DNA of 64,000 bases, from assembly GCF_900142705.1 (NCBI RefSeq), contig NZ_FRBV01000012.1, forward strand, positions 1 to 64,000. Direction: 5' to 3'. The notes beneath the pieces are model-generated. The model saw only the letters and a list, made by a program, of their open reading frames with translations. It did not search any database and was not told the DNA's origin. Below are positions 1 to 64,000 of the stretch, piece after piece. Position numbers and translations under genes: made by a program. The DNA is from Nitrosospira sp. Nsp11. Lineage in GTDB: Bacteria; Pseudomonadota; Gammaproteobacteria; Burkholderiales; Nitrosomonadaceae. The first letter of the stretch is position 1. Every line of letters starts with the position of its first letter.

Positions 1-32
1 GTGACCAGCTTCAGCCAAGGTTTGACAACCAT
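1..32 (-). CDS. Partial CDS, N-terminus only (runs off left edge)
   Basis: An ATG on the minus strand at 30-32 is preceded by a strong ribosome binding site (AAAGGAGAG, five bases upstream) and opens a frame reading MVVKPWLKLV to the window edge. Only ten residues are visible, so no function can be given. The quality of the Shine-Dalgarno and its spacing is the only evidence that this is a real start. Confidence 0.5.
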   Translation of the reverse strand, partial: MVVKPWLKLV

Positions 33-405
33 TTGTTCTCTCCTTTACTCCGTGTTGATTTGTTGTGTTCAATATCCAGACTTGAAACCATGATCGTCAA
101 GCAATCAGGGCCTCTCCCTTGTCCGATATCTGTCTTTTCTGTAAAACCCCCAGGACTATCCCCAAGGCCTCCCTAAAACACCGCGTAGCCTAAACGTACA
201 ACTACTTTGTGTCAAGAAAATTGAGGGCGACGTAGCGAACAAATAAATTGTCCGCGCCTGTACAAATGATCTGTCCGAGCCTGTCATTCCGAAAAAAAGC
301 GCGAACAAACGGCTGGAGTAGCCGCGAGAGATATGCAATACGAAGTTGGAAAAATCACAGGAGGAAAAAGATGCAAGTTTATAGGAAACGTTCAAGACCC
401 GGACA
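33..405. other. Intergenic stretch, no gene seen
   Basis: About 370 bases lie between the left-edge gene start and the stop of the coiled-coil protein. Short frames exist on both strands but have no ribosome binding site or recognisable protein content. It presumably holds the promoter of the left-edge gene; no convincing promoter, hairpin or RNA gene was identified. Confidence 0.5.
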
Positions 406-795
406 TTATCTCGTCGCCAGCCAGAATACGAAACCGGCCAGCACGCCAACCAATGAAATACATGCAATCAGCAGAATCTTTACCCGGACCCGAAAAACTT
501 CGATAGCCTCAACGACAAGTGCATTCTGTTCGGCGAGCGATTTGATCAGCTCAGCAGACGACCTCTGTTCATTGCTCAATTCGATGATTTTTGCCTCTAA
601 CAGACGAACCCGTTTATCCAGCTTATCCGGATTAACCGACCCGTCGCCCATTGGCGAGCTTGAAGCCTCCGCAAAACTGCCCGGATCGGACTTTGCCGCG
701 GAAAAAACCTGTTTCGCCGCTTTGACGATATGGGGCGCGGATTCCAGCACGCTTCCCCAGGGAATGATTTTTAACGCCGTTATCCAGATTGCCAT
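406..795 (-). CDS. Small coiled-coil protein with C-terminal membrane anchor
   Basis: The protein has 129 residues. The N-terminal part is moderately hydrophobic, the middle is heptad-rich and charged (KLDKRVRLLEAKIIELSNEQ region, roughly residues 60-95) and looks coiled-coil, and the last 25 residues form one clear transmembrane helix ending in a short basic tail. An ATG at 793-795 with GAGG seven bases upstream is preferred over a TTG six codons earlier. It lies 61 bp downstream of mtkB on the same strand and may be read through from it. I do not recognise a family; the architecture suggests a tail-anchored inner-membrane protein. Function unknown. Confidence 0.6.
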   Translation of the reverse strand: MAIWITALKIIPWGSVLESAPHIVKAAKQVFSAAKSDPGSFAEASSSPMGDGSVNPDKLDKRVRLLEAKIIELSNEQRSSAELIKSLAEQNALVVEAIEVFRVRVKILLIACISLVGVLAGFVFWLATR

Positions 796-856
796 TTTTA
801 ACCTCGCTCTCAATCACATCTGGCAATACCATGATTCGCCATGATTCGCGTAGAAG

Positions 857-1744
857 TTACATTCTGGACAATACCGCTGCAACTGTTTCACCAATGGCAG
901 AAGGCGTCGGACAGATTGTGACACCAAGGTCTCTCAGCATAGCGACTTTTTCTGCCGCACTTTCGCCCGGAGATGAGATAATCGCGCCGGCATGCCCCAT
1001 GCGACGACCTTCAGGTGCGGTCAAGCCCGCGATATAGGCAATCACCGGCTTGCTCATATGATCTCTGGCAAAAATACCGGCTTGAACTTCCTGCGGCCCC
1101 CCGATTTCGCCAATCATGACGACTACTTCGGTTTCAGGATCTTCTTCAAATTTTTCCAGGATATCACGATGGGAGCTGCCTATAATCGGATCTCCGCCAA
1201 TGCCTACCGACGTAGATATGCCGATACCCAGAATCCTCATCTGGTCCGCTGCTTCATAACCTAGCGTTCCAGACCGCCCGATAACCCCGACTTTACCTTT
1301 CTTATAGATGTGCCCGGGCATGATCCCCAGCATTGACCGGCCTGGGCTGATCGTACCGGCACAATTCGGGCCTGTAAGCACCATTCTATCTTCGATAGAA
1401 AAACGCCGCAAAAAGTTCTTGACCGTCATCATATCCTGTGTGGGGATCCCGTCAGTAATAGCCGCACAATATCTGATACCGGCCTCCGCCGCTTCCATGA
1501 TCGAGTCCGCTGCAAACGCGGGTGGCACAAATACGATGGTGGCGTCGGCGTCGACTTGTTCCACAGCTTCCTTTACCGTATTGAAGACGGGTAGACCCAG
1601 GTGTTGCTGTCCGCCCTTGCCGGGGGTTACGCCTCCCACCACGTTTGAACCGTAGTTGATCATGTCCTGCGCATGGAAAGTACCGGTTTTACCTGTAAAG
1701 CCCTGAATTATAATGCGTGTGTTTTCATCAATTAAAATAGCCAT
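857..1744 (-). CDS. mtkB: Malate-CoA ligase (malate thiokinase) alpha subunit
   Basis: A 295-residue protein of the succinyl-CoA synthetase alpha family, which binds CoA through an N-terminal Rossmann domain and carries the phosphorylated histidine. Visible landmarks are the N-terminal IIQGFTGKTGTFHAQ loop, GPNCAGTISPG, and the catalytic His in RMGHAGAII near residue 250. Its ATG directly abuts the TAA of mtkA, so the two subunits are translationally coupled. Automatic pipelines often call this sucD. The malate-CoA ligase call rests on the beta subunit's resemblance to Methylobacterium MtkA and on a malyl-CoA lyase gene next door. A succinyl-CoA synthetase activity cannot be excluded from sequence alone. 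Confidence 0.85.
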   Translation of the reverse strand: MAILIDENTRIIIQGFTGKTGTFHAQDMINYGSNVVGGVTPGKGGQQHLGLPVFNTVKEAVEQVDADATIVFVPPAFAADSIMEAAEAGIRYCAAITDGIPTQDMMTVKNFLRRFSIEDRMVLTGPNCAGTISPGRSMLGIMPGHIYKKGKVGVIGRSGTLGYEAADQMRILGIGISTSVGIGGDPIIGSSHRDILEKFEEDPETEVVVMIGEIGGPQEVQAGIFARDHMSKPVIAYIAGLTAPEGRRMGHAGAIISSPGESAAEKVAMLRDLGVTICPTPSAIGETVAAVLSRM

Positions 1745-2935
1745 TTACATTCCTTTACATTCTTTCGCAATCACCTCATTACGGGCTTGGACAACTTTAT
1801 CCGCAGCTTCCGCCAACGTTTTCGCCGTGATAATGGGGAGGCCGCTCTCAGCAATGATGCGCTGACCTTCCTCAACATTTGTACCTGATAAGCGCACAAC
1901 CAGCGGGACTTTAATACCAATATTGTTTACGGCATGCACGACGCCTTCCGCGATCCAGTCGCAACGGTTGATCCCGGCAAATATATTGACCAATATTGCC
2001 TTAACCCCTTTATCGGCCAATACCAGACGAAAGGCTTTTTCTGTACGCTCAGCAGATGCACCCCCGCCAACGTCAAGAAAATTTGCTGGCTCTCCGCCAG
2101 CCAACTGAATCATATCCATGGTAGCCATGGCCAGACCGGCGCCGTTAATCACGCAACCGATGTCGCCATCCAGTCCGATATAACTCAGTCCTTGATCGCC
2201 AGCCGCCATCTCCCGCGGGTCTCCCTGAGTTTTATCGCGCAATTCAGCAACTTCATGACGTCGAAACAGGGCGTTGTCGTCAAAGCTCATTTTTGCATCC
2301 AGCGCGATGAGTTCGCCGCTAGCCGTAACAACCAGGGGGTTGATTTCCAGCATATTCGCGTCGAGATCGCGTAACGCGCGATAACAACCTTTTATCGTTT
2401 TGACAGCATGGGTTAATTGCGAAGCTTCCAACCCTAGCGCAAAAGCCATCTCCCGTGCTTGAAAATCCAGGAGACCGACAGAGGGCTCAATGTAAACTTT
2501 TTTTATGGCATCAGGATCTGTTTCAGCCAACTCCTCGATTTCCATTCCGCCTCGGGCAGAACCTATCATGACGACCCGCTCTGAACTCCGATCGATCAAA
2601 AAGCAAAGATAGATTTCTTTGGCAATTTGCGTCCCTGCTTCAACGTAAACCCTTGAGCAAATTTTACCCATCGGCCCGGTTTGATGAGTTATCAAATATT
2701 TTCCCAATAATTCTTCCGCAGCCGCTTTAACTTCATCATGCGTGTTGCAGATCTTGATACCACCGGCTTTACCGCGCGCTCCTGAATGAATTTGTGCTTT
2801 TACTACCCAAACATTCCCGTCAATTTCTCTAGCCCGCTGCACGCTTTCATCCGGGCTGTAAGCCAGACCGCCTTCCGCGATCTTAACGCCATATTTCGTC
2901 AGAATCTCTTTCGCCTGATATTCGTGTATATCCAA
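1745..2935 (-). CDS. mtkA: Malate-CoA ligase (malate thiokinase) beta subunit
   Basis: A 396-residue ATP-grasp protein of the succinyl-CoA synthetase beta family. It starts [12 protein letters not shown], contains the ATP-grasp lysine/glycine loop [10 protein letters not shown] near residue 55, the LEINPLVV metal-binding stretch and the C-terminal flavodoxin-like ligase part ([27 protein letters not shown]). [10 protein letters not shown] and [10 protein letters not shown] match what I remember of Methylobacterium MtkA better than SucC. With MtkB it would form malyl-CoA from malate, CoA and ATP. It begins a two-gene operon separated from the upstream malyl-CoA lyase gene by a terminator. Confidence 0.85.
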
Positions 2936-3301
2936 GATGCATCACCTTATTTTATTGTCAAATAGTTTTATCCGGTTATCTCATGAGGCTGTTCAGCAGA
3001 ACAGACTACGCCAATCGATGAGAACCATGCCCGTCTTAACAAGTCCCGGTACGGAATTGATCATTTTTGAAGGCACGAAACCATCCGTGCGATGCTGCCA
3101 ATCGAAACAGATCAAGATTCACGGGCGCCACCCCCTCAACGCTCTATCATACTGGGCAATGATGGCTGGAAACTGGCCATGTACAGATGGGACTTCGGTG
3201 CAGCTACTGTTTTCAATAGAAATGGTTTCCCGCAATTCCATAACCTGATAAATCAACGACCAACAAAGAAAAAGGCCGCTAAACGCGGCCTCGAAAGTGC
3301 A
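2936..3301. other. Intergenic region between mtkA and malyl-CoA lyase
   Basis: About 365 bases. The right end holds the malyl-CoA lyase terminator (3264-3290). The remainder, immediately upstream of mtkA, should contain the mtkAB promoter. A 103-codon plus-strand frame here has no ribosome binding site and no family resemblance and was not called. Confidence 0.5.
3264..3290 (-). terminator. Rho-independent terminator of malyl-CoA lyase gene
   Basis: On the minus strand a GGCCGC stem with a GTTTA loop and GCGGCC return (3274-3290) is followed by TTTTTCTTTG. It starts 12 bases after the lyase stop codon and separates that gene from mtkAB. Confidence 0.85.
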
Positions 3302-4252
3302 TTACACGCCTTTGGCGCGCATTGCCTCCGCCATTTTGACTACGTTGTTGGCCATCCTTGCGGAAGCGGCGTCGATAAGTCGGCCATCCAATGCAGCTGC
3401 GCCTTTACCTTGAGCGGCCGCCTCTTTTAAAGCATCCAGAATTCGTTGTGCTTTTTCGATTTCCGCGGCAGGCGGCGTAAATACATCGTTGGCGAGTGCG
3501 ACTTGAGAAGGATGGATAGCCCATTTGCCTTCACAACCTAATGCCGCAGCCCTTCTCGCCGCTAATTTGAAGCCATCCGGATCTTTTATATCACCAAACG
3601 GGCCATCGATAGGACGTAACCCAAAGGCACGGCACGCCACGGTCATGCGGCTAATGGCGGCATGCCATTGATCACCCGGGTAGTCCGGATTGAGCCCCCC
3701 AATATTTGTCGTCCTGGCGCGATTACTGGCAGCATAATCAGCCACCCCGAAATGTAGTGCTTCAAGGCGGCCTGTGGCGCCGTTACGTGCAATATCTTCT
3801 ACATTTGCCATTCCTAAAGCGGTTTCGATCAACGCCTCAATACCAATTCTGTTTTTTAGCCCTTGTTGCATTTCCAGCTGGTTCAGCATGGCTTCAACCA
3901 TATAGACATCAGAATAAACTCCTACCTTCGGAATTAATATGGTATCCACCTTATCGCCTGCTTTCTCAACCAGATCCACCACGTCGCGCACCATGAATTG
4001 CGTGTCCAGGCCATTTATGCGTACCGAGACGGTAATGCCGTGCGCTTTCCAATCCAGATCATTGAGCGCTTCGATAACGTTTTTGCGCGCGGTCAACTTG
4101 TCGTCGGGAGCAACCGCGTCTTCAAGATCGAGGAAGATGAAATCCGCGCCACTTTTCAACGCCTTTTCAAACATGCCGGGGTTCGAACCGGGAACAGCTA
4201 ATTCGCAGCGTTGGATGCGCAAGACGGACGCTTCATATAATGTATGACTCAT
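3302..4252 (-). CDS. mcl: L-malyl-CoA lyase (HpcH/HpaI, CitE-like family)
   Basis: A 316-residue TIM-barrel lyase of the HpcH/HpaI aldolase family. It cleaves malyl-CoA to glyoxylate and acetyl-CoA, or condenses them, using Mg2+. Family landmarks are the N-terminal ELAVPGSNPGMFEKAL, the acidic metal-binding FLDLEDAVAPDDK loop, IEALIETALGMANVEDIA (metal-binding Glu), and the C-terminal GKWAIHPSQV. AGGAAG six bases upstream supports the ATG. The neighbouring mtkA-mtkB supplies malyl-CoA, giving the malate to glyoxylate plus acetyl-CoA segment known from the methylotroph serine cycle. Citramalyl-CoA lyase is an alternative specificity. Confidence 0.85.
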   Translation of the reverse strand: MSHTLYEASVLRIQRCELAVPGSNPGMFEKALKSGADFIFLDLEDAVAPDDKLTARKNVIEALNDLDWKAHGITVSVRINGLDTQFMVRDVVDLVEKAGDKVDTILIPKVGVYSDVYMVEAMLNQLEMQQGLKNRIGIEALIETALGMANVEDIARNGATGRLEALHFGVADYAASNRARTTNIGGLNPDYPGDQWHAAISRMTVACRAFGLRPIDGPFGDIKDPDGFKLAARRAAALGCEGKWAIHPSQVALANDVFTPPAAEIEKAQRILDALKEAAAQGKGAAALDGRLIDAASARMANNVVKMAEAMRAKGV

Positions 4253-4525
4253 TAATCTTCCTGATAGAATTTAATTGATTTGGAGGCGGAGTTGGGGGGG
4301 AGCTGCGGTATTTTCAATGTTCAGCCGAGGTTGAACATTGCAACCTGGCCCCATTTTGTTGTTTATTGATAACTCGCCATTCTACTTTTGAAGATGGTAA
4401 TGTCAATTTACTTTTAATAAATAGAGGAAATCATCGACCGGAGTCCAGGCAAGCATTAGATGGACCGTCAGTTCCACCGTATTTTTTCCGCGATTAAATA
4501 CATTATGAATGAGCGCGTTCTGGCG

Positions 4526-5515
4526 CTATTGTTTTTGATATCTTGATACCGCGCGGTTATGCTCCGCCAAATCATTGGAGAAGTGCGATTCGCCCTTTCC
4601 TTTGCCGACAAAATAGAGCGCTTTCGTCGTGGCGGGATTGAATACAGCCTGAATGGAGGCCAGTCCCGGCAAAGCGATGGGCGTTGGCGGTAAGCCGCGG
4701 CGAGTATAAGTATTGTATTCCTGATCAGTTAAAAGGTCTTTTTTTCGGAGATTGCCATCAAATTTGTCACCAAGACCATAAATAACGGTGGGATCGGTTT
4801 GCAGCAGCATGTTTAGTCTCAACCGGTTGAGGAAAACACCAGCCACCAGGCCGCGATCACTTTCCTTTCCGGTTTCTTTTTCGACGATTGAAGCGAGAAT
4901 CAAGGCCTCGTAGGGGCTTGCCAGCGGCAGATCTGCCGAGCGCTCGGCCCACGCTTTGGCCATATGGTTCTGCATCACGTGATAGGCGCGTTTCAAAATT
5001 GCCACGTCACTGCTGCCACGAGCAAAAAAATAGGTATCGGGAAAAAACAATCCTTCCGCTGCGGTTTCGGTTGCGCCGATCAGTTGCAGAATTTCGCCGC
5101 TGGTCAAACCGGCAGTGTCGTGCCGAAGAGCCGGATGCTCATCCAGCGTCTGCCTGAGCTGAGAAAAGGTCCAGCCTTCTATAAATCTGATCTCGGTCTG
5201 ATTGATGTCACCACTGGTGATACGTTCAAGCAATTGCAGCGGCGAAATACTGCGACCAATCTCATAATCGCCCGCCTTGACCGATGATGCAACTCCCATT
5301 ACCCGCGACAGCAAGACAAAGGACCACATGTCCGGCAAAATGCCTGCATCGGCTAATTGCTTTGCGATGCTTTTTAAACTGCTGCCCGGCTTGATGGAAA
5401 ATTCGTAAGGGACCGTAGGGGGCTGAACGGGGACATTAAGTTGGTAAGCGAGCCATCCAGTGAACAGCAAGACTCCGGCAAAGGCAAGAAAGATCAAGCG
5501 TTTTAGCGTACGCAA
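4526..5515 (-). CDS. mltG: Endolytic murein transglycosylase MltG (YceG)
   Basis: An inner-membrane lytic transglycosylase that cuts nascent glycan strands. From TTG at 5513-5515 (AGAGG five bases upstream) it is 329 residues, the usual family length, with an N-terminal membrane helix (RLIFLAFAGVLLFTGWLAY). It has the LysM-like FSIKPGSSLKSIAKQLADAG segment and the YceG catalytic core: SIVEKETG with its Glu, VFLNRL, TDPTVIYG, YNTYTRRGLPPTPIALPG. A longer frame upstream runs through an intergenic repeat and is rejected as a start. It is the last fab-cluster gene here; pabC and tmk, which flank it in E. coli, are absent. Confidence 0.9.
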   Translation of the reverse strand: MRTLKRLIFLAFAGVLLFTGWLAYQLNVPVQPPTVPYEFSIKPGSSLKSIAKQLADAGILPDMWSFVLLSRVMGVASSVKAGDYEIGRSISPLQLLERITSGDINQTEIRFIEGWTFSQLRQTLDEHPALRHDTAGLTSGEILQLIGATETAAEGLFFPDTYFFARGSSDVAILKRAYHVMQNHMAKAWAERSADLPLASPYEALILASIVEKETGKESDRGLVAGVFLNRLRLNMLLQTDPTVIYGLGDKFDGNLRKKDLLTDQEYNTYTRRGLPPTPIALPGLASIQAVFNPATTKALYFVGKGKGESHFSNDLAEHNRAVSRYQKQ

Positions 5516-5519
5516 AAGA

Positions 5520-5580
5520 ACCTCTGAATAAGTCCATGAAGCGCTCGGCCGGCAGCTCGGTTGGCAAAATCGGGATGATC
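5520..5580 (-). repeat. Intergenic repeat, copy 1 (upstream of mltG)
   Basis: Read on the minus strand, ATCATCCCGATTTTGCC is followed about 30 bases later by TTATTCAGAGG, which also supplies the mltG ribosome binding site. The same two blocks, in the same order and next to a gene start, occur at 44207-44257 upstream of argD. Confidence 0.5.
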
Positions 5581-5837
5581 GCAAACGCGTGAAGCGAGCG
5601 AGGGAGGGCCAGGAGTATGACGGAGTGGATGGACCATTTTACCGTAACCGAAAGACAAGTAACTTACGGACGGCGTTGCCAGCTCGATGCCGAAAGGACA
5701 CTCCTTGACGCTGCACGAGAGGTCCGCGAAGCACGATAGCAAATCTGGATGCGGTTGCCGGGCTTCTGGAGTTCGCTTTTCCCCCGGGATGGCGCCTGCT
5801 TCGAAAGGCATTACTCCACCTGCACGATCTGGCCCAC

Positions 5838-5882
5838 TTTTATAGATTCCTTCGTTTATAGATTCCCTGGTTTAGATTCCTT
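5838..5882. repeat. Imperfect tandem repeat of TTTATAGATTCC
   Basis: Three successive imperfect copies of a 14- to 16-base unit (TTATAGATTCCTT, TTATAGATTCCCT, TTTAGATTCCTT) lie just after the fabF stop codon. No stem-loop is formed; role unknown. Confidence 0.5.
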
Positions 5883-5893
5883 AGCCGGGAAAA

Positions 5894-7141
5894 TCAGGCT
5901 TTACGGAAAATGAGTGTACCATTTGTGCCGCCAAAGCCAAACGAGTTTGACATTGCCGCGTTAATTTCCATTTTCCGAGCGGTATTGGGAACGCAATCCA
6001 GATCACACTGGGGATCCTGATCGAAAATATTAATAGTGGGCGGCGCCACCTGGTGATATAAGGCCAAGGCGCTAAATATGGCTTCGATCCCGCCAGCGGC
6101 GCCGAGCAGATGTCCGGTCATCGATTTTGTAGAGTTCACTACAAGTTTTTTCGCGTGTTCGCCAAAGCAGCGCTTCACCGCGACAGTCTCCGCTATATCT
6201 CCCAATGGCGTCGAGGTGCCGTGCGCGTTGATATAGTCCACTTCTGTGGAATTCATCCCTGCATTTCTAAGTGCATTATTCATACAGCGCGCGGCACCTT
6301 CTCCATCTTCGGAGGGTGCTGTCATATGGTAGGCGTCCGCGCTCATGCCAAAGCCGGCTAGCTCAGCGTAAATTTTAGCGCCGCGACGTTTGGCATGCTC
6401 CAGTTCTTCCAGAACCAGGATCCCGGCGCCTTCCCCCAGAACAAAGCCATCCCGACCCTTGTCCCATGGCCGACTGGCGGTAACAGGATCGTCGTTGCGG
6501 GTCGACAGCGCCCGCGCCGAGGCAAAGCCGCCAATAGCCAGTGGCGTAACACATGACTCAGCACCACCCGCCACCATCACATCCACATCTCCATACTCGA
6601 TCAGCCGAGCTGAGTCGCCGATGCAGTGGGTGGCGGTGGTACAGGCAGTGACAATGGCGAGATTCGGTCCTTTGAAGCCAAACATAATGGACAAGTTACC
6701 CGCAATCATGTTTATGATGGTGCTGGGAATGAAAAATGGAGAGATCTTGCGCGGACCGCCAGCGTGATAAACATCGTGCGTGGCCTCGATCATCGGTAAA
6801 CCGCCGATGCCGGAACCGATATTGACACCAACACGCTCGGCATCAAGACGGGTACTGGCTATATCGTCAATACCTGCGTCCCGGACCGCCTGGATTGCTG
6901 CCGCCATACCGTAGTGAATGAAGATATCCATACGACGCGCGTCTTTAACGGAAAGATACTCCGTAACGTCAAAATCCTTTACTTCTCCAGCTATCTGAGA
7001 AGCAAATGCGGAAGCATCAAAACGAGTAATTCGTGTAATGCCGGATTTTCCAGCGAGAACGTTAGTCCACGCATCTGAGACGGTGTTACCGACAGGCGAA
7101 ATCATGCCCAGTCCGGTGATAACTACCCTACGCTTGGACAA
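5894..7141 (-). CDS. fabF: 3-oxoacyl-[ACP] synthase II (KAS II)
   Basis: Condenses malonyl-ACP with acyl-ACP in fatty-acid elongation. From TTG at 7139-7141 (GGAG five bases upstream) the product is 415 residues and begins [19 protein letters not shown], the standard FabF N-terminus; a 34-codon longer frame overlaps acpP and is rejected. The catalytic triad is visible: Cys in [12 protein letters not shown], His in [11 protein letters not shown] and His in [13 protein letters not shown]. The C-terminal [14 protein letters not shown] glycine loop is intact. It follows acpP by 34 bases in the fab operon. Confidence 0.95.
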
Positions 7142-7175
7142 GGTGGCTCCGATTAGGATGTGCTTGAAGCAAAAA

Positions 7176-7412
7176 TTAATTGCTGTGGGAATTGATGTAG
7201 TCGATAGCCTGCTGAACAGTATTGATTTTCTCTGCCTGTTCATCAGGGATTTCGCATTCGAATTCTTCTTCCAGTGCCATAACCAGCTCTACGGTGTCAA
7301 GCGAATCGGCACCCAGGTCATCCACAAAAGAAGATTCGCTCTTGACGTCGGCCTCATTCACTCCTAACTGCTCAGCCACTATTTTTTTTATACGCTGCTC
7401 TACATTTTCCAT
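7176..7412 (-). CDS. acpP: Acyl carrier protein
   Basis: A 78-residue acidic four-helix carrier that holds growing acyl chains on phosphopantetheine. The attachment serine is Ser37 in [19 protein letters not shown]. Length and sequence are typical of bacterial AcpP. It sits between fabG and fabF as in E. coli, with its own 160-base upstream gap that could hold a separate promoter, common for this very highly expressed gene. Confidence 0.97.
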
Positions 7413-7571
7413 CTAAATACCTCTTCCGGTAAGAAAAACGCCGTCATTCTAGCAAGTTTTTGGCATTAATAAAATCTGAACGCTTTGAAGCTCAAAAGTA
7501 ATCAACCTGGTTCATAAAGGGGTTTCCTTGGTAATTTACGGTTGAATGGCAAAAAATTTATGGATGCCCTA

Positions 7572-8312
7572 TTAATCCATATACATTCCGCCATTCACAT
7601 GAAGAGTTGCGCCGGTAATATACGCTGCGCTTGGCGACGCAATGAAAGCGACTGCAGAAGCGACTTCTTCCGGACGCCCCAATCTGCCCAGAGGGACTTG
7701 CTGGAGCAGAAGTTGCTGTTGTTTTTCGGTGAGAGAGCGTGTCATGTCAGTCTCTATGAAACCGGGTGCAATACAATTGACAGTAATATTGCGGCTACCC
7801 ACTTCACGCGCTAAAGATTTGCTGAAGCCAGATATGCCGGCTTTGGCAGCGGCATAGTTAGCCTGACCCATATTGCCGGTAGAGCCTACTACAGAGGAGA
7901 TATTGATTATGCGCCCATAACGGGCCCTCATCATGGCTCTAAGCACAGCGCGGCTCAAACGGAATACTGATTTGAGATCCGTTTCCATGATTTCATCCCA
8001 TTCCTCATCTTTCATTCGAAGAAGTAAGTTGTCGCGAGTGATGCCGGCATTATTCACCAGGATTGCGATATCGCCAAATTCCTCTTGTACAGCTTTAAGA
8101 ACGCTTTCAATCTGCGCAGCATCGTTTACGTTCAATATCATGCCCGCGCCCTTGAGGCCCGCCTCCTTGAGGTAGCCGCTAATGACCTGAGCCCCTCCCT
8201 CAGTGGTGGCGGTGCCTACCACAACGGCATCTTGTCTAGCCAGCTCAAGCGCAATGGCCCGCCCTATGCCCCGGCTGGCGCCAGTTACGAAAGCAATTTG
8301 ATTTTGCAGCAT
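7572..8312 (-). CDS. fabG: 3-oxoacyl-[ACP] reductase
   Basis: NADPH-dependent short-chain dehydrogenase that reduces 3-oxoacyl-ACP. The 246-residue protein has the cofactor loop TGASRGIGRAIA at residues 10-21, NNAG near residue 88, the active Ser in ISSVVGSTGN, and the catalytic YAAAKAG Tyr/Lys pair. The C-terminus (ASPSAAYITGATLHVNGGMYMD) is the characteristic FabG ending. Position between fabD and acpP matches the conserved fab operon. Confidence 0.95.
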   Translation of the reverse strand: MLQNQIAFVTGASRGIGRAIALELARQDAVVVGTATTEGGAQVISGYLKEAGLKGAGMILNVNDAAQIESVLKAVQEEFGDIAILVNNAGITRDNLLLRMKDEEWDEIMETDLKSVFRLSRAVLRAMMRARYGRIINISSVVGSTGNMGQANYAAAKAGISGFSKSLAREVGSRNITVNCIAPGFIETDMTRSLTEKQQQLLLQQVPLGRLGRPEEVASAVAFIASPSAAYITGATLHVNGGMYMD

Positions 8313-8394
8313 TATTCTCCAGTTCGCCCAGTCAAATCAACAACGATAACCTCTGCGCTATAAAAGCCGCAAGGCTCATCAATGGTATTGCAAC

Positions 8395-9345
8395 CTACAA
8401 CAATATGTCGGCCGCATGGTGAAGCGCTACGCTATCGGCGAGCGCCAGGCTCTGCAAATTTGCATCTATGCGTTTATTAAGCCCAGACAGCACTTTTCCT
8501 GGCCCACACTCCACCACGTGGGTAACGCCGGAGGAAGCAAAAGAACGAACGGTTTCGGTCCAGCGCACCGGGCTGCATAATTGCCGTATCAGAATTTTTT
8601 TAATGCCTTCCGTATTTTCGTGCCGCTGCGCATCAGCATTATGCAACAGTGGAGTTTCCGGCGACTGGAGCATGAGCGGTTCTAACCGCTTATGCAGCTT
8701 GTCAGCCGCCAGGCTCATCAGGGAACAATGCGACGGTATGCTTACAGGCAACATCAGCGCCCGCTTTGCGCCTTTAGACCGGGCCAGTTCCATCCCGCGC
8801 AGCACCGCACTTTTGTGGCCGGCAATCACTATCTGCCCAGGTGAATTAAAATTTGCCGGCTCCAGCAATTCTCCACATGAAGAGTTTGTGATTTCGTCGC
8901 AAAGCGCTTCCACCACCTCATCGTCAAGTCCGAGAATTGCCGCCATGGCACCCGTACCTTCCGGTACGGCCTGTTGCATTACGTCAGCTCGAAAACGCAC
9001 CAAGGGCAGCGCATCCGAAAAAGCCAGGGCGCCCGACGCCACCAGGGCGGTATATTCTCCCAAGCTATGGCCGGCCATGAGTACCGGGTTCACGTTCCCC
9101 AGGCTCCGCCAAGCTCGATACACCGCGATCCCGGCCATCAGCATCAGCGGTTGAGTATTAACCGTCAGATTAAGCTCATCGGACGAACCATCATTGACCA
9201 GCGTCCAAAAATCCTGCCCGAGCACAGAAGATGCTTCGTCAAAGGTTTCACGCACAACAGGAAAATCAGCATAACCTTTCATCATGCCTATTGATTGCGA
9301 GCCCTGCCCAGGAAAAACACATGCAAATTTTACGGAAGCAGTCAT
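8395..9345 (-). CDS. fabD: Malonyl-CoA:ACP transacylase
   Basis: Moves malonyl groups from CoA to ACP to supply fatty-acid synthesis. The 316-residue product has the N-terminal FACVFPGQGSQSIGM oxyanion loop, the nucleophile Ser in GHSLGEYTAL near residue 90, and the catalytic His in the IPSHCSLM stretch. The second of two in-frame ATGs (9343-9345, GCGGG upstream) is preferred to the one four codons earlier; the difference is minor. It lies between fabH and fabG. Confidence 0.94.
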   Translation of the reverse strand: MTASVKFACVFPGQGSQSIGMMKGYADFPVVRETFDEASSVLGQDFWTLVNDGSSDELNLTVNTQPLMLMAGIAVYRAWRSLGNVNPVLMAGHSLGEYTALVASGALAFSDALPLVRFRADVMQQAVPEGTGAMAAILGLDDEVVEALCDEITNSSCGELLEPANFNSPGQIVIAGHKSAVLRGMELARSKGAKRALMLPVSIPSHCSLMSLAADKLHKRLEPLMLQSPETPLLHNADAQRHENTEGIKKILIRQLCSPVRWTETVRSFASSGVTHVVECGPGKVLSGLNKRIDANLQSLALADSVALHHAADILL

Positions 9346-9543
9346 TGTTGCCCGCATTCATTTGAACAGAATCGGCTGATAATTCTTTGATATCTTTGGA
9401 TGGGAGTAAAATCGGGATAATAGTGCCGTATTAAATTAGGGAATAGCATTCTTCTAGTGCCTTATTGCGACAAACAATAAAAGCGAGGGATAATCAGTTG
9501 GTAAAAACAAGCTTCTTGTGATTTACGCAGAGGTTAGCAGCTT

Positions 9544-10503
9544 CTACCATGAAATTAATACCGCTCCCCAGGTAAATCCTCCTCCTACACCCTCCAGCAG
9601 TACATGCTGACCGGATTGAATGCGGCCATCTCGGACGGCAACATCCAATGCCAACGGAATGGAGGCGGCTGAAGTATTGCCATGCTTGTCTAGCGTGGCA
9701 ACCACCTTCTCCATTGGTATACCCAATTTTTTTGCAGTGGAAATAATGATACGGATATTAGCCTGGTGGGGAATCAACCAATCAATATCGGACACCTCCA
9801 GATTGTTTTCCGCCAAGGCCTCGCGTACCACATCTTCCAGAACTTTTATAGCAAATTTGAAGACTGCATTGCCTTCCATCATAACAAACGGGCTGCCTTG
9901 AATCCTGCCACGAGAAAAACTCCCAGGCGCCGTCAGAATATCTTTATAGCTTCCGTCCGCATGTAAGTGGCTTGAAATTATTCCCGGGCGATCGCTCCGG
10001 GTGAGTACAACAGCACCCGCGCCGTCGCCAAATAGCACGCAGGTACTGCGGTCGCTCCAGTCGAGTATGCGTGAGTAGACTTCGGCCCCTACGACCAAAG
10101 CCGTACGATATTTTCCTGCACGAATAAACATATCGGCGGTGGCAAGCGCATAGATAAAGCCGCTGCACACCGCCTGTACGTCAAATGCGGCGCAATCCTT
10201 CACACCGAGCTTATCCTGCAGAATGCAGGCTGTACTGGGAAAAATTACGTCCGGCGTGGTGGTGGCAACAATAATCAGATCGATCTCTCCAGCATCAACC
10301 TTCGCTGCCTTCATTGCTTCACGGCTGGCATTGAGCGCAAGATCGCTCGCCATCTGGTCATCCGTAGCGATGTGCCGCTGCGCGATACCGGTGCGACTGC
10401 GTATCCACTCGTCGCTGGTATCCACCATTTGCTCAAGATCACGATTGGTGAGAATTTTTTCAGGCAGATAGCTGCCCGTCCCGATAACCCTGGAGTACAT
10501 CAT
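9544..10503 (-). CDS. fabH: 3-oxoacyl-[ACP] synthase III (KAS III)
   Basis: Starts fatty-acid synthesis by condensing acetyl-CoA with malonyl-ACP. The 319-residue product shows the Cys-His-Asn triad of the family: Cys in [15 protein letters not shown] (about residue 113), His in [12 protein letters not shown] and Asn in [14 protein letters not shown]. Two consecutive ATG codons overlap the plsX stop, so translation is coupled to plsX; either may be used. Confidence 0.95.
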
Positions 10504-11561
10504 GCGCGCTTCTCTTCTGCCAGGGGCCGAGGATATGAGGATGAGTTTTCCGGATGATGTGGCAGTTGCGCAACGCGTTCGCTGATGTGATTCAGCATTC
10601 CGCCGCGAACCTCATCCACCGCCCGGGCAATAGCAAAACCAAACGCGTGACTATCAGCCGAGCCATGGCTTTTAATGACGACCCCACGCAATCCCAGCAA
10701 GCTGGCGCCATTGTACCGGCGGTGATCCACTCGACGCTTGAATGCATTAATGACTGGCGAGGCAATGAGTCCCGCAAATTTCGTGAACAGATTGCGCCTG
10801 AATTCCTCACGCAAGTAAGTGGAAAGCATTTGCGCCACCCCTTCCGACGTTTTCAGGGCCACATTCCCCACGAATCCGTCGCACACAACCACATCAGTTG
10901 TTCCTTTATAAATGTCGTTACCCTCGATATTGCCGTAAAAATTAAGTCCGCTGTTACGTAGCAGCTCTGCTGCCCGCTTCACTACCTCGTTGCCCTTGAT
11001 CTCTTCCTCGCCTATATTCAGCAAGCCGATGCTGGGCTTCTCGTTATTTTCCACGGAAGAAACCAACGTGGCCCCCATCAACCCGAATTGAAGCAGATGC
11101 TCCGCGTTACAATCCACATTGGCGCCTAAGTCGAGGACATATGTGTGTCCCTTTATGGTGGGCAATACCACAGCCAGAGCCGGTCGATCGATTCCAGGAA
11201 GTGTTTTCAGCACGAACCGGGAAGTTGCTATCAATGCGCCGGTGTTACCCGCGCTGACACACGCCTGTGCTTCACCGCTCTTTACCAGATTGATAGCAAC
11301 TCGCATCGAGGAGTTTTTCTTGCCGCGTAACGCCAGCGCCGGCGACTCGTCCATGCCCACTACTTCACTTGCGGCCTGAATCCTCAACCGGGGGCCAAGT
11401 GCAGCCTTGGCGACGCGCAATTCAGCTTCGATAACGTCGGGCAGCCCTACCAGAATGATGTCACTTCCGGTGTTACGATGGAGATACTCGACGACTGCAG
11501 GAACCGTCACATGAGGGCCGTGATCGCCACCCATGCAGTCTACAGCTACGGTGATATTCAA
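10500..11561 (-). CDS. plsX: Phosphate acyltransferase PlsX
   Basis: Converts acyl-ACP to acyl-phosphate for phospholipid synthesis. The 353-residue protein begins [20 protein letters not shown] and contains [40 protein letters not shown] and [16 protein letters not shown], all diagnostic of PlsX. It lies between rpmF and fabH, the conserved arrangement, and shares its stop with the tandem fabH start codons. Confidence 0.96.
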
Positions 11562-11618
11562 TTTTGGGACGCCCTTGAGATGGGGATAAATTTAATATCC
11601 CCTGAACGGCGGGGCGAT

Positions 11619-11798
11619 TTAATCTCCTTTTGATTTGACGACCTTTCTGCCCCGGTAATAACCCGTCGGACTGATGTGGTGACGCAAATGTACTTCGCCA
11701 GTGCCGGGATCTACCGTCAACGGCGAACTGGTCAGAGAATCATGCGAACGGTGCATGCCGCGCTTGGATGGGGATTTCTTATTCTGTTGGACTGCCAT
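11619..11798 (-). CDS. rpmF: 50S ribosomal protein L32
   Basis: A 59-residue basic protein beginning [20 protein letters not shown] and ending KVVKSKGD, with the family's [14 protein letters not shown] segment. Found by reading the minus strand between plsX and yceD; GGAGCTGAATACC precedes the ATG. This L32 lacks the four zinc-ligand cysteines of the C+ type. The yceD-rpmF-plsX order is conserved in proteobacteria and links ribosome and lipid synthesis. Confidence 0.95.
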
Positions 11799-11823
11799 GG
11801 TATTCAGCTCCTTAAATATATTT

Positions 11824-12321
11824 TCAATGCAGGTTTTTCAGTGCCGCCAGTGCAGCAAAAAGAGATCTTTCCCCTGCCGTGTCCTTACTATCCTGCTTGA
11901 TCGAACATTCACTTTCCCCGTGACGTGGGGAAGTTGGCAAACTCAGGATTATTTCATCCTCAATCAGCGCCACAACATCCATGTCGGGGGTCGCCAGAAC
12001 ACACTCGACTGATTCATCTTCATCAAGGCGACACAGCTCATTTTCATTTTGCGCCAGCAGCAGATACGCCTGCAAATCCAGCACATATCCGTATTCCCCC
12101 AGACAACGCTGGCAACGGAGATTTATCGACCCCTGAACATCTATTTTCAGGAGCGGCCTGGCATTTATGTCCAGCGCGCCAGTAATCGCGTACTGCAACT
12201 CGCCGCCCCCGGACGTCAGATAATCCTGTAACCGCTCGAACTCGGACAGTGCGATTTTACCATGATGCGCTTCGGCATTACGGGCAAAATCGAGAGCATC
12301 AATGATGAGCCGTACCGCCAT
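11824..12321 (-). CDS. yceD: YceD family (DUF177) protein, 23S rRNA accumulation
   Basis: A 165-residue acidic protein of the DUF177/YceD family, which supports 23S rRNA accumulation in E. coli and plants. It carries the family's zinc-like motif [10 protein letters not shown] near residue 75 and the acidic stretch that follows, including [12 protein letters not shown]. It is the first gene of the minus-strand yceD-rpmF-plsX-fab operon, 25 bases upstream of rpmF, and is divergent from yceF. Confidence 0.9.
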
Positions 12322-12548
12322 AGGAGTAGAAATCTTTTTTATAAAATGAAAATGTGAATATTCTCTTTTGCGTATCGCCCACTACGCTGCTTCAATTTCA
12401 TCCGTCAATGCTGTTCAATTGATAAATTTGCGTATTTAAGATTAAAATCTCGCGGGCATGTATTCTTGTGTGCATGTATGTATACGGTATACGGCGCGCA
12501 TAATATATTTTTTGCCTCTGAGTGTCAAAAACCTGATAAAGATAAACT
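12322..12548. promoter_or_regulatory. Divergent promoter region of yceD and yceF
   Basis: About 230 AT-rich bases separate the divergent starts of yceD and yceF and must hold the promoter for the rpmF-plsX-fab operon. A GTATACGGTATACG direct repeat of GTATACG lies at about 12480-12493. No promoter element was assigned with certainty. Confidence 0.4.
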
Positions 12549-13145
12549 TTGAAAACACAACAAATTGCCCAGCCACTTGTATTGGGATCCAGTTCCATAT
12601 ATCGCCACGAACTGCTTCGGCGCCTGCAAATTCCATTTGAAGTTTATAATCCGGAAATAGATGAAACTCCGCTGGCTGGAGAGAGTCCTGACACTACTGC
12701 CTTGCGCTTGGCGGCCGCAAAGACTCGCATGGTTGCCGTAAATTACCCTGGTGCCTTGATCATAGGCGCTGACCAGGTGGCGGTATTGGGAGGGATTCAA
12801 CTCGGCAAACCACTCAATCATGCAAATGCCACCCAGCAGTTGCGCCTCATCCGCGGAAAAGAGGTAGTGTTTCATACTGCATTGAGCCTTCTTAATAGCG
12901 ATAAAGACAATATGCAGATACGGCTCGTCTCGTCCCGCGTCAAATTCCGAAAATTAAGCGATCAGCAAATTGACAACTATCTCGATAGAGAACAGCCGTA
13001 TCACTGCGCCGGAAGCGCCAAACTGGAAGGATTGGGGATAGCGCTGATCGAACATATAGTAAGCGAGGATCCCAGTGCACTGATTGGGTTACCGCTGATT
13101 GCACTGGTGGAAATGCTGACGCGCGAAGGGGTAGAGATAGTGTGA
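12549..13145 (+). CDS. yceF: Maf-like nucleotide pyrophosphatase YceF
   Basis: House-cleaning pyrophosphatase of the Maf family; the YceF branch hydrolyses modified GTP such as m7GTP. The 198-residue protein shows [39 protein letters not shown] (catalytic Asp) and the [13 protein letters not shown] loop typical of YceF rather than of the dTTPase Maf (YhdE). Start is TTG with a weak ribosome binding site. Position opposite yceD-rpmF matches E. coli. The last four bases overlap the next gene. Confidence 0.88.
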
Positions 13146-13849
13146 ATTCCGGTACTCTCTATCTCATTCCCGCTCCCTTGGGCCCATGCGATATCACCTG
13201 GATAATCCCCCCCGCTGTCCGGCAATGCATAGCGGCGCTGGATCATTATATTGTCGAGCATCCAAAAACCGCGAGGCAATTTCTGAAACAAATCGGTTGC
13301 GTCCTGCCATTACAGCAAATCAGCATGCAGGTATTGGATGAACACACTCACGCCAGGGAATATGAAAAACTGCTTGCACCCCTCCTCGAAGGTAGCGACA
13401 TCGGACTTTTGTCTGAAGCGGGTTCTCCGGCGGTGGCGGACCCTGGGGCGGGATTAGTGCGCCTTGCTCATCAAAAAAAAATCCGGGTGATGCCACTGGT
13501 AGGACCATCCTCCATACTGCTGGCTTTGATGTCGTCGGGATTGAACGGTCAGCGCTTCACTTTTCACGGTTACCTTCCCGTTGAAAATAACAGGCGCGCC
13601 AAAAAAATAGCTGAGCTGGAAAAAGATTCGATAACTGGCGATCAAACCCAGATATTTATCGAAACGCCATATCGCAACCAAAAGTTACTGGAATCTATTC
13701 TTTTTAACTGCCGCGATGACACTGCTCTTTGCATCGCCTGCAATCTGACCTTGACAAATGAATTCATTTCAACCAGAACAGTCAAAGAATGGAAACATAC
13801 TTTACCCGATATTCATAATAAACCCGCTATCTTTTTGCTGCAGGGTTGA
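13142..13849 (+). CDS. RsmI-like SAM-dependent methyltransferase (tetrapyrrole methylase fold)
   Basis: A 235-residue protein of the tetrapyrrole/corrin methylase superfamily, close to 16S rRNA C1402 ribose methylase RsmI. It shows LYLIPAPLG at the N-terminus, [20 protein letters not shown] (SAM-binding) and [26 protein letters not shown]. RsmI itself is near 280 residues and begins LYVVATPIGN, so this is a shorter paralogue; betaproteobacteria often carry it next to yceF. GTG start overlaps the yceF stop by four bases, showing tight coupling. The methylated substrate is not predictable. Confidence 0.82.
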
Positions 13850-13868
13850 CTGACAGGCAAAATTGTAA

Positions 13869-14825
13869 TCACCGCAACCCTCCACCGATTCCCGTGGTAA
13901 TCAGCGCCTCCGCCGCTACAGCGCCGAAACGGCGAGCGAGACGCTCGCTGAATCCTTCCCGGGTCGTGTAATCCACAATGCGTTCGGCCTTGATAATTTC
14001 CCGCGCGACGTAGTCCGCACTGCCCATTGCGTCGACGAGCCCCAGCTCTATGCTTTTTTCGCCCGTCCAGACGATGCCGCTGAATATCTCTGGCGTTTCC
14101 TTCAGGCGCACCCCCCTTCCCTCCTTCACCACCTGGATAAATTGTTCGTGGATATCGTTGAGCATTTTTTTGGCGTATTCCTCCTGGCTGGGGTTGGTAG
14201 GCGAAAAAGGATCAAGAAAGCCTTTGTTTTCCCCTGCCGTGAGCAACCGCCGTTCGACGCCAAGCTTTTCCATTGCGCCGGTAAAACCGAATCCGTTCAT
14301 CAGCACGCCGATGGAACCGACCATACTGGCCTTGTCCACGTAAATTTTATCGGCGGCGACGGCGACATAATAACCACCGGATGCGCAGATATCTTCTACC
14401 ACGGCATAAAGAGGAATTTCAGGATACTCGGCACGCAGACGGCGGATCTCATCATTGATGTAGCCCGCCTGTACCGGACTCCCCCCCGGGCTGTTGATAC
14501 GCAGAATCACACCCTGCGTTTTTGCATCCTTGAATGCATGTTGCAAGCCGGCATTAATATTATCAGCGCTGCTAACGCTATCGGGGGAGATTACGCCCCG
14601 CAACTCGACCAGGGCAGTATGTTTACGGGACATGGACATATCGTCCCCACCGAACCAGCCAGAAAAGATGAATAACAAAATAAACAAATAGATAAATGTA
14701 AGCGACTTGAAAAATACGCTCCATTGACGCGCCTTGCGTTGTTCCTGCAAAGAAGACAGCGCTAATTTTTCAAGCACCTGCTTTTCCCAACCTTCGGTGC
14801 GATTTTCTGATTCTGAATCTGCCAT
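13869..14825 (-). CDS. sppA: Signal peptide peptidase, S49 family (SppA, 36K type)
   Basis: A 318-residue inner-membrane serine protease that degrades cleaved signal peptides. One transmembrane helix lies at about residues 43-62 (FIYLFILLFIFSGWF). The serine/lysine dyad is visible: nucleophile Ser in EDICASGGYYVA and general-base Lys in DKIYVDKASMVGSIG. It is the short, single-domain form rather than the 67-kDa form. It lies downstream of rluC in the same direction after a 180-base gap. Confidence 0.9.
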   Translation of the reverse strand: MADSESENRTEGWEKQVLEKLALSSLQEQRKARQWSVFFKSLTFIYLFILLFIFSGWFGGDDMSMSRKHTALVELRGVISPDSVSSADNINAGLQHAFKDAKTQGVILRINSPGGSPVQAGYINDEIRRLRAEYPEIPLYAVVEDICASGGYYVAVAADKIYVDKASMVGSIGVLMNGFGFTGAMEKLGVERRLLTAGENKGFLDPFSPTNPSQEEYAKKMLNDIHEQFIQVVKEGRGVRLKETPEIFSGIVWTGEKSIELGLVDAMGSADYVAREIIKAERIVDYTTREGFSERLARRFGAVAAEALITTGIGGGLR

Positions 14826-15007
14826 GTTATTTCAACCCCTCAAATGAAGTGATATAGCGAACTGCGCGGAACCGGGCCTACCAAAAACGTTACGCTTTCT
14901 CATCTATTTCCGCAAACCCATACTTTTCCTCTTGCATGAGTCAGCGATAGAATCCTGGCAGGCTCCATCTGTCGAAAAAATCAGGTATATCGCTCCCGCC
15001 GAGCCTA

Positions 15008-16036
15008 TTATGGGCACAAAGGGGTGGTATCGGCATCCAGCTCAAGCAAAAACTTGCTTAGATCTTCCGCCAGCGGCGCTTCAATACGAAGCTTTCTCCC
15101 GGTTACCGGATGCGTAACTTCGACTGTAAAGGCATGCAGGAACATGCGCTTGAGACCTCGTTCGGGACCGCGCTTCATCAACTCCCTGTTCAACGCGAAG
15201 TCTCCATACTTATCGTCGCCCGCAATGGGGAAACCCAGATGAGCGAGATGCACGCGAATTTGATGAGTACGGCCCGTTTTTAACTCCGCTTCCAACAAAC
15301 TGAAATTCTTCCAGGATTTTTTCAGATTAAAAACGGTGTGAGCGCTCTTTCCCTCTTCGCTTCCCTTCCCCTCGGCGATCACCGCCACGCGCCGTTCGCC
15401 TGCGGGCGTCACGTATTTCTTGAGAAACAGCTTGACGCTTTGTCTTGTGTTGTGCCACTTGCCTTTTACCAGCGTCAGATATCGCTTTTCCATCATCCCT
15501 GCACGGATCACCCGGTGCAGTTCAACGAGCGCAGCCCGATTCTTGGCCAGGAGCAAAATCCCGGAAGTCTCCCTGTCGAGACGATGGACCAGTTCCAGAA
15601 ATTTCCAATCGGGATGCTGAGCACGCAATTGCTCGATGACACCGAAACTTACGCCGCTGCCTCCATGTACCGCAACTCCCGCAGGTTTATTGATGACGAC
15701 AAGGGCTTCATCCTCAAATAAAATTTCGAACGGAATAAACTGGCTTTCAGCTACTTTCTTTTTGAATGGAGAATTTCTTTCCGCCATCCTCACCGGCGGT
15801 ATACGTACCATATCGCCCAGTTGAAGATGGCAATCCGCACCGATGCGCTTGCTGTTAAGTCGCACCTGCCCGCTCCGCAATAGCTGGTAGATATGACTTT
15901 TAGGCACGTTTTTAAGGCGCTTGATCAAGAAATTATCGATACGCTGGCCTTTACTGTCCTCGCCTATAATTTCTGTAACTGCCGGACTCAGAGGAAATTC
16001 TTTGCCTAAATCCTTAGTTCTACTTATACTTGTCAA
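15008..16036 (-). CDS. rluC: 23S rRNA pseudouridine synthase RluC
   Basis: Pseudouridylates 23S rRNA. The 342-residue protein has an N-terminal S4 RNA-binding domain (SHIYQLLRSGQVRLNSKRIG, residues 47-66) and the RluA-family catalytic core with the aspartate in VHRLDRETSGILLL near residue 145, followed by the TGRTHQIRVHLAHLG motif. The start is TTG with GGAA seven bases upstream. Divergent orientation to rne is the same as in E. coli and favours RluC over RluD. Confidence 0.9.
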   Translation of the reverse strand: MTSISRTKDLGKEFPLSPAVTEIIGEDSKGQRIDNFLIKRLKNVPKSHIYQLLRSGQVRLNSKRIGADCHLQLGDMVRIPPVRMAERNSPFKKKVAESQFIPFEILFEDEALVVINKPAGVAVHGGSGVSFGVIEQLRAQHPDWKFLELVHRLDRETSGILLLAKNRAALVELHRVIRAGMMEKRYLTLVKGKWHNTRQSVKLFLKKYVTPAGERRVAVIAEGKGSEEGKSAHTVFNLKKSWKNFSLLEAELKTGRTHQIRVHLAHLGFPIAGDDKYGDFALNRELMKRGPERGLKRMFLHAFTVEVTHPVTGRKLRIEAPLAEDLSKFLLELDADTTPLCP

Positions 16037-16443
16037 TTCGGGGTTCCAGCCTATCCTTTATCCGGTGCGTGAAGTGGCGCTGTTGATGGGATTTTTTCCG
16101 AGGTATAAGAGCCAATCCCGAAATCTGGTTAACGTCGCTCACCACTAAAGTAGCGATAGTAATGGATTTACGCGCTCGAAGCACACGTCGATTTCAGTTT
16201 TCAGTTTCGTAGCGCCCGCTTGCGGGCAGCCATAGTCGAAGCCTGATTGAAACTTAATTTCCTGGTTCTGCTTGTCAGAAAAGCAGGGCCACTGTGACAA
16301 GCCAGAGAAATAGTCATCTTACACCAGCAGCCCGACATACATGACAAAGTTGCCTGACTAAAAGCTCTCGTATACGCTGCGTCGGGGACTTTCCCCTTTG
16401 CGCGTAGGCTATCTACCCGTGACCAGAGCGCGGGGGGCATAAA
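16037..16443 (+). promoter_or_regulatory. rne leader and divergent rluC/rne promoter region
   Basis: About 400 bases precede rne. A compact GCCCGC-TT-GCGGGC hairpin lies at 16210-16223 and further partly complementary stretches follow. In E. coli the long rne 5' leader folds and mediates autoregulation by RNase E; by analogy this region may do the same, but conservation of the fold was not tested. Confidence 0.4.
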
Positions 16444-19272
16444 ATGAAACGCATGCTATTTAATGCGACACAGCCGGAAGAACTGCGTGTCGCCATTGTT
16501 GATGGTCAAAAGCTTATTGACCTCGACATTGAATCTGCCGGCAAGGAACAACGCAAGAGCAATATCTACAAAGCAGTTATTACCCGCCTTGAGCCGAGCC
16601 TCGAAGCCGCTTTTGTCGAGTACGGCGGCGAACGGCATGGCTTTCTGCCATTCAAGGAAATTTCCCGCTCCTATTTCAAGGAAAATGCAGACCCGGCACG
16701 CGTTCGCGTCCAGGATGCGCTTCGTGAAGGCCAGGAGCTCATTGTTCAGGTGGACAAGGACGAACGCGGAACCAAGGGAGCTGCACTAACCACCTATATT
16801 TCCCTGGCTGGTCGCTATCTGGTCCTGATGCCCAACAATCCTCGCGGCGGAGGCGTATCGCGCCGCATAGAGGGCGAAGACCGCGCGGAACTGCGTGATG
16901 TCATGGCGCAACTGAGCATTCCTTCCGGCATGAGCATTATAGCCCGTACTGCTGGAATAGGGCGAAGTGAAGAAGAATTGCAGTGGGATCTTAATTATCT
17001 GCTGCAACTGTGGCGTGCCATTGAAGATGCTTCCAGCAGCCAAAGCGGCGCTTTCCTGATTTATCAGGAAAGCAGCCTGGTAATCCGCGCCATACGAGAT
17101 TACTTTCATCAGGAGATCGGCGAAATCCTGATTGATACTGAAAGTATCTACGAGCAGGCGTGCCAGTTCATGAGCCACGTCATGCCGGCCAATGTCAATC
17201 GGGTCAAGCTTTACCGCGACGATGTGCCGCTATTTTCGCGTTTTCAGATTGAGCACCAGATCGAAACCGCTTATTCGCGTCAAGTCACACTACCCTCGGG
17301 CGGTGCGATCGTTATTGATCATACAGAAGCGCTGGTGTCGGTTGACGTAAACTCGGCGCGCGCCACTCGCGGTTCGGATATCGAACAAACTGCGCTCAAC
17401 ACGAACCTGGAAGCCGCCGAAGAAATCGCTCGGCAACTGCGCCTGCGCGACCTGGGCGGACTCGTAGTCATTGACTTCATCGATATGGAAATCGCTCGTA
17501 ACCAGCGTGAGGTGGAAAATCGGCTGCACGATGCGTTGCGTTATGACCGCGCACGCGTGCAGATGGGCAAGATTTCCCGTTTTGGTCTGCTTGAATTATC
17601 GCGTCAGCGCCTGCGTCCTTCGCTGGGTGAGAGTAGTTATATCTCCTGCCCGCGTTGCCACGGTACCGGACACATCCGCGGCACTGATTCCTCTGCATTG
17701 CATATTCTAAGGATAATTCAGGAAGAAGCGATGAAAGAGAATACCGCCGTGCTTCACGCTCAGGTACCAGTTGATGTAGCCACCTATCTACTAAATGAGA
17801 AGCGCGCGGAAATTCATGCAATCGAAGCCCGATTAAAGGTAAGCGTAGTACTGATTCCGAACATTCATCTCGAAACGCCAAACTACAACATCACCCGCTT
17901 GCGTCATGACGATGTGAAACTGGGTGAAATTCAAACCAGCTATCAAATGGTGGAGAAACCGGCCACCGAAATTGCGTTACCGTCAGCTGCGCAAGAGGCC
18001 AAGCCGGCACGGCAACAAGCTGCCGTCCGAGGTATTACTCCGCCGCAACCCGCTCCGATACGTGAGCGTAAATCTCATCATGAACCTGAGCAGCTTTCTT
18101 TTCTGGATAGAATATTCAGCTGGTTCAAACAGATGGGCGTGGCAGAAAACAATGTGCGGCCAGAACAGATAAAGACCGGCCTGCAACGAGCAGAGCGCGG
18201 CCGTGGCCGTCGAGAGCGCGGGCGCGAAGCGCGCGATGTTGAGCACGAAAAAACACCGCGAGTCACTCAGCGTGGGCGCGACGATCGTGGTGAGCATGGC
18301 AGTGAAGCCGCTAATGCATCGAGTCTTACCCGAGACGCTGCGCCTCAACGTGGGGAACGTAGTGATGGGAAGTTGCAGAGTGAGCGGCCCATTCAAAAAA
18401 AGCATCCGCGACCACCACGCGAAGAGAAGATCCGAACCGACCTCAAGCCGCGGCCAGAAGAACAGCCGGTGGCTGAAGAGACTTTGCAGCAGGTCGAAGA
18501 TGGTGGCCGCCGCAGACGTCGTGGTGGGAGACAGCGTGATCGAGGTGACCGCACCGAGCGGGCATCCCATGAAAATAAACAGCCAGCGGTAGCAGATTCT
18601 CACACCCAGCACGCTGACCAAGCGGCGCGTGAAGAAAGCCCTGTTCCGGAAGCCCTTTCCGCATCAACACAAGAGGCGTCGGCGCTCATCCTTACCCTTC
18701 CTCCTCTGCAAGCGGCGGAGGCACCTTCGGAGTCAACGGGCAGTCCTCATCCTGAATCATTGCATGAGGATGAAAACATGCCGGTAAATATGCCCGTGAT
18801 GGCCCAGCCAGTGTCGGCAGTGCCGACCTCGGCCTTACCTGTTCCGATAGTGCCTGAGCCGGAAACAGAGCAGGATAAACAGCAAACCGTTCAGGTGCCT
18901 GCTCATGAGCCTATCAAGGAACTGGCGACCGTAAGCCCACCCGCCTCTATCACAACCATGCGGGAACCGTCTCCGGATGAAATTGAAATTGGCAAAACAA
19001 ACAATGAAACTGCCGCGGCCGAAATCGAGGTTATGGCTCCTGTATCAGAACGGGAAGAAACCCGATTGCCTCAACGATCGGATGTAATCGAACCGTTGAA
19101 CCTGGTCGCGAGTGGATTGATCATGATCGAAACACAACCGGACAAGATAAAAACGGCTGAAGCCGAGGCGGCAACAGAATCAGCGCTACCGCAGCGGCGG
19201 CGGAAAAGAACGCCTCCTCCTCCGGTAGTGAACCAGGACGAACCGTTGGTGCAAGTCGAAACGCATAAATAG
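16444..19272 (+). CDS. rne: Ribonuclease E
   Basis: Essential endonuclease for mRNA decay and rRNA/tRNA processing and scaffold of the degradosome. The 942-residue protein begins [20 protein letters not shown] and has an S1 domain at about residues 37-120, the DNase I-like Mg2+ site aspartates in [13 protein letters not shown] (about 300) and VIDFIDME (about 343), and the zinc link [12 protein letters not shown] near 402. From about residue 500 to the end it is low-complexity Arg-, Pro- and Glu-rich sequence, the RNA- and protein-binding scaffold region, which diverges fast between species. A terminator follows. Confidence 0.96.
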
Positions 19273-19297
19273 GAATCGATATTTGCAAAAGATAAAA

Positions 19298-19325
19298 GGC
19301 GGGACAGAACACTCCCGCCTTTTTA
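19298..19325 (+). terminator. Rho-independent terminator of rne
   Basis: GGCGGGA and TCCCGCC arms (19298-19319) around an eight-base loop are followed by TTTTT, 26 bases after the rne stop. Confidence 0.9.
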
Positions 19326-19452
19326 CTGCACCTGCGAAGTACTGGTTCAGGCGTCATTCTCTAGCCTCTGTCGGACTTAAAGGAAATCGACTACAAAGCG
19401 TCTGGCCGGTTCATATTTCGCCGCGATTCTTCAAGCCCACAGAGGCTGCCAG

Positions 19453-19962
19453 CTATTTTTCACCACGAACCCGGATGAGCAATCCGCGTCCCGCTTCCTC
19501 GACCAAATTCAGTACGTGTTCGAAACCCTGATTTCCTCCAAAATAAGGATCAGGCACCTCCTCCACGCCTTCCGAATACCGCTCACTGTATTGCATCAGC
19601 AACCCAAGCTTATGGCTGTATTGGGGCGGACATTCTCGTTCGAGTATGGCCAGATTGGCCTTATCCATCGCCAGAATATAGTCAAAAACCTCAAAATCCG
19701 TTTCATCCACCTGACGGGCGCGCAACCCGGTTGCGTCATAGCCTCGCTGCGCCGCCGCTTTCTGAGCGCGCGCGTCCGGCGGTGCACCGATATGATAATC
19801 ATGCGTACCGGCAGAATCGATGTGGATGGCGTTCTCAAAGCCGGCAGCGGTAACTTGATGTCTGAAGACAACCTCCGCAGTGGGAGAGCGACAAATATTG
19901 CCCATGCAAACAAACAGAACACGAGTCTTGGTATTTTTTCCTCTGTTCATAATAATCAACAA
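19453..19962 (-). CDS. Low-molecular-weight protein tyrosine phosphatase
   Basis: A 169-residue phosphatase of the LMW-PTP family (related to Wzb/YwlE). The P-loop CMGNICRSP (nucleophile Cys, Arg) is near residue 19 and the general-acid loop reads VPDPYFGG near 137. A perfect AAGGAGG lies five bases before TTG at 19960-19962, which fixes that start; an ATG four codons later is too far from it. In bacteria such enzymes commonly control tyrosine kinases of exopolysaccharide export; no kinase gene is present here, though a phosphohexomutase follows downstream. Confidence 0.9.
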   Translation of the reverse strand: MLIIMNRGKNTKTRVLFVCMGNICRSPTAEVVFRHQVTAAGFENAIHIDSAGTHDYHIGAPPDARAQKAAAQRGYDATGLRARQVDETDFEVFDYILAMDKANLAILERECPPQYSHKLGLLMQYSERYSEGVEEVPDPYFGGNQGFEHVLNLVEEAGRGLLIRVRGEK

Positions 19963-20171
19963 TACCTCCTTGTGTCCCTATTCCCTTACCCGAACATAAT
20001 ATTATAATACATCGCAATATCAAGTATTACCGGTGCTGTCGAGCAAGTTGAAGAATCGATATTCTCTATCTCTGCAATAGCGAACTTTCGAACAAGTGCG
20101 ACGGCGAAGCGTTCCGGTCCACTGACCTGATAACTGAACCGGACAGTGGGAACGCTGTTGTGGACGGTTAT

Positions 20172-21548
20172 CTAATAGGGCAACTTTGCGTCCGGTTTGA
20201 CCTGCAAAATAACCTTGCGAAAATCCTTCTGTATACGGTTTAAAGCTGCCTCGCTGTCGGCTTCAAATCGTAGCACGATCACTGGCATCGTATTGGATGA
20301 GCGCGCCAATCCAAAACCGTCCTTATATTCGACACGTAGTCCGTCGGTGGTAATCACACGCTCAGGATTATCAAAGCGCGCAGTTTTCTGTAATTGCGCG
20401 ATAACGCGGTAGTTCTCACCTTCCTGTAATCTTATCTGCAATTCAGGCGTGCTAAGGGCGTCCGGGATTTCATTTAGTGCAAGATTGATATCTGTTTTGG
20501 AACTGAGTAGCTCCAGCAGGCGCGCACCTGCATAAAGCCCATCATCAAATCCATACCAGCGTTCATTAAAAAAAATGTGTCCACTCATTTCTCCAGCCAG
20601 CAACGCACCGGTTTCTTTCAATTTGCCTTTTATAAACGAATGTCCCGTCTTCCACATGATAGGCTCGCCGCCATGTTGCTTGATCCAGGGAGCAAGATTG
20701 CGAGTACATTTCACGTCAAAAATGATCCGCCCGCCCGGATTTCTGGACAATACATCGGCAGCAAACAACATCAACTGTCGATCGGGATAAATGATGGCGC
20801 CATTCTTGGTTACAACCCCCACACGATCACCATCACCGTCGAAGGCAAGACCTATTTCCGCATCGGCAGTCTTAAGAGCCTTAATCAGATCTCGCAAGTT
20901 CTCGGGAACGGACGGGTCGGGATGATGATTAGGAAAAGTCCCGTCGACCTCACAGAACAGCTCGGTTACCTCGCATCCCAATCTACGATATAGCGTAGGC
21001 GCATAGCGGCCGGGTACACCATTACCGCAATCAATGACGATTTTCATCGGACGCGCCAGCTTCACATCTCTGGTTATGCGCTGGAGATATGTTTCCGCAA
21101 TATCGTGCGTGCGATAGTCGCCTCTGCCGTAAAAAAAATCGTTATTTTCAAGCCGCCCACTCAAGGCTTGAATGGATTCGGCGGCCAAGGTTTCACCGCC
21201 CAATACCATCTTCAAGCCATTATATTCCGGAGGATTGTGGCTGCCGGTAACCATAACACCGGAATAATTACACAACATATGGGCAGCAAAGTAGAGCATG
21301 GGGGTGGCTACCATCCCGACGTCTATCACGTCGATACCGCTTTTTTGCAAACCTTTCGCAAGTGCCTGTGCCAGTTCCGGGCCTGATAATCTGCCATCCC
21401 GCCCTATCGCTATCGATGCAAGTCCGCGTGCTCGTGCTTCAGATCCGATAGCCTGACCAATGGCTTCGACGATTTCAGCGGTTAGTGTTTTCCCGACAAT
21501 ACCTCTAATATCGTAAGCCTTGAAAATTTCGTGCGGGAATGTGTCCAT
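20172..21548 (-). CDS. algC: Phosphomannomutase/phosphoglucomutase
   Basis: A 458-residue alpha-D-phosphohexomutase of the AlgC type, interconverting 1- and 6-phosphates of mannose or glucose for nucleotide-sugar synthesis. It has the phosphoserine loop MVTGSHNPPEYNGLK near residue 105, the metal-binding AFDGDGDRVGVV near 240, the sugar-specificity loop GEMSGHIFF near 325 and the C-terminal phosphate-binding RSSNTMPVIVLRFEA. Length and motifs match AlgC rather than GlmM. It likely feeds LPS and exopolysaccharide precursors. It has its own promoter region, since a terminator lies just upstream. Confidence 0.9.
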   Translation of the reverse strand: MDTFPHEIFKAYDIRGIVGKTLTAEIVEAIGQAIGSEARARGLASIAIGRDGRLSGPELAQALAKGLQKSGIDVIDVGMVATPMLYFAAHMLCNYSGVMVTGSHNPPEYNGLKMVLGGETLAAESIQALSGRLENNDFFYGRGDYRTHDIAETYLQRITRDVKLARPMKIVIDCGNGVPGRYAPTLYRRLGCEVTELFCEVDGTFPNHHPDPSVPENLRDLIKALKTADAEIGLAFDGDGDRVGVVTKNGAIIYPDRQLMLFAADVLSRNPGGRIIFDVKCTRNLAPWIKQHGGEPIMWKTGHSFIKGKLKETGALLAGEMSGHIFFNERWYGFDDGLYAGARLLELLSSKTDINLALNEIPDALSTPELQIRLQEGENYRVIAQLQKTARFDNPERVITTDGLRVEYKDGFGLARSSNTMPVIVLRFEADSEAALNRIQKDFRKVILQVKPDAKLPY

Positions 21549-21601
21549 TAGAGTAGCGTGAGGTTGAATAGCAATATTTGGGTACAGCTCAACTAATACT
21601 T

Positions 21602-21637
21602 GAAAAAACAGCCATAGTCACCGATCAGGACTATGGC
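21602..21637 (-). terminator. Rho-independent terminator after ilvE-zinc-finger operon
   Basis: GCCATAGTC (21611-21619) pairs with GACTATGGC (21629-21637); on the minus strand this is followed by TGTTTTTTC. On the plus strand the same stem is followed by TTTCTGTTTT, so it may act both ways. Confidence 0.85.
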
Positions 21638-21670
21638 TTTCTGTTTTCAGCAATCAAATACTTGCTTTCG

Positions 21671-21877
21671 TTAATGATGACCTGACGCCGCACCCCCTTT
21701 AAGGGTGTAGCGCGTACCACAGTATGGACATAGTGCTTCGCCTGTGCCTTCTATCGGCAAGAACACGCGAGGATGCGAATTCCATAACAACATTGATGGC
21801 ATCGGGCAATGAAGCGGTAAATCATCAGTAGTGATTTCTATTTGGCGCTCTTTATTATTGCTGGCGTGATTCTGCAT
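21671..21877 (-). CDS. Zinc-finger domain protein (zf-CHCC type)
   Basis: A 68-residue protein with the CHCC pattern of the zf-CHCC family: HCPMP, a His in WNSHPRVFLPI and CPYCGTRYTL near the C-terminus. The domain is that of the mitochondrial complex I subunit NDUFS6. Small free-standing bacterial versions are commonly found directly after ilvE in betaproteobacteria, as here (38 bases). The cellular role is not established. Confidence 0.85.
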   Translation of the reverse strand: MQNHASNNKERQIEITTDDLPLHCPMPSMLLWNSHPRVFLPIEGTGEALCPYCGTRYTLKGGAASGHH

Positions 21878-21915
21878 CGTTTCTCTCAGCTCGTATCAAA
21901 TATAGATCAGCGGAA

Positions 21916-22836
21916 TCAGACATAGGTGAGCCATTCGGCATGATTTTCAGTCTTGCCTCTGGCACAGTCAAAAAACATGGCTTGCAGCCTTTCGGTTATC
22001 GGACCACGTTTTCCGCTGCCGATTCTACGATTATCAAGTTCCCGAATCGGGGTCACTTCCGCTGCAGTACCGGTAAAAAAGGCTTCATCAGCACAATAAA
22101 CTTCATCGCGGGTAATTCGCTTCTCGATTATCGGAATTCCGATTTCTTCGGCAAGCTCCAGAATGGAAGCACGCGTAATACCCTCGAGGCAGGAAGTCAT
22201 ATCCGGCGTATAGAGCTTCCCATGCTTGATGATAAATATATTTTCGCCCGCTCCCTCCGCTACATAGCCGTCCACATCCAGCAGCAGCGCTTCATCATAG
22301 CCGTCAGTCGCAACCTCCTGATGAGCCAATATTGAATTTGCGTAGGTCGCGACCGACTTGGCGCGGCACATGTTGACGTTGACATGATGGCGAGAGAATG
22401 AGGACGTCTTGACACGAATGCCGTTTTCCAGGCCATCCGTGCCCAAATAAGCGCCCCATGGCCAGGCTGCGATAGCGACATGCACAGAAAGCGTCGTCGC
22501 TGCAATACCCATGGCTTCGGAACCGTAGAAAACGATCGGCCGGATATAGCACGATTCCAGCTTGTTCTGCCTGACCATATCGCGCTGCGCCTCCATCAGC
22601 GTCGCCTTGTCATAAGGTATTTTCATCATGAAAATATGTGCAGAATTAAACAAACGGTCGGTATGCTCCTGCAAACGAAAAATCGCGGCGCCTCGGGGCG
22701 TCTGATAGGCACGCAAACCCTCGAATACGCCTAACCCATAGTGCAGGGTGTGGGTAAGCACATGAGTGGTAGCATCACGCCACGGAATTACTTTTCCATC
22801 GCTCCAGATCACGCCGTCGCGGTCAGACATTGACAT
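21916..22836 (-). CDS. ilvE: Branched-chain amino acid aminotransferase
   Basis: PLP-dependent class IV aminotransferase making Leu, Ile and Val from their 2-oxo acids. The 306-residue protein shows VLTHTLHYGLGVFEGLRAY at the N-terminus, the PLP lysine in VNMCRAKSVATYANSILA (about residue 158), and the family signature from EGAGENIFIIK through EVYCADEAFFTGTAAEVTPI. GGAG seven bases upstream supports the first of two close ATGs. It is cotranscribed with the small zinc-finger gene. Confidence 0.95.
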   Translation of the reverse strand: MSMSDRDGVIWSDGKVIPWRDATTHVLTHTLHYGLGVFEGLRAYQTPRGAAIFRLQEHTDRLFNSAHIFMMKIPYDKATLMEAQRDMVRQNKLESCYIRPIVFYGSEAMGIAATTLSVHVAIAAWPWGAYLGTDGLENGIRVKTSSFSRHHVNVNMCRAKSVATYANSILAHQEVATDGYDEALLLDVDGYVAEGAGENIFIIKHGKLYTPDMTSCLEGITRASILELAEEIGIPIIEKRITRDEVYCADEAFFTGTAAEVTPIRELDNRRIGSGKRGPITERLQAMFFDCARGKTENHAEWLTYV

Positions 22837-22998
22837 TCAGGGACTCCGGAGAGAATTGAGAATTGCGTATTCTAACGCATTTTTCCTTGAAAAATGAAAA
22901 CGCTGGCTGTATGCACCCACTCCACCCTATATCAGCAGTTATCGTTGAAATTCAACAGCGCGTTTGCAAAGAGATAAACACAGATCAAGGATGATCGT

Positions 22999-25788
22999 CT
23001 AAAGACGGGATGTACCAAATACTTCATCCCACAATCGCAATACAGCCAAAGACCCGTCTTTCAAATAGCCTCCTTCAACTCGTGCAAACTTTCGCGATTC
23101 GCTTTCCGTTGATGGTATTCCCGCAAGGCCCGAGTCCCCGCTCAATCTTAAACGATGTTGAATTCGCCGGAATTCCCGATAGGCGCTGAGCGCTCGCTCC
23201 GCAGTTTCCCTTTGGATAAGCCCAAGTTTTCCAGCCAGCCGCAGCAGCGCGATGTTGCCGATGTTGTTGGTCAATTCCGGATGGTCGCAGGCATGGCCCA
23301 GAATCAGGTATTGCACAATGAATTCAACATCAATAATCCCACCGCGGTCGTGCTTGACATCGAACAACCCGCTGGAATTGGGATGGGCATCAAGCATTTT
23401 TTGCCGCATGGCCGACACTTCGCGCTTCAGGCTTTCCAGCTCGCGAGGCTGGCGAAGAACTTCCTTGCGGGTATGCTCGAAAGCTTCCCCTACATGAACA
23501 TCTCCCGCTACGAACCGCGCCCGTGTTAATGCCTGATGCTCCCAAACCCAAGCATGATTTCGCTGGTATTGATCAAAAGCCTGGACCGAACTTACCAGCA
23601 AACCGCTGCTGCCGTTCGGGCGCAAGCGTAAATCGGTCTCATACAACAGGCCGGCTGAAGTGTAACTTGTAAGCCAGGAATTGATGCGCTGACTCAGCCT
23701 GGCGTATATTTCGGCTGCATCGGGATGGTTGTCGTCATAAAGAAAAATAATGTCGAGATCCGACGCATAGCCCAATTCTTTCCCTCCCAGCTTGCCATAG
23801 CCGATGATGCCAAAAGCAGGCGGTTTATCCCGGTGCTTTCTTCTCAACCCTGACCAAGCCAAGCCCAATACGGCATCCAGTATCAAATCTGCCAGATCGG
23901 TCAGGTAATCACTCAGGGTTTCCAGCGGCAGCAATCCTTCTACGTCCTGGGCGAGCAATTGAAATACCTGAGCATGTTGAAAATGCCGCAGTACATCCAT
24001 TTGCTGTTCGATATCACTGCCTCCGGGTCCACCCGTTTTGTTTAATTGCTGAATCAACCTTGCCCTGGCTCGAGACCAATCCGGCGCGGCCTGAAGATCA
24101 GCAGGATTGAGCAATTCATCCAGCAAGATGGGATGCCTGCCCAAGTACTCGCTGGCCCACTGGCTTATGCTGACAAGTTTGGCTACCCGCTCCAAGGCCT
24201 GGGGATACTCCAGCAGCAGCGCGAGATAGGCTGCGCGCCGGCTCACGTTTTCCAGTAACTGCAGTAAACGCTCGAGTGTAGTGTCTGCCGAGGGGAACCT
24301 GGCAGACACTTCGATCAGGGCAGGGACGAGCGCATCAACCCGCTTTTTGCTCGCTTGCGGCAATTGGCGATATCGGGTGCTTACATGAAACTCCTGTAAG
24401 CGCCGCACAATTTTTTCCGCACTGGAAAATCCCATCGTAACCAGTTGCGTAGTGGCGGCCTCGGCTTCGATCCCGTCATCGTTTCTTTCCGGCCACAACC
24501 ATGCGAAGGTGTGATGAGTTTGCGGTTTGCGTGGAGCAGCAAATATGTCCTCAAAATGCCGGGTAACATTGCAGCGATGGGTATCGAGTCTCTGCAAAAA
24601 TTCACCATAGGAAGAGAAGCCCATGGAAACCGCTATCAACGGCTGATCGGTATGCGTTTCCGGCAACATCTGCGTTTGTTGATCATCAAGATACTGTAAG
24701 CGATGTTCAAGATTGCGCAGAAAGTGATAAGCATTCGTGAGCTCTAATACAATTTTATCTGGCAGTTGCTGTTTTTCACGCAGCAACGCTAATGTGGCGA
24801 GTGTAGAACGGATGCGCAAATCGGCGTCCCGCCCGCCGCGGATCAGCTGGAACAACTGGGCAATGAACTCGATCTCACGGATTCCGCCCGGTCCGAGCTT
24901 GATATCCCCATGCGTCTCGCGGCGATTTACCTCCCGGCGTATTTGCGCGTGTAAATCCCGCATGGATTCGTAAGCGCCAAAGTCCAGATATTTCCGAAAC
25001 ACGAACGGTTGTGCTATTTGTTCAATAATCACCGCCCTTTGTGCATGCGGGCCCGCTATTGCTCGGCCTTTGATCCAGGCGTAGCGCTCCCACTCGCGAC
25101 CTTGGCTGATGAAATATTCTTCAAGCATGGCAAAGCTCATCACCAGCGGGCCGCTTTCGCCGTATGGACGTAATCGCATATCCACACGAAAAACGTAACC
25201 GTCTGGCGTGATATCGTTGAGGCTCCCAATCAGTTTCCGTCCAAGACGAGCAAAAAAATCATGATTGGATATAGATCTAGGACCGCTGGTTTCGCCGTCT
25301 TCCGGATAAACGAAAATCAGGTCTACATCGGACGAAACGTTGAGCTCGCAACCGCCCAGCTTTCCCATGGCAATCACCAGCATTTCCTGAATTTTGTTTT
25401 CGGTATTTCTTGGCTGGCCATAGCGGTCGGTATCAGCCAGCCAAGTCTGTTGACGCTCGAGTGCGAAGTCAATAGTGAGCTCCGCCAAATCGGTCATGCT
25501 CGTCATCACCTCGGCAAGACTCGCCAGGCCTCCCAGATCCCGTGCTGCCAGCCGCAGCATTACCCGCTTGCGCAGGCTGCGCAAAACCTTATTTAGACAT
25601 GCCTCGTCATTTACAGCTTTGGCATTCGTGTTCACGAATGCTTGCATATCCTCTCGCAGAAAAGGAGACTGCAAATTTTGCTTGAGCTCAGCCAGTAATT
25701 CAGGCTCACTCTCCAGTATCCGGTATGCGTAACGACTGAACGGAAGGATGTGTTCGATTATTTCAGTTGCAGAACGATCGGTATGCAT
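22999..25788 (-). CDS. glnE: Bifunctional glutamine synthetase adenylyltransferase/deadenylase
   Basis: Controls glutamine synthetase by adding or removing AMP in response to PII. The 929-residue protein has the expected two nucleotidyltransferase halves: GGCELNVSSDVDLIFVYP near residue 150 in the deadenylase half and GKELGYASDLDIIFLYDD near 670 in the adenylyltransferase half, separated by a helical PII-responsive linker. Length is in the family range (about 900-950). In an ammonia oxidiser it would tune assimilation of the energy substrate. Genes on both sides are separated by more than 150 bases. Confidence 0.94.
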   Translation of the reverse strand: MHTDRSATEIIEHILPFSRYAYRILESEPELLAELKQNLQSPFLREDMQAFVNTNAKAVNDEACLNKVLRSLRKRVMLRLAARDLGGLASLAEVMTSMTDLAELTIDFALERQQTWLADTDRYGQPRNTENKIQEMLVIAMGKLGGCELNVSSDVDLIFVYPEDGETSGPRSISNHDFFARLGRKLIGSLNDITPDGYVFRVDMRLRPYGESGPLVMSFAMLEEYFISQGREWERYAWIKGRAIAGPHAQRAVIIEQIAQPFVFRKYLDFGAYESMRDLHAQIRREVNRRETHGDIKLGPGGIREIEFIAQLFQLIRGGRDADLRIRSTLATLALLREKQQLPDKIVLELTNAYHFLRNLEHRLQYLDDQQTQMLPETHTDQPLIAVSMGFSSYGEFLQRLDTHRCNVTRHFEDIFAAPRKPQTHHTFAWLWPERNDDGIEAEAATTQLVTMGFSSAEKIVRRLQEFHVSTRYRQLPQASKKRVDALVPALIEVSARFPSADTTLERLLQLLENVSRRAAYLALLLEYPQALERVAKLVSISQWASEYLGRHPILLDELLNPADLQAAPDWSRARARLIQQLNKTGGPGGSDIEQQMDVLRHFQHAQVFQLLAQDVEGLLPLETLSDYLTDLADLILDAVLGLAWSGLRRKHRDKPPAFGIIGYGKLGGKELGYASDLDIIFLYDDNHPDAAEIYARLSQRINSWLTSYTSAGLLYETDLRLRPNGSSGLLVSSVQAFDQYQRNHAWVWEHQALTRARFVAGDVHVGEAFEHTRKEVLRQPRELESLKREVSAMRQKMLDAHPNSSGLFDVKHDRGGIIDVEFIVQYLILGHACDHPELTNNIGNIALLRLAGKLGLIQRETAERALSAYREFRRIQHRLRLSGDSGLAGIPSTESESRKFARVEGGYLKDGSLAVLRLWDEVFGTSRL

Positions 25789-26007
25789 GGTCGAGATTCG
25801 GAGTTACAATAAATTATCAAAATATCTTTATTCCATCTGCATGGGTATTATGAGGTCATCAGGCTTGAACAAAGATGGCGCGGATATCTCTAATCTCTCT
25901 TTCACGCTTTTGCACCTTATCGCTTAGATCAAGTACAAACATACTTCCCGCTCATCCACGGGTAGAGAAGAACATATCGCCCCACGCAAACAAACCGGAT
26001 CTATTTA

Positions 26008-29000
26008 TTGAACTTATCAATAACGCCTCCCCCTCCTCCACGGTCCGGCTTGCTGTCCCGGCTGCTGACATGGGCGCTGATCGTGGTTGCAGCCTGTTTT
26101 TCCTTGCTGCTGCTATTGCTACGCTACTGGCTGCTTCCTGACATCGAGCAATATCGGGAAAATATCGCTTCTGCCATCAGCCATGCTTCCGGGCAGCACA
26201 TAACGATAGGCGAGATCAGCGCAAATTGGGACGGACTACGTCCTCATATGATGCTGCGCGCCGTAAAAGTACATGATGAAGAGGGCGACATTACGTTGCT
26301 GTTGAATCAACTGTCAGGCACGCTTTCGTGGCGCTCAATATTACACGGCAAATTGTACTTTCGCGAAATCGAGATCGAACAGCCCGATCTAATCGTGCGC
26401 CGTGATACCAAAGGTGTGATCCATGTCGCCGGGTTCGCGCTCAGCAAAGAACTGACTGGGAGTGAAAACGATTTTTCCGATTGGCTTTTGAATCAGAATC
26501 AAGTCCGGATCAATAACGCCAGCATTCTCTGGCAGGATGACCAGCGTGGCGCGCCAGAACTGGAGTTACTCGTCAACTTGCGTCTTGAAAACAGGGGTCA
26601 CCGTCATCGCTTCGGCATACGTGCCACGCCGCCTGCCGAGCTTGCCGCACAGCTGGATATGCGCGGCGATTTTACCGGCGAATCGCTGGCCAACTCCGAC
26701 CTGTGGCAAGGCCGGCTGTTCATGCAGATAGATAATGCCGATATTGCCGCTTGGGGTGTCTGGCTGCCCTTTCCACAAGAAATCAGGCTAAATCGAGGCG
26801 TTGGAGCGCTACGCATGTGGGCCGGAATTGATGGGACTGATATGAAGAAGCTGACTGCGGACATGCGCTTACGTAATGTCAAAGCACAACTGGCGCCCGA
26901 TTTACCCGAATTAGACCTTATCCGTTTGCAGGGTAGAGTCGGATGGCGAAAGATTAACGGCGGAGGCACTGAAGTTTTCGCGCACAAATTGAGTACTTCT
27001 GCTCGTGGCAAACGAAAGTGGATATTACAGCCGGTAAGTTTTTCGCTGCAGACGATACCTTCTAATGTGACTGAACCTCATAGCACGAAATTGAGTATCG
27101 ACAATCTGGAACTGGAAGTTTTGAAAGATGCAGCGAACTACTTGCCAATCAGCGCGCCATTGCGAGAGCAGCTCAGCAAGATAGCGCCCCGCGGAGAAAT
27201 TCGTCATATGAGGGTGAACTGGAGCGGTGAACTGCCAGCGCCTCCCAATTTCAGCGCAAAAGGAGGATTCACCAATTTGGGTATGAGAAAATCCGGAAGG
27301 CTGCCCGCGTTCAGTGGCGTTTCCGGTAATATTGACATTACCGAGCGAGGCGGCGCCCTGACCCTGAACTCTCAAAACGTAATCGTGGAATTGCCTGAAG
27401 TATTTCGTGCGCCGCTGGCGCTGGAAATCATCACCGGTCAGGCGAGCTGGAATGTTTTAGCCAATAAAGATTCCATTGCATTCAGGTTCAACAACATTGC
27501 CTTTTCCAATAAAAATGCTGCGGGGTTGGCTTACGGAACTTATCGTTTTACAGCTGACTCCCCGGGAAAAATCGATCTGGTAGCCCATCTGGCGCGCGCC
27601 GATGCACCTTATTTGATGCATTACATGCCGATAGCAGTGAATTATCGAGATTGGCTTGACGATTCGATCGTTGAGGCGGGAACGCTGGAAGCCCGGCTTC
27701 ATCTCAAGGGAGACCTGAGCCAGTTTCCTTTCGCCCATAGTGAAAACGGTATTTTCAGGTTACAGGCAAAGGTGTCCGGGTTAACGCTGGATCACATCCC
27801 CGGATGGCCCCGCATAGAGAATATGTACGGGAATTTGCAATTTCATAACAGCCGCATGGAATTTGACGCTTCTCAAGCTGATATCTTTGGAACAAAATTA
27901 AGCCGGGTGAACTTAAACATTGCCGACATGGCTGCATCCGATGCCATCTTAAGAAGCGAAATGCAAGCAAGCGGCTCGACGCGGCAATTCTTGAAATTCG
28001 CTAAATCGAGCATGGGCAGTAGTGATAACGGCAGCCTTGTCGATAATATCAGCATAACTGGGGAGGGAAGACTGCTGCTCAAGCTCGATATTCCGCTGGA
28101 TCATCCGGAAGCGGTCAAGCTATCAGGCAACTATCAGTTTATCGATAATCAGATTGATCCAGGCTCTCGCCTGCCCAACCTGAATAACGTCAACGGTGTA
28201 ATGGCTTTTACCGGCTCGGGGATAAAGACAGAAAATATAACTGCCCATCTCCTCGGTGGACCGGTGGTTATAAACTCCGCGGATATGCCGGACGGTAGCA
28301 TACGTTTATCCGCCGCTGGCAAGATCAACCTCAACAAGATGAGCGAAATTCCGCAGGGGTCAGCGCGCGCCGCGCCATTGTGGAGACGCTATTTACGAGG
28401 CGATACCGATTGGCTGGCCATCGTCGATATACGCAACAAGTTGGCGGATATATCTATCGAATCATCGCTGGTCGGCATTACCTCCGATTTACCTGAGCCT
28501 TTTTCCAAGGCTGCCGCCGACACTGCACTGCTACGTTTCGAAAGGAAAGCCATGGATTCGAATAGCGATGAGCTAAGCTTAAGCTATGGCGATCTGGTAA
28601 TGGCGAAATTCGAACGCGGCCAGGACGATGCCGGCAATTACCACGTAGAGAGGGGTATAGTAAGTTTTGGCACAGCACCTGCTGTTTTGCCCCAAAACGG
28701 TATATCGGCGAGTGGCGAGGTGCCATCCCTGAATCTGGACCGATGGCGCAACATATTGGCGCACGCCGGTAATGAACCTGGGCCGCCTCTCGGCCTGACA
28801 AGCATCAATTTCCATATTGGTGCGCTCGACTTTCTGGGCAGACACTTGAAAGACGTCACACTGAACGCCGACCGGGAAGACGGGATATGGTATTCCACCA
28901 TCACAAGCGAGCACATCAATGGTGGTATCAGCTGGGACCCATCCAGCAACGGTAAAATAGTGGCGCGATTGAACAGGTTGATTATTCCCGCCAATTCCCG

Positions 29001-29841
29001 CCCATCTAAATCAACCGTACGAGCACAGATCCAGCAGGAGAAAGACTTGCCCGCTCTTGACGTAACGGTAGATAATTTTTTTATTGGCGAGAAACAACTG
29101 GGTCAGCTCGAACTGGTAGCCAGCCAGGAGGAGAGGAACTGGCGCATCGAGAAACTGCATATATCCAATTCAGACAGTGCAATAACGGCGCGCGGCATCT
29201 GGTACAATCGCGCCGCACAACCCATTATGCGAGCTAATCTTACAGTAGAGGCGAGTGATATTGGCCTGTTTCTGGCGCGCCTCGGCCACCCAGATCGCGT
29301 GAAACGCGGCAGTGGCAAGCTTGAGGGCGTCTTGTCGTGGTCTGGCGGCCCTCAATCAGTAGATTATCCTACCCTCTCAGGCAGCTTCAAGGTGGATGCC
29401 AAGCGAGGGCAATTTCCTAAATTTGAGCCAGGGATTGGCAGACTGTTCGGTATTTTCGACCTGCGATCGTTACCACGAAGAATCACATTGGACTTCCATG
29501 ATGTGTTCAGCGAAGGTTTCGGTTTCGATAATATCTCTGGCGGCGTGAAAATCGGCCGTGGGATAGCTGTCACCGATGATCTCAAAATAGAAGGACCCGC
29601 AGCAAAGGTTGCCATAAACGGTGAAATAAACCTGGAAGCAGAAACCCAAAAACTGCATATCACAGTTAATCCGTCATTAGGATTGGCGGCTCCGGTGGTC
29701 GGCGTGGCCTCTGCAATTGCAAATACGGCAATGCAAAACCCAACCCCATCCAATGAATATGATATTACCGGTACCTGGACCGATCCGACCGTTATCAAAA
29801 AGGCCGGGCGAGCACATGAATCAAGCGAATATGAACAATAA
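26008..29841 (+). CDS. yhdP: YhdP family AsmA-like phospholipid transport protein
   Basis: A 1277-residue inner-membrane-anchored periplasmic protein of the AsmA-like family; in E. coli YhdP works with TamB and YdbH to move phospholipids to the outer membrane. A single N-terminal helix (LLTWALIVVAACFSLLLLLLRYWLLP, residues 18-43) is followed by a long beta-rich region and the conserved C-terminal part (RGQFPKFEPGIGRLFGIFDLRSLPRRITLDF). Start is TTG with GGAT upstream. Divergent to glnE. The nit and tldD genes that usually follow directly are displaced by an insertion. Confidence 0.9.
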   Translation: MNLSITPPPPPRSGLLSRLLTWALIVVAACFSLLLLLLRYWLLPDIEQYRENIASAISHASGQHITIGEISANWDGLRPHMMLRAVKVHDEEGDITLLLNQLSGTLSWRSILHGKLYFREIEIEQPDLIVRRDTKGVIHVAGFALSKELTGSENDFSDWLLNQNQVRINNASILWQDDQRGAPELELLVNLRLENRGHRHRFGIRATPPAELAAQLDMRGDFTGESLANSDLWQGRLFMQIDNADIAAWGVWLPFPQEIRLNRGVGALRMWAGIDGTDMKKLTADMRLRNVKAQLAPDLPELDLIRLQGRVGWRKINGGGTEVFAHKLSTSARGKRKWILQPVSFSLQTIPSNVTEPHSTKLSIDNLELEVLKDAANYLPISAPLREQLSKIAPRGEIRHMRVNWSGELPAPPNFSAKGGFTNLGMRKSGRLPAFSGVSGNIDITERGGALTLNSQNVIVELPEVFRAPLALEIITGQASWNVLANKDSIAFRFNNIAFSNKNAAGLAYGTYRFTADSPGKIDLVAHLARADAPYLMHYMPIAVNYRDWLDDSIVEAGTLEARLHLKGDLSQFPFAHSENGIFRLQAKVSGLTLDHIPGWPRIENMYGNLQFHNSRMEFDASQADIFGTKLSRVNLNIADMAASDAILRSEMQASGSTRQFLKFAKSSMGSSDNGSLVDNISITGEGRLLLKLDIPLDHPEAVKLSGNYQFIDNQIDPGSRLPNLNNVNGVMAFTGSGIKTENITAHLLGGPVVINSADMPDGSIRLSAAGKINLNKMSEIPQGSARAAPLWRRYLRGDTDWLAIVDIRNKLADISIESSLVGITSDLPEPFSKAAADTALLRFERKAMDSNSDELSLSYGDLVMAKFERGQDDAGNYHVERGIVSFGTAPAVLPQNGISASGEVPSLNLDRWRNILAHAGNEPGPPLGLTSINFHIGALDFLGRHLKDVTLNADREDGIWYSTITSEHINGGISWDPSSNGKIVARLNRLIIPANSRPSKSTVRAQIQQEKDLPALDVTVDNFFIGEKQLGQLELVASQEERNWRIEKLHISNSDSAITARGIWYNRAAQPIMRANLTVEASDIGLFLARLGHPDRVKRGSGKLEGVLSWSGGPQSVDYPTLSGSFKVDAKRGQFPKFEPGIGRLFGIFDLRSLPRRITLDFHDVFSEGFGFDNISGGVKIGRGIAVTDDLKIEGPAAKVAINGEINLEAETQKLHITVNPSLGLAAPVVGVASAIANTAMQNPTPSNEYDITGTWTDPTVIKKAGRAHESSEYEQ

Positions 29842-30114
29842 AATTGGGTGGGGTAGATGGCGTTTAGCGACTTGTATTGAACACGACACCAATCAGCTTT
29901 TTGGGGCGATTCTCCAATGTAACGACGCCAGGGGCCTCAAATCAAATACAAATGAACGGAGCGCTGCGGATAGCGCGTCAGCCGAATCCCATAATATCCC
30001 GAACCGGAACCATGATGGCAGGGCCGTTCGCAAAAGATGCACTTCAGTCCAATAGGCAAACTTTACGCAGCTCAATAAACTCAACACCTGCAGTCAATAA
30101 AGTGATGCTGTTAT
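29842..30114. other. Intergenic stretch at left of inserted segment
   Basis: The first bases after the yhdP stop, ATGAACAATAAAATTGGG, could be the remnant of the original start of the next gene in the ancestral operon, but the frame soon loses any nitrilase character. Frames of 60-80 codons cover the region without ribosome binding sites. No gene called. Confidence 0.35.
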
Positions 30115-30735
30115 TTGGAACCTGATATTGTTCAGACAAAACACCTTAAAAGCTTGGCTCGGCTTTTGCTTCGAGATTATTCTTTCTACCATATCTATAG
30201 GCGCAACTGCGCCGAAGAAAAATCTTTATTAACAGACGGATTAAGGTTTGAGACAATCGAAAAAAAGGAAATTGAAAGCGCCCGAGATAGGATAATTGCC
30301 GATCAAGCTTGGTATCATGGGCAGGATACTCACGCATATGCCTGTATTGAAGGCTCTCGGATCATCGGTCTATGTTTTTTCTGGTACGGGGAGCGCTATA
30401 AGAAAAGAAACTTCTGGCCGCTCACAAATCAAGAAGCGAAGTTAGTACAATTATTCGTTCTTCCCGACATGCGCGGGCAGGGCATCGGTAAAAGTCTCAT
30501 ACAGTTCGCTACGGGAGATATGTCTCGTCGAGAGTTCAAGTACGTATATGCGCGCATCTGGCGATCGAATACGCCGTCTTTAAAAGCGTTCAAAAGTGCC
30601 AGCTGGAATCGTGTGGCAACCGTAATTGAAATTTTCCTGCGGGGAAGGAATAAGCCCTTCAGGTTGGAACTTGGCAGAGTCATCCCTCAAGAACGAGTAG
30701 ATCAAAGTCCATCGTCCATCGCTGACTATCCTTAA
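30115..30735 (+). CDS. GNAT family N-acetyltransferase
   Basis: A 206-residue protein whose C-terminal half has the GNAT acetyl-CoA loop: LVQLFVLPDMRGQGIGKSLIQFA near residues 115-137, followed by VYARIWRSNTPSLKAFKSASW. The N-terminal half (SLARLLLRDYSFYHIYRRN) is not recognised. TTG start without a clear ribosome binding site, so the N-terminus is uncertain. It sits alone in a segment that splits the yhdP-nit-tldD operon, so it is probably a later acquisition. Substrate cannot be predicted. Confidence 0.7.
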   Translation: MEPDIVQTKHLKSLARLLLRDYSFYHIYRRNCAEEKSLLTDGLRFETIEKKEIESARDRIIADQAWYHGQDTHAYACIEGSRIIGLCFFWYGERYKKRNFWPLTNQEAKLVQLFVLPDMRGQGIGKSLIQFATGDMSRREFKYVYARIWRSNTPSLKAFKSASWNRVATVIEIFLRGRNKPFRLELGRVIPQERVDQSPSSIADYP

Positions 30736-31207
30736 TAGGGCACTTAATCTGCCAGTAGTACCTTCACCAGCGGGCGGGTTCGAATTGACAAACAGTATGG
30801 ATCTGTTGCGGCAGATGCTCCAACAGCCATAACGTTTGCTTTCGTCAAGCGAGATGCACGGCCGCGTCGGAAGGGTGCACTGTTGACTCGGCTCGGGCTG
30901 CCAGAACTCCTCTGTACCTGTTTGGACCGCGCATCTCGTCCCCTCCTACAAGGTGCTGTGTCCTGAACCGCCGCCTTGATACAAAGCCTTTGAGCCTGCT
31001 AAATACGTATTCGATTGCAACGAGTTCACTTTCGGCAATGTATTTCACTACGTTTCGCTTTAAGCGCGCCCTTTATAAAGATATCGTTTTCAGTTACTCT
31101 GTCTCACCTGCCCTACCAAGTTTGATCCGGGGCGCCAAGTATGGGTGAACTCAATATGGGCGCATTGAAGCTTTCTTGTTGCGGTCTATGGAATCTACAT
31201 CATAACA
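30736..31207. other. Non-coding remainder of the inserted segment, possible transposase remnant
   Basis: About 470 bases with no confident gene. A minus-strand frame at 30845-31048 reads LVAIEYVFSRLKGF and ends AVHLA, which weakly recalls the C-terminus of IS5-type DDE transposases (ERxFxxLK); the rest of the frame does not fit, so it would be a decayed, frameshifted scrap. The 15-mer GCACTTAATCTGCCA near 30740 is nearly repeated at 55289-55303. Confidence 0.25.
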
Positions 31208-32071
31208 ATGTTCGATAACTCAGCCGTTCGCGACACGGATACCTCCAGAGAAGTAAAAAGTGGGCCTATCCGTATTGCTGCCATTCAGATGTCGGCGGGA
31301 CCTAAAATAGCCGGCAACCTGGAAGAGGCCGCCCGGCTACTGGAAATAGCCGCCGCCCAAGGGGCCAAGCTCGCGGCGCTACCTGAATATTTCTGCATTA
31401 TGGGCATGGAAGATGCCGATAAGGTAGCGGTGCGCGAGCAGGTTGATAGCGGACCGATACAGGAATTCCTGAGCAATATCGCGAAGCGTCTCGGTATCTG
31501 GTTGGTGGGTGGCTCTATACCGTTGGTATCGTCGAGGCCGGATAAGGTTAGAAATAGTTGTCTGGTGTATGATGACCAAGGAAAGCAGGTTGCCCGATAC
31601 GACAAGATACATCTATTTGGCCTGGAACTCGGGAACGAGCGCTATGCTGAGGAAGAAACCATCGAAGCCGGCTGTGGCGTCGTTGCCCTGAAGACACCGT
31701 TTGGCCGGATCGGTCTTTCGATTTGTTACGATCTGCGTTTTCCGGAGCTTTACCGTTCCATGGGACAAGTGGATATCATTTTTGCTCCGGCTGCTTTTAC
31801 CGCAACTACCGGCAAGGCGCATTGGGAAACATTGATTCGTGCCCGTGCAATTGAAAATCTCGCGTATGTGGTTGCTCCCGCACAGGGGGGTTATCATATC
31901 AATGGGCGGGAAACGCATGGAGACAGCATGATCGTCGACCCTTGGGGGGTAATACTCAATCGTCTGCCACGCGGAGCAGGCGTAGTGATTGCGGAGATTA
32001 ACCCCGAATATCAGGCCAGTTTGCGCAATAGCTTGCCTGCGCTTAATCACCGTATTTTGCATCACTGTTAA
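31208..32071 (+). CDS. Carbon-nitrogen hydrolase (Nit1-like, deaminated glutathione amidase type)
   Basis: A 287-residue member of the nitrilase superfamily. The catalytic Glu-Lys-Cys triad is visible: Glu in [11 protein letters not shown] (about 58), Lys in [12 protein letters not shown] (about 131) and Cys in [13 protein letters not shown] (about 172). The sequence is of the Nit1/YbeM branch, whose members remove deaminated glutathione. The first 15-20 residues before [13 protein letters not shown] are unusual and could be an over-long start. In betaproteobacteria it normally lies between yhdP and tldD; here it follows a 1.4-kb insertion and is 34 bases before tldD. Confidence 0.88.
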
Positions 32072-32105
32072 GATTACCGATGATTTTTTTGGACCCCTGG
32101 ATATT

Positions 32106-33566
32106 ATGATCACAGAACCCATCATTCAACCTGGCGATCTATTCGCCACCGCCAACCAATGCCTGCTGGCGCCTCACCAGATAGATACCGCCGGGCTGCA
32201 GAAGGTGTTTGGTCAAATGCTTACGCACCATGTCGAATATGCGGACCTGTATTTTCAATATAGTCGTTCCGAAGGCTGGGCTCTGGAAGAAGGCATAGTC
32301 AAATCAGGCACCTTTAATATTGATCAGGGAGTGGGTGTGCGCGCCGTGAGCGGCGACAAGACGGCGTTCGCCTATTCCGACGATATCAGCATGCCTGCTC
32401 TCGCTTCGGCTGCCGAAGCTACCCGTGCCATTGCGCGTACCGGTGTCGGGCAGTCGGTACAAGCAGTCAGGCGCAGCAAGGGACGCGAACTTTATCTGCC
32501 GCAGGACCCTATCGCCAGCCTTAAAGATACCGACAAGGTGGCGTTGCTCGAAAAACTCGAGGGCTACGCGCGCGCAGTTGACAAGCGCATTATCCAGGTA
32601 ATGGCGTCTCTCGCGGGAGAGTATGAAGTGGTGCTGGTGGCGCGGAGCGACGGCCTGCTGGCAGCTGATGTCCGACCTCTCGTGCGGATCTCGGTGCAAG
32701 TCATCGCTGAAGAGAATGGGAAACGGGAACAAGGCGTCGCCGGAGGGGGCGGACGTTTTGATTATGCGTATTTCACCGACGAGGTGTTGCGCGATTATGC
32801 CGAGAAAGCCGTACATCAGGCCATCGTCAATTTGAATGCAAGACCTGCGCCGGCTGGAACCATGACGGTAGTATTGGGCGCGGGTTGGCCTGGAATACTG
32901 TTGCATGAGGCCATTGGCCATGGCCTGGAAGGAGATTTCAATCGCAAGGGTAGCTCCGCATTTTCTGGCCGCATCGGCGAACGTGTCGCTGCGACGGGCG
33001 TTACCGTGGTGGATGATGGCACGCTCGCACGGCGGCGCGGATCGCTTAATATCGATGACGAGGGAAATCCCACGCAGTGCACGGTCTTGATCGAAAACGG
33101 CATACTGAAGGGCTACCTTCAGGACAGCTTGAACGCTCGGCTAATGAACGTCCCGGTCACCGGTAATGCCAGACGCGAATCGTTTGCTCATATTCCTATG
33201 CCGCGCATGACTAATACGTATATGCTAAACGGGGATAAAAGTCCTGAAGAGATCATTGCGTCGGTGAAACATGGTTTATACGCAGTGAATTTTGGAGGCG
33301 GCCAAGTGGACATCACTAGCGGGAAATTCGTATTTTCCGCTGCTGAAGCGTATATGATCGAGGATGGGAAAATTTCTTATCCGGTGAAAGGTGCAACGCT
33401 GATAGGCAATGGTCCCGATATACTCACGCGGGTTTCGATGATCGGCAACGATATGTCGTTAGATCCCGGTGTCGGCACCTGCGGTAAAGAGGGCCAAAGT
33501 GTGCCGGTGGGCGTCGGTCAGCCTACGCTACGCATAGATGGATTAACGGTAGGCGGAACCGGTTAG
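32106..33566 (+). CDS. tldD: Metalloprotease TldD
   Basis: Zinc protease subunit which with TldE (PmbA) degrades unfolded peptides and matures some peptide antibiotics. From ATG 32106 the product is 486 residues; a longer frame overlapping nit is rejected. The zinc-binding HEAIGH motif is in [20 protein letters not shown] near residue 267, followed by the family's [21 protein letters not shown] and the C-terminal [40 protein letters not shown] with the conserved Cys. TldE is not in this window. Confidence 0.94.
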
Positions 33567-33687
33567 AGGCTACAAATACGCAAACAAGCTGGAGTATCTC
33601 CGTTAACGCCGCGAACTTCGATAATCAGACACTCCCTGAAGCCGAAACCTGCACAAGAACCGATAATCTTTAGCGGGGCGTAAATAG

Positions 33688-34167
33688 TTACGGCCCGGCT
33701 GTGCTGCTCTTATCCGAAATCCCCTCCGACTTATCCTCAATTCTCATGATTCTGGTACCGGCCAACCTGTCATGCAGAAATTGGCGGTCGCGATCGAATA
33801 ATGCCCAAACTATTCCGCCGCCAAAGAAAAAAACACCGATCACTGCAAATAAATAGCGCGCGAGGGCCTGTTTCAGATAAACCCGATCCCCGCTGGCGCT
33901 AACCACCCGAAGCTTCCAGGTTTGCATGGGCAGCGTTTGTCCGCCATGGGTCCAAAACCAGGTGAAATACATGCCCGCAATTACCAGAAGATAAAGCTGA
34001 AGCCCAGGCCGAAAAAATAGGGAACTGGTATCCCGGAACACCAGATGAAAAATAAAGCTGGCAATAAACAGAACAGCAATCAATATGAGAAATTCGTAAA
34101 GCATGCTCAGCAGTCGTCGCCCCAGTCCCGGGGCGGAGATTTTTATCGCTTCGGAAAACTCACTCAC
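33688..34167 (-). CDS. RDD family membrane protein
   Basis: A 159-residue protein with the RDD signature (GLGRRLLSMLYEFLIL at residues 13-28) and three hydrophobic helices, the last near FAVIGVFFFGGGIVWALFD. GTG start. It is the last gene of the minus-strand operon sigma factor-DUF3619-DUF3106-RDD that recurs in betaproteobacteria. RDD proteins have been linked to ion transport in some species, but the role here is unknown. Confidence 0.85.
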   Translation of the reverse strand: MSEFSEAIKISAPGLGRRLLSMLYEFLILIAVLFIASFIFHLVFRDTSSLFFRPGLQLYLLVIAGMYFTWFWTHGGQTLPMQTWKLRVVSASGDRVYLKQALARYLFAVIGVFFFGGGIVWALFDRDRQFLHDRLAGTRIMRIEDKSEGISDKSSTAGP

Positions 34168-34240
34168 AGGACGTTCTTGTTATTTTTTGGATGCTGTTCT
34201 TGCTCTGATAGAGCGTCGGAAATATCTGGAACTAGCGCGT

Positions 34241-34627
34241 TCATTTGCTATTTCCCCTGTGATCTTCGGACGTCTGCTCGTATTCGCGCCATTTTCGCTT
34301 TATCTCATGACGCTTCTCCGGTGGCAGTTTTTTAATGGTTTTATATTTCTCCCGGACCAGCTCGCGCTGCTCAGGGGTGAGCGAAAACCAGTCGCGCATC
34401 TGCAACTGAGCGCGATGCTGCTCGGCAGGCGTCATGCCCGAGTATCGCTGGGCAATGCCTAGCCACTTCTTTTTTTTTGCGGAGTCCATATTGTTCCACT
34501 CCTGCGCAAGCGGAGCCAGGACTTCTCTTTGCTGCGGTTTCAATTTCTCCCAAGAGGGCTCGGCGGCCAAGGCGTCGGCGGAAAGTGAAAAACATAAGCA
34601 GAACACTACTAGTGCTGATCTAGCCAT
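34241..34627 (-). CDS. DUF3106 domain protein, exported
   Basis: A 128-residue protein with an N-terminal signal peptide (ALVVFCLCFSLSADALA) and a helical region rich in Trp, Arg and Glu with repeats of the type W..L...QR..L.PL...W (PSWEKLKPQQREVLAPLAQEWNNM; RDWFSLTPEQRELVREKY). This is DUF3106, which resembles periplasmic CpxP/Spy-like helical proteins in composition. Its start overlaps the preceding gene by 19 bases. Role unknown; position behind a sigma factor suggests an envelope-stress function. Confidence 0.83.
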   Translation of the reverse strand: MARSALVVFCLCFSLSADALAAEPSWEKLKPQQREVLAPLAQEWNNMDSAKKKKWLGIAQRYSGMTPAEQHRAQLQMRDWFSLTPEQRELVREKYKTIKKLPPEKRHEIKRKWREYEQTSEDHRGNSK

Positions 34628-34977
34628 GCATCAAACCCGTCGTCTAGATAAGCATTTATCGGCAAATCGTCGACAAGTACCAGAATGTCGATTTCCTCGT
34701 TTTCGTCGCCTTGCTGCAGGGTCTGCCAGTAGAGAATACCCGCCAGGGTAAACAACAGCGCAATAATCGATAGCAACTTTCCCGTCTTGACCTGCCATTC
34801 ATTCCCATTCCGCGCTGAGGCACCTTGTCCGACATTAGACACTGACTCGGCCGTATGGTAATTTTCGAGGGAAGCTCTGCGTGCAGATTGGAGTTGGTTT
34901 AGCGTACTCTGCTTGATATCATCAAGGCCGAGATCCAATAACTTCGTTATCTTCTTACCTACTTCGTGTTCGTTCAT
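34609..34977 (-). CDS. DUF3619 family protein, likely membrane-anchored regulator
   Basis: A 122-residue protein with a cytoplasmic N-terminal half (VGKKITKLLDLGLDDIKQSTLNQLQSARRASLE), a single transmembrane helix near residues 69-88 (LLSIIALLFTLAGILYW) and an acidic C-terminus (VLVDDLPINAYLDDGFDAWL). Its ATG overlaps the sigma-factor stop as ATGA. DUF3619 proteins always follow this sigma factor; topology and position suggest an anti-sigma role, which is inference. Confidence 0.83.
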   Translation of the reverse strand: MNEHEVGKKITKLLDLGLDDIKQSTLNQLQSARRASLENYHTAESVSNVGQGASARNGNEWQVKTGKLLSIIALLFTLAGILYWQTLQQGDENEEIDILVLVDDLPINAYLDDGFDAWLDQH

Positions 34978-35546
34978 AGCTCGATTCCATTTTTTTCCAG
35001 CAATGCAGCAAGACGATGAGTTGCACGCGAGCAGTGAGTTTTCACGCTTCCTTCAGAACAACCCATGACCGCTGCCGCTTCTGCGACATCCATCTCTTCC
35101 CAGTAACGCAGAAGAAAAGCCTGCCGTTGACGTGCTGGAAGGGTTTCAATCGCTTTTTCCAGTAAATTAAGAAGTTGCGATTGCTCTAATTGCTCATGTG
35201 GATCACCAAAATTGGAGGGCCCATCCAGCTGTAAAGTTTCCAGCGGATCGTAATCTTCATTTTCCTTTTCCTGATTGCGGGGAATAAATGATGAAAACAG
35301 GGTAGTCCACAAGGAGCGGGTCTTTTGCCGCCGGTAAAAATCCCTTATGGTATTTTGCAGAATACGCTGAAACAGGAGAGGCAATTCTTCCAATGATTTG
35401 GAGGGATACTTTTCAACCAGTTTCGTCATCGAATCCTGAACAACATCCAGCGCCACATGTTCGTCTCTTACCGCGAACAATGCCTGTTTATACGCGCGCC
35501 GTTCGATTTCAGCTAGAAAACCGGAAAGTTCCTGTTGAGTAGCCAG
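34974..35546 (-). CDS. RNA polymerase sigma factor, ECF-like, apparent CTG start
   Basis: A sigma-70 family factor with region 2 at FAVRDEHVALDVVQDSMTKLVEKYP and region 4 at LPARQRQAFLLRYWEEMDVAEAAAVMGCSEGSVKTHCSRATHRL. The frame continues upstream of the first TTG (35480) with LATQQELSGFLAEIERRAYKQALFAVRDE, which I recognise as the normal N-terminus of this betaproteobacterial family. An in-frame TAG lies just beyond, and the only start-like codon giving the full protein is CTG at 35544-35546 (190 residues). It is first in the operon with DUF3619, DUF3106 and RDD. Either a CTG start or a mutated start codon. Confidence 0.85.
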   Translation of the reverse strand: MATQQELSGFLAEIERRAYKQALFAVRDEHVALDVVQDSMTKLVEKYPSKSLEELPLLFQRILQNTIRDFYRRQKTRSLWTTLFSSFIPRNQEKENEDYDPLETLQLDGPSNFGDPHEQLEQSQLLNLLEKAIETLPARQRQAFLLRYWEEMDVAEAAAVMGCSEGSVKTHCSRATHRLAALLEKNGIEL

Positions 35547-36303
35547 GAGGGTTGCCTATTGGAAAATGAAAAAGCGGGAGATGATCTCATGCCCCGCCGC
35601 AATATTAGCAAATTTTTTTGGTTTGCCGAAACAGTTTACCTCTCACAAAGTCAGCTTCATAAGCTTATGATACGGCGGACCTTTAGAAAAGTAACATATT
35701 ATCAGGCTGGCTTGGCCAGTCCCAGTAGGTACAGCTCATTTATCTACGGCGCACCAGCGCGAGGATGCGCCATAGTTGCGTGTTGGAGCAGTTGCACGCA
35801 AAGCACCACCAAAGATTCTGGAGCGCGCTGTCAACTGCGACCCCAGTATTGTGTTCCACTTGGGGTTTCGAAAGTGCTAAGGTCGAGATTCGTCGGGTTT
35901 AAGGTTTGCACTCATGCGACAATATGTCGCATTGCGATAATCATATTTCACGCCTATCATGGGCTTGTTTCAATCTGATAGACAACTTCGCGCAGGCCTC
36001 TGCACCTAAAAATCTCTGTATTACCCTCCATAATATCTATACGTAGGTATTCACGTTTAGTGGTAAAATTTCAAATACGGATTGCGACTGATTCTTAATT
36101 AGATTTACATTACTGATGCTCGATATTTTTGAAGCTCAAATTCTGAAAGTTCGGTCCGAGCCGGGCTTACTGGTAAGAAAAGCTCGCTATCGTTGTATCT
36201 GTAATTTTCTGCCCCAATCACGAATTATGCAGCTATTTTACCACTGCTCATGGGTAGTCCAAAAGAAGCTGTCTCTTATACTCAGCCCAGCGGAGGACAT
36301 TCA
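35547..36303. other. Long intergenic region between sigma operon and tonB operon
   Basis: About 750 AT-rich bases between divergently transcribed operons. A 147-codon plus-strand frame (35535-35978) has no coding character and no ribosome binding site. The stretch GATAATCATATTTCA at about 35936-35950 loosely resembles half of a Fur box. Promoters for both operons must lie here; no RNA gene was identified. Confidence 0.4.
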
Positions 36304-36789
36304 ATGATACGGCGTTTAGTTCTCATGTTAATGCTAAGTTTTGTAACTGCCGTTGCTGCGGCTGAAAGCGTCCGTCCTTTTACCGCGGGGAGCCTCCAGA
36401 AGGTTCTTGCGCCCCGGGAAGGTAAATCTTTCATTCTCGTTTTGTGGTCTCTTGAATGTCAATATTGCCCGACAGAGTTGAAGATGCTAAGCGAGCTCAA
36501 ACGCAGCCATCCCAAGCTGGACGTCGTATTGATCGCCACCGATACAGTCAGCGATACGCCGCAACTTGCCTCCCGGGCGGAAAGCTACGGTATGAATAAT
36601 ACCGAGCAATGGGTTTTTGCAGAGGACATGCCAGAACGCTTGCGTCTTGAAATTGATAGTCGCTGGTATGGCGAAGTACCCAGGGCGTATTTTTATGATC
36701 GCAAGCACCAACGCGAGGTCAAGACCGGCCTCGTCAACAAAAAGTTTGTAGAAGATTGGCTGGCCCGCAATACGACAACCGACTCGTGA
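36304..36789 (+). CDS. Periplasmic thioredoxin-fold protein
   Basis: A 161-residue protein starting at ATG 36304, which has GGAGG seven bases upstream; the longer frame is rejected. Residues 1-19 (IRRLVLMLMLSFVTAVAAA) form a signal peptide. The thioredoxin-like core reads SFILVLWSLECQYCPTELKMLSEL with a CQYC redox motif near residue 57, and a PRAYFYDRKHQREVKTG segment carries the likely cis-proline. It is the first gene of the tonB-exbB-exbD operon (16 bases before tonB), so it may serve the redox state of a metal- or haem-uptake pathway. Confidence 0.82.
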   Translation: MIRRLVLMLMLSFVTAVAAAESVRPFTAGSLQKVLAPREGKSFILVLWSLECQYCPTELKMLSELKRSHPKLDVVLIATDTVSDTPQLASRAESYGMNNTEQWVFAEDMPERLRLEIDSRWYGEVPRAYFYDRKHQREVKTGLVNKKFVEDWLARNTTTDS

Positions 36790-36805
36790 TATCGAATATA
36801 AAGCG

Positions 36806-37444
36806 ATGAAGCATAATCCTGCCTTTTTACCCGGCGTGATGTTTGTCCTCGCCGTCCATGGGGCGCTGCTCTACTATCTATTCAAACAACAATTGATCCC
36901 GCCGCCGCAACAGCTGGCGACGTTGATGGTGAACTTTATCCCTTCCTTCCAGCCGAAGGAAGAATCCAAGCCTGAGCCACCTCCCCCCTTGCCTAAGCCT
37001 CAGCCGCCAAAGAAGCCGAAATCACAGCAATTGGTTGCGGAAAAACCGGTAGTGGCCGAGAGTGAGCGGGTTGCACCCCCTTCCCTCCCCGAACCCGAAC
37101 CAGAACCGGAGCCAGTGGCGGAAGCCGCTCCTCCCCAGATGTCGCCGGGACCCGTTACGCTCTCCTCGGAACTATCTGTCGCGTGCCCCGAACTGAACGC
37201 GCCCGCTTATCCCGCGCTTTCGCGGCGGCTAGGCGAAGAGGGCAAGTTGATGCTACGAGTGGAACTGGACGAAAAAGGTCATGTTAACGTAGTACAGGTA
37301 ATCGATAGTAGCGGTTTTAAGCGTCTGGATGAAGCCGCCATGGCCGCGGTAAAAACCTGGCGATGCAATCCGCCCGTGCGCAATGGCCAGCCGGCCCGTG
37401 CCATTGCTCTGCAACCCTTCAACTTTGTACTCCAAGGAGATTGA
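36806..37444 (+). CDS. tonB: TonB energy transducer
   Basis: A 212-residue protein spanning inner membrane and periplasm that transmits proton-motive force to outer-membrane receptors. It has an N-terminal membrane helix (FLPGVMFVLAVHGALLYYLF), a long Pro-Glu/Pro-Lys rich spacer (about residues 48-115) and a C-terminal TonB domain (NAPAYPALSRRLGEEGKLMLRVELDEKGHVN through AMAAVKTWRCNPP). Followed three bases later by exbB. No TonB-dependent receptor is in the window. Confidence 0.92.
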   Translation: MKHNPAFLPGVMFVLAVHGALLYYLFKQQLIPPPQQLATLMVNFIPSFQPKEESKPEPPPPLPKPQPPKKPKSQQLVAEKPVVAESERVAPPSLPEPEPEPEPVAEAAPPQMSPGPVTLSSELSVACPELNAPAYPALSRRLGEEGKLMLRVELDEKGHVNVVQVIDSSGFKRLDEAAMAAVKTWRCNPPVRNGQPARAIALQPFNFVLQGD

Positions 37445-37447
37445 CCG

Positions 37448-38212
37448 ATGGAAAAAAGTCTCGGCTTTTCAAATTTTCTCACCCAGCTCGATGGCGTGGG
37501 TATCAGCGTGCTTGTACTGCTCCTTACGCTTTCGGTGGCAAGCTGGTATTTGATACTCACCAAAGGTATCTCGAATTTTCTGGCCAACCGGCAGGCCGAA
37601 GCTTTTCTCAAGCGTTTCTGGAGCGCCGGTTCGCTACAGGAGGTGAACTCGACGCTGCACGAAGGCTCGGGTGATAATGCGTTTGCGCAATTGGCGCAAC
37701 TTGCGTTGGAGGCTGCAGCTGACTCTGAAAAACACGGCTTGCAAAAACTTGCTGCGGCCGGCGGAGCAAGCGAGTTCATTACACGCGTATTACGTAATGG
37801 CCTCGACCAGGAAGCAACCCGCGTCGAAAACGGACTCACGGTAATAGCCTCGGCAGGTTCCGCCGCGCCTTATATCGGGCTATTCGGCACGGTATGGGGC
37901 ATCTATCACGCACTGGTACAAATTGGACTATCCGGTCAGGGTACCTTGGATAAAGTCGCCGGCCCGGTGGGTGAAGCGTTGATTATGACGGCATTGGGAC
38001 TGGCGGTGGCAATTCCGGCGGTTTTGGCCTATAACACATTCGTGCGGCGCAATCGCATCTGGCTGGCGCGCCTGGATGCCTTTGCTCACGATCTATTTGT
38101 ACTGATTGCGGTGGGCGCCAAAAATAATAGCTCCGCTGGGGATGAGCGCCTGCTGCGCGTAGTCGCCCCCACAATGAATTCCGCGCTTGCACCCAATGAA
38201 AGGAGGTCGTGA
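37448..38212 (+). CDS. exbB: ExbB proton channel subunit (MotA/TolQ/ExbB family)
   Basis: A 254-residue inner-membrane protein with three transmembrane helices: one near residues 20-38 (VLVLLLTLSVASWYLIL), and two later around TVIASAGSAAPYIGLFGTVWGIYHAL and EALIMTALGLAVAIPAVLAYN. The GLFGTVWGI and TALGLAVAIPAV motifs are diagnostic. AAGGAG precedes the ATG. It forms the proton channel with ExbD, energising TonB. Genomic linkage to tonB favours ExbB over TolQ. Confidence 0.93.
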   Translation: MEKSLGFSNFLTQLDGVGISVLVLLLTLSVASWYLILTKGISNFLANRQAEAFLKRFWSAGSLQEVNSTLHEGSGDNAFAQLAQLALEAAADSEKHGLQKLAAAGGASEFITRVLRNGLDQEATRVENGLTVIASAGSAAPYIGLFGTVWGIYHALVQIGLSGQGTLDKVAGPVGEALIMTALGLAVAIPAVLAYNTFVRRNRIWLARLDAFAHDLFVLIAVGAKNNSSAGDERLLRVVAPTMNSALAPNERRS

Positions 38213-38631
38213 TGGCTTTTGGCAGCATGGATGGCGGCAACCGTCAGATGCCGATGTCCGAAATCAACGTGGTACCGTTGGTGGACGTGATGTTGGTATT
38301 ACTTGTGATCTTCATCATCACCGCACCTTTGCTGACCCATTCAGTTAAAGTCGATCTGCCGAAAGCGTCGAGTAGCCCAAATATTACGCAACCGGATCAC
38401 GTTGAATTTGCGCTTCGGGGCGACGCTAGCCTATACTGGAATGGTGAAGCGGTAACCATGGATCAGTTGGCGCCCCGGTTTGCCGCAGCGGCAAAACAGA
38501 ATCCCGATATCGAGCTGCATATCCGCGCTGATAAGCATGTCCAGTACGAGCACGTGGCAAGGGTGATGTCTATCGCAGCAAAAGCCGGATTAGTACGAAT
38601 TGGGTTTGTTACCGATCCGACTACACAATAG
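38212..38631 (+). CDS. exbD: ExbD proton channel subunit (biopolymer transport)
   Basis: A 139-residue protein with a short cytoplasmic N-terminus ending in MSEINVVPLVDVMLVLLVIFIITAPLL, where the membrane-embedded Asp (LVDVMLVLLVIF) is the essential proton carrier, and a periplasmic domain (ELHIRADKHVQYEHVARVMSIAAKAGLVRIGFVTDP). AGGAGG five bases before ATG 38212 decides the start over GTG 38209; the start overlaps the exbB stop (TGATG). Confidence 0.92.
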   Translation: MAFGSMDGGNRQMPMSEINVVPLVDVMLVLLVIFIITAPLLTHSVKVDLPKASSSPNITQPDHVEFALRGDASLYWNGEAVTMDQLAPRFAAAAKQNPDIELHIRADKHVQYEHVARVMSIAAKAGLVRIGFVTDPTTQ

Positions 38632-38651
38632 TAACGTCTGCCAAAACATAG

Positions 38652-39254
38652 TTGGGAAAACGGGATGCTAATGGCCAGAACTTTGAGCATATACATGCCA
38701 TGTGGCAGACGCCTTGCCTCAACGGTCAGGATTATATGGCTCTAGCTGCTCGCACCCGATGGCGAAGCCTCCTGCTGCATGGTTCCATTGCTACCACGGC
38801 TCTCGGTCTGGGTTTGATGTCATGGTTCATCGCCAAGCCGATGGCCACCCGAATACACCAAACTGTACCAGGAGAACGGGTGACCATTACAGCCACACCG
38901 GATATTGACATCAGTCTGGATGCCGACAGCAGTGTAACTGTCAGCAACGCAAAGCCTCCCCAGATCGAATTGCTGCGAGGCAACGCTTATTTTGACGCCA
39001 AAGGCGGGGGGGCGGGCAAATTGCAAGTGAAAGTCGGTACAACGTATATCAACGATATCGGTACCCGTTTTAGCGTTAGTAAACGAGTAAATGGCGGTAC
39101 TATTGCAGTGGCTGACGGTCAGGTAGAGATTCTGGTAGAGAATGGAACATATCTGGTCGGTGCCCACGAACAGGCGGATTTCGACGGCATAAGAGTCACC
39201 GGCCAGAGAGTGATCGCGGACGCAGACATAGCGGCGTGGCGCCAAAATCAATAA
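38652..39254 (+). CDS. FecR-like anti-sigma protein, N-terminally truncated
   Basis: About 200 residues. A membrane helix (LLHGSIATTALGLGLMSWFI) is followed by a FecR periplasmic domain (PGERVTITATPDIDISLDADSSVTVSNAK, IELLRGNAYFDA, FSVSKRVNGGTIAVADGQVEIL). Normal FecR proteins begin with about 60 residues of cytoplasmic anti-sigma region; here the frame opens at DANGQNFEHIHAMWQ, the end of that region, right after a TAG. No ribosome binding site suits TTG 38652 or ATG 38700. No FecI sigma gene or receptor is nearby. It looks like the surviving part of a FecIR-receptor locus, and may not be functional. Confidence 0.65.
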   Translation: MGKRDANGQNFEHIHAMWQTPCLNGQDYMALAARTRWRSLLLHGSIATTALGLGLMSWFIAKPMATRIHQTVPGERVTITATPDIDISLDADSSVTVSNAKPPQIELLRGNAYFDAKGGGAGKLQVKVGTTYINDIGTRFSVSKRVNGGTIAVADGQVEILVENGTYLVGAHEQADFDGIRVTGQRVIADADIAAWRQNQ

Positions 39255-39411
39255 GAATCCGGCACAGCGTCACGTGGACCAACTTGCCAATGCGCTACCG
39301 ATACCGCTATGTGATTTAATCATTCCCCTCAGCACTGCACCCACACCGGAAGCAGAGCAATGTTCGCCTCGGCGCCAACCTCAGGTGCATCAACTTTAAA
39401 TAGCGCGTTTC

Positions 39412-40128
39412 ATGAAACCCGTTGCAATCTTCAGGCACTTTCCAATAGAGGGTCCAGGTTATCTTGCCCCGTTTCTGGATTCCCATTCCATTCCTTACCA
39501 GCTCGTCAAGGTCGACTTTAATGAGGCATTACCCACCCGTGCCAACTATTTTAGCGGGCTGGTATTCATGGGTGGGCCCATGAGCGTAAACGATGATCTC
39601 CCATGGATTGCGCCCGCGCTTGCATTAATCCGGCAGGCGGTAACACACAATATTCCGGTTTTGGGCCATTGTCTTGGTGGGCAATTGATGGCGAAAGCGC
39701 TGGGAGGAGTGGTAAGCAGAAGCCCGGTCAGCGAAATCGGCTGGGGTAGAGTAAACGTCGCGGACAATCCTATTGCACGTGATTGGTTTGGAGAATTGTC
39801 GAGCTTTGAGGCGTTCCACTGGCATGGAGAAGGTTTTACCATTCCGGAGGGAGCGGCTCTCCTGCTTTCGAGTCCCTATTGCGAAAATCAGGCATTCGCA
39901 ATGGGCACGCATCTGGCATTACAATGTCATGTCGAGATGACTGAGGAAATGGTGAAAGCCTGGTGCAAAGCAGGCGCTGAGGAAATTTCCAACAACCCTG
40001 GACCAACGGTGCAATCGGCAGAGGCAATACAGACGGGCCTGACCGAGCGAGTATCGGTACTGAATCAGATAGCTTGCCGCTTATATGAGCGTTGGATTTC
40101 CGGCCTTATGAACACAACAACCGGCTGA
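39412..40128 (+). CDS. Class I glutamine amidotransferase (GMP synthase-like)
   Basis: A 238-residue stand-alone amidotransferase domain. The nucleophile Cys is in PVLGHCLGGQLMAKALGG (about residue 84) and the His-x-Glu pair in LQCHVEMTEE (about 172), so the triad is complete. FMGGPMSVND near residue 45 is the oxyanion strand. There is no synthetase domain and no partner synthetase beside it. The family is common in proteobacteria and often annotated GMP synthase-like; the acceptor is unknown. Confidence 0.85.
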   Translation: MKPVAIFRHFPIEGPGYLAPFLDSHSIPYQLVKVDFNEALPTRANYFSGLVFMGGPMSVNDDLPWIAPALALIRQAVTHNIPVLGHCLGGQLMAKALGGVVSRSPVSEIGWGRVNVADNPIARDWFGELSSFEAFHWHGEGFTIPEGAALLLSSPYCENQAFAMGTHLALQCHVEMTEEMVKAWCKAGAEEISNNPGPTVQSAEAIQTGLTERVSVLNQIACRLYERWISGLMNTTTG

Positions 40129-40142
40129 GATAATACGGCGAA

Positions 40143-40628
40143 TCATTCGCGGAAATTCTGGAATTGCAGCGGAAATTCGGTGATCGATTTCTTGACGAGC
40201 TGTATCGCCTCTTGCAAGGTATCACGCTTTGCGCCTGAAATACGCACCGCGTCACCCTGGATACTGGCCTGAACCTTGAGCTTGCTATCCTTGATGAGCC
40301 TGATAATCTTTTTTCCAAGCTCGCTTTCCACCCCTGTTTTAACCGTGACTTGCTGTTTGACTTTATTGCCACTGATTTTTTCCGGCTTCCCTTCGTCCAG
40401 GCAACGCACATCGACACCACGCTTGGCGAGCTTGGCCATCAGAATATCCAGAACCTGACTCAGCTTGAAGTCGTCATCTGCGTAAACGGTAAGCGTGTAA
40501 TCCGCTTGCTCCACGCGCGCATCCGATCCCTTGAAATCAAAGCGTGTGGTCACCTCCTTGTTCACCTGGTCAATTGCATTTCTGACTTCCTGCTTGTCAA
40601 CTTCGGAAACAATGTCGAATGAAGGCAC
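40143..40628 (-). CDS. yajQ: YajQ family nucleotide-binding protein
   Basis: A 161-residue protein of the YajQ family, members of which bind cyclic di-GMP or nucleic acid. It begins [25 protein letters not shown] and contains [10 protein letters not shown] and the C-terminal [25 protein letters not shown] at 40626-40628, with AGGAAGAG six bases upstream, gives the normal family N-terminus; the 13-codon longer frame is rejected. It lies downstream of argG and converges on the amidotransferase gene. Confidence 0.9.
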
Positions 40629-40704
40629 GATAGTCTCTTCCTGGTTTACGGACTGGGGCTGCGGCAAGTTTAACCGATGGAAAACATGAAGTGCAGCCCT
40701 GTAA

Positions 40705-41946
40705 TTATTGCCTGTTTTTTAAATTTGCGGCGATACGCATTCGTAACGCGTTGAGCTTGATGAATCCAGCCGCATCCGTTTGATTATATGCGCCTTGATC
40801 TTCCTCAAAAGTGGCAATGTGCGAATCGAACAGAGAGTCTGTTTTAGAGTCTCGTCCGACTATGATCACGTTCCCTTTATAGAGCTTTATTCGCACCCAG
40901 CCGTTTACCGCCGTTTGGGATGCATCAATCATCGTTTGCATCATTCTGCGCTCCGGGCTCCACCAATAACCATTATAAATAAGTTCGGCATAGCGCGGCA
41001 TCAGTTCGTCTTTAAGGTGGGCAACCTCACGGTCGAGGGTAATGGATTCGATGGCCCGATGCGCACGCAACATGATGGTGCCACCGGGGGTCTCATAGCA
41101 TCCACGGGATTTCATGCCCACGTAACGATTTTCCACCAGATCCAGGCGCCCAATACCGTGCTTGCCACCTAACTGATTAAGTTCGGCAAGTACGTCCGCC
41201 GGGGAGAGTTTCCGGCTGTTTATGGCGATGATGTCGCCTTGCCTGAATTCCAGTTCGATATATTCTGCCTTATCCGGTGCGTTCTCGGGCGACACGCTCC
41301 ATCGCCACATGGATTCCTCCGGCTCATGCGCAGGATCTTCAAGGATTCGACCTTCATAGGAAATATGCAACAGATTGGCGTCCATGCTGTAAGGGGACCC
41401 GCCCTTTTTCTTCATCTCCACCGGGATGCCATGCGTTTCCGCATATTTTAAAAGGCTTTCCCTGGAAGTAAGGTCCCATTCGCGCCATGGCGCAATCACC
41501 TGAATATCGGGCTGAAGCGCATAGTAGCCGAGCTCAAACCGCACCTGGTCATTACCTTTCCCTGTCGCGCCATGGGAAACCGCATTTGCTCCGGTTATCT
41601 GCGCTATCTCGATTTGCCGTTTGGCGATCAGCGGACGGGCGATACTGGTGCCAAGCAGATATTCGCCCTCATATACCGCATTGGCACGAAACATGGGAAA
41701 AACGAAATCACGCACGAATTCGTCACGCAGATCTTCGATGAAGATCTCCTTCACTCCCAATTGCGTCGCCTTTGCGCGCGCCGGCTCTACTTCCTCCCCT
41801 TGCCCGATGTCCGCAGTGAAAGTTACTACCTCACACTGATAGGTATCCTGCAACCACTTTAAAATTACCGATGTATCCAAGCCCCCGGAAAATGCAAGAA
41901 CAACCTTATTAATTTTAGACACATCAACCTGCTTTATTTTTTTCAT
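40705..41946 (-). CDS. argG: Argininosuccinate synthase
   Basis: Joins citrulline and aspartate using ATP. The 413-residue protein has the ATP-binding P-loop [13 protein letters not shown] near residue 18, [14 protein letters not shown] (substrate binding), and [15 protein letters not shown]. It is the standard short (type 1) form. It follows argF on the same strand with a 64-base gap, completing argD-argF-argG. Confidence 0.96.
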
Positions 41947-42010
41947 GCTTGGCTCGTCAATAGAAATGCGAATTGCGTTCTTGCAATATAACAGTTGAAA
42001 ATTCGAGTTA

Positions 42011-42934
42011 TCAGATTTCCGCCAACCTTCCCAACAGCAGATATTCTATCAATGCTTTTTGGGTATGCAGACGATTCTCGGCCTCTTCCCATACGATGGA
42101 TTGAGGACCGTCGATAACCTCCGCCGCCACCTCTTCGCCGCGATGGGCAGGCAGGCAGTGCATGAACAGCGTTTCTTTCTTGGCGCAGGACATCATTTCC
42201 GCATCTACGCGAAAATCCGCAAAGTCTTTTTTCCGTTCCTCGGTTTCCGCTTCAAAGCCCATGCTGGTCCATACATCCGTCGTAACCAGATCCGCATCTC
42301 TCACTGCGTCATGCGGATCGGCAAATTCCTCATAGTGGTCAGTGCCGTAGAGGCCGGCTCGTTCCGGCTCCACTTCGTAACCGCGAGGCGTCGAGACATG
42401 CACGTTAAAATCGAACACCTCAGCTGCCTGGAGCCAGGTGTTGCAGACGTTATTTGAATCTCCGATCCACGCCACCGTCTTGCCGGAGATACTGCCGAAC
42501 TGCTCAATAAAAGTAAAAATATCGCCCATGATCTGGCAGGGATGATATTCATCGGTCAGTCCGTTGATAACGGGTACTCGCGAGTGCGCCGCAAAACGCC
42601 TGATGATGTCGTGTTCATAGGTACGGATCATGACGATATCCACCATACGCGAAATCACGCGCGCTGCATCTTCTACAGGTTCGCCTCGGCCCAACTGGGT
42701 ATCCCGGGTGGATAAATAAATCGCCGCACCGCCCAACTGATGCATACCGGCTTCAAATGAAAGTCGGGTACGAGTTGAATGCTTATCAAAGATCATGGCG
42801 AGAGTGCGATCCTGCAATGGCCAGTAGCGCCGGTACTGCTTGAACTCATGCTTGATCCAGCGTGCACGTTCGAACAGATATTCGAACTCCTCCCGGGAAA
42901 AATCGTTGAACTGTAAAAAATGCTTGATCTGCAT
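42011..42934 (-). CDS. argF: Ornithine carbamoyltransferase
   Basis: Makes citrulline from ornithine and carbamoyl phosphate. The carbamoyl-phosphate motif is [11 protein letters not shown] near residue 50 and the ornithine loop [11 protein letters not shown] near 265; [11 protein letters not shown] lies between. ATG 42932-42934 gives a 307-residue protein beginning [13 protein letters not shown], the usual N-terminus; a 20-codon longer frame is less likely. It is 88 bases downstream of argD. Confidence 0.95.
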
Positions 42935-43022
42935 GATATGCTGAACCATAGATTGAGCCGATTTGGAAAAATATGAGCTGGCCGTATTTTTCAAGGCTCA
43001 TTTTTCGAGATTTACTATCTTG

Positions 43023-44195
43023 TCATGCCGCCAAAAATTCTTTCACCAGACCGGACAAGATGGCTACCACCTGTTCGGCCTCGTTCCGTTTAATCACTAG
43101 CGGCGGCAGGAGACGCACCACTTTATCCGAGGTTACGTTGATCAACAGTCCTTTCTTCAAGGCTGCCATTACGAGTTCGCCACAAGGTCTGGAGAGCTCG
43201 ATGCCGATCATCAATCCCTGACCACGAATTTGTTTTACATCGGGCAAGTCGGCGAGCTGTGCCTTGAACATACTGCGCATGAAGTCGCCCACCTCCATCG
43301 CGTTCCTTAGCAAATCCGCTTCTTCGATTACCTTGAGCGTGGTCAGCGCAGCAGTACAGGCCAGCGGGTTGCCACCAAAAGTAGAGGCGTGGTTGCCGGG
43401 CTTGAATACTTCCGATGCCAAACCTTTTGCCAGACAGGCGCCAATGGGTACGCCCGAACCCAAGCCCTTGGCAAGTGTCACCACATCAGGAACGATGCCA
43501 CTGTGCTGGAAAGCGAACCAGTTGCCGCTGCGGCCGATTCCACACTGCACCTCATCCAGCATCAGCAGCCAGCCGTTCTGATCGCACAAGTGGCGCAATC
43601 CTTGCAGGTAGCTTGCCTGCGGTACATTCACGCCGCCTTCGCCCTGATAGGGCTCAACCAATATGGCGACAACGTTCTTGTTGTGCACGCCCACCTGCGC
43701 CACTGCTTCCAGATCATTGTATGGAACCCGCGCAAAACCGGTGAGCAATGGTTCGAAACCTGCCTGCACCTTGCGATTGCCACTTGCAGTCAAGGTGGCC
43801 ATAGTTCGGCCGTGAAAGGATTTCTCCATTACGATAATGGTGGGCAGATCTATATTTTTACCATGCCCATACAGTCTTGCCAGTTTGATCGCGGCTTCGT
43901 TTGCTTCGGCGCCCGAATTGCAGAAAAATGCGTTATCCATACCCGACAGTATGGCAAGCTGGCTGGCTAGCTGTTCCTGCTTTCCAATATGGTAAAGATT
44001 GGAAGTATGAATAAGCGTCCCGACCTGATGACAAAGCGCCTTCACAATCTCTGGATGGCAATGCCCCAAGCCGCATACGGCAACGCCTGCGAGGGCGTCG
44101 AGATAGCGGTTGCCCTCCTCATCCCACAGCCATACCCCCTCCCCCCTCGCAAATGTAACGGGCAGCGGCAGGTAGGTGTTCATCAAATTGGACAT
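43023..44195 (-). CDS. argD: Acetylornithine aminotransferase
   Basis: PLP-dependent class III aminotransferase of arginine synthesis. The 390-residue protein shows the PLP-binding segment LLMLDEVQCGIGRSGNWFAFQ, the Schiff-base Lys in VVTLAKGLGSGVPIGACLA (about 252), and FFCNSGAEANEAAIKLAR. It starts the argD-argF-argG run. An intergenic repeat lies just upstream of its start. Confidence 0.94.
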   Translation of the reverse strand: MSNLMNTYLPLPVTFARGEGVWLWDEEGNRYLDALAGVAVCGLGHCHPEIVKALCHQVGTLIHTSNLYHIGKQEQLASQLAILSGMDNAFFCNSGAEANEAAIKLARLYGHGKNIDLPTIIVMEKSFHGRTMATLTASGNRKVQAGFEPLLTGFARVPYNDLEAVAQVGVHNKNVVAILVEPYQGEGGVNVPQASYLQGLRHLCDQNGWLLMLDEVQCGIGRSGNWFAFQHSGIVPDVVTLAKGLGSGVPIGACLAKGLASEVFKPGNHASTFGGNPLACTAALTTLKVIEEADLLRNAMEVGDFMRSMFKAQLADLPDVKQIRGQGLMIGIELSRPCGELVMAALKKGLLINVTSDKVVRLLPPLVIKRNEAEQVVAILSGLVKEFLAA

Positions 44196-44206
44196 TTAAG
44201 AGGCCT

Positions 44207-44257
44207 CTGAATAAATTCTCTGTGAAGTAAACTGCCGGCAAAATCGGAATGATTGTA
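44207..44257 (-). repeat. Intergenic repeat, copy 2 (upstream of argD)
   Basis: Minus-strand reading: ATCATTCCGATTTTGCC, about 20 bases, then TTATTCAGAGG. This matches the blocks upstream of mltG (5520-5580) at the same distance class from a start codon. Confidence 0.5.
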
Positions 44258-44428
44258 TAGCGCGGGGCGAATATAGGGGCCGACTATAAAAAGCCAAAGC
44301 CGGGAAAGGCGCCGAGGTAGAGATATCTTCTGGCTGAGGCTCGCATGGGGCAGTGCTGTCGTCGGGCCCGCGTAGGACTTGTTCAGGGATTCCATAGTGG
44401 GTATCAATGTTTGCCAAGTCTGAAAGCG

Positions 44429-44452
44429 GCACGGCGGCCAAAGCCGCCGTGC
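44429..44452 (-). terminator. Perfect GC-rich hairpin after the decarboxylase gene
   Basis: GCACGGCGGC and GCCGCCGTGC form a ten-base-pair stem with a CAAA loop, 40 bases past the decarboxylase stop. On the minus strand only TTTC follows, so termination strength is uncertain, but the stem is exceptionally stable. Confidence 0.6.
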
Positions 44453-44492
44453 GCCGCAAGAATAATTTTTAGGTGCAACCCATTATCTTTAC

Positions 44493-46472
44493 CTATTTAA
44501 CCAGCTTTTTCAAGCCCTTTTCCTCAGCAGCGGTAAGCAGCCTCAAACATGGCAAGTAGCCGTCGTAAACGATTCCATGCACTTCAACCCGTTTCTGGGA
44601 GCGCAGCATGCTGATAAGGTATCGCACAACCTCGTGCGTAATAGTCTGCCCCGGCACCAGCACCGGGATACCCGGCGGGTAGGGAGTAATTTGATCTGCG
44701 CAAACCTTGCCATCCAGATCGTTATTTATACGCTCCTGCTCATCCAGCAAAGGCATCAGTTCGCCACCGCAGTAGAACGCATCACGCGGCAGATATTTAA
44801 GATTGGTAAAACCGGGGATCTCCGGAATATGATAGAGCCTTCTTGGCGCGCGACCCTCACGCGCGATTCGCATCAGTGCATCATAAAGGCGCGACACTTT
44901 ACTCCGGGTAGTACCAATGGTAAGAAGCAGAGTAAGAGTATTAAATGTAGACTTCTCCACTTGGATATTATAACGCTCGAACAATTCCCGGATCAAATCC
45001 TCCACGGCAAAGCCACAGCGGGAAATGTCCACGGTGACCTTGGTGCTGTCGAGCTGGATATTGTCATGCTTTACCTCATCAGGCATCAGATCGACAAGTT
45101 CCAGCACGCGAAAGACGCCGGTTGAATTGATCTGCTCGCGCACTTCCTGCGCCAATTCCAAAGTACGCGACAACAGCTTGTACCCTTCCAGCGTCGCCTG
45201 CTTACGGGCAACGTCGAGGCTGGCAATCATGCTGTACTGCGGACTGGTGGAAGTATGCATGTTGAAATTCTCGCGAAACAGATGCTCGTTGAAGCTGGGA
45301 TCATTGATATGAATCATGCTGGACTGAGAAAAAGCCGACAGTACTTTGTGCGTACTCTGCGTCGCATAATCGGCGCCCGCCTCAAGCGCGGTCGGGCGGA
45401 AAGCCGGATGAAAACGGGCGAAACCGTACCAGGCTTCGTCGATGATAACTTTTATACCTTTCGCATGCGCTGCCTTGATGATGGGCGGCAAATCATAACG
45501 GAGCCCATCATAAGTGCAACTGGTAAGAATAAGCGCCTGCGCATCGGAATGTTCTTCGATGGCATTGAACAGAGTCTGTTTCGGTACCGGTCCATAAACA
45601 CTGAATTTCTTGTTGACAGATGAGTCGAGATAAATCGGATGAGCGCCGGATAATACGACTCCATGGTGCACGGACTTGTGGCAGTTCCGATCGAGCAACA
45701 GCTTCTCGCCCGGGGCGAGCAACGTCTGGAATATCACCTTATTGGCAGTAGAGGTGCCGTTAGTGGCAAAGAAGGTTCTCCGCGCGCCAAAGGCCTTTGC
45801 CGCAACCTTTTGCGCTTCAGCAATGACGCCGGTTGGCTCCATCAGCGAATCGAGCATCGGTACCGAGACCGATAGATCGGCACGAAAAATATGCTCACCG
45901 ATAAACTGATAAAAATCGCTGGCCCAGGGGCTGTCGCGTAGCGAATCGCCTGAGGAATGACCCGGCGTATGCCAGGCATCCTTAGCCATCAATACGTAAT
46001 TTTTGAGCTGATCATAAAAAGGTGTGCGTGCTTTTTCCTGAAGCTGAGCATTAAGGATGCGGTACATCCCACGATAATCGCGCTCTTCGCGGTAGAAATA
46101 GCCATCAACCGTTTCGGTAAAGAGGGCATCCACCACTTCATCCTCTTTCTCCTGGGCAATTAAAATATAGATATCCAGCTCAGGGCGAAAACGGGTAATT
46201 TCCTGCACCAGCTTCAATGCGGTCATTTGCAGGTTGCGGGAACCCTTCTCACCATTTTTCAACGTATAAAGCGTATCGTCCACCAGTACCGATTGAATAT
46301 CGCCGTCATCCTGGATCGCTTGCAGTGCTTCGCGTGCAGTGGTAACGCCGGCAAAAGTGATGCCCAACGGGTTTTCCAGGGACTTGGCGGCGCTATTCAA
46401 TCCCTTGATGAATTCCTTCAGTATCAGGTTCTCGTCATTGATGATGAGAATTCGGCTCGTGGGTTTCTTCAT
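44493..46472 (-). CDS. PLP-dependent Orn/Lys/Arg decarboxylase
   Basis: A 659-residue fold-type I decarboxylase. The N-terminal 130 residues form a response-regulator-like wing domain (RILIINDENLILKEFIKGL). The PLP lysine is in ATQSTHKVLSAFSQSSMIH near residue 376, with DEAWYGFARFHPAF just before. The C-terminal domain carries YPPGIPVLVPGQTITHEV. It is shorter than E. coli CadA/AdiA (about 715-755). ATG 46470-46472 is preferred to one three codons earlier. It lies upstream of argD; arginine, lysine or ornithine could be the substrate, giving polyamine precursors. Confidence 0.87.
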   Translation of the reverse strand: MKKPTSRILIINDENLILKEFIKGLNSAAKSLENPLGITFAGVTTAREALQAIQDDGDIQSVLVDDTLYTLKNGEKGSRNLQMTALKLVQEITRFRPELDIYILIAQEKEDEVVDALFTETVDGYFYREERDYRGMYRILNAQLQEKARTPFYDQLKNYVLMAKDAWHTPGHSSGDSLRDSPWASDFYQFIGEHIFRADLSVSVPMLDSLMEPTGVIAEAQKVAAKAFGARRTFFATNGTSTANKVIFQTLLAPGEKLLLDRNCHKSVHHGVVLSGAHPIYLDSSVNKKFSVYGPVPKQTLFNAIEEHSDAQALILTSCTYDGLRYDLPPIIKAAHAKGIKVIIDEAWYGFARFHPAFRPTALEAGADYATQSTHKVLSAFSQSSMIHINDPSFNEHLFRENFNMHTSTSPQYSMIASLDVARKQATLEGYKLLSRTLELAQEVREQINSTGVFRVLELVDLMPDEVKHDNIQLDSTKVTVDISRCGFAVEDLIRELFERYNIQVEKSTFNTLTLLLTIGTTRSKVSRLYDALMRIAREGRAPRRLYHIPEIPGFTNLKYLPRDAFYCGGELMPLLDEQERINNDLDGKVCADQITPYPPGIPVLVPGQTITHEVVRYLISMLRSQKRVEVHGIVYDGYLPCLRLLTAAEEKGLKKLVK

Positions 46473-46616
46473 GAACACCATTTCTTAAAATATGAAAATC
46501 GCTTTATGCGCCAAAACAATGGTGATTGCAAGTCGCAGGATATCTAAATAAACCGTCGCGAGTCGCATTTTTCCGGCTGAAATGCAGCCGGGGTTGGAAC
46601 AGTCTATAGTGACAGG

Positions 46617-48026
46617 ATGAAACTGTTCGTCCTCACGCTGCGTAGTGGTATGGCAGCAATGCTGCTCCTGTTGCCGACGTTCGTTCCGGCTGCGCCGGTG
46701 GTGGTAACGACGGTAGAAGGTCCTATTGCGCCAGCCAGCGCTGATTTCGTCCAGCGCAGCCTGGAGCGTGCAGCCGCCGAGGGTGCGCTACTTGTCGTAT
46801 TGCAACTGGATACGCCGGGCGGCCTCGATTCTTCGATGCGGCAGATCATACGCGGCATTCTTGCCTCACCCGTGCCGGTAGCGGCCTTCGTGGCGCCGAG
46901 CGGAGCCCGGGCAGCAAGTGCCGGGACCTATATCCTTTATGCCAGCCACATCGCAGCGATGGCACCCGGTACAAATCTGGGTGCGGCGACCCCGGTACAG
47001 ATCGGCGGTCTGCCTGAGCCTGAGCCGAAACCAGAGCCTGGGCCTGAAACCAGGCCCAAACCGTCTCAAAACTCATCCGCAAATCAGGCAGACGAGACCG
47101 GCGACCGGGATATAGCGACAGAAGACAGGATGCCCAAAAAAGACGCAATGTCGCGCAAAATAATCCACGATGCCGCGGCTTATATACGCGCGCTTGCGCA
47201 GATGCGAAAGCGCAACGTTGAATGGGCGGAACGCGCTGTGCATGAAGCCGTAAGCTTATCAGCAGCCGACGCCCTGAATCTCAAGGTCATCGATTATGTC
47301 GCTGCTGACGTGCCAGATTTGTTAAGGCAGCTGAATGGCCGGGAAGTGACCATACTCGGGCAGAACCTGACCCTTGATACCCTTTCAGCCACAATACAAG
47401 CTGTCCAGCCCGATTGGCGTACAAGACTACTCGCCGTCATTACCAATCCCAGCGTCGCATACATACTGATGCTTATCGGCATTTACGGATTGTTCTTCGA
47501 GTTTTCCAATCCAGGTTTTGTATTGCCCGGCGTGGCGGGCGCCATCTGCCTCTTGCTTGCCCTGTACGCATTCCAGTTACTGCCGGTCAGCTATGCCGGA
47601 CTCGCCTTGATTCTGCTCGGCATCGCGTTCATCACGGCAGAAGCCTTTTTACCGAGCTTCGGCGCACTTGGCGTTGGCGGGATGATTGCTTTTATAGCCG
47701 GCTCGTTAATGCTGATCGACACCGACCTTCCCGGCTACGGCATTCCCTGGCCCATGATCGCTGGGATATCCGTGGCTAGCGCACTATTTCTGATTTCCGT
47801 CGCCGGCATGGCGCTGAAATCACGGCACAACCCCATCGTCAGCGGCCATGAAGCGATGATCGGCGCCGTGGGCGAGATGCTGGAGGATACTTCCAGCGAA
47901 GGCATGGTGCGCGTTCATGGCGAGTTGTGGAGCGCGCATAGTGAGCAACCTCTGGCCCGAGGACAGAAAGTGCGCGTAACAGAAATCGACGGTCTGGTTT
48001 TACATGTGGTCCCGGCAGAGAAATAG
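46617..48026 (+). CDS. NfeD family membrane serine protease (NfeD1b, ClpP-like)
   Basis: A 469-residue protein of the long NfeD class. After a signal peptide (MAAMLLLLPTFVPAA) comes a ClpP-like protease domain: LQLDTPGGLDSSMRQI, and the Ser nucleophile region APSGARAASAGTYIL near residue 97. A Pro-Glu-Lys rich insert (about 125-175) precedes the rest of the domain; then four or five membrane helices (residues 280-400) and a C-terminal OB-fold NfeD domain (GAVGEMLEDTSSEGMVRVHGELW). The slipin gene follows after 28 bases; archaeal NfeD cleaves stomatin/slipin, so the pair probably works together. Confidence 0.9.
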   Translation: MKLFVLTLRSGMAAMLLLLPTFVPAAPVVVTTVEGPIAPASADFVQRSLERAAAEGALLVVLQLDTPGGLDSSMRQIIRGILASPVPVAAFVAPSGARAASAGTYILYASHIAAMAPGTNLGAATPVQIGGLPEPEPKPEPGPETRPKPSQNSSANQADETGDRDIATEDRMPKKDAMSRKIIHDAAAYIRALAQMRKRNVEWAERAVHEAVSLSAADALNLKVIDYVAADVPDLLRQLNGREVTILGQNLTLDTLSATIQAVQPDWRTRLLAVITNPSVAYILMLIGIYGLFFEFSNPGFVLPGVAGAICLLLALYAFQLLPVSYAGLALILLGIAFITAEAFLPSFGALGVGGMIAFIAGSLMLIDTDLPGYGIPWPMIAGISVASALFLISVAGMALKSRHNPIVSGHEAMIGAVGEMLEDTSSEGMVRVHGELWSAHSEQPLARGQKVRVTEIDGLVLHVVPAEK

Positions 48027-48054
48027 TCCAGAGAAATAACCAAAGGAGATTTCC

Positions 48055-48831
48055 ATGTTCGCCAATTTTGGTTTTTTTAGTACACTCATTATCATCCTTA
48101 TCGCAGTGCTTTTCTCGGCATTTCGCATATTACGGGAATATGAGCGTGGGGTGATCTTTCTGCTTGGCCGCTTTCAAACAGTCAAAGGCCCCGGCCTGAT
48201 CATAATAATCCCCGGCATTCAGAAAATGGTGCGAGTCGACCTGCGTACTGTGGTCATGGATGTCCCCAGCCAAGACGTGATTTCGCGCGACAACGTTTCG
48301 GTAAAGGTCAACGCGGTGGTGTATTTTCGGGTAGTCGATCCACAAAAATCCATCATCCAGGTGGAAAATTTCCTTGCCGCCACCAGTCAGTTTGCACAGA
48401 CTACTCTGCGTTCCGTGCTGGGCAAGCATGAGCTGGATGAAATGCTGGCGGAACGTGAGAAGCTCAATCTGGATATTCAGAAGGTGCTGGATATTCAGAC
48501 CGACGCCTGGGGCATCAAGGTATCCAACGTCGAGATAAAACATGTGGATATTGATGAATCCATGATAAGAGCCATTGCCAGGCAGGCGGAGGCAGAGCGT
48601 GAGCGTCGCGCAAAAGTGATTCATGCCGAAGGCGAATTGCAGGCATCGGACAAATTGATGCAAGCGGCGCAAATTCTTTCCCAGCAAACCGGGGCAATGC
48701 AGTTGCGCTATCTCCAAACGCTCACAAACATCGCCAGTGATAAATCCAATACCATTATTTTTCCCATACCGATGGATCTGGTATCGCCTCTAATGGATGT
48801 CCTCAAGAATCGTAATCCGGAAATTCCCTGA
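48055..48831 (+). CDS. Slipin (SPFH/stomatin family)
   Basis: A 258-residue membrane-associated scaffold protein. One N-terminal hydrophobic segment ([20 protein letters not shown]) is followed by the SPFH domain ([26 protein letters not shown]) and a coiled-coil stretch around [38 protein letters not shown] five bases upstream fixes the ATG. It forms an operon with the NfeD protease and probably organises membrane domains. Confidence 0.93.
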
Positions 48832-49060
48832 CGACTGAGGATCGAGGACGGCTGATTTTCTATACACCAGCCCCGCTGTATCTGCGTGAGCACCGATAAC
48901 GCGGACTTCACCCGGCTAAAACCGATCCTTTCCTGCTCAAGACGCAGATTCGTGCGTATCCCGTGGCATGGTGTTGCACTCTAGCTCTACTTCGTTTGCT
49001 GTGATCGACTTACGGTGGGACTTTCACCCACAAGTGCGCCCCTATGCTGCCGCATAACAA

Positions 49061-49087
49061 AAAAGCCCGGAAACCCGGGCTTTTTTT
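49061..49087. terminator. Bidirectional terminator between slipin and rpsT
   Basis: GCCCGG and CCGGGC arms (49065-49080) around AAAC are flanked by AAAAAA on one side and TTTTTTT on the other, so it can end transcripts from both strands. It lies 15 bases past the rpsT stop. Confidence 0.9.
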
Positions 49088-49101
49088 ATGCTGTCGAACG
49101 A

Positions 49102-49368
49102 TCAGGAGGCCATCGTCTTAATGGCGGCCGATAGCCGGCTTTTATGGCGAGCTGCCTTATTCTTGTGGATGATACCCTTGTCCGCAATGGAATCTATAGT
49201 ACCGATGGAAGCCGCGAACGCAGCCTGTGCAATGGTTTTGTCGGTAGACTCGATAGCTTTTCTCACATGCTTGATTGCGGTGCGCAATTCCGAGCGCAGG
49301 CTCGTATTACGGTCGCGCTGGCTGACATTTTGTCTCGCACGTTTTCTGGCTTGTGCACTATTGGCCAT
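49102..49368 (-). CDS. rpsT: 30S ribosomal protein S20
   Basis: An 88-residue basic helical protein beginning [21 protein letters not shown], with the family's helical hairpin ([13 protein letters not shown]) and C-terminal [20 protein letters not shown]. Monocistronic, with its own terminator. Confidence 0.96.
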
Positions 49369-49745
49369 TAAAATTCCTCGAATTAAATGTTACGCAAATT
49401 TTATAAATGATACGGATGTTCCCGGCATATTGCAAGGAAAACCGAGAGTATTATAAGCCTTGGACGTCCCAAGATTCTCTAAACATCAACCGGTTCTTCT
49501 CAAAGGTATTACTTTGAGTTCTCTTTCATCAGGGGTTGCGTCAACGCAATGAATGTTAGGCTCCATCTCATGGATTCATCCATAACATACGTCGGTATAA
49601 ATGCAAAGCCGGGTACTTTAAACATACTGAAGTTGACGAAGCCATACCTATCAGGTAGACTTTGAGTCAAGGAATATTCTGCGGTAAATTTCGTCTACAC
49701 TTCAGTTCTTACGTCGGTAAAATACAGATATTAGAACACATCGAA
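49369..49745. other. Intergenic region upstream of rpsT and the coiled-coil protein gene
   Basis: About 375 bases between divergent genes. It must hold both promoters. No conserved frame, hairpin or RNA gene was recognised. Confidence 0.5.
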
Positions 49746-50210
49746 ATGAAAACAATAAATATTGTTGCCGCGTTGCCCCTGCTTGGCTTGCTGGCTTCGT
49801 TGAGTTCTCCCGTAACAGCAACCGTCGATAATTCCGATATCCCGCCGGAGCAGGATGCCCCAACCGGAAGCAACCACGAAGCCATAGCGAAATACTATGA
49901 AGATGAGGCCAGAAAGCGGCATGAGATTGTGGCCAAATACTATGAAGATGAAGCCAGGAAGGCACAGGCAAAGACGAGAGAATTAAAACTGTTACTTGAG
50001 CATTACGAGGAAAAAAGCTATCTCTACGGGAAAAAATCTCAGGATCTGCAAGCGCATACCACCGCGTTAATACGCAAGTATGAAAAAGCCGCGAAGGCGG
50101 ATGCGAAGGAAGCTGCCACTCACCGGCAGATCGCCTTAAAATTTAAAGAAAAAAATTACGCTGCCGCACCCAGCGTACAAGAATTTAGGGTCGTAAATGA
50201 ATCTCACTAG
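49746..50210 (+). CDS. Exported coiled-coil protein, paralogue of the lipoprotein at 52622
   Basis: A 154-residue protein from ATG 49746; the 28-codon longer frame lacks support. A signal peptide (INIVAALPLLGLLASLSSPVTA) leads into a charged helical region. It contains two tandem copies of a short unit (IAKYYEDEARKRHE / VAKYYEDEARKAQA) and then LLEHYEEKSYLYGKKSQDLQAHTTALIRKYEKAAKADAKEAATHRQIA in three consecutive stretches shared almost residue for residue with the protein at 52622-53050. No enzymatic motif. Probably periplasmic or envelope-associated; family function unknown. Confidence 0.75.
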   Translation: MKTINIVAALPLLGLLASLSSPVTATVDNSDIPPEQDAPTGSNHEAIAKYYEDEARKRHEIVAKYYEDEARKAQAKTRELKLLLEHYEEKSYLYGKKSQDLQAHTTALIRKYEKAAKADAKEAATHRQIALKFKEKNYAAAPSVQEFRVVNESH

Positions 50211-50516
50211 TGGGTTTCGACAGGATAACTGAGGATTTTTCGCCAGGCCGAGCAATCCCGCCAGCCTGGCGCAATGCGTTGGCATTGCCCCCACCCCTTC
50301 CACCCTATTGATCCTTAGCGCCCAAAATCCACCCATCTTTGCCGATGCGAATAAGGCGGTGTTGCGCTATCGGCGAGCACGGAAATCTTTAAAACCTGAT
50401 CGACCTATGTCGGTGGTTTCCGACGCCGGGGTTGCTTCAACTGATGAAATCGATGAACGATCCGGACGTCCGGCGGGCGCTTTATTTCGTTATCTGCTTT
50501 TGAAGTCACCGGAGAC
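50211..50516. other. Intergenic stretch before the DoxX gene
   Basis: About 305 bases. A 70-codon plus-strand frame (50308-50520) ends in an ATGA overlap with the DoxX start, but has no recognisable content or ribosome binding site, so it is not called. Nothing else seen. Confidence 0.4.
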
Positions 50517-50927
50517 ATGATAGTGCGCAATCCGTTTCACAATGATAACCTCGGTAAATTGATCCTCCGCGTTACGGTAGGAACGCTGATACTTTTCCAT
50601 GGCGTACACAAGATACTCAATCCAGGCTCTCTCGATTTCATCAGCAAGCAACTCACTGGCAATAATCTACCTCAGGCCCTGGCTTATGGGGTTTATCTGG
50701 GTGAGGTTATCGCACCCCTAATGATAATCCTGGGAATTTTTTCACGCCTCGGCGGTTTACTTGTTTTCGGCAATATGATGTTTGCACTTTTTCTGGCACA
50801 CCGCAGCCAGCTGTTTACTTTGACGACTTCAGGTGGCTGGGCGCTGGAATTACAGGGTTTTTATCTATTTTCGGGTCTCGCGGTATTATTCCTGGGCAGC
50901 GGCCGGATGGCAATCAGACCGGATTAG
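50517..50927 (+). CDS. DoxX family membrane protein
   Basis: A 136-residue integral membrane protein with four hydrophobic helices and the DoxX signature LILRVTVGTLILFHGVHKI near the N-terminus and YGVYLGEVIAPLMIILGIFSRLGGLLVFGNM. The ATG lies only two bases after GGAG; GTG two codons later (50523) has better spacing and may be the true start. DoxX-like proteins are linked to thiosulfate:quinone reductase or redox stress in some organisms; nothing here fixes a role. Confidence 0.85.
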   Translation: MIVRNPFHNDNLGKLILRVTVGTLILFHGVHKILNPGSLDFISKQLTGNNLPQALAYGVYLGEVIAPLMIILGIFSRLGGLLVFGNMMFALFLAHRSQLFTLTTSGGWALELQGFYLFSGLAVLFLGSGRMAIRPD

Positions 50928-50995
50928 TGTGGTAGCATAGTCAGCTCTACCGTTTAAGCTGTTTACAAGATTAATTAGCACGGGTAATTACCACC

Positions 50996-51709
50996 ATGAG
51001 CACCGTCAATTCTGGAAAATACCGCTGGCATTCATTCGACGATCTGTCAGCTTTACAGGAAGCAGCGCTAGGCGCCATTCTCGACGGTGCCTCGATGGCG
51101 ATACAGGAACGCGGACGTTTCAATCTCGTACTGGCTGGCGGTGAAACCCCGCGAGGAATTTATCAGCGGTTGCGATCGGCCCCTACGGATTGGACTGCCT
51201 GGCACATCTATTTTGGCGATGAGCGCTGCATGCCGCCAACGGTGGAAGAGTTGAATTTTTGTATGGCCGGGGAAGCATGGCTTAAGCATGTGCCCATTCC
51301 CCCCAGCCAGGTACATGCAATACCGAGCGAGATTCGTGCGGATAAAGCAGCTAATGAATATGCACAAACCCTACGGGGCGTTGACATGTTCGATCTGACC
51401 TTGCTTGGGCTCGGGGAAGATGGCCATACTGCAAGCCTTTTTCCCGGTAACGAATGGGGCACTGCTCCGGATTCTCCCGATGCACTGGCGATTTTCAATT
51501 CGCCCAAGCGGCCGCCCCAGCGGGTATCGCTCAGTGCCGCGCGGCTAAGCCGTTCACGTCAGATAATTTTTCTGGTGAGTGGCGCATCGAAGCATAAAGC
51601 AGTGGCAAGGTGGCGTGCTGGGGAGAATATCCCTGCGCGAGCGATAATGGGTGAAACGGGTGTCGATGTGCTGGTGGAATCCGCTTTATTGCTGCCGCTT
51701 GCGGGATGA
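50996..51709 (+). CDS. pgl: 6-phosphogluconolactonase
   Basis: Second enzyme of the oxidative pentose phosphate pathway, hydrolysing 6-phosphogluconolactone. The 237-residue DevB/SOL-type protein shows NLVLAGGETPRGIYQRL near residue 42, WHIYFGDERCMPP near 75 and the signature FDLTLLGLGEDGHTASLFPG near 140. Neither zwf nor gnd is adjacent. Shares a bidirectional terminator with the convergent regulator. Confidence 0.92.
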   Translation: MSTVNSGKYRWHSFDDLSALQEAALGAILDGASMAIQERGRFNLVLAGGETPRGIYQRLRSAPTDWTAWHIYFGDERCMPPTVEELNFCMAGEAWLKHVPIPPSQVHAIPSEIRADKAANEYAQTLRGVDMFDLTLLGLGEDGHTASLFPGNEWGTAPDSPDALAIFNSPKRPPQRVSLSAARLSRSRQIIFLVSGASKHKAVARWRAGENIPARAIMGETGVDVLVESALLLPLAG

Positions 51710-51756
51710 TGCACTGAACCCTCAGGCAGAAGAGAAAAGAAAGAGAAAGGCAAAAA

Positions 51757-51781
51757 AAAGGAGTAGAAGCTACTCCTTTTT
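51757..51781. terminator. Bidirectional terminator between pgl and the HTH regulator
   Basis: AAAAGGAGTAG and CTACTCCTTTT form a perfect 11-bp stem with a three-base loop. A-rich and T-rich flanks make it work on both strands. It overlaps the last codons of the regulator gene. Confidence 0.88.
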
Positions 51782-52411
51782 AGGCAAAAATCTGAATCTA
51801 CAAAGATCACCACCGCGAGCCATGCATTCGTGGTGCTCAACCTTGGTATCGGTAAACGTTTCCATCAGGCCTTTATCCAGGTGGCAGATTTCCAGATCTT
51901 TTACCGCCATCTGATGAAAGACACAGTTATCGGCTTCAATAACCGGCTCGCCGCCCGGCAATGTCGCATTTCTCGCATTGTAACCGAGCTGATCCATTAC
52001 CTCGGCAAGCTTTTCAACCTTTTCCTGTTGCGTGGTCAGTTCCGGGTACTGGCTTCGTATCTGCCGCGCTATACCTGCGCCAATATCATTCAACCGCTTA
52101 CCCATGTTTTCCGCACCTTCTTCACGCTGAACCGACGCCAGCACCAGTTGCGCAAGCCACGAATATTGACGGGGAAAACTTTCCTGGCCAAGCTCGGTGA
52201 GAACATAAAGTTGCTGAGGACGGCCTCCTCCAGATGGGCGCGTAGCACCTGCCGCAATCAATCCTGCCGCTTCCAGGGATGCGAGGTGCTGTCGCACGGC
52301 ATTTCGGGTAATTTCAAGCCCTTTCGAAAGCTCATCCACACTCATGCCGGTTCTGTTTCCACGCAATAGCTTGAGTAACTGCTTTTGACGCGCACCCATT
52401 TTATTAACCAT
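51770..52411 (-). CDS. HTH transcriptional regulator with Cys-rich sensor (SufR-like)
   Basis: A 213-residue regulator. An ArsR/DeoR-type winged helix (QLLKLLRGNRTGMSVDELSKGLEITRNAVRQHLASLEAAGLI) fills residues 10-55. The C-terminal domain has four cysteines in DNCVFHQMAVKDLEICHLDKG and HHECMARGGDLCRFRF, a layout like the Fe-S-binding region of SufR-type repressors (Cys-x12-Cys, then Cys-x7-Cys here). It may therefore sense iron-sulfur status, oxygen or nitric oxide. It is not next to suf or isc genes. The divergent neighbour at 52622 is a candidate target. Confidence 0.82.
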   Translation of the reverse strand: MVNKMGARQKQLLKLLRGNRTGMSVDELSKGLEITRNAVRQHLASLEAAGLIAAGATRPSGGGRPQQLYVLTELGQESFPRQYSWLAQLVLASVQREEGAENMGKRLNDIGAGIARQIRSQYPELTTQQEKVEKLAEVMDQLGYNARNATLPGGEPVIEADNCVFHQMAVKDLEICHLDKGLMETFTDTKVEHHECMARGGDLCRFRFLPKKE

Positions 52412-52621
52412 TTGGTTATACCTCCTTGCCCCCTCTGCTTTAAAAATTCGAAAAAATTGTTATAACGCATTTATCACTATACGCTATCTTGATACTTTAC
52501 ACATAAAATAGTTGACAAATTCAAGCTCATTCCATACAATTTTTTCTCAGATAAATAATTTATTGTAGCCCTTGCTTCGCCACTTTTGGAGCACTCGCTC
52601 GATTCTAAAGGAGAGCGCGGC
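52412..52621. promoter_or_regulatory. Divergent promoter region of HTH regulator and lipoprotein gene
   Basis: A 210-base AT-rich gap between the divergent genes. It has TATAACGCATTTATCACTATA-like AT stretches around 52458-52480, suitable for promoters and an operator of the regulator. No symmetrical operator could be pinned down. Confidence 0.35.
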
Positions 52622-53050
52622 ATGAGAACAAGAAATTTATTCCCAGCCTTATCCCTCATCTTATTGGCCGCCTGCGCGCAGATGAGCCCTCACGAAGCCC
52701 TTCAGAACACCAATATCAGAAAAGCCTCCCAGAATGCCAGAACGCGCAGCGACCATGATGCTCTGACGCAGTATTTTGAAAATACAGCGAGAGAAATGCA
52801 GGCGAAGGCGAAGGAGCAAAAGAAATTACTTGAGCACTACGAAGAGAAAGGCTATCTCTATGGCCGTCGAGCCCAAGATTTGAAATCGCATACTTCTGCT
52901 TTGGTTCGTAAATACGAAGCAAACGCGGAAGAAAGCATAAAAGAAGCCGCGGCTCACCGGCAAATGGCATCAGAACAGGCACAACGCGAATTTGCCGCCC
53001 GCGAAGGGCAAATTGTAGATGCTGCGAAGCTCAATCCCAATTCCAATTAG
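52622..53050 (+). CDS. Coiled-coil lipoprotein, paralogue of the protein at 49746
   Basis: A 142-residue protein. AAGGAGA seven bases upstream decides ATG 52622. The N-terminus is a lipoprotein signal with lipobox LLAAC (Cys17). The rest is highly charged helix with LTQYFENTAREMQAKAKEQK followed by LLEHYEEKGYLYGRRAQDL, KSHTSALVRKYEANAEESI and KEAAAHRQMASEQ, matching the paralogue at about two of three positions with no gaps. This copy is membrane-anchored, the other is predicted soluble. Function unknown; the shared HYEEKxYLYG and HRQxA motifs define the family. Confidence 0.78.
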   Translation: MRTRNLFPALSLILLAACAQMSPHEALQNTNIRKASQNARTRSDHDALTQYFENTAREMQAKAKEQKKLLEHYEEKGYLYGRRAQDLKSHTSALVRKYEANAEESIKEAAAHRQMASEQAQREFAAREGQIVDAAKLNPNSN

Positions 53051-53110
53051 GTTCCAACTGACCCCCAACGAAACCATCACGAAACATGCCGGTCTAGCCT
53101 GGCTGGCGGT

Positions 53111-53893
53111 TCAGTCCCTCCATGCCGGAAATCTTGGCAAGCCCAGGAAAAAATCCATATCGTGATTGGGCCAAAGCTGTGCGTTTTCTGCGCGCGCGAG
53201 CGCCTTTAGCTTACGAATGCTCGCGAGCGCCAGTGCTTCGTTATCCTGCCAGCAGTAGCCCGGAGCGATTTCTTCGTCCAGGTTTTCCACCAGATCCGCT
53301 GCATCCCCACACAAGATGACTGGCGGCCCTTTTTGCAGTTCAATGAACAGCGACATATGTCCGGCAGTATGCCCAGGGCTGGCAACCGCTTGCACGCCAG
53401 GGGTCAGCATATACTCTCCAGTCATTATCTCCCATTGCCCCGCACTCGCCAGCTCATCGGCAAACACGCTGCCATCCTGCCCGGTGCGCGCTGCCGCCAC
53501 TTCCTCAGCCTGAACATGCACATCGCAACCCGGCAGGTCGCAAAGGCCGCCTGCGTGGTCGAAATGCAAATGCCCGATAAACACGACATCGATATCGGAT
53601 GGCCCGAGCCCCAACCGTGCAAGATAGCGAGGGATACGTTGCCCTTCCTCCATGGCAGGCGGCGCGAATGAATGACGCATGGGCTCGAAATATTTTGTGC
53701 GCAACGCTGGATCAGCAAGCTTGCGATAGTCGCAACCGACATCATAGAGGATGCGTCCATTTGGCGTTTCGACCAAATAGGCAAGAATCGGCGCATCGAT
53801 ATACCTGCCATGGCCGCGGTTGCGTGTCGAGATTGTCTTCTCGTAGCGATGCGTGCCTGTCAACAGTGGCCAAATCTTCGTATCGCGAGACAT
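53111..53893 (-). CDS. Metallo-beta-lactamase-fold hydrolase, N-acyl-homoserine lactonase-like
   Basis: A 260-residue member of the MBL superfamily close to AttM/BlcC-type lactonases. The dinuclear zinc motif HLHFDHAGG is near residue 107, with later ligands in SPGHTAGHMSLFIE and ILCGDAADL; the N-terminus has YDVGCDYRKLAD. Such enzymes open the lactone ring of acyl-homoserine lactones or gamma-butyrolactone. No luxI or luxR homologue is in the window. Flanked by the paralogous lipoprotein and a small membrane protein. Confidence 0.85.
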   Translation of the reverse strand: MSRDTKIWPLLTGTHRYEKTISTRNRGHGRYIDAPILAYLVETPNGRILYDVGCDYRKLADPALRTKYFEPMRHSFAPPAMEEGQRIPRYLARLGLGPSDIDVVFIGHLHFDHAGGLCDLPGCDVHVQAEEVAAARTGQDGSVFADELASAGQWEIMTGEYMLTPGVQAVASPGHTAGHMSLFIELQKGPPVILCGDAADLVENLDEEIAPGYCWQDNEALALASIRKLKALARAENAQLWPNHDMDFFLGLPRFPAWRD

Positions 53894-53949
53894 ATTAATT
53901 TCCCAGTGTTTCCAGACCTCGCCAATGCAGATTGACGTCCTCAGTCACT

Positions 53950-54252
53950 TCAATGGTGTTCAGTCTCGAATGCCGAGTGTTCTGACTGTTCGGGGTGTTC
54001 GGGGTGTTCGGGGTGTTCGGGGTGTTCGGCGGTTTCGTCAATACTTGAATGATTCATCTTGCCGAATATCAGATGAGCGGAAAAATTCAATCCCAAAGGC
54101 ACCAGCAATGCAACCACCAGCAATGCCGCCAGTGCGGTGTTAACGCTTACGTCGATTTCTCCGCGCGCTATTTTCCTGAGAACCCATATAGCCAGACAAA
54201 GCAATCCAGTCAGGATTATGACGCTAATGATTACTAAACCGCTATCAGCCAT
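53950..54252 (-). CDS. Small membrane protein with EHP repeat tail
   Basis: A 100-residue protein with two transmembrane helices (LVIISVIILTGLLCLAIWVL and VNTALAALLVVALLVPLGLNFSAHLIFG) and a C-terminal tail containing EHP repeated four times, then EQSEHS and a His-rich end. The repeats are encoded by a 9-bp microsatellite. The body looks genuine and is common as a hypothetical protein in related bacteria; the His/Glu-rich tail could bind metal. Function unknown. Confidence 0.7.
   Translation of the reverse strand: MADSGLVIISVIILTGLLCLAIWVLRKIARGEIDVSVNTALAALLVVALLVPLGLNFSAHLIFGKMNHSSIDETAEHPEHPEHPEHPEQSEHSAFETEHH
53988..54029. repeat. 9-bp microsatellite inside a coding sequence
   Basis: GTTCGGGGT is repeated four times perfectly (53988-54023), with a fifth partial copy. 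On the minus strand each unit codes for part of Glu-His-Pro. The unit is a multiple of three, so slippage would change tail length without breaking the frame. Confidence 0.95.
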
Positions 54253-54686
54253 GGTTTACCCGGTTTTTGATCGACAATATTACCGTAATTACGGGTTACT
54301 GTTACGCCCAAAATTACGGTTTAGCGTGCCATGAAATGCTGAATGCAACCAGAAAGCAGCAATGTCGAAACTGGACAAGCTCGAATGACACGGGCTTAAT
54401 CGAATCGGCCAGAAAACCTATCTTAAACTTGGACTTGAGGGAAAGCTTGCGATTGACATCCTCGATTATCCCCTTTAGTATTAAGCCCGGATTCGCGCGG
54501 GGCGAACTCCGGAATAAAAACATAGGCAGAATTACAATTCTAACGATGAGTAGATCGCTAATCGTTAAGCTGGTCGCGTTCAAGGTGTTTTTTCCTTTGG
54601 CCAGGGATGTCGAGAATTGTAAGTACCGTTAAGCAAGAGCGGCTGCTATTTCATTAAAACGTAACGTATAGTAAAGGAAAGTGATT
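54253..54686. other. Intergenic region upstream of nitrosocyanin, with a palindrome
   Basis: About 430 AT-rich bases between divergent genes. A perfect palindrome CCGTAATTACGG lies at 54283-54294, and AAATTACGGTTT follows at about 54313. This could be an operator for either neighbour. Open frames here (up to 121 codons) have no ribosome binding site and no recognisable content. Confidence 0.45.
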
Positions 54687-55097
54687 ATGAAAAAAACCAT
54701 AACGATGTTTGCGAGTCTAGCTTTGGGGTTGCTGTTAGTAGGAACCGCGCAGGCAAACGAGCAAAAATTCAAGGTAGTTATCAATGCTTATGACACTACA
54801 ATTCCTGAGCTCAATATAGAAGGTGTGACAGTCAAGAATATTCGCGCGTTCAACGTTATCAACGCGCCCGAGACTTTGGCTGTGAAAAAAGATACCAAGG
54901 TAACGATTACCGTAGAAAACAAATCTCCCATCAGCGAGGGATTTTCCATTGACGAATATGGAATTAAAGAAGTACTCAAGGCCGGAGAAACAAAAGATAT
55001 TACTTTGGTAGCGAAGAAGAGCGGTGCGTTTACAATCTACTGCCAGCTCCATCCTTTGAATGTCCATTTATCGGGCACCTTGAACGTCATAGACTAA
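54687..55097 (+). CDS. ncyA: Nitrosocyanin, red copper protein of ammonia oxidisers
   Basis: A 136-residue exported cupredoxin. Residues 1-23 are a signal peptide ending TAQA. The mature part, [19 protein letters not shown] onward, follows N. europaea nitrosocyanin closely as I remember it. The ligands occur as Glu in PISEGFSI and Cys, His, His in [10 protein letters not shown], at mature positions 61, 96, 99 and 104, each exactly one more than Glu60, Cys95, His98 and His103 of the known protein. Nitrosocyanin is an abundant trimeric periplasmic protein thought to act in electron transfer or catalysis during ammonia oxidation. ATG 54687 follows AAAGGA; GTG two codons earlier is possible. It is monocistronic. 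Confidence 0.95.
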
Positions 55098-55668
55098 AGT
55101 ACTTTGTACGAAGCCTATGAAGTAGCAGGATCGGCGGCACAGTAGAAAAAACGGAAGCAGCGAAGCTAACATCGACAACAACAGATTGGCGTGCCAATTT
55201 GGTCAATGTCAGCTTCGAAGCTGCCGAGCGCCGAAGCAGAAGTGGTATGGCAGGGCTCTTAAGATCGGAATGCAATAGTTGATAAGGTGCATTTAATCTG
55301 CCATACCGTGGCTGTTCATAATAAGCCTGATACTGCTTAGAAAGGTTATGGAGTATTTCCAGGGAGTAAGTATTGCTCACCCGGAACAATGAAACCCGCT
55401 ACGCAGCGGGTTTTTTATTTGTAGTAAGTAGCATCGATTTAACAGGATAAGCCTCTTCAAAAGCTGGATTACTAAGTTTGATAGAAGTGTGTCTTTATCG
55501 ACTTGGGCGGCCACGCTCAACCGCTTCTGCGTAAACACCAACCCCTTCCTATCACGCCCATACTCCAACCCTTCATTATCGCTTGGATCGTATTTTGTAT
55601 GCCACCGAACAGATAAAACTCGTCAAAAGAGCATAATAAAACCTCAAATCAAAACGAGGAGAATTAAA
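55098..55668. other. Intergenic region downstream of nitrosocyanin
   Basis: About 570 bases without a confident gene. An inverted repeat GGTATGGCAG (55244-55253) and CTGCCATACC (55298-55307) encloses 44 bases, and a strong terminator lies at 55393-55416. Minus-strand frames of 63-100 codons lack ribosome binding sites. The terminator being some 300 bases past ncyA suggests either a long 3' untranslated region or an unannotated small RNA. Confidence 0.4.
55393..55416 (+). terminator. Rho-independent terminator
   Basis: CCCGCT and AGCGGG (55395-55410) with an ACGC loop, followed by TTTTTT. It points in the ncyA direction, about 300 bases after its stop. Confidence 0.88.
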
Positions 55669-55827
55669 ATGACTCTCGGAACGATTCTTATGATTGTGCT
55701 GATACTTGCCCTGGTGGGTGCGATTCCAACATGGGGTTACAGCAGCGGCTGGGGTTATGGACCGAGTGGCGGTATCGGATTCGTGCTGTTAATAGTGCTT
55801 ATTTTGGTTTTGTTGGGGCACATCTAG
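55669..55827 (+). CDS. DUF3309 family small hydrophobic protein
   Basis: A 52-residue protein: hydrophobic helix (ILMIVLILALVGAIP), a glycine/tyrosine/tryptophan linker (TWGYSSGWGYGPSGG) and a second helix (IGFVLLIVLILVLLG). This is the DUF3309 pattern. GAGGAGA six bases upstream of ATG 55669 is strong. Role unknown; members are often stress-induced small membrane proteins. Confidence 0.88.
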   Translation: MTLGTILMIVLILALVGAIPTWGYSSGWGYGPSGGIGFVLLIVLILVLLGHI

Positions 55828-56043
55828 CTTGCTAAGCTGAAAGCTATGCGGAATTACGAGAAGAGGCCCGCCAGTAGCGTATAGATGACAGATAGCCCCA
55901 TGCCGAACCATGCGAGCTAGTAGTATTTGTATGAACTGGTGCGGGGATATCGCTACCAGGGCGACGAAGGCGATGAAGAAGAGGATGAGCAGGGCCATCG
56001 GCAAAAAAAAGTATATTCCCATACTTTCTGGGTGGAATAACAT
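55789..56043 (-). CDS. Possible small membrane protein
   Basis: A frame of about 85 residues from the internal Met (MLFHPESMGIYFFLPMALL), with a strongly hydrophobic stretch (FFLPMALLILFFIAFVALVAI) and a less hydrophobic tail. It overlaps the 3' end of the DUF3309 gene on the opposite strand. The longest version starts within a palindromic repeat and is unlikely. No ribosome binding site is clear, so it may not be a gene. Confidence 0.3.
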   Translation of the reverse strand: MLFHPESMGIYFFLPMALLILFFIAFVALVAISPHQFIQILLARMVRHGAICHLYATGGPLLVIPHSFQLSKLDVPQQNQNKHY

Positions 56044-56090
56044 CAGTTGTTCAAATTTTTCTAATAACTGAAGAATCGCAGCATTAAATA

Positions 56091-56123
56091 CCAATAGGGT
56101 CAGACTTAGTCTGACCCTATTGG
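56091..56123. repeat. Perfect GGGTCAGAC palindrome
   Basis: Fifteen-base arms CCAATAGGGTCAGAC and its complement enclose TTA. It belongs with the related TAGGGTCAGAC copy that the IS3 element has entered at 60701. It lies between convergent or tandem genes and may also serve as a terminator. Confidence 0.9.
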
Positions 56124-56145
56124 CTCTCGATCGGGAGTCGCTGGT

Positions 56146-56613
56146 TTACGAAGTGCGGTCGGCCTGCTTTGCCTTCCACTGCGCGTAAAGGCCCTCTTCG
56201 TCCGCAGGCTTCAACGGCCGTAGCACTACTTCCTGCTGCAAGGGTGGGCGAGCCATCTGTGCATAGACGTCAGCAGTCGACAGTCCATATGGCTCGCCCT
56301 CATCGTTGGAATAGGCGAACCATGCCCGATGGATACCGCACAGGTGCATTGCGGCCAGGCACATGGGGCATGGGTGACCGCTGGCGTAGATTTCGCAGCC
56401 ATCCAGATCGGGACGGCCCAGCACACGGCTGGCTTGGCGGATCGCCTGCATTTCAGCGTGACAGGTCGGATCCTGCGTACTATGAATCTCGTTTACCGCT
56501 TGGGCGATCACCTGCCCTTGGTATACCAGCACCGCACCGAAAGGCCGACCCCCGGCCTTGATATTGGCCCGGGCCAGCGCCAGGGCTTCTCGCATGTGCT
56601 GCTCGCTGCTCAT
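56146..56613 (-). CDS. Nucleoside/guanine deaminase (CDA superfamily)
   Basis: A 155-residue zinc deaminase. The zinc site is TCHAEMQAIR (His and catalytic Glu, about residue 52) and HPCPMCLAAMHLCG (two Cys, about 82). Overall it resembles bacterial guanine deaminase GuaD and related nucleoside deaminases; RPFGAVLVYQG at the N-terminus is typical. Substrate not certain (guanine, cytosine or other). No purine catabolism genes nearby. Confidence 0.85.
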   Translation of the reverse strand: MSSEQHMREALALARANIKAGGRPFGAVLVYQGQVIAQAVNEIHSTQDPTCHAEMQAIRQASRVLGRPDLDGCEIYASGHPCPMCLAAMHLCGIHRAWFAYSNDEGEPYGLSTADVYAQMARPPLQQEVVLRPLKPADEEGLYAQWKAKQADRTS

Positions 56614-56844
56614 GATTGTGCCTTCTTGTAACCCAAGGTCGAGTATGGCGAGCCAGTTGTTTCACCTCACTGATGATGAGGTAGCTTATGATTGCCCGTT
56701 CGTTGTTTATAGGACCATGCCGAGGGTTCTCGTTGTGGAGATATGCGGCTGAGATAACCAGCGTTTCAGTGTGAATATTAATAAAACAGGAAAGATATGG
56801 CAACAAAAACCCGCCTGAGCGGGTTCTGGGCTGCGGTACGAGGC

Positions 56845-57117
56845 TCATTCTGCCAGAAGGTCTACCGGCACATCCAGCGCGCGCGCCAACGCTGACAATA
56901 CTGCTATTGTTCCTGTCCGCTTACCGTTCTCGATCTGGCTCAAGAATGCCTTGCTTATCCCAGCGCTATCTGCCAAGGCTTGCAGGGTCAACTTGCGATA
57001 ATTGCGCCACGCCTTTATCCGATGCGCGCCGTCGAGAGTCGCATACAGGACTTCTGCAGGAATGCGGTTGCCATCGTCAGCCGCCTTAGCCGCTTCATAA
57101 AGCGCAATGTCGTCCAT
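56845..57117 (-). CDS. XRE-family HTH regulator, orphan antitoxin-like
   Basis: A 90-residue protein with a helix-turn-helix (RKLTLQALADSAGISKAFLSQIENGKRTGTIAVLSALARALDVPVDLL) in the C-terminal two thirds and a short N-terminal part (DDIALYEAAKAADDGNRIPAEVLYATLDGAHRI) typical of antitoxins paired with RelE-like toxins. No toxin frame precedes it: only 135 bases separate it from the divergent HigB-like gene. It may be an orphan left after toxin loss and may share the palindromic operator at 57222. Confidence 0.85.
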   Translation of the reverse strand: MDDIALYEAAKAADDGNRIPAEVLYATLDGAHRIKAWRNYRKLTLQALADSAGISKAFLSQIENGKRTGTIAVLSALARALDVPVDLLAE

Positions 57118-57221
57118 ATCAATAAAAACCTATAATTCCGCGCACGCTTCGCGTCAGAAGACAATGATGATGTCCGCACCCAAGCATATTCCCAAGCGCA
57201 GATTGCTTTTTGCGCAGTTTC

Positions 57222-57237
57222 GTATAAAATTTTATAC
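57222..57237. promoter_or_regulatory. 16-bp perfect palindrome, likely operator
   Basis: GTATAAAATTTTATAC lies 15 bases before the ATG of the toxin gene and about 105 bases from the divergent XRE gene. Toxin-antitoxin loci are autoregulated through such palindromes over their promoter, so it is a good candidate for the HigA-type binding site; the -10 element may be within it. Confidence 0.65.
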
Positions 57238-57252
57238 ACAACTATACACCAC

Positions 57253-57593
57253 ATGAAGCCCAAAAAAGAGATTCGGTGGATAGGTTCCGCCTATGAAGAC
57301 CTGCTGGCATTTCCCGACGACCCACGTCGCATAGCCGGATTTCAGCTAGGAAAAGTACAGGCCGGCTTGGAGCCGGAAGACTGGCGGGCATTCGACGAGG
57401 CGGGTACCGGTACACGAGAAATTCGCATTCGGGAAAGCAGCGGCATTTACCGGGTGATGTATGTAAATTCGAGGAAGCGGTATATGTGCTGCATTGCTTC
57501 CAGAAAAAAGTGCAGGCAACCAGCAGGCGCGACAAAGATATTGCAGAGGCGCGTTATCGTGCCGTAATCAGCATGAGGAGAGACAGGAAATGA
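57253..57593 (+). pseudogene. HigB/Gp49-like toxin gene with frameshift
   Basis: The first 71 codons read as a RelE-superfamily Gp49 (DUF891) toxin: KKEIRWIGSAYEDLLAFPDDPRRIAGFQL, then GTREIRIRESSGIYRVMYV. The frame then loses homology. Shifting by one base at 57463-57468 restores FEEAVYVLHCFQKKVQATS and RRDKDIAEARYRAVI, the normal family C-terminus, ending at TGA 57591-57593 in an ATGA overlap with the antitoxin. One missing base (GTAAATTC for an expected GTAAAATTC-like sequence) explains it. Likely an inactivated toxin, unless it is a sequencing error or programmed frameshift. Confidence 0.85.
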
Positions 57594-57922
57594 AGATCGA
57601 TATCGAAATCGGACATGTGACCAAGCCTGGAGCGAATCTGTTTCTGGAGCTTGGTTTCCCGGCCGAGGAAGCAGAGCGACTGCAAGAAGCCTCTCGGAAA
57701 CAGATCAACGACACGCAATTACTCAAGGAACAACTGATGCTGGAACTGGCGGAATGGATCGCGCAGCATCACCTCAAACAAACGGAAGCCGCAAAAATCC
57801 TGATGGTGTCGCGGCCCCGAGTCTCCGACGTAATAAACAGGAAAACAGCCAAGTTCACCATTGATACGCTAGTGGAAATGCTGAGCCGGATTGGCAAGCC
57901 GGTGCGGTTAGCGGTGGATTAA
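57590..57922 (+). CDS. XRE-family antitoxin (HigA-type, COG5606)
   Basis: A 110-residue antitoxin starting at ATG 57590; GGAGAGACAGGA lies just upstream. The HTH is HLKQTEAAKILMVSRPRVSDVINRKTAKFTIDTLVEMLSRIG. This branch is the usual partner of Gp49-type toxins. The ATGA overlap with the restored toxin frame shows the ancestral two-gene operon. It is intact although the toxin is broken, the expected order of decay. Confidence 0.87.
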   Translation: MKIDIEIGHVTKPGANLFLELGFPAEEAERLQEASRKQINDTQLLKEQLMLELAEWIAQHHLKQTEAAKILMVSRPRVSDVINRKTAKFTIDTLVEMLSRIGKPVRLAVD

Positions 57923-57952
57923 TACTGGGCTACACCCACTGGTTTTCGTATA

Positions 57953-58210
57953 TCACTTTGCGTAAGGTCCAAGTAGCAAAAATGGCCGTTTCTCAAGCTC
58001 TTGCTCTGCTTCTTCGGGTTTTTCCAGTAAGGATGAGTCATTCCAAGGATCATCTACCTGCACCCATTTATTACGATATTTGCGCAGAGTGTGTAGATCA
58101 TCTTTCAAAATACTGTCGATTGGAGCAGTATTGATCAATTCGACCAAACGTTCTGTGTTCGTACTCGAATATTCCGATCTCAGACAGGTTTCACAATCTG
58201 ATAGAAGAAT
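57953..58210 (-). pseudogene. C-terminal fragment of an unidentified protein
   Basis: The minus-strand frame reads ILLSDCETCLRSEYSS, NTERLVELINTAPIDS, ILKDDLHTLRKYRNKWV, QVDDPWNDSSLLEKP and ends after EEAEQELEKRPFLLLGPYAK. It has coding character but no start: an in-frame TAG precedes the ATT at its beginning. The KYRNKWVxVDDPW segment resembles HEPN-like or DUF4145-like helical domains found in defence and mobile loci, but I cannot place it firmly. It seems to be the 3' end of a gene cut off on its right side. Confidence 0.5.
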
Positions 58211-58402
58211 CTATGGAGCCAAAATCGGTTGATGAGAATCGTTCCGGCCGTCTAGACCACACGTACTCGAACTCGCGGAAGCAACCAATATTGTCTTTTA
58301 TGTTGACTCAATCGAGTCTGGAGTATTTGCGTTAGGACGGTGCTATGATAGCGACATACTCGTTTTATCCAGTTATTTCAATATCTTAACGATAAGTACA
58401 TT

Positions 58403-60091
58403 TTAACAATTCTTCATCATTCTCTCAAGCGCTACAACCAATGCGTCAATGGAGTTCCGCTTGTAAGAATTCAATGCATTTTTTGGGTCATTAGCAATGG
58501 ATTGGGCTACTGCACATTTAATTCTAGCTAAAATTGAGTCACTCCATGGTTTTCCTTGATCCATTGCCACGTTCTTAACTCGATCTGACCATTTTTTATT
58601 GCTTTTGAATTTTGTTACCCCCAGGTCGATTCCAAATTGTGAAAGCACGGAATCTTTATACAATTCTAGCATTACACAGTCTTCGAACTCAGCATTATCC
58701 ATTCCGAGGCAATTAATCATTGTGCAACTGTTGAGTGATATTAATGACGCTTTCTCTGCCTTATCGAAGGCCATTTTTCCAGCTTCATCTCCATCAAGAA
58801 GCGAGTGCGTTAGGCAAAGAAAATTCTTTAGAAGGGAAAGTTTGTATGAGAGATTGCCAGCCCCACCTAGTGGCTCGATTACTAAAGTATTATTTTTTAA
58901 AGCCTTCGAAATTTTTTCGCTAAGATGGGGGAGCAATGATTTTAGCGCGAGAACGTCTTCTTCGCCTTCTACAACCAATGCAAAGCTCGCATTTGTGAGA
59001 TTGTCAGAGGCCCTTATTCCAAGCAAATCTCTAATAGATCCGACATTTTTTGCTGGGGTTGCTTTCCCATCGCTAATAATAATATTTGATTTTATATCCG
59101 CACGATCAACAAACAACGGATTATGAGTGGTAATGATTACCTGGCTTGTTTCTGAAATTGTTCTAATAATTTCATTTACTTGGTGGATTGCCCCAGGATG
59201 TAGGTGGGATTCCGGTTCCTCGATTGCCAATATGGAGGCCCCACCCCTTGAATTGTGGTTCTTGAGCAAACCTAAGGCTGCGAGGCTTTTAACTCCGTCA
59301 CCCTTATATTCGATACTTGTCGGCGTGCCGTCATCAATAACAACGCTAAAATCACGCCGAAGAGCAACCCGTCTGTTAGATTCGGGAATTTCAATTTTTA
59401 CGCTGGTGATATTTGGCAAAAACTCATTTAAAGGTACTTGTACTCTAAGTGCCAAATCGTCAAGTATCGGTTGTTGCAACTTCGCAATGGTATCTAGTGC
59501 AGCCAAATAAAATTGATTGGTTTCAAGTGTCCGCAACTCCTGCGAAAGCATCTTTCCAATCAATTCAAGGGCTTCATTGTCTGTTCGTACCGCTGGAATG
59601 TAATTAAAATATATTCTATCAGCAACAAATTTTGCGATTTTGGCCGACTGTGTTGAAAGTGACTTGGTTCCTTTGCCCGGCTTTATAAGTTTTATTGCGG
59701 GCGTATTATCTTTTCCCACTCGGATCTCTAAGGGTAAGGCGCCATTAAAATTCGAACCTATTTCAGTTTTGAAACCAGCAATATCATCATCGTCTAGAAG
59801 AAACTCAAGTTTAAATATAGTTTGATTGGTTGCCTTTCGCTGTTGGAGTTGCACGGGAAAATCTCGCTTCCAATCATATGGCTGTTCATCTGAATACAGT
59901 CTTACCGATCTTTTTATTATGGCGTTTGCGGCATGTACCTGCAAAATTAACATTGCGACTTGCAATGACCTAAGAATATTAGATTTTCCTTCATTATTCT
60001 TTCCGATCAACACGGTGGTGTCTGATATGGCTATTTTATGTGCCGCAGTGATGCTGCGATAATTTGTGACCGAGAAAAAAGAAAGTTTCAA
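58403..60091 (-). CDS. OLD family ATP-dependent endonuclease (class 1, stand-alone)
   Basis: A 562-residue ABC-type ATPase fused to a Toprim nuclease. Walker A is VLIGKNNEGKSNIL (about residue 30), the signature/Walker B region is ASILAIEEPESHLHPGAIHQV (about 285) with THNPLFVDRAD after it. The Toprim domain has FALVVEGEEDVLALKSLLP (about 370) and LLDGDEAGKMAFD. This is the layout of class 1 OLD nucleases and of GajA from Gabija. No UvrD-like GajB or reverse transcriptase is adjacent. The gene is clearly more AT-rich than the core genome and sits among mobile-element remnants, so it was probably acquired. Anti-phage role is inferred. Confidence 0.88.
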   Translation of the reverse strand: MKLSFFSVTNYRSITAAHKIAISDTTVLIGKNNEGKSNILRSLQVAMLILQVHAANAIIKRSVRLYSDEQPYDWKRDFPVQLQQRKATNQTIFKLEFLLDDDDIAGFKTEIGSNFNGALPLEIRVGKDNTPAIKLIKPGKGTKSLSTQSAKIAKFVADRIYFNYIPAVRTDNEALELIGKMLSQELRTLETNQFYLAALDTIAKLQQPILDDLALRVQVPLNEFLPNITSVKIEIPESNRRVALRRDFSVVIDDGTPTSIEYKGDGVKSLAALGLLKNHNSRGGASILAIEEPESHLHPGAIHQVNEIIRTISETSQVIITTHNPLFVDRADIKSNIIISDGKATPAKNVGSIRDLLGIRASDNLTNASFALVVEGEEDVLALKSLLPHLSEKISKALKNNTLVIEPLGGAGNLSYKLSLLKNFLCLTHSLLDGDEAGKMAFDKAEKASLISLNSCTMINCLGMDNAEFEDCVMLELYKDSVLSQFGIDLGVTKFKSNKKWSDRVKNVAMDQGKPWSDSILARIKCAVAQSIANDPKNALNSYKRNSIDALVVALERMMKNC

Positions 60092-60711
60092 AATCTAATA
60101 ACCTTAATAAGTGAACATTAACGCTAGAGTTCTGCCACGACCTGAAGGAGTAGGCAACTTGATTGGCATGCCAAAATGCTCACTACTAACAGACATTCAC
60201 CCAATTTAAACTATTTAAATATGTCGAGCGTCAGTAGCGCAAAAACATTCTTTGTGCAACGGGCCCCCAAGTTAGCGAATATCGCAATATCATTGCAAGC
60301 ACCGGCACTTTGCGCATTGTAGAGCTTTTAATGATGAGCCATTGGACGAAAGTTCATCCGGGAGCACCTGGGGAGTTGAAGTGTTCAGAACTGTGGCTTC
60401 ATTCCTTCGAATTCGACGATTCCAACCTCGTGGAATTGCACCACATTAAAGAGGGTCGTCTAAGCGGGCGGTAACGCATGTACCGATGAAATGTTAGCGC
60501 TTAGGCTGCGCGTGTTGTACTTGAATCGGAAAATTCGCGCGCTGAGAAATAGTGGGGATTTGTTCGAATGCCCCGGGGGACGCCACCCCCATCTGTTTTG
60601 CGAGGTCAGCGACGACGGCCTTAATTCGCTAAGGTTCAAGGGCTTTAATTTGGTGGAATTACACTAAATTAGAATTTTTTAAGACCCTATAGAGAACCTA
60701 TAGGGTCAGAC
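60092..60711. other. Non-coding region between OLD gene and IS3 element
   Basis: About 620 bases with no gene. Two imperfect copies of a 25-base unit around GTGGAATTRCAC occur at 60424-60448 and 60648-60672 (about 19 of 25 positions equal). The right end has an ACCCTATAG/CTATAGGGT inverted repeat (60684-60706) that belongs to the GGGTCAGAC repeat interrupted by the IS. Confidence 0.45.
60684..60711. repeat. GGGTCAGAC repeat copy split by IS3
   Basis: ACCCTATAG, five bases, CTATAGGGT, then CAGAC. Removing the IS and one target copy restores TAGGGTCAGACTCCATTG across the site, similar to the palindrome at 56091. Confidence 0.7.
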
Positions 60712-60738
60712 TGAGCTAACCCGCGTTTTCCGGACGGT

Positions 60739-61609
60739 TTAATTCGGAACCTTTCTGCTGGCCTTCTCGAATACTACCGGGCTGACATATCCCAGAGTTT
60801 GATGGATCCGCTGACGATTATAGAAGAGCTCAATATAGCTGAAGATCGCTGTCCTGGCGCTTTCGCGGCTTTGGAAGTCGGTATGATGGATGAGCTCGTT
60901 CTTCAAGTTCGAGAAGAAGCTTTCAGCCACCGCGTTGTCGTAAGCACTGCCTTTTGAGCCCATGCTCGGCATGCATTCCCGCCTTTGCCATCTGCTCACA
61001 ATATCTTTGGCTCCAATAGATGGCGCCCTGATCTGTGTGATGAATCAAGTCCGGCTTGGGTGCGCGATGCTCAATTGCCATGTTCAGCGCGCCCAGTGTC
61101 AAGGCCTCGTTGGGTCGATCTCCCATGGACCAGCCTACGACTCTGCGCGAGTACAGATCAAGCAACACTGCCAAGTAAAGCCAACCGGCCCGTGTGCGAA
61201 TGAAGGTCATGTCACCTACCCAAACCAGATTAGGTTGGCGGGCATGAAAGCGTCGCTCTATCCGATCGGGTGCCGCCTGGGGAAGCTTGTGATGCTCGAC
61301 CGTGATCCGGAACCGGCGCTTGCGTTGTGCTTCGATCCCCGCCTGACTGCGTAATCTGGCGACACGATGCTTGCCGCAAGCAATGCCTGCCTGGTTGAGC
61401 GCCCTCCAGGTCTTGACTGCGCCATAATTCTTACACGTTTGCTCATGTAGCCGGCGGATTTGGCCGAGCAATTGACGATTGGCAAGAGTCCGTGCAGACG
61501 GACCGCGCTCCTGCCACTCATAAAATCCGCTGCGCGAAACAGTCAATACCTGGCACATGGCTGAGAGGTGGAACTGCTGACGATGTTGGGCAATGAACTC
61601 GTACTTCAC
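60739..61609 (-). pseudogene. IS3 transposase orfB (DDE integrase), frameshifted
   Basis: The first part reads as an IS3 OrfB: MKYEFIAQHRQQFHLSAMCQVL, the HTH_21 region, then VWVGDMTFIRTRAGWLYLAVLLDLYSR (first Asp) and LIHHTDQGAIYWSQRYCEQMAKAG (second Asp). At 60971-60976 (ATGCAT) the frame shifts; the other frame continues MPSMGSKGSAYDNAVAESFF (Glu) to HQTLGYVSPVVFEKASRKVPN. One extra base explains it. The break is between the second Asp and the Glu, so neither piece has a full active site. GTG start overlaps the orfA stop. Confidence 0.9.
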
Positions 61610-61935
61610 GGCAGTTCCCGCGCAAAGTACGCTGCGGCCTTTTTTAAGATGTCGCGCTCCTCGATCACCCTTTTGAGTTCAGCGCGCAATCGCTCATTCT
61701 CACTGCGCTCATCTTCGGGCTTGCGCCCCGACCCATGAAAGGCCTGTTCTTTGCCAACTTTGCCCAGTTGCGCCTGCCACTTGTATAACTGGTTGCGGGC
61801 AATCCCCAGTTCCAATGCAATCTTTGTGGCAGGCTTCTGTCCAAGTTCCAGAAGCCTGACTGCCTCAAGTTTGAATTCCTTGCTGTAGCGATTTCGCTCA
61901 CGCTCGGAATTCTGTTTCCCAACATTCTTCTCCAT
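61606..61935 (-). CDS. IS3 transposase orfA (HTH_Tnp_1)
   Basis: A 109-residue DNA-binding subunit: YSKEFKLEAVRLLELGQKPATKIALELGIARNQLYKWQ is the helix-turn-helix, followed by a leucine-zipper-like region (ENERLRAELKRVIEERDILKKA) and the usual AAYFARELP ending. Its TGA overlaps the orfB GTG. Intact. Confidence 0.92.
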   Translation of the reverse strand: MEKNVGKQNSERERNRYSKEFKLEAVRLLELGQKPATKIALELGIARNQLYKWQAQLGKVGKEQAFHGSGRKPEDERSENERLRAELKRVIEERDILKKAAAYFARELP

Positions 61936-62100
61936 TTGGCACCTCCGTTCACATTGTCTACCTTCTAATGTGTCCGGAAAAGCCGGGTTAGCTCAGACTC
62001 CATTGATACGAATAAACCTTCACAATGGCGCTGTCCAAAAAAAAGACCTCGAATTCGAGGGAATATCTGTTGCTCGAATTTTTCAAGTAACTGAATGTAT

Positions 62101-62114
62101 TCTATGGGGTCACA
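62101..62114. repeat. Direct repeat TCTATGGGGTCACA, left copy
   Basis: Identical to 63428-63441. The two copies bracket the DUF488 operon (62145-63405) in the same orientation. Confidence 0.8.
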
Positions 62115-62144
62115 CATTGAACGTTGAATATGAAGACATCACCG

Positions 62145-62909
62145 CTAAATCAAGGGTATCTGCGCAATCTCATCCATCCGTATGATGCCGTTTATCAGCC
62201 AAGTATTAGGATGTAGAGAATGAGTACCCATGGCGAAGAGCATGCCTTTTTCAGGATATTCGGTTCCAAATACTTTCTGCATGTGCTGAATTGCCTGGGC
62301 TTCTCCGTAACGTTCACGCCAATGAAAGAATGTGGCATCGGTTTCCCAGTCCTGACAGGTACCCTCGCGATCACCATCATCGGTCTGGTAGCGATACTTG
62401 AATCTGAACGGGCATGGTTCTAGCGGAAGCAATTCCTTTTGGTAAAACATATCCTGCTGGGTGCAAATCAGTTCATACCCACTTCTCTCCTGAGCAAGCT
62501 CGCTCGGGGATTTACGAGCTATGGTTAAACAGGGATTTTTAGGGCGCAACAGGGCAAAAGTTTTTCCTTGTGCCGAAACCGCATTGAGCCCCGTTACTTC
62601 CAGCTTGGCGAGCAGTCGCTCTTTTTCATTTTTCGGCAGCCTACCGATAATCTCGATCGAGTTCTGATCCACCCTGCGGCTTTCAGGGCGAAAATCATCT
62701 TTCGGTTTCTTCCAGCGAAAGCGGATGTGATCCCATCGACGAAATTTCTTTGCGTCTTCCAGTCTGCGAAAGGTGACAGGGTAGAGACGGAGCCATTCCG
62801 CGTTCGGGGTAATGCCGGCACAACAAACAGTCTCGCCATACTTCTGGCTGATATGCGGAGTTGCCTTGACAAGAATAACCGCCTCGCCCTCGCCCTCTGT
62901 ATCAAACAT
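62145..62909 (-). CDS. Uncharacterised protein coupled to DUF488
   Basis: A 254-residue soluble protein from ATG 62907-62909, which overlaps the end of the DUF488 gene by eight bases; a 16-codon longer frame is less likely. It begins with a strand-rich part (EAVILVKATPHISQKYGETVCCAGI), then WLRLYPVTFRRLEDAKKFRRWDHIRF, and has a conserved-looking C-terminal block EPCPFRFKYRY, CQDWETDATFFHWRERYG and GMLFAMGTHSLHPNTWLINGIIR. Several Cys/His could bind metal. I recognise no characterised family. The strong coupling implies a joint function with the DUF488 protein. Confidence 0.85.
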   Translation of the reverse strand: MFDTEGEGEAVILVKATPHISQKYGETVCCAGITPNAEWLRLYPVTFRRLEDAKKFRRWDHIRFRWKKPKDDFRPESRRVDQNSIEIIGRLPKNEKERLLAKLEVTGLNAVSAQGKTFALLRPKNPCLTIARKSPSELAQERSGYELICTQQDMFYQKELLPLEPCPFRFKYRYQTDDGDREGTCQDWETDATFFHWRERYGEAQAIQHMQKVFGTEYPEKGMLFAMGTHSLHPNTWLINGIIRMDEIAQIPLI

Positions 62910-63405
62910 GGGCGGCTTCTGGAAAAACTGTCTGGATGCTTTGCAGATGCGCGACACCTTTCTGCACGCCGATGGGCTGAATACGCTGGCCGGTATCAGC
63001 AGCTATAGCTTTCGCCACGATCGTACGATGACATTCTTCGGGGTTGCGCTCATAGCATAGAAGGCACGATACACTGGAGCTCGCTAAACCTATCGCCGTC
63101 TGAAGATCGGCCACCGCCCCTGCTGTTTTCATGTGGCTGGTGAATATCCGGAGGAATGCTTCGTGGTCACCAGAACGCGCAGCCTCACGGCCTTCCTTAG
63201 GATCACCAAGTCCTTTCAGATGGACATAATCAACGTCATTCGCCTGCAACAATTCACGGAGAATATTTTTCGAGAAACCTTTTCTGCGTGAAAGTGGATA
63301 TTCCCGAACATCGATGATCCTTTCGATATTGGCAACCTTAAGGGTGGCAATGAAATCCTCTATCGCAGAGTTTTCATAGCCAAGGGTGTAGAGTTTACCT
63401 GCCAT
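62902..63405 (-). CDS. DUF488 family protein
   Basis: A 167-residue protein of DUF488 (COG5483 type). It shows the family features KLYTLGYENSAIEDFIATLKVANIERIIDVREYPLSRR, then GFSKNILRELL, VHLKGLGDPKEGR and the C-terminal cysteine motif CLLCYERNPEECHRTIVAKAI. The CxxC-E-x-x-P-x-x-CHR pattern suggests a metal or thiol site. Function has not been established. It is the first gene of a two-gene operon close to the island boundary. Confidence 0.9.
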   Translation of the reverse strand: MAGKLYTLGYENSAIEDFIATLKVANIERIIDVREYPLSRRKGFSKNILRELLQANDVDYVHLKGLGDPKEGREAARSGDHEAFLRIFTSHMKTAGAVADLQTAIGLASSSVSCLLCYERNPEECHRTIVAKAIAADTGQRIQPIGVQKGVAHLQSIQTVFPEAAHV

Positions 63406-63424
63406 AACTATTCAACCGCTCTGT

Positions 63425-63492
63425 GAATCTATGGGGTCACAAACCTATACGAATCTAAGGTGCGAATCTATGGGGTGCGAATCTATGAGGTC
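63425..63492. repeat. Degenerate tandem repeat of GAATCTATGGGGTSAC
   Basis: Units start at 63425, 63451, 63464 and 63479 (GAATCTATGGGGTCAC, GAATCTAAGGTGC, GAATCTATGGGGTGC, GAATCTATGAGGTC). The first contains the 14-mer that also occurs at 62101. Confidence 0.8.
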
Positions 63493-63519
63493 GGATTCGA
63501 TTGATAAGATCACTACCAG

Positions 63520-63541
63520 TTTTGCGGAGCGCTCCGCAAAA
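63520..63541. repeat. 22-bp perfect palindrome near the att site
   Basis: TTTTGCGGAGC and its complement meet with no spacer. It contains two inverted TTTGCGGA octamers and is followed by a short CTTG-TTTTTTG-CAAG stem. It may be an integrase or excisionase site, or a terminator. Confidence 0.8.
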
Positions 63542-63589
63542 TGCTTGTTTTTTGCAAGACACAAAAAGCGCTAAAACCCTTGCTGTTAT

Positions 63590-63636
63590 TGGCTCCCCGA
63601 CCAGGGCTCGAACCTGGGACCTGCGGATTAACAGTC
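63590..63636 (-). tRNA. tRNA-Asn(GTT) 3' fragment, island attachment site
   Basis: The minus strand reads the 3' 47 nt of tRNA-Asn: ACTGTTAATCCGC with anticodon GTT, the T arm CCAGGTTCGAGCCCTGG, then the acceptor strand and encoded CCA. Upstream of GACTG the tRNA sequence stops abruptly (AGTAGACTG instead of CGGACTG), so the D arm and 5' acceptor strand are absent. Such 3' ends are the duplicated core of elements that integrate into tRNA genes. An integrase gene lies next to it. Confidence 0.9.
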
Positions 63637-63677
63637 TACTGCGTTTTCTTGGAAAATCCGGCGGTTATGTAAAATTC

Positions 63678-63741
63678 ATTTCCGCAAATGATGGTTTTCT
63701 GACCCGCATGGCTGTTAGGTTTTAGAAGATTTGCGGAAATG
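63678..63741. repeat. Inverted repeat ATTTCCGCAAAT / ATTTGCGGAAAT
   Basis: Twelve-base arms at 63678-63689 and 63730-63741, perfect complements, between the tRNA fragment and the integrase stop. Each contains the TTTGCGGA octamer that also forms the palindrome on the other side of the tRNA fragment. Confidence 0.85.
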
Positions 63742-63750
63742 CCAAATCAT

Positions 63751-64000
63751 TATTTTGTTGGCTCAACCTTCTCGCCCGCACGAGCGCGAACGTAATGTTC
63801 GGTCATCTTTATGGTGCTGTGACCAAGTTGTTTTTGAGCCTGAACCATATCTCCGGAGTCGGCTTTATCCGTCCCAGCTTTGGCCCGTAAGTCACGGAAC
63901 TGGTACGCCTCGATTGCGTCTTTCAGTCTAGGGTTTGCTTTGATTGCCGCGACCCTGGCGGCGTCGAAACGATACCGTAAAGCCTCCCTACCTAATTGCT
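63751..64000 (-). CDS. Tyrosine recombinase/integrase, C-terminal part (runs off right edge)
   Basis: Minus-strand frame ending at TAA 63751-63753 and open to the window edge, 82 residues visible. It reads AYQFRDLRAKAGTDKAD, then MVQAQKQLGHSTIKMTEHYVR and ends RAGEKVEPTK. The catalytic Arg of box II is in FRDLRAKA, the LGH motif carries the conserved His, and the nucleophile is the Tyr in TEHYVR. It lies 114 bases from the tRNA-Asn fragment, as expected for the integrase of an island or prophage using that tRNA. Confidence 0.92.

Follow-up and report, generated by a model that had tools for sequence, protein, structure and literature searches.

A probable hybrid attachment junction at a Nitrosospira tRNA-Asn and a candidate arm-site code in its integrase family

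We analysed a 64,000-nt stretch of the Nitrosospira sp. Nsp11 genome (positions 1 to 64,000 of contig NZ_FRBV01000012.1, hereafter the window), and its right-hand end is very probably the integrase-proximal hybrid att junction of a tRNA-Asn prophage; the binding, the recombination and the history of the element on the left that this reading entails are deduced from sequence. Four copies of the octamer TTTGCGGA surround the junction and are most likely the docking sites, as predicted here, of two different phage integrases with this tRNA gene as their common target: one pair of octamers appears to be the resident prophage's own, and the other to mark the end of a further element that has since decayed. 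A sequence-only reading of this DNA had taken the four octamers for arm-type sites arranged around a recombination core. Comparative evidence bears this out, although the four do not form the set of a single integrase, as the left pair is of the G type and the right pair of the A type, according to the base that follows the heptamer TTGCGGA. Comparison across the family further suggests that the base read at the arm site is determined by a few residues near the N-terminus of the integrase.

Methods

The host, Nitrosospira, is an ammonia-oxidising soil bacterium, and the genus set compared here comprised 23 Nitrosospira genomes including its own. C25 is the contig carrying the window and C26 another contig of the same genome; P0001 is the resident tyrosine integrase, G006 a one-contig Nitrosospira relative, and L numbers denote integrase/att loci. 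Loci entered the sets in order of their resemblance to the query, up to 80 per list, and so do not sample the family at random. After manual removal of 16 loci repeating the same place, and of partial integrases through a filter on coordinates, 100 loci remained. At least 120 bp followed the integrase in 68 of them (nine from bacterial genomes, the others being viral contigs or phage records), and shared att DNA reduced the 68 to 63 non-redundant loci.

Concordance was counted in the elements with at least two sites, 39 in all and 38 once the window was excluded. The integrase covariation set also held 38 members: it lacked L102, which has no complete protein, and included the window, which was assigned to A from the pair on the integrase side. 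For the new-locus set we started from 129 loci, of which 51 were dropped for having under 120 bp downstream, 41 because their att region was already represented and three for want of a match, leaving 34; at least two sites were present in 25 of these, and 22 of the 25 were called by the rule described below. The six contigs sharing the palindrome, our own excluded, were reduced to four by shared att DNA (L101, L102, L103 and L106), L104 being left out by hand as the counterpart of L106.

Results

The sequence-only reading had noticed a 47-nt tRNA-Asn 3' end between the two octamer pairs, and we confirmed it on the minus strand as part of a 63-bp att core (Table 1). It had also named a second att copy and an intact tRNA-Asn, joined to the same integrase element, as the observations on which its case depended. 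Both were found on C26, where the core is repeated without a mismatch and the tRNA is restored, ARAGORN placing the intact tRNA-Asn(GTT) at C26:12147-12222, and collinearity with G006 joins the two copies to one element. From 63637 to its end, C25 encodes the integrase, a terminase and the major head protein, and C26:1-12146 encodes the end of a tape-measure protein, a tail protein, an endolysin and a DNA methyltransferase. C26:1-6808 and the integrase and terminase parts of C25 occur in order within G006:C1 2653777-2693691, a single prophage of 39.9 kb that runs from the end of a tRNA-Met (2653777) to the integrase end (2693691). Because of this collinearity, the pieces on C25 and C26, contigs that do not touch, would be the two halves of one tailed-phage prophage, and the G006 map puts the gap between them at about 1.5 kb. 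The match to G006 is mosaic, some of the C25 prophage genes being closer to G006 222-229 kb than to the collinear prophage.

The P-arm of the resident prophage was located on C26, at 12079-12104, where two direct TTGCGGAAA sites (GAATTGCGGAAAA copies) of the A type lie 19 nt apart. Repeated arm-type sites are found on both sides of the core, on its right side in C25 and in the P-arm on C26, and they are found in the complete attP of L080 and L082. A public viral contig of the resident prophage (L079, IMGVR_UViG_2671180073_000005, 27,006 b) extends beyond the att core by about 2 kb of the segment on the left, and its predicted viral boundary looks off. The tRNA-Asn gene is an integration hotspot in Nitrosospira: extra 47-nt core fragments with at most one mismatch, at least one per genome and with varied flanks, were seen in G022, G015, G013, G004, G008, G005, G009 and G010 (L038-L048).

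Table 1. Features at the junction and in the adjoining variable segment (window coordinates; C26 and C25 coordinates where indicated)
Feature	Position	Strand	Remark
TTTGCGGA octamer	63521-63528	+	left pair
TTTGCGGA octamer	63533-63540	-	left pair
TTTGCGGA octamer	63681-63688	-	right pair
TTTGCGGA octamer	63730-63737	+	right pair
Perfect palindrome, 22 bp, two inverted octamers with G-type extension, TTGCGGAGC	63520-63541		putative P-arm of second element
Resident-prophage arm site, integrase-side arm, ATTTGCGGAAATG	63677-63689	-	equivalents in L080, L082, L089
Second resident-prophage arm site, inverted relative to the first	63729-63741	+	50 bp start to start
att core, 63 bp (47 nt of tRNA-Asn and 16 nt downstream)	63574-63636	-	63/63 identical to C26:12131-12193 (blastn-short)
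tRNA-Asn(GTT) 3' 47 nt, anticodon stem-loop to CCA	63590-63636	-	inside att core
Variable segment, remnant island or putative second element	56645-63573		between G006-matched DNA (to 56644) and att core
DUF488 protein, PDC-M19A-like, candidate defence	62902-63405	-	variable segment
PDC-M19B-like partner, candidate defence	62145-62957	-	variable segment
OLD/GajA-like AAA ATPase, candidate defence	58403-60091	-	variable segment
IS3 transposase	60923-61935		variable segment
Two small ORFs	57253-57567, 57494-57922		variable segment; no PADLOC or NCBIfam match
Tyrosine integrase P0001, C-terminal part	63750-64000	-	349 aa; gene runs on to C25:64799

The integrase gene that the sequence-only reading placed alongside the core is that of P0001, which ends at 63750. 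P0001 contains a tyrosine recombinase catalytic domain (PF00589, E 9.2e-20), and R203, K226, R305, H327 and Y336, which we take to be its catalytic residues, are invariant across 15 aligned sequences. Its predicted N-terminal arm-binding domain has strands at residues 15-20, 23-29 and 37-41 and a helix at 44-58 (mean pLDDT 87.7). The protein is homologous to lambda integrase over nearly its full length, the N-terminal domain included: positions 1-342 of the P0001 profile align to residues 1-347 of the lambda Int chain in 1z1b (E 5.6e-23), and the best Foldseek matches of the P0001 model are 1z1b and 1z1g. By these predicted features P0001 is a lambda-type (arm-binding-domain) tyrosine integrase with a tRNA att site, and it falls into class A, its residues 18-21 bearing the arm-class motif RR-RG.

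The most recurrent 7-mer within 350 bp 3' of the integrase stop in the 63 non-redundant loci was TTGCGGA/TCCGCAA, and 39 of the loci contained at least two copies. With the window included, the spacing between neighbours on the same strand was 19-20 in 21 of 28 cases; neighbours facing away from each other were spaced by 50-51 (6 of 22) or 59-61 (14 of 22), and those facing each other by 11 (5 of 19) or by 112-194 (the other 14). Differences between the preferred spacings come close to whole turns of the helix. Complete sites consist of a direct pair, the core and an inverted pair, and the integrase gene may stand on either side. Among the 23 Nitrosospira genomes the pattern TTGCGGA-N12-TTGCGGA occurred at nine places, against none for the reversed control; six of these places adjoin a complete tRNA (five tRNA-Asn and one tRNA-Met) and the other three a tRNA-Asn core fragment. 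The phage contig L080 carries a complete attP, in which the integrase stop is followed by the inverted pair, the tRNA-Asn core and the direct pair, one member being degenerate. Similar arms are present next to a tRNA-Met core in L082 and in L081, which is the prophage of G006 itself, suggesting that the arms go with the integrase rather than with the tRNA.

Fewer than two copies of TTGCGGA were present in 24 of the 63 loci. When variants with one mismatch were sought in those 24, only Mannheimia phage 587AP2 had a clear substitute with the layout unchanged (TTTCGGA), and partial ones were seen elsewhere. The distant relatives L084, L085 (587AP2) and L088 have other repeats after the integrase, namely GTTCCATAAC, TTTCGGAAC and TTGGAAACG, the layout of 587AP2 being unchanged. 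On the comparative evidence, TTGCGGA behaves as an arm-type site of the whole integrase family, and integrase binding to it is predicted.

At the junction itself, the palindrome of two inverted octamers described on the left of the core proved to be perfect over all of its 22 bp, and the two further octamers described in an inverted repeat on the right are held in a perfect 13-nt repeat. The start given for one of these, 63681, was exact, and that of the other had to be moved from 63731 to 63730. The window contained nine octamers against 4.19 expected, and 1 of 100 shuffles reached nine. The sequence-only reading had proposed a genome-wide count as a test of enrichment; over the 3.2-Mb genome the excess was weak (197 octamers versus 151 for the pattern read backwards), so that the meaning of the octamers rests on their clustering and geometry at the att core, and whole-genome enrichment was dropped as an argument. 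It had also stated that the octamer lies in gene-free spaces, which holds for the four att copies, none of which overlaps an ORF of at least 100 aa, and for the copy at 14909, but not for the other four in the window, which overlap such ORFs.

The base following TTGCGGA was uniform within the element in 36 of the 38 elements other than the window and discordant in two, whereas 5000 shuffles gave a mean of 13.1 and a maximum of 21. In the new elements it was uniform in 23 of 25 and discordant in two. The window is itself discordant, with A,A in the integrase-side pair and G,G in the palindromic pair, so that a probable element end of a different arm class stands across the core. Because the palindrome is of the G type, while the resident integrase and its arm on C26 are of the A type, the palindrome most likely comes from the element of another integrase.

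The inner 18 bp of the palindrome recur in seven IMG/VR contigs, one of which is from our own genome. All seven encode a P0001-family integrase, cut in one case by the contig end. The integrases of the other six are 42-56% identical to P0001, and in these contigs the palindrome lies between the integrase 3' end and the tRNA or tRNA segment, or just past that segment. The P-arms found at tRNA-Asn in the genus are direct pairs, unlike the palindrome, and as a general feature of Nitrosospira the palindrome was ruled out, being present in 1 of the 23 genomes. We lean towards regarding a dyad in which two arm sites are spaced by 11 bp as a second recurrent P-arm architecture, a claim made jointly with the residue-base code proposed below. 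In L101, L103 and L106, unlike in the window, the tRNA segment by the palindrome is a 5' half or the 5' end of the tRNA faces the palindrome; those elements may enter the tRNA from its 5' side.

To the left, the palindrome adjoins a variable segment with candidate defence genes (Table 1). No match of G006 to the roughly 7 kb after 56644 was found among the matches listed (E ≤1e-20; 30 of the 39 candidate places having been scored). A 16-nt direct repeat, TGYGAATCTATGRGGT, is present in three copies at 63422-63491 in front of the DUF488 gene, with a 14-nt match at 62101-62114. Left of the junction, C25 contained no second core, second integrase or long repeats that fit; we therefore call the segment a remnant or one-ended island, and all that shows of the second element is its right end together with the variable segment.

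The suffix class tracks residues 19-22 of the integrase across the 38 integrases of the covariation set, R-RG going with A, Q[KR]SG with G and K[APS]xG with C. Mutual information peaked at P0001 residues 20 (z 9.9) and 21 (z 9.6), ahead of a next value of 4.9, by shuffles that ignore kinship, and in the predicted model the code residues lie in the turn between strands beta1 and beta2 of a domain made up of a three-stranded sheet and a helix. Of the 38 integrases from which the rule was derived, 35 fit it, two were not called and one was wrong. In the new loci, 21 of the 22 calls were right and one was wrong (shuffle mean 8.9; 0 of 100,000 shuffles as high), and 3 of the 25 loci with at least two sites were not callable. 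Parsimony on a quickly built tree of the 63 integrases requires 16 or more changes of class. That class simply follows the integrase tree was rejected, with 11 changes in the 38 integrases (24 of 200 shuffles as low, the classes being taken together) and 16 in the 63. On supported branches, the G class gave eight independent pairs, of which seven to eight ran in the same direction and none in the opposite one (median p 0.008); the A and C classes gave five each, nearly all in the same direction and too few for p<0.05.

Discussion

The four sites could be read otherwise, as belonging to the resident prophage alone, with the palindrome as its own or adapted extra arm and the whole as a complete attP-like chromosomal site bound by the resident integrase. 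The distal half of the palindrome does lie 222 nt from the integrase stop, as the P-arm site does in the complete attP of L080, and four sites with a core make up the attP layout of the family. However, the resident prophage has its P-arm on C26, an A-type direct pair with a spacing of 19 nt, and the G-type palindrome is discordant with a class A integrase. Furthermore, beyond the core of a single lysogen at a tRNA, as known for tRNA-targeting prophages, the DNA is non-phage, and the same should hold to the left of the core here. We consider this reading unlikely. The least likely of the alternatives, in our view, is that only the right pair is an arm and the palindrome is a feature of the chromosome or island itself, for instance a terminator. 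It was scored as terminator-like on the + strand, with a stem at 63519-63542 followed by GCTTGTTTTT (one in the stretch versus 0.3 expected from shuffles), and the two roles are compatible and could coincide. Against its being such a feature, the palindrome was absent from all 22 other Nitrosospira genomes at up to one mismatch, and in the IMG/VR contigs it keeps company with a P0001-family integrase and stands by the integrase or a tRNA segment. The genes to its left (62145-63405) are on the minus strand, so that no family-matched neighbour gene runs into it on the + strand.

It is also conceivable that the TTGCGGA repeats are sites of another protein carried along with the integrase gene, such as an excisionase or a repressor. 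In F10 and other such relatives the integrase has an excisionase gene as its neighbour, and Xis sites are typically direct repeats. Yet the same motif occurs on both sides of the core, and the variable base covaries most, among the integrase columns tested, with N-terminal residues and is predicted by them in the new loci, which makes another protein a very unlikely owner of these sites.

We thus favour a junction of two elements. In its right half (63677-63741), the N-terminal domain of the resident integrase would bind the two inverted arm sites while its C-terminal domains carry out recombination at the tRNA core. The left half (63520-63541) would be a palindromic P-arm left by a previous occupant of this tRNA-Asn, of which about 7 kb lacking an integrase would remain, and the later prophage would have entered at the core, between the earlier arm and the tRNA. 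Each arm site would consist of TTGCGGA plus one base set by residues 19-22 of the arm-binding domain, at the beta1-beta2 turn, and, with base 8 set by the integrase, the arm sites of one element would change together. These residues would govern preference, RR-RG favouring TTGCGGAA over TTGCGGAG, and a swap to QKSG would alter it.

Among phages of other hosts, PA8 and F10 of Pseudomonas and 587AP2 of Mannheimia have integrases about 40-42% identical. PA8 has TTGCGGAAA in the layout of the P0001 family, 587AP2 has TTTCGGAAC in that layout, and F10 has one TTGCGGAAA and near-variants; the annotations of these regions name no arm sites. In published work, lambda has five arm sites, in arms P and P', and a two-domain mode of binding (PMC4880445). 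The P0001 family likewise has arm sites in both arms, and unlike lambda with its five it typically has four, of the form TTGCGGA+N, as a direct and an inverted pair or a palindrome, around a tRNA core. In the cluster K1 mycobacteriophages CrimD, Angelica, Anaya and Adephagia, four arm sites flank the core with one pair inverted relative to the other, and position 7 of the arm site varies with integrase residues 17 and 19, proposed there as recognition candidates (PMC3203893). The P0001 family resembles them in both respects, and the idea of matching an arm-site base to an integrase residue is already in that paper, in which four close phages and one varying position were compared; here there are 63 integrases, at least 16 changes and three base classes, and the rule was tried on new loci. 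The attL of KplE1 IntS at argW is similar in its tRNA target and its integrase arm-type sites, but those overlap the integrase promoter (PMC2951348) whereas the P0001 sites lie 3' of the gene. The acquisition of the arm-binding domain by mobile-element recombinases has been described (PMC8138268). In open-access titles and abstract openings no palindromic arm sites of the P0001 family were reported, and among the matches listed for the heptamer with integrase in the open-access literature no title concerned tyrosine-integrase arm sites. At this level, open access and mostly titles and abstracts, we met no printed account of a fixed-spacing heptamer shared by the family, of the palindromic variant of the P-arm, of a three-class rule tried out by prediction, or of the hybrid junction.

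The covariation makes us favour, with modest confidence, a code in this lambda-type family in which residues 19-22 set base 8 (R-RG for A, Q[KR]SG for G, K[APS]xG for C). It would have switched at least 16 times with the attP sites changing along, and would keep neighbours at one tRNA from cross-reacting; the window would then show two classes side by side. The arm sites of phage integrases have usually been worked out phage by phage. Here, in much of a large integrase family, one strictly spaced heptamer is a marker of att sites, so that prophage ends and hybrid junctions may be called from sequence. The residue-base rule would make arm recognition, and the evolution of att specificity in which several sites change together, testable by swaps of two to four residues.
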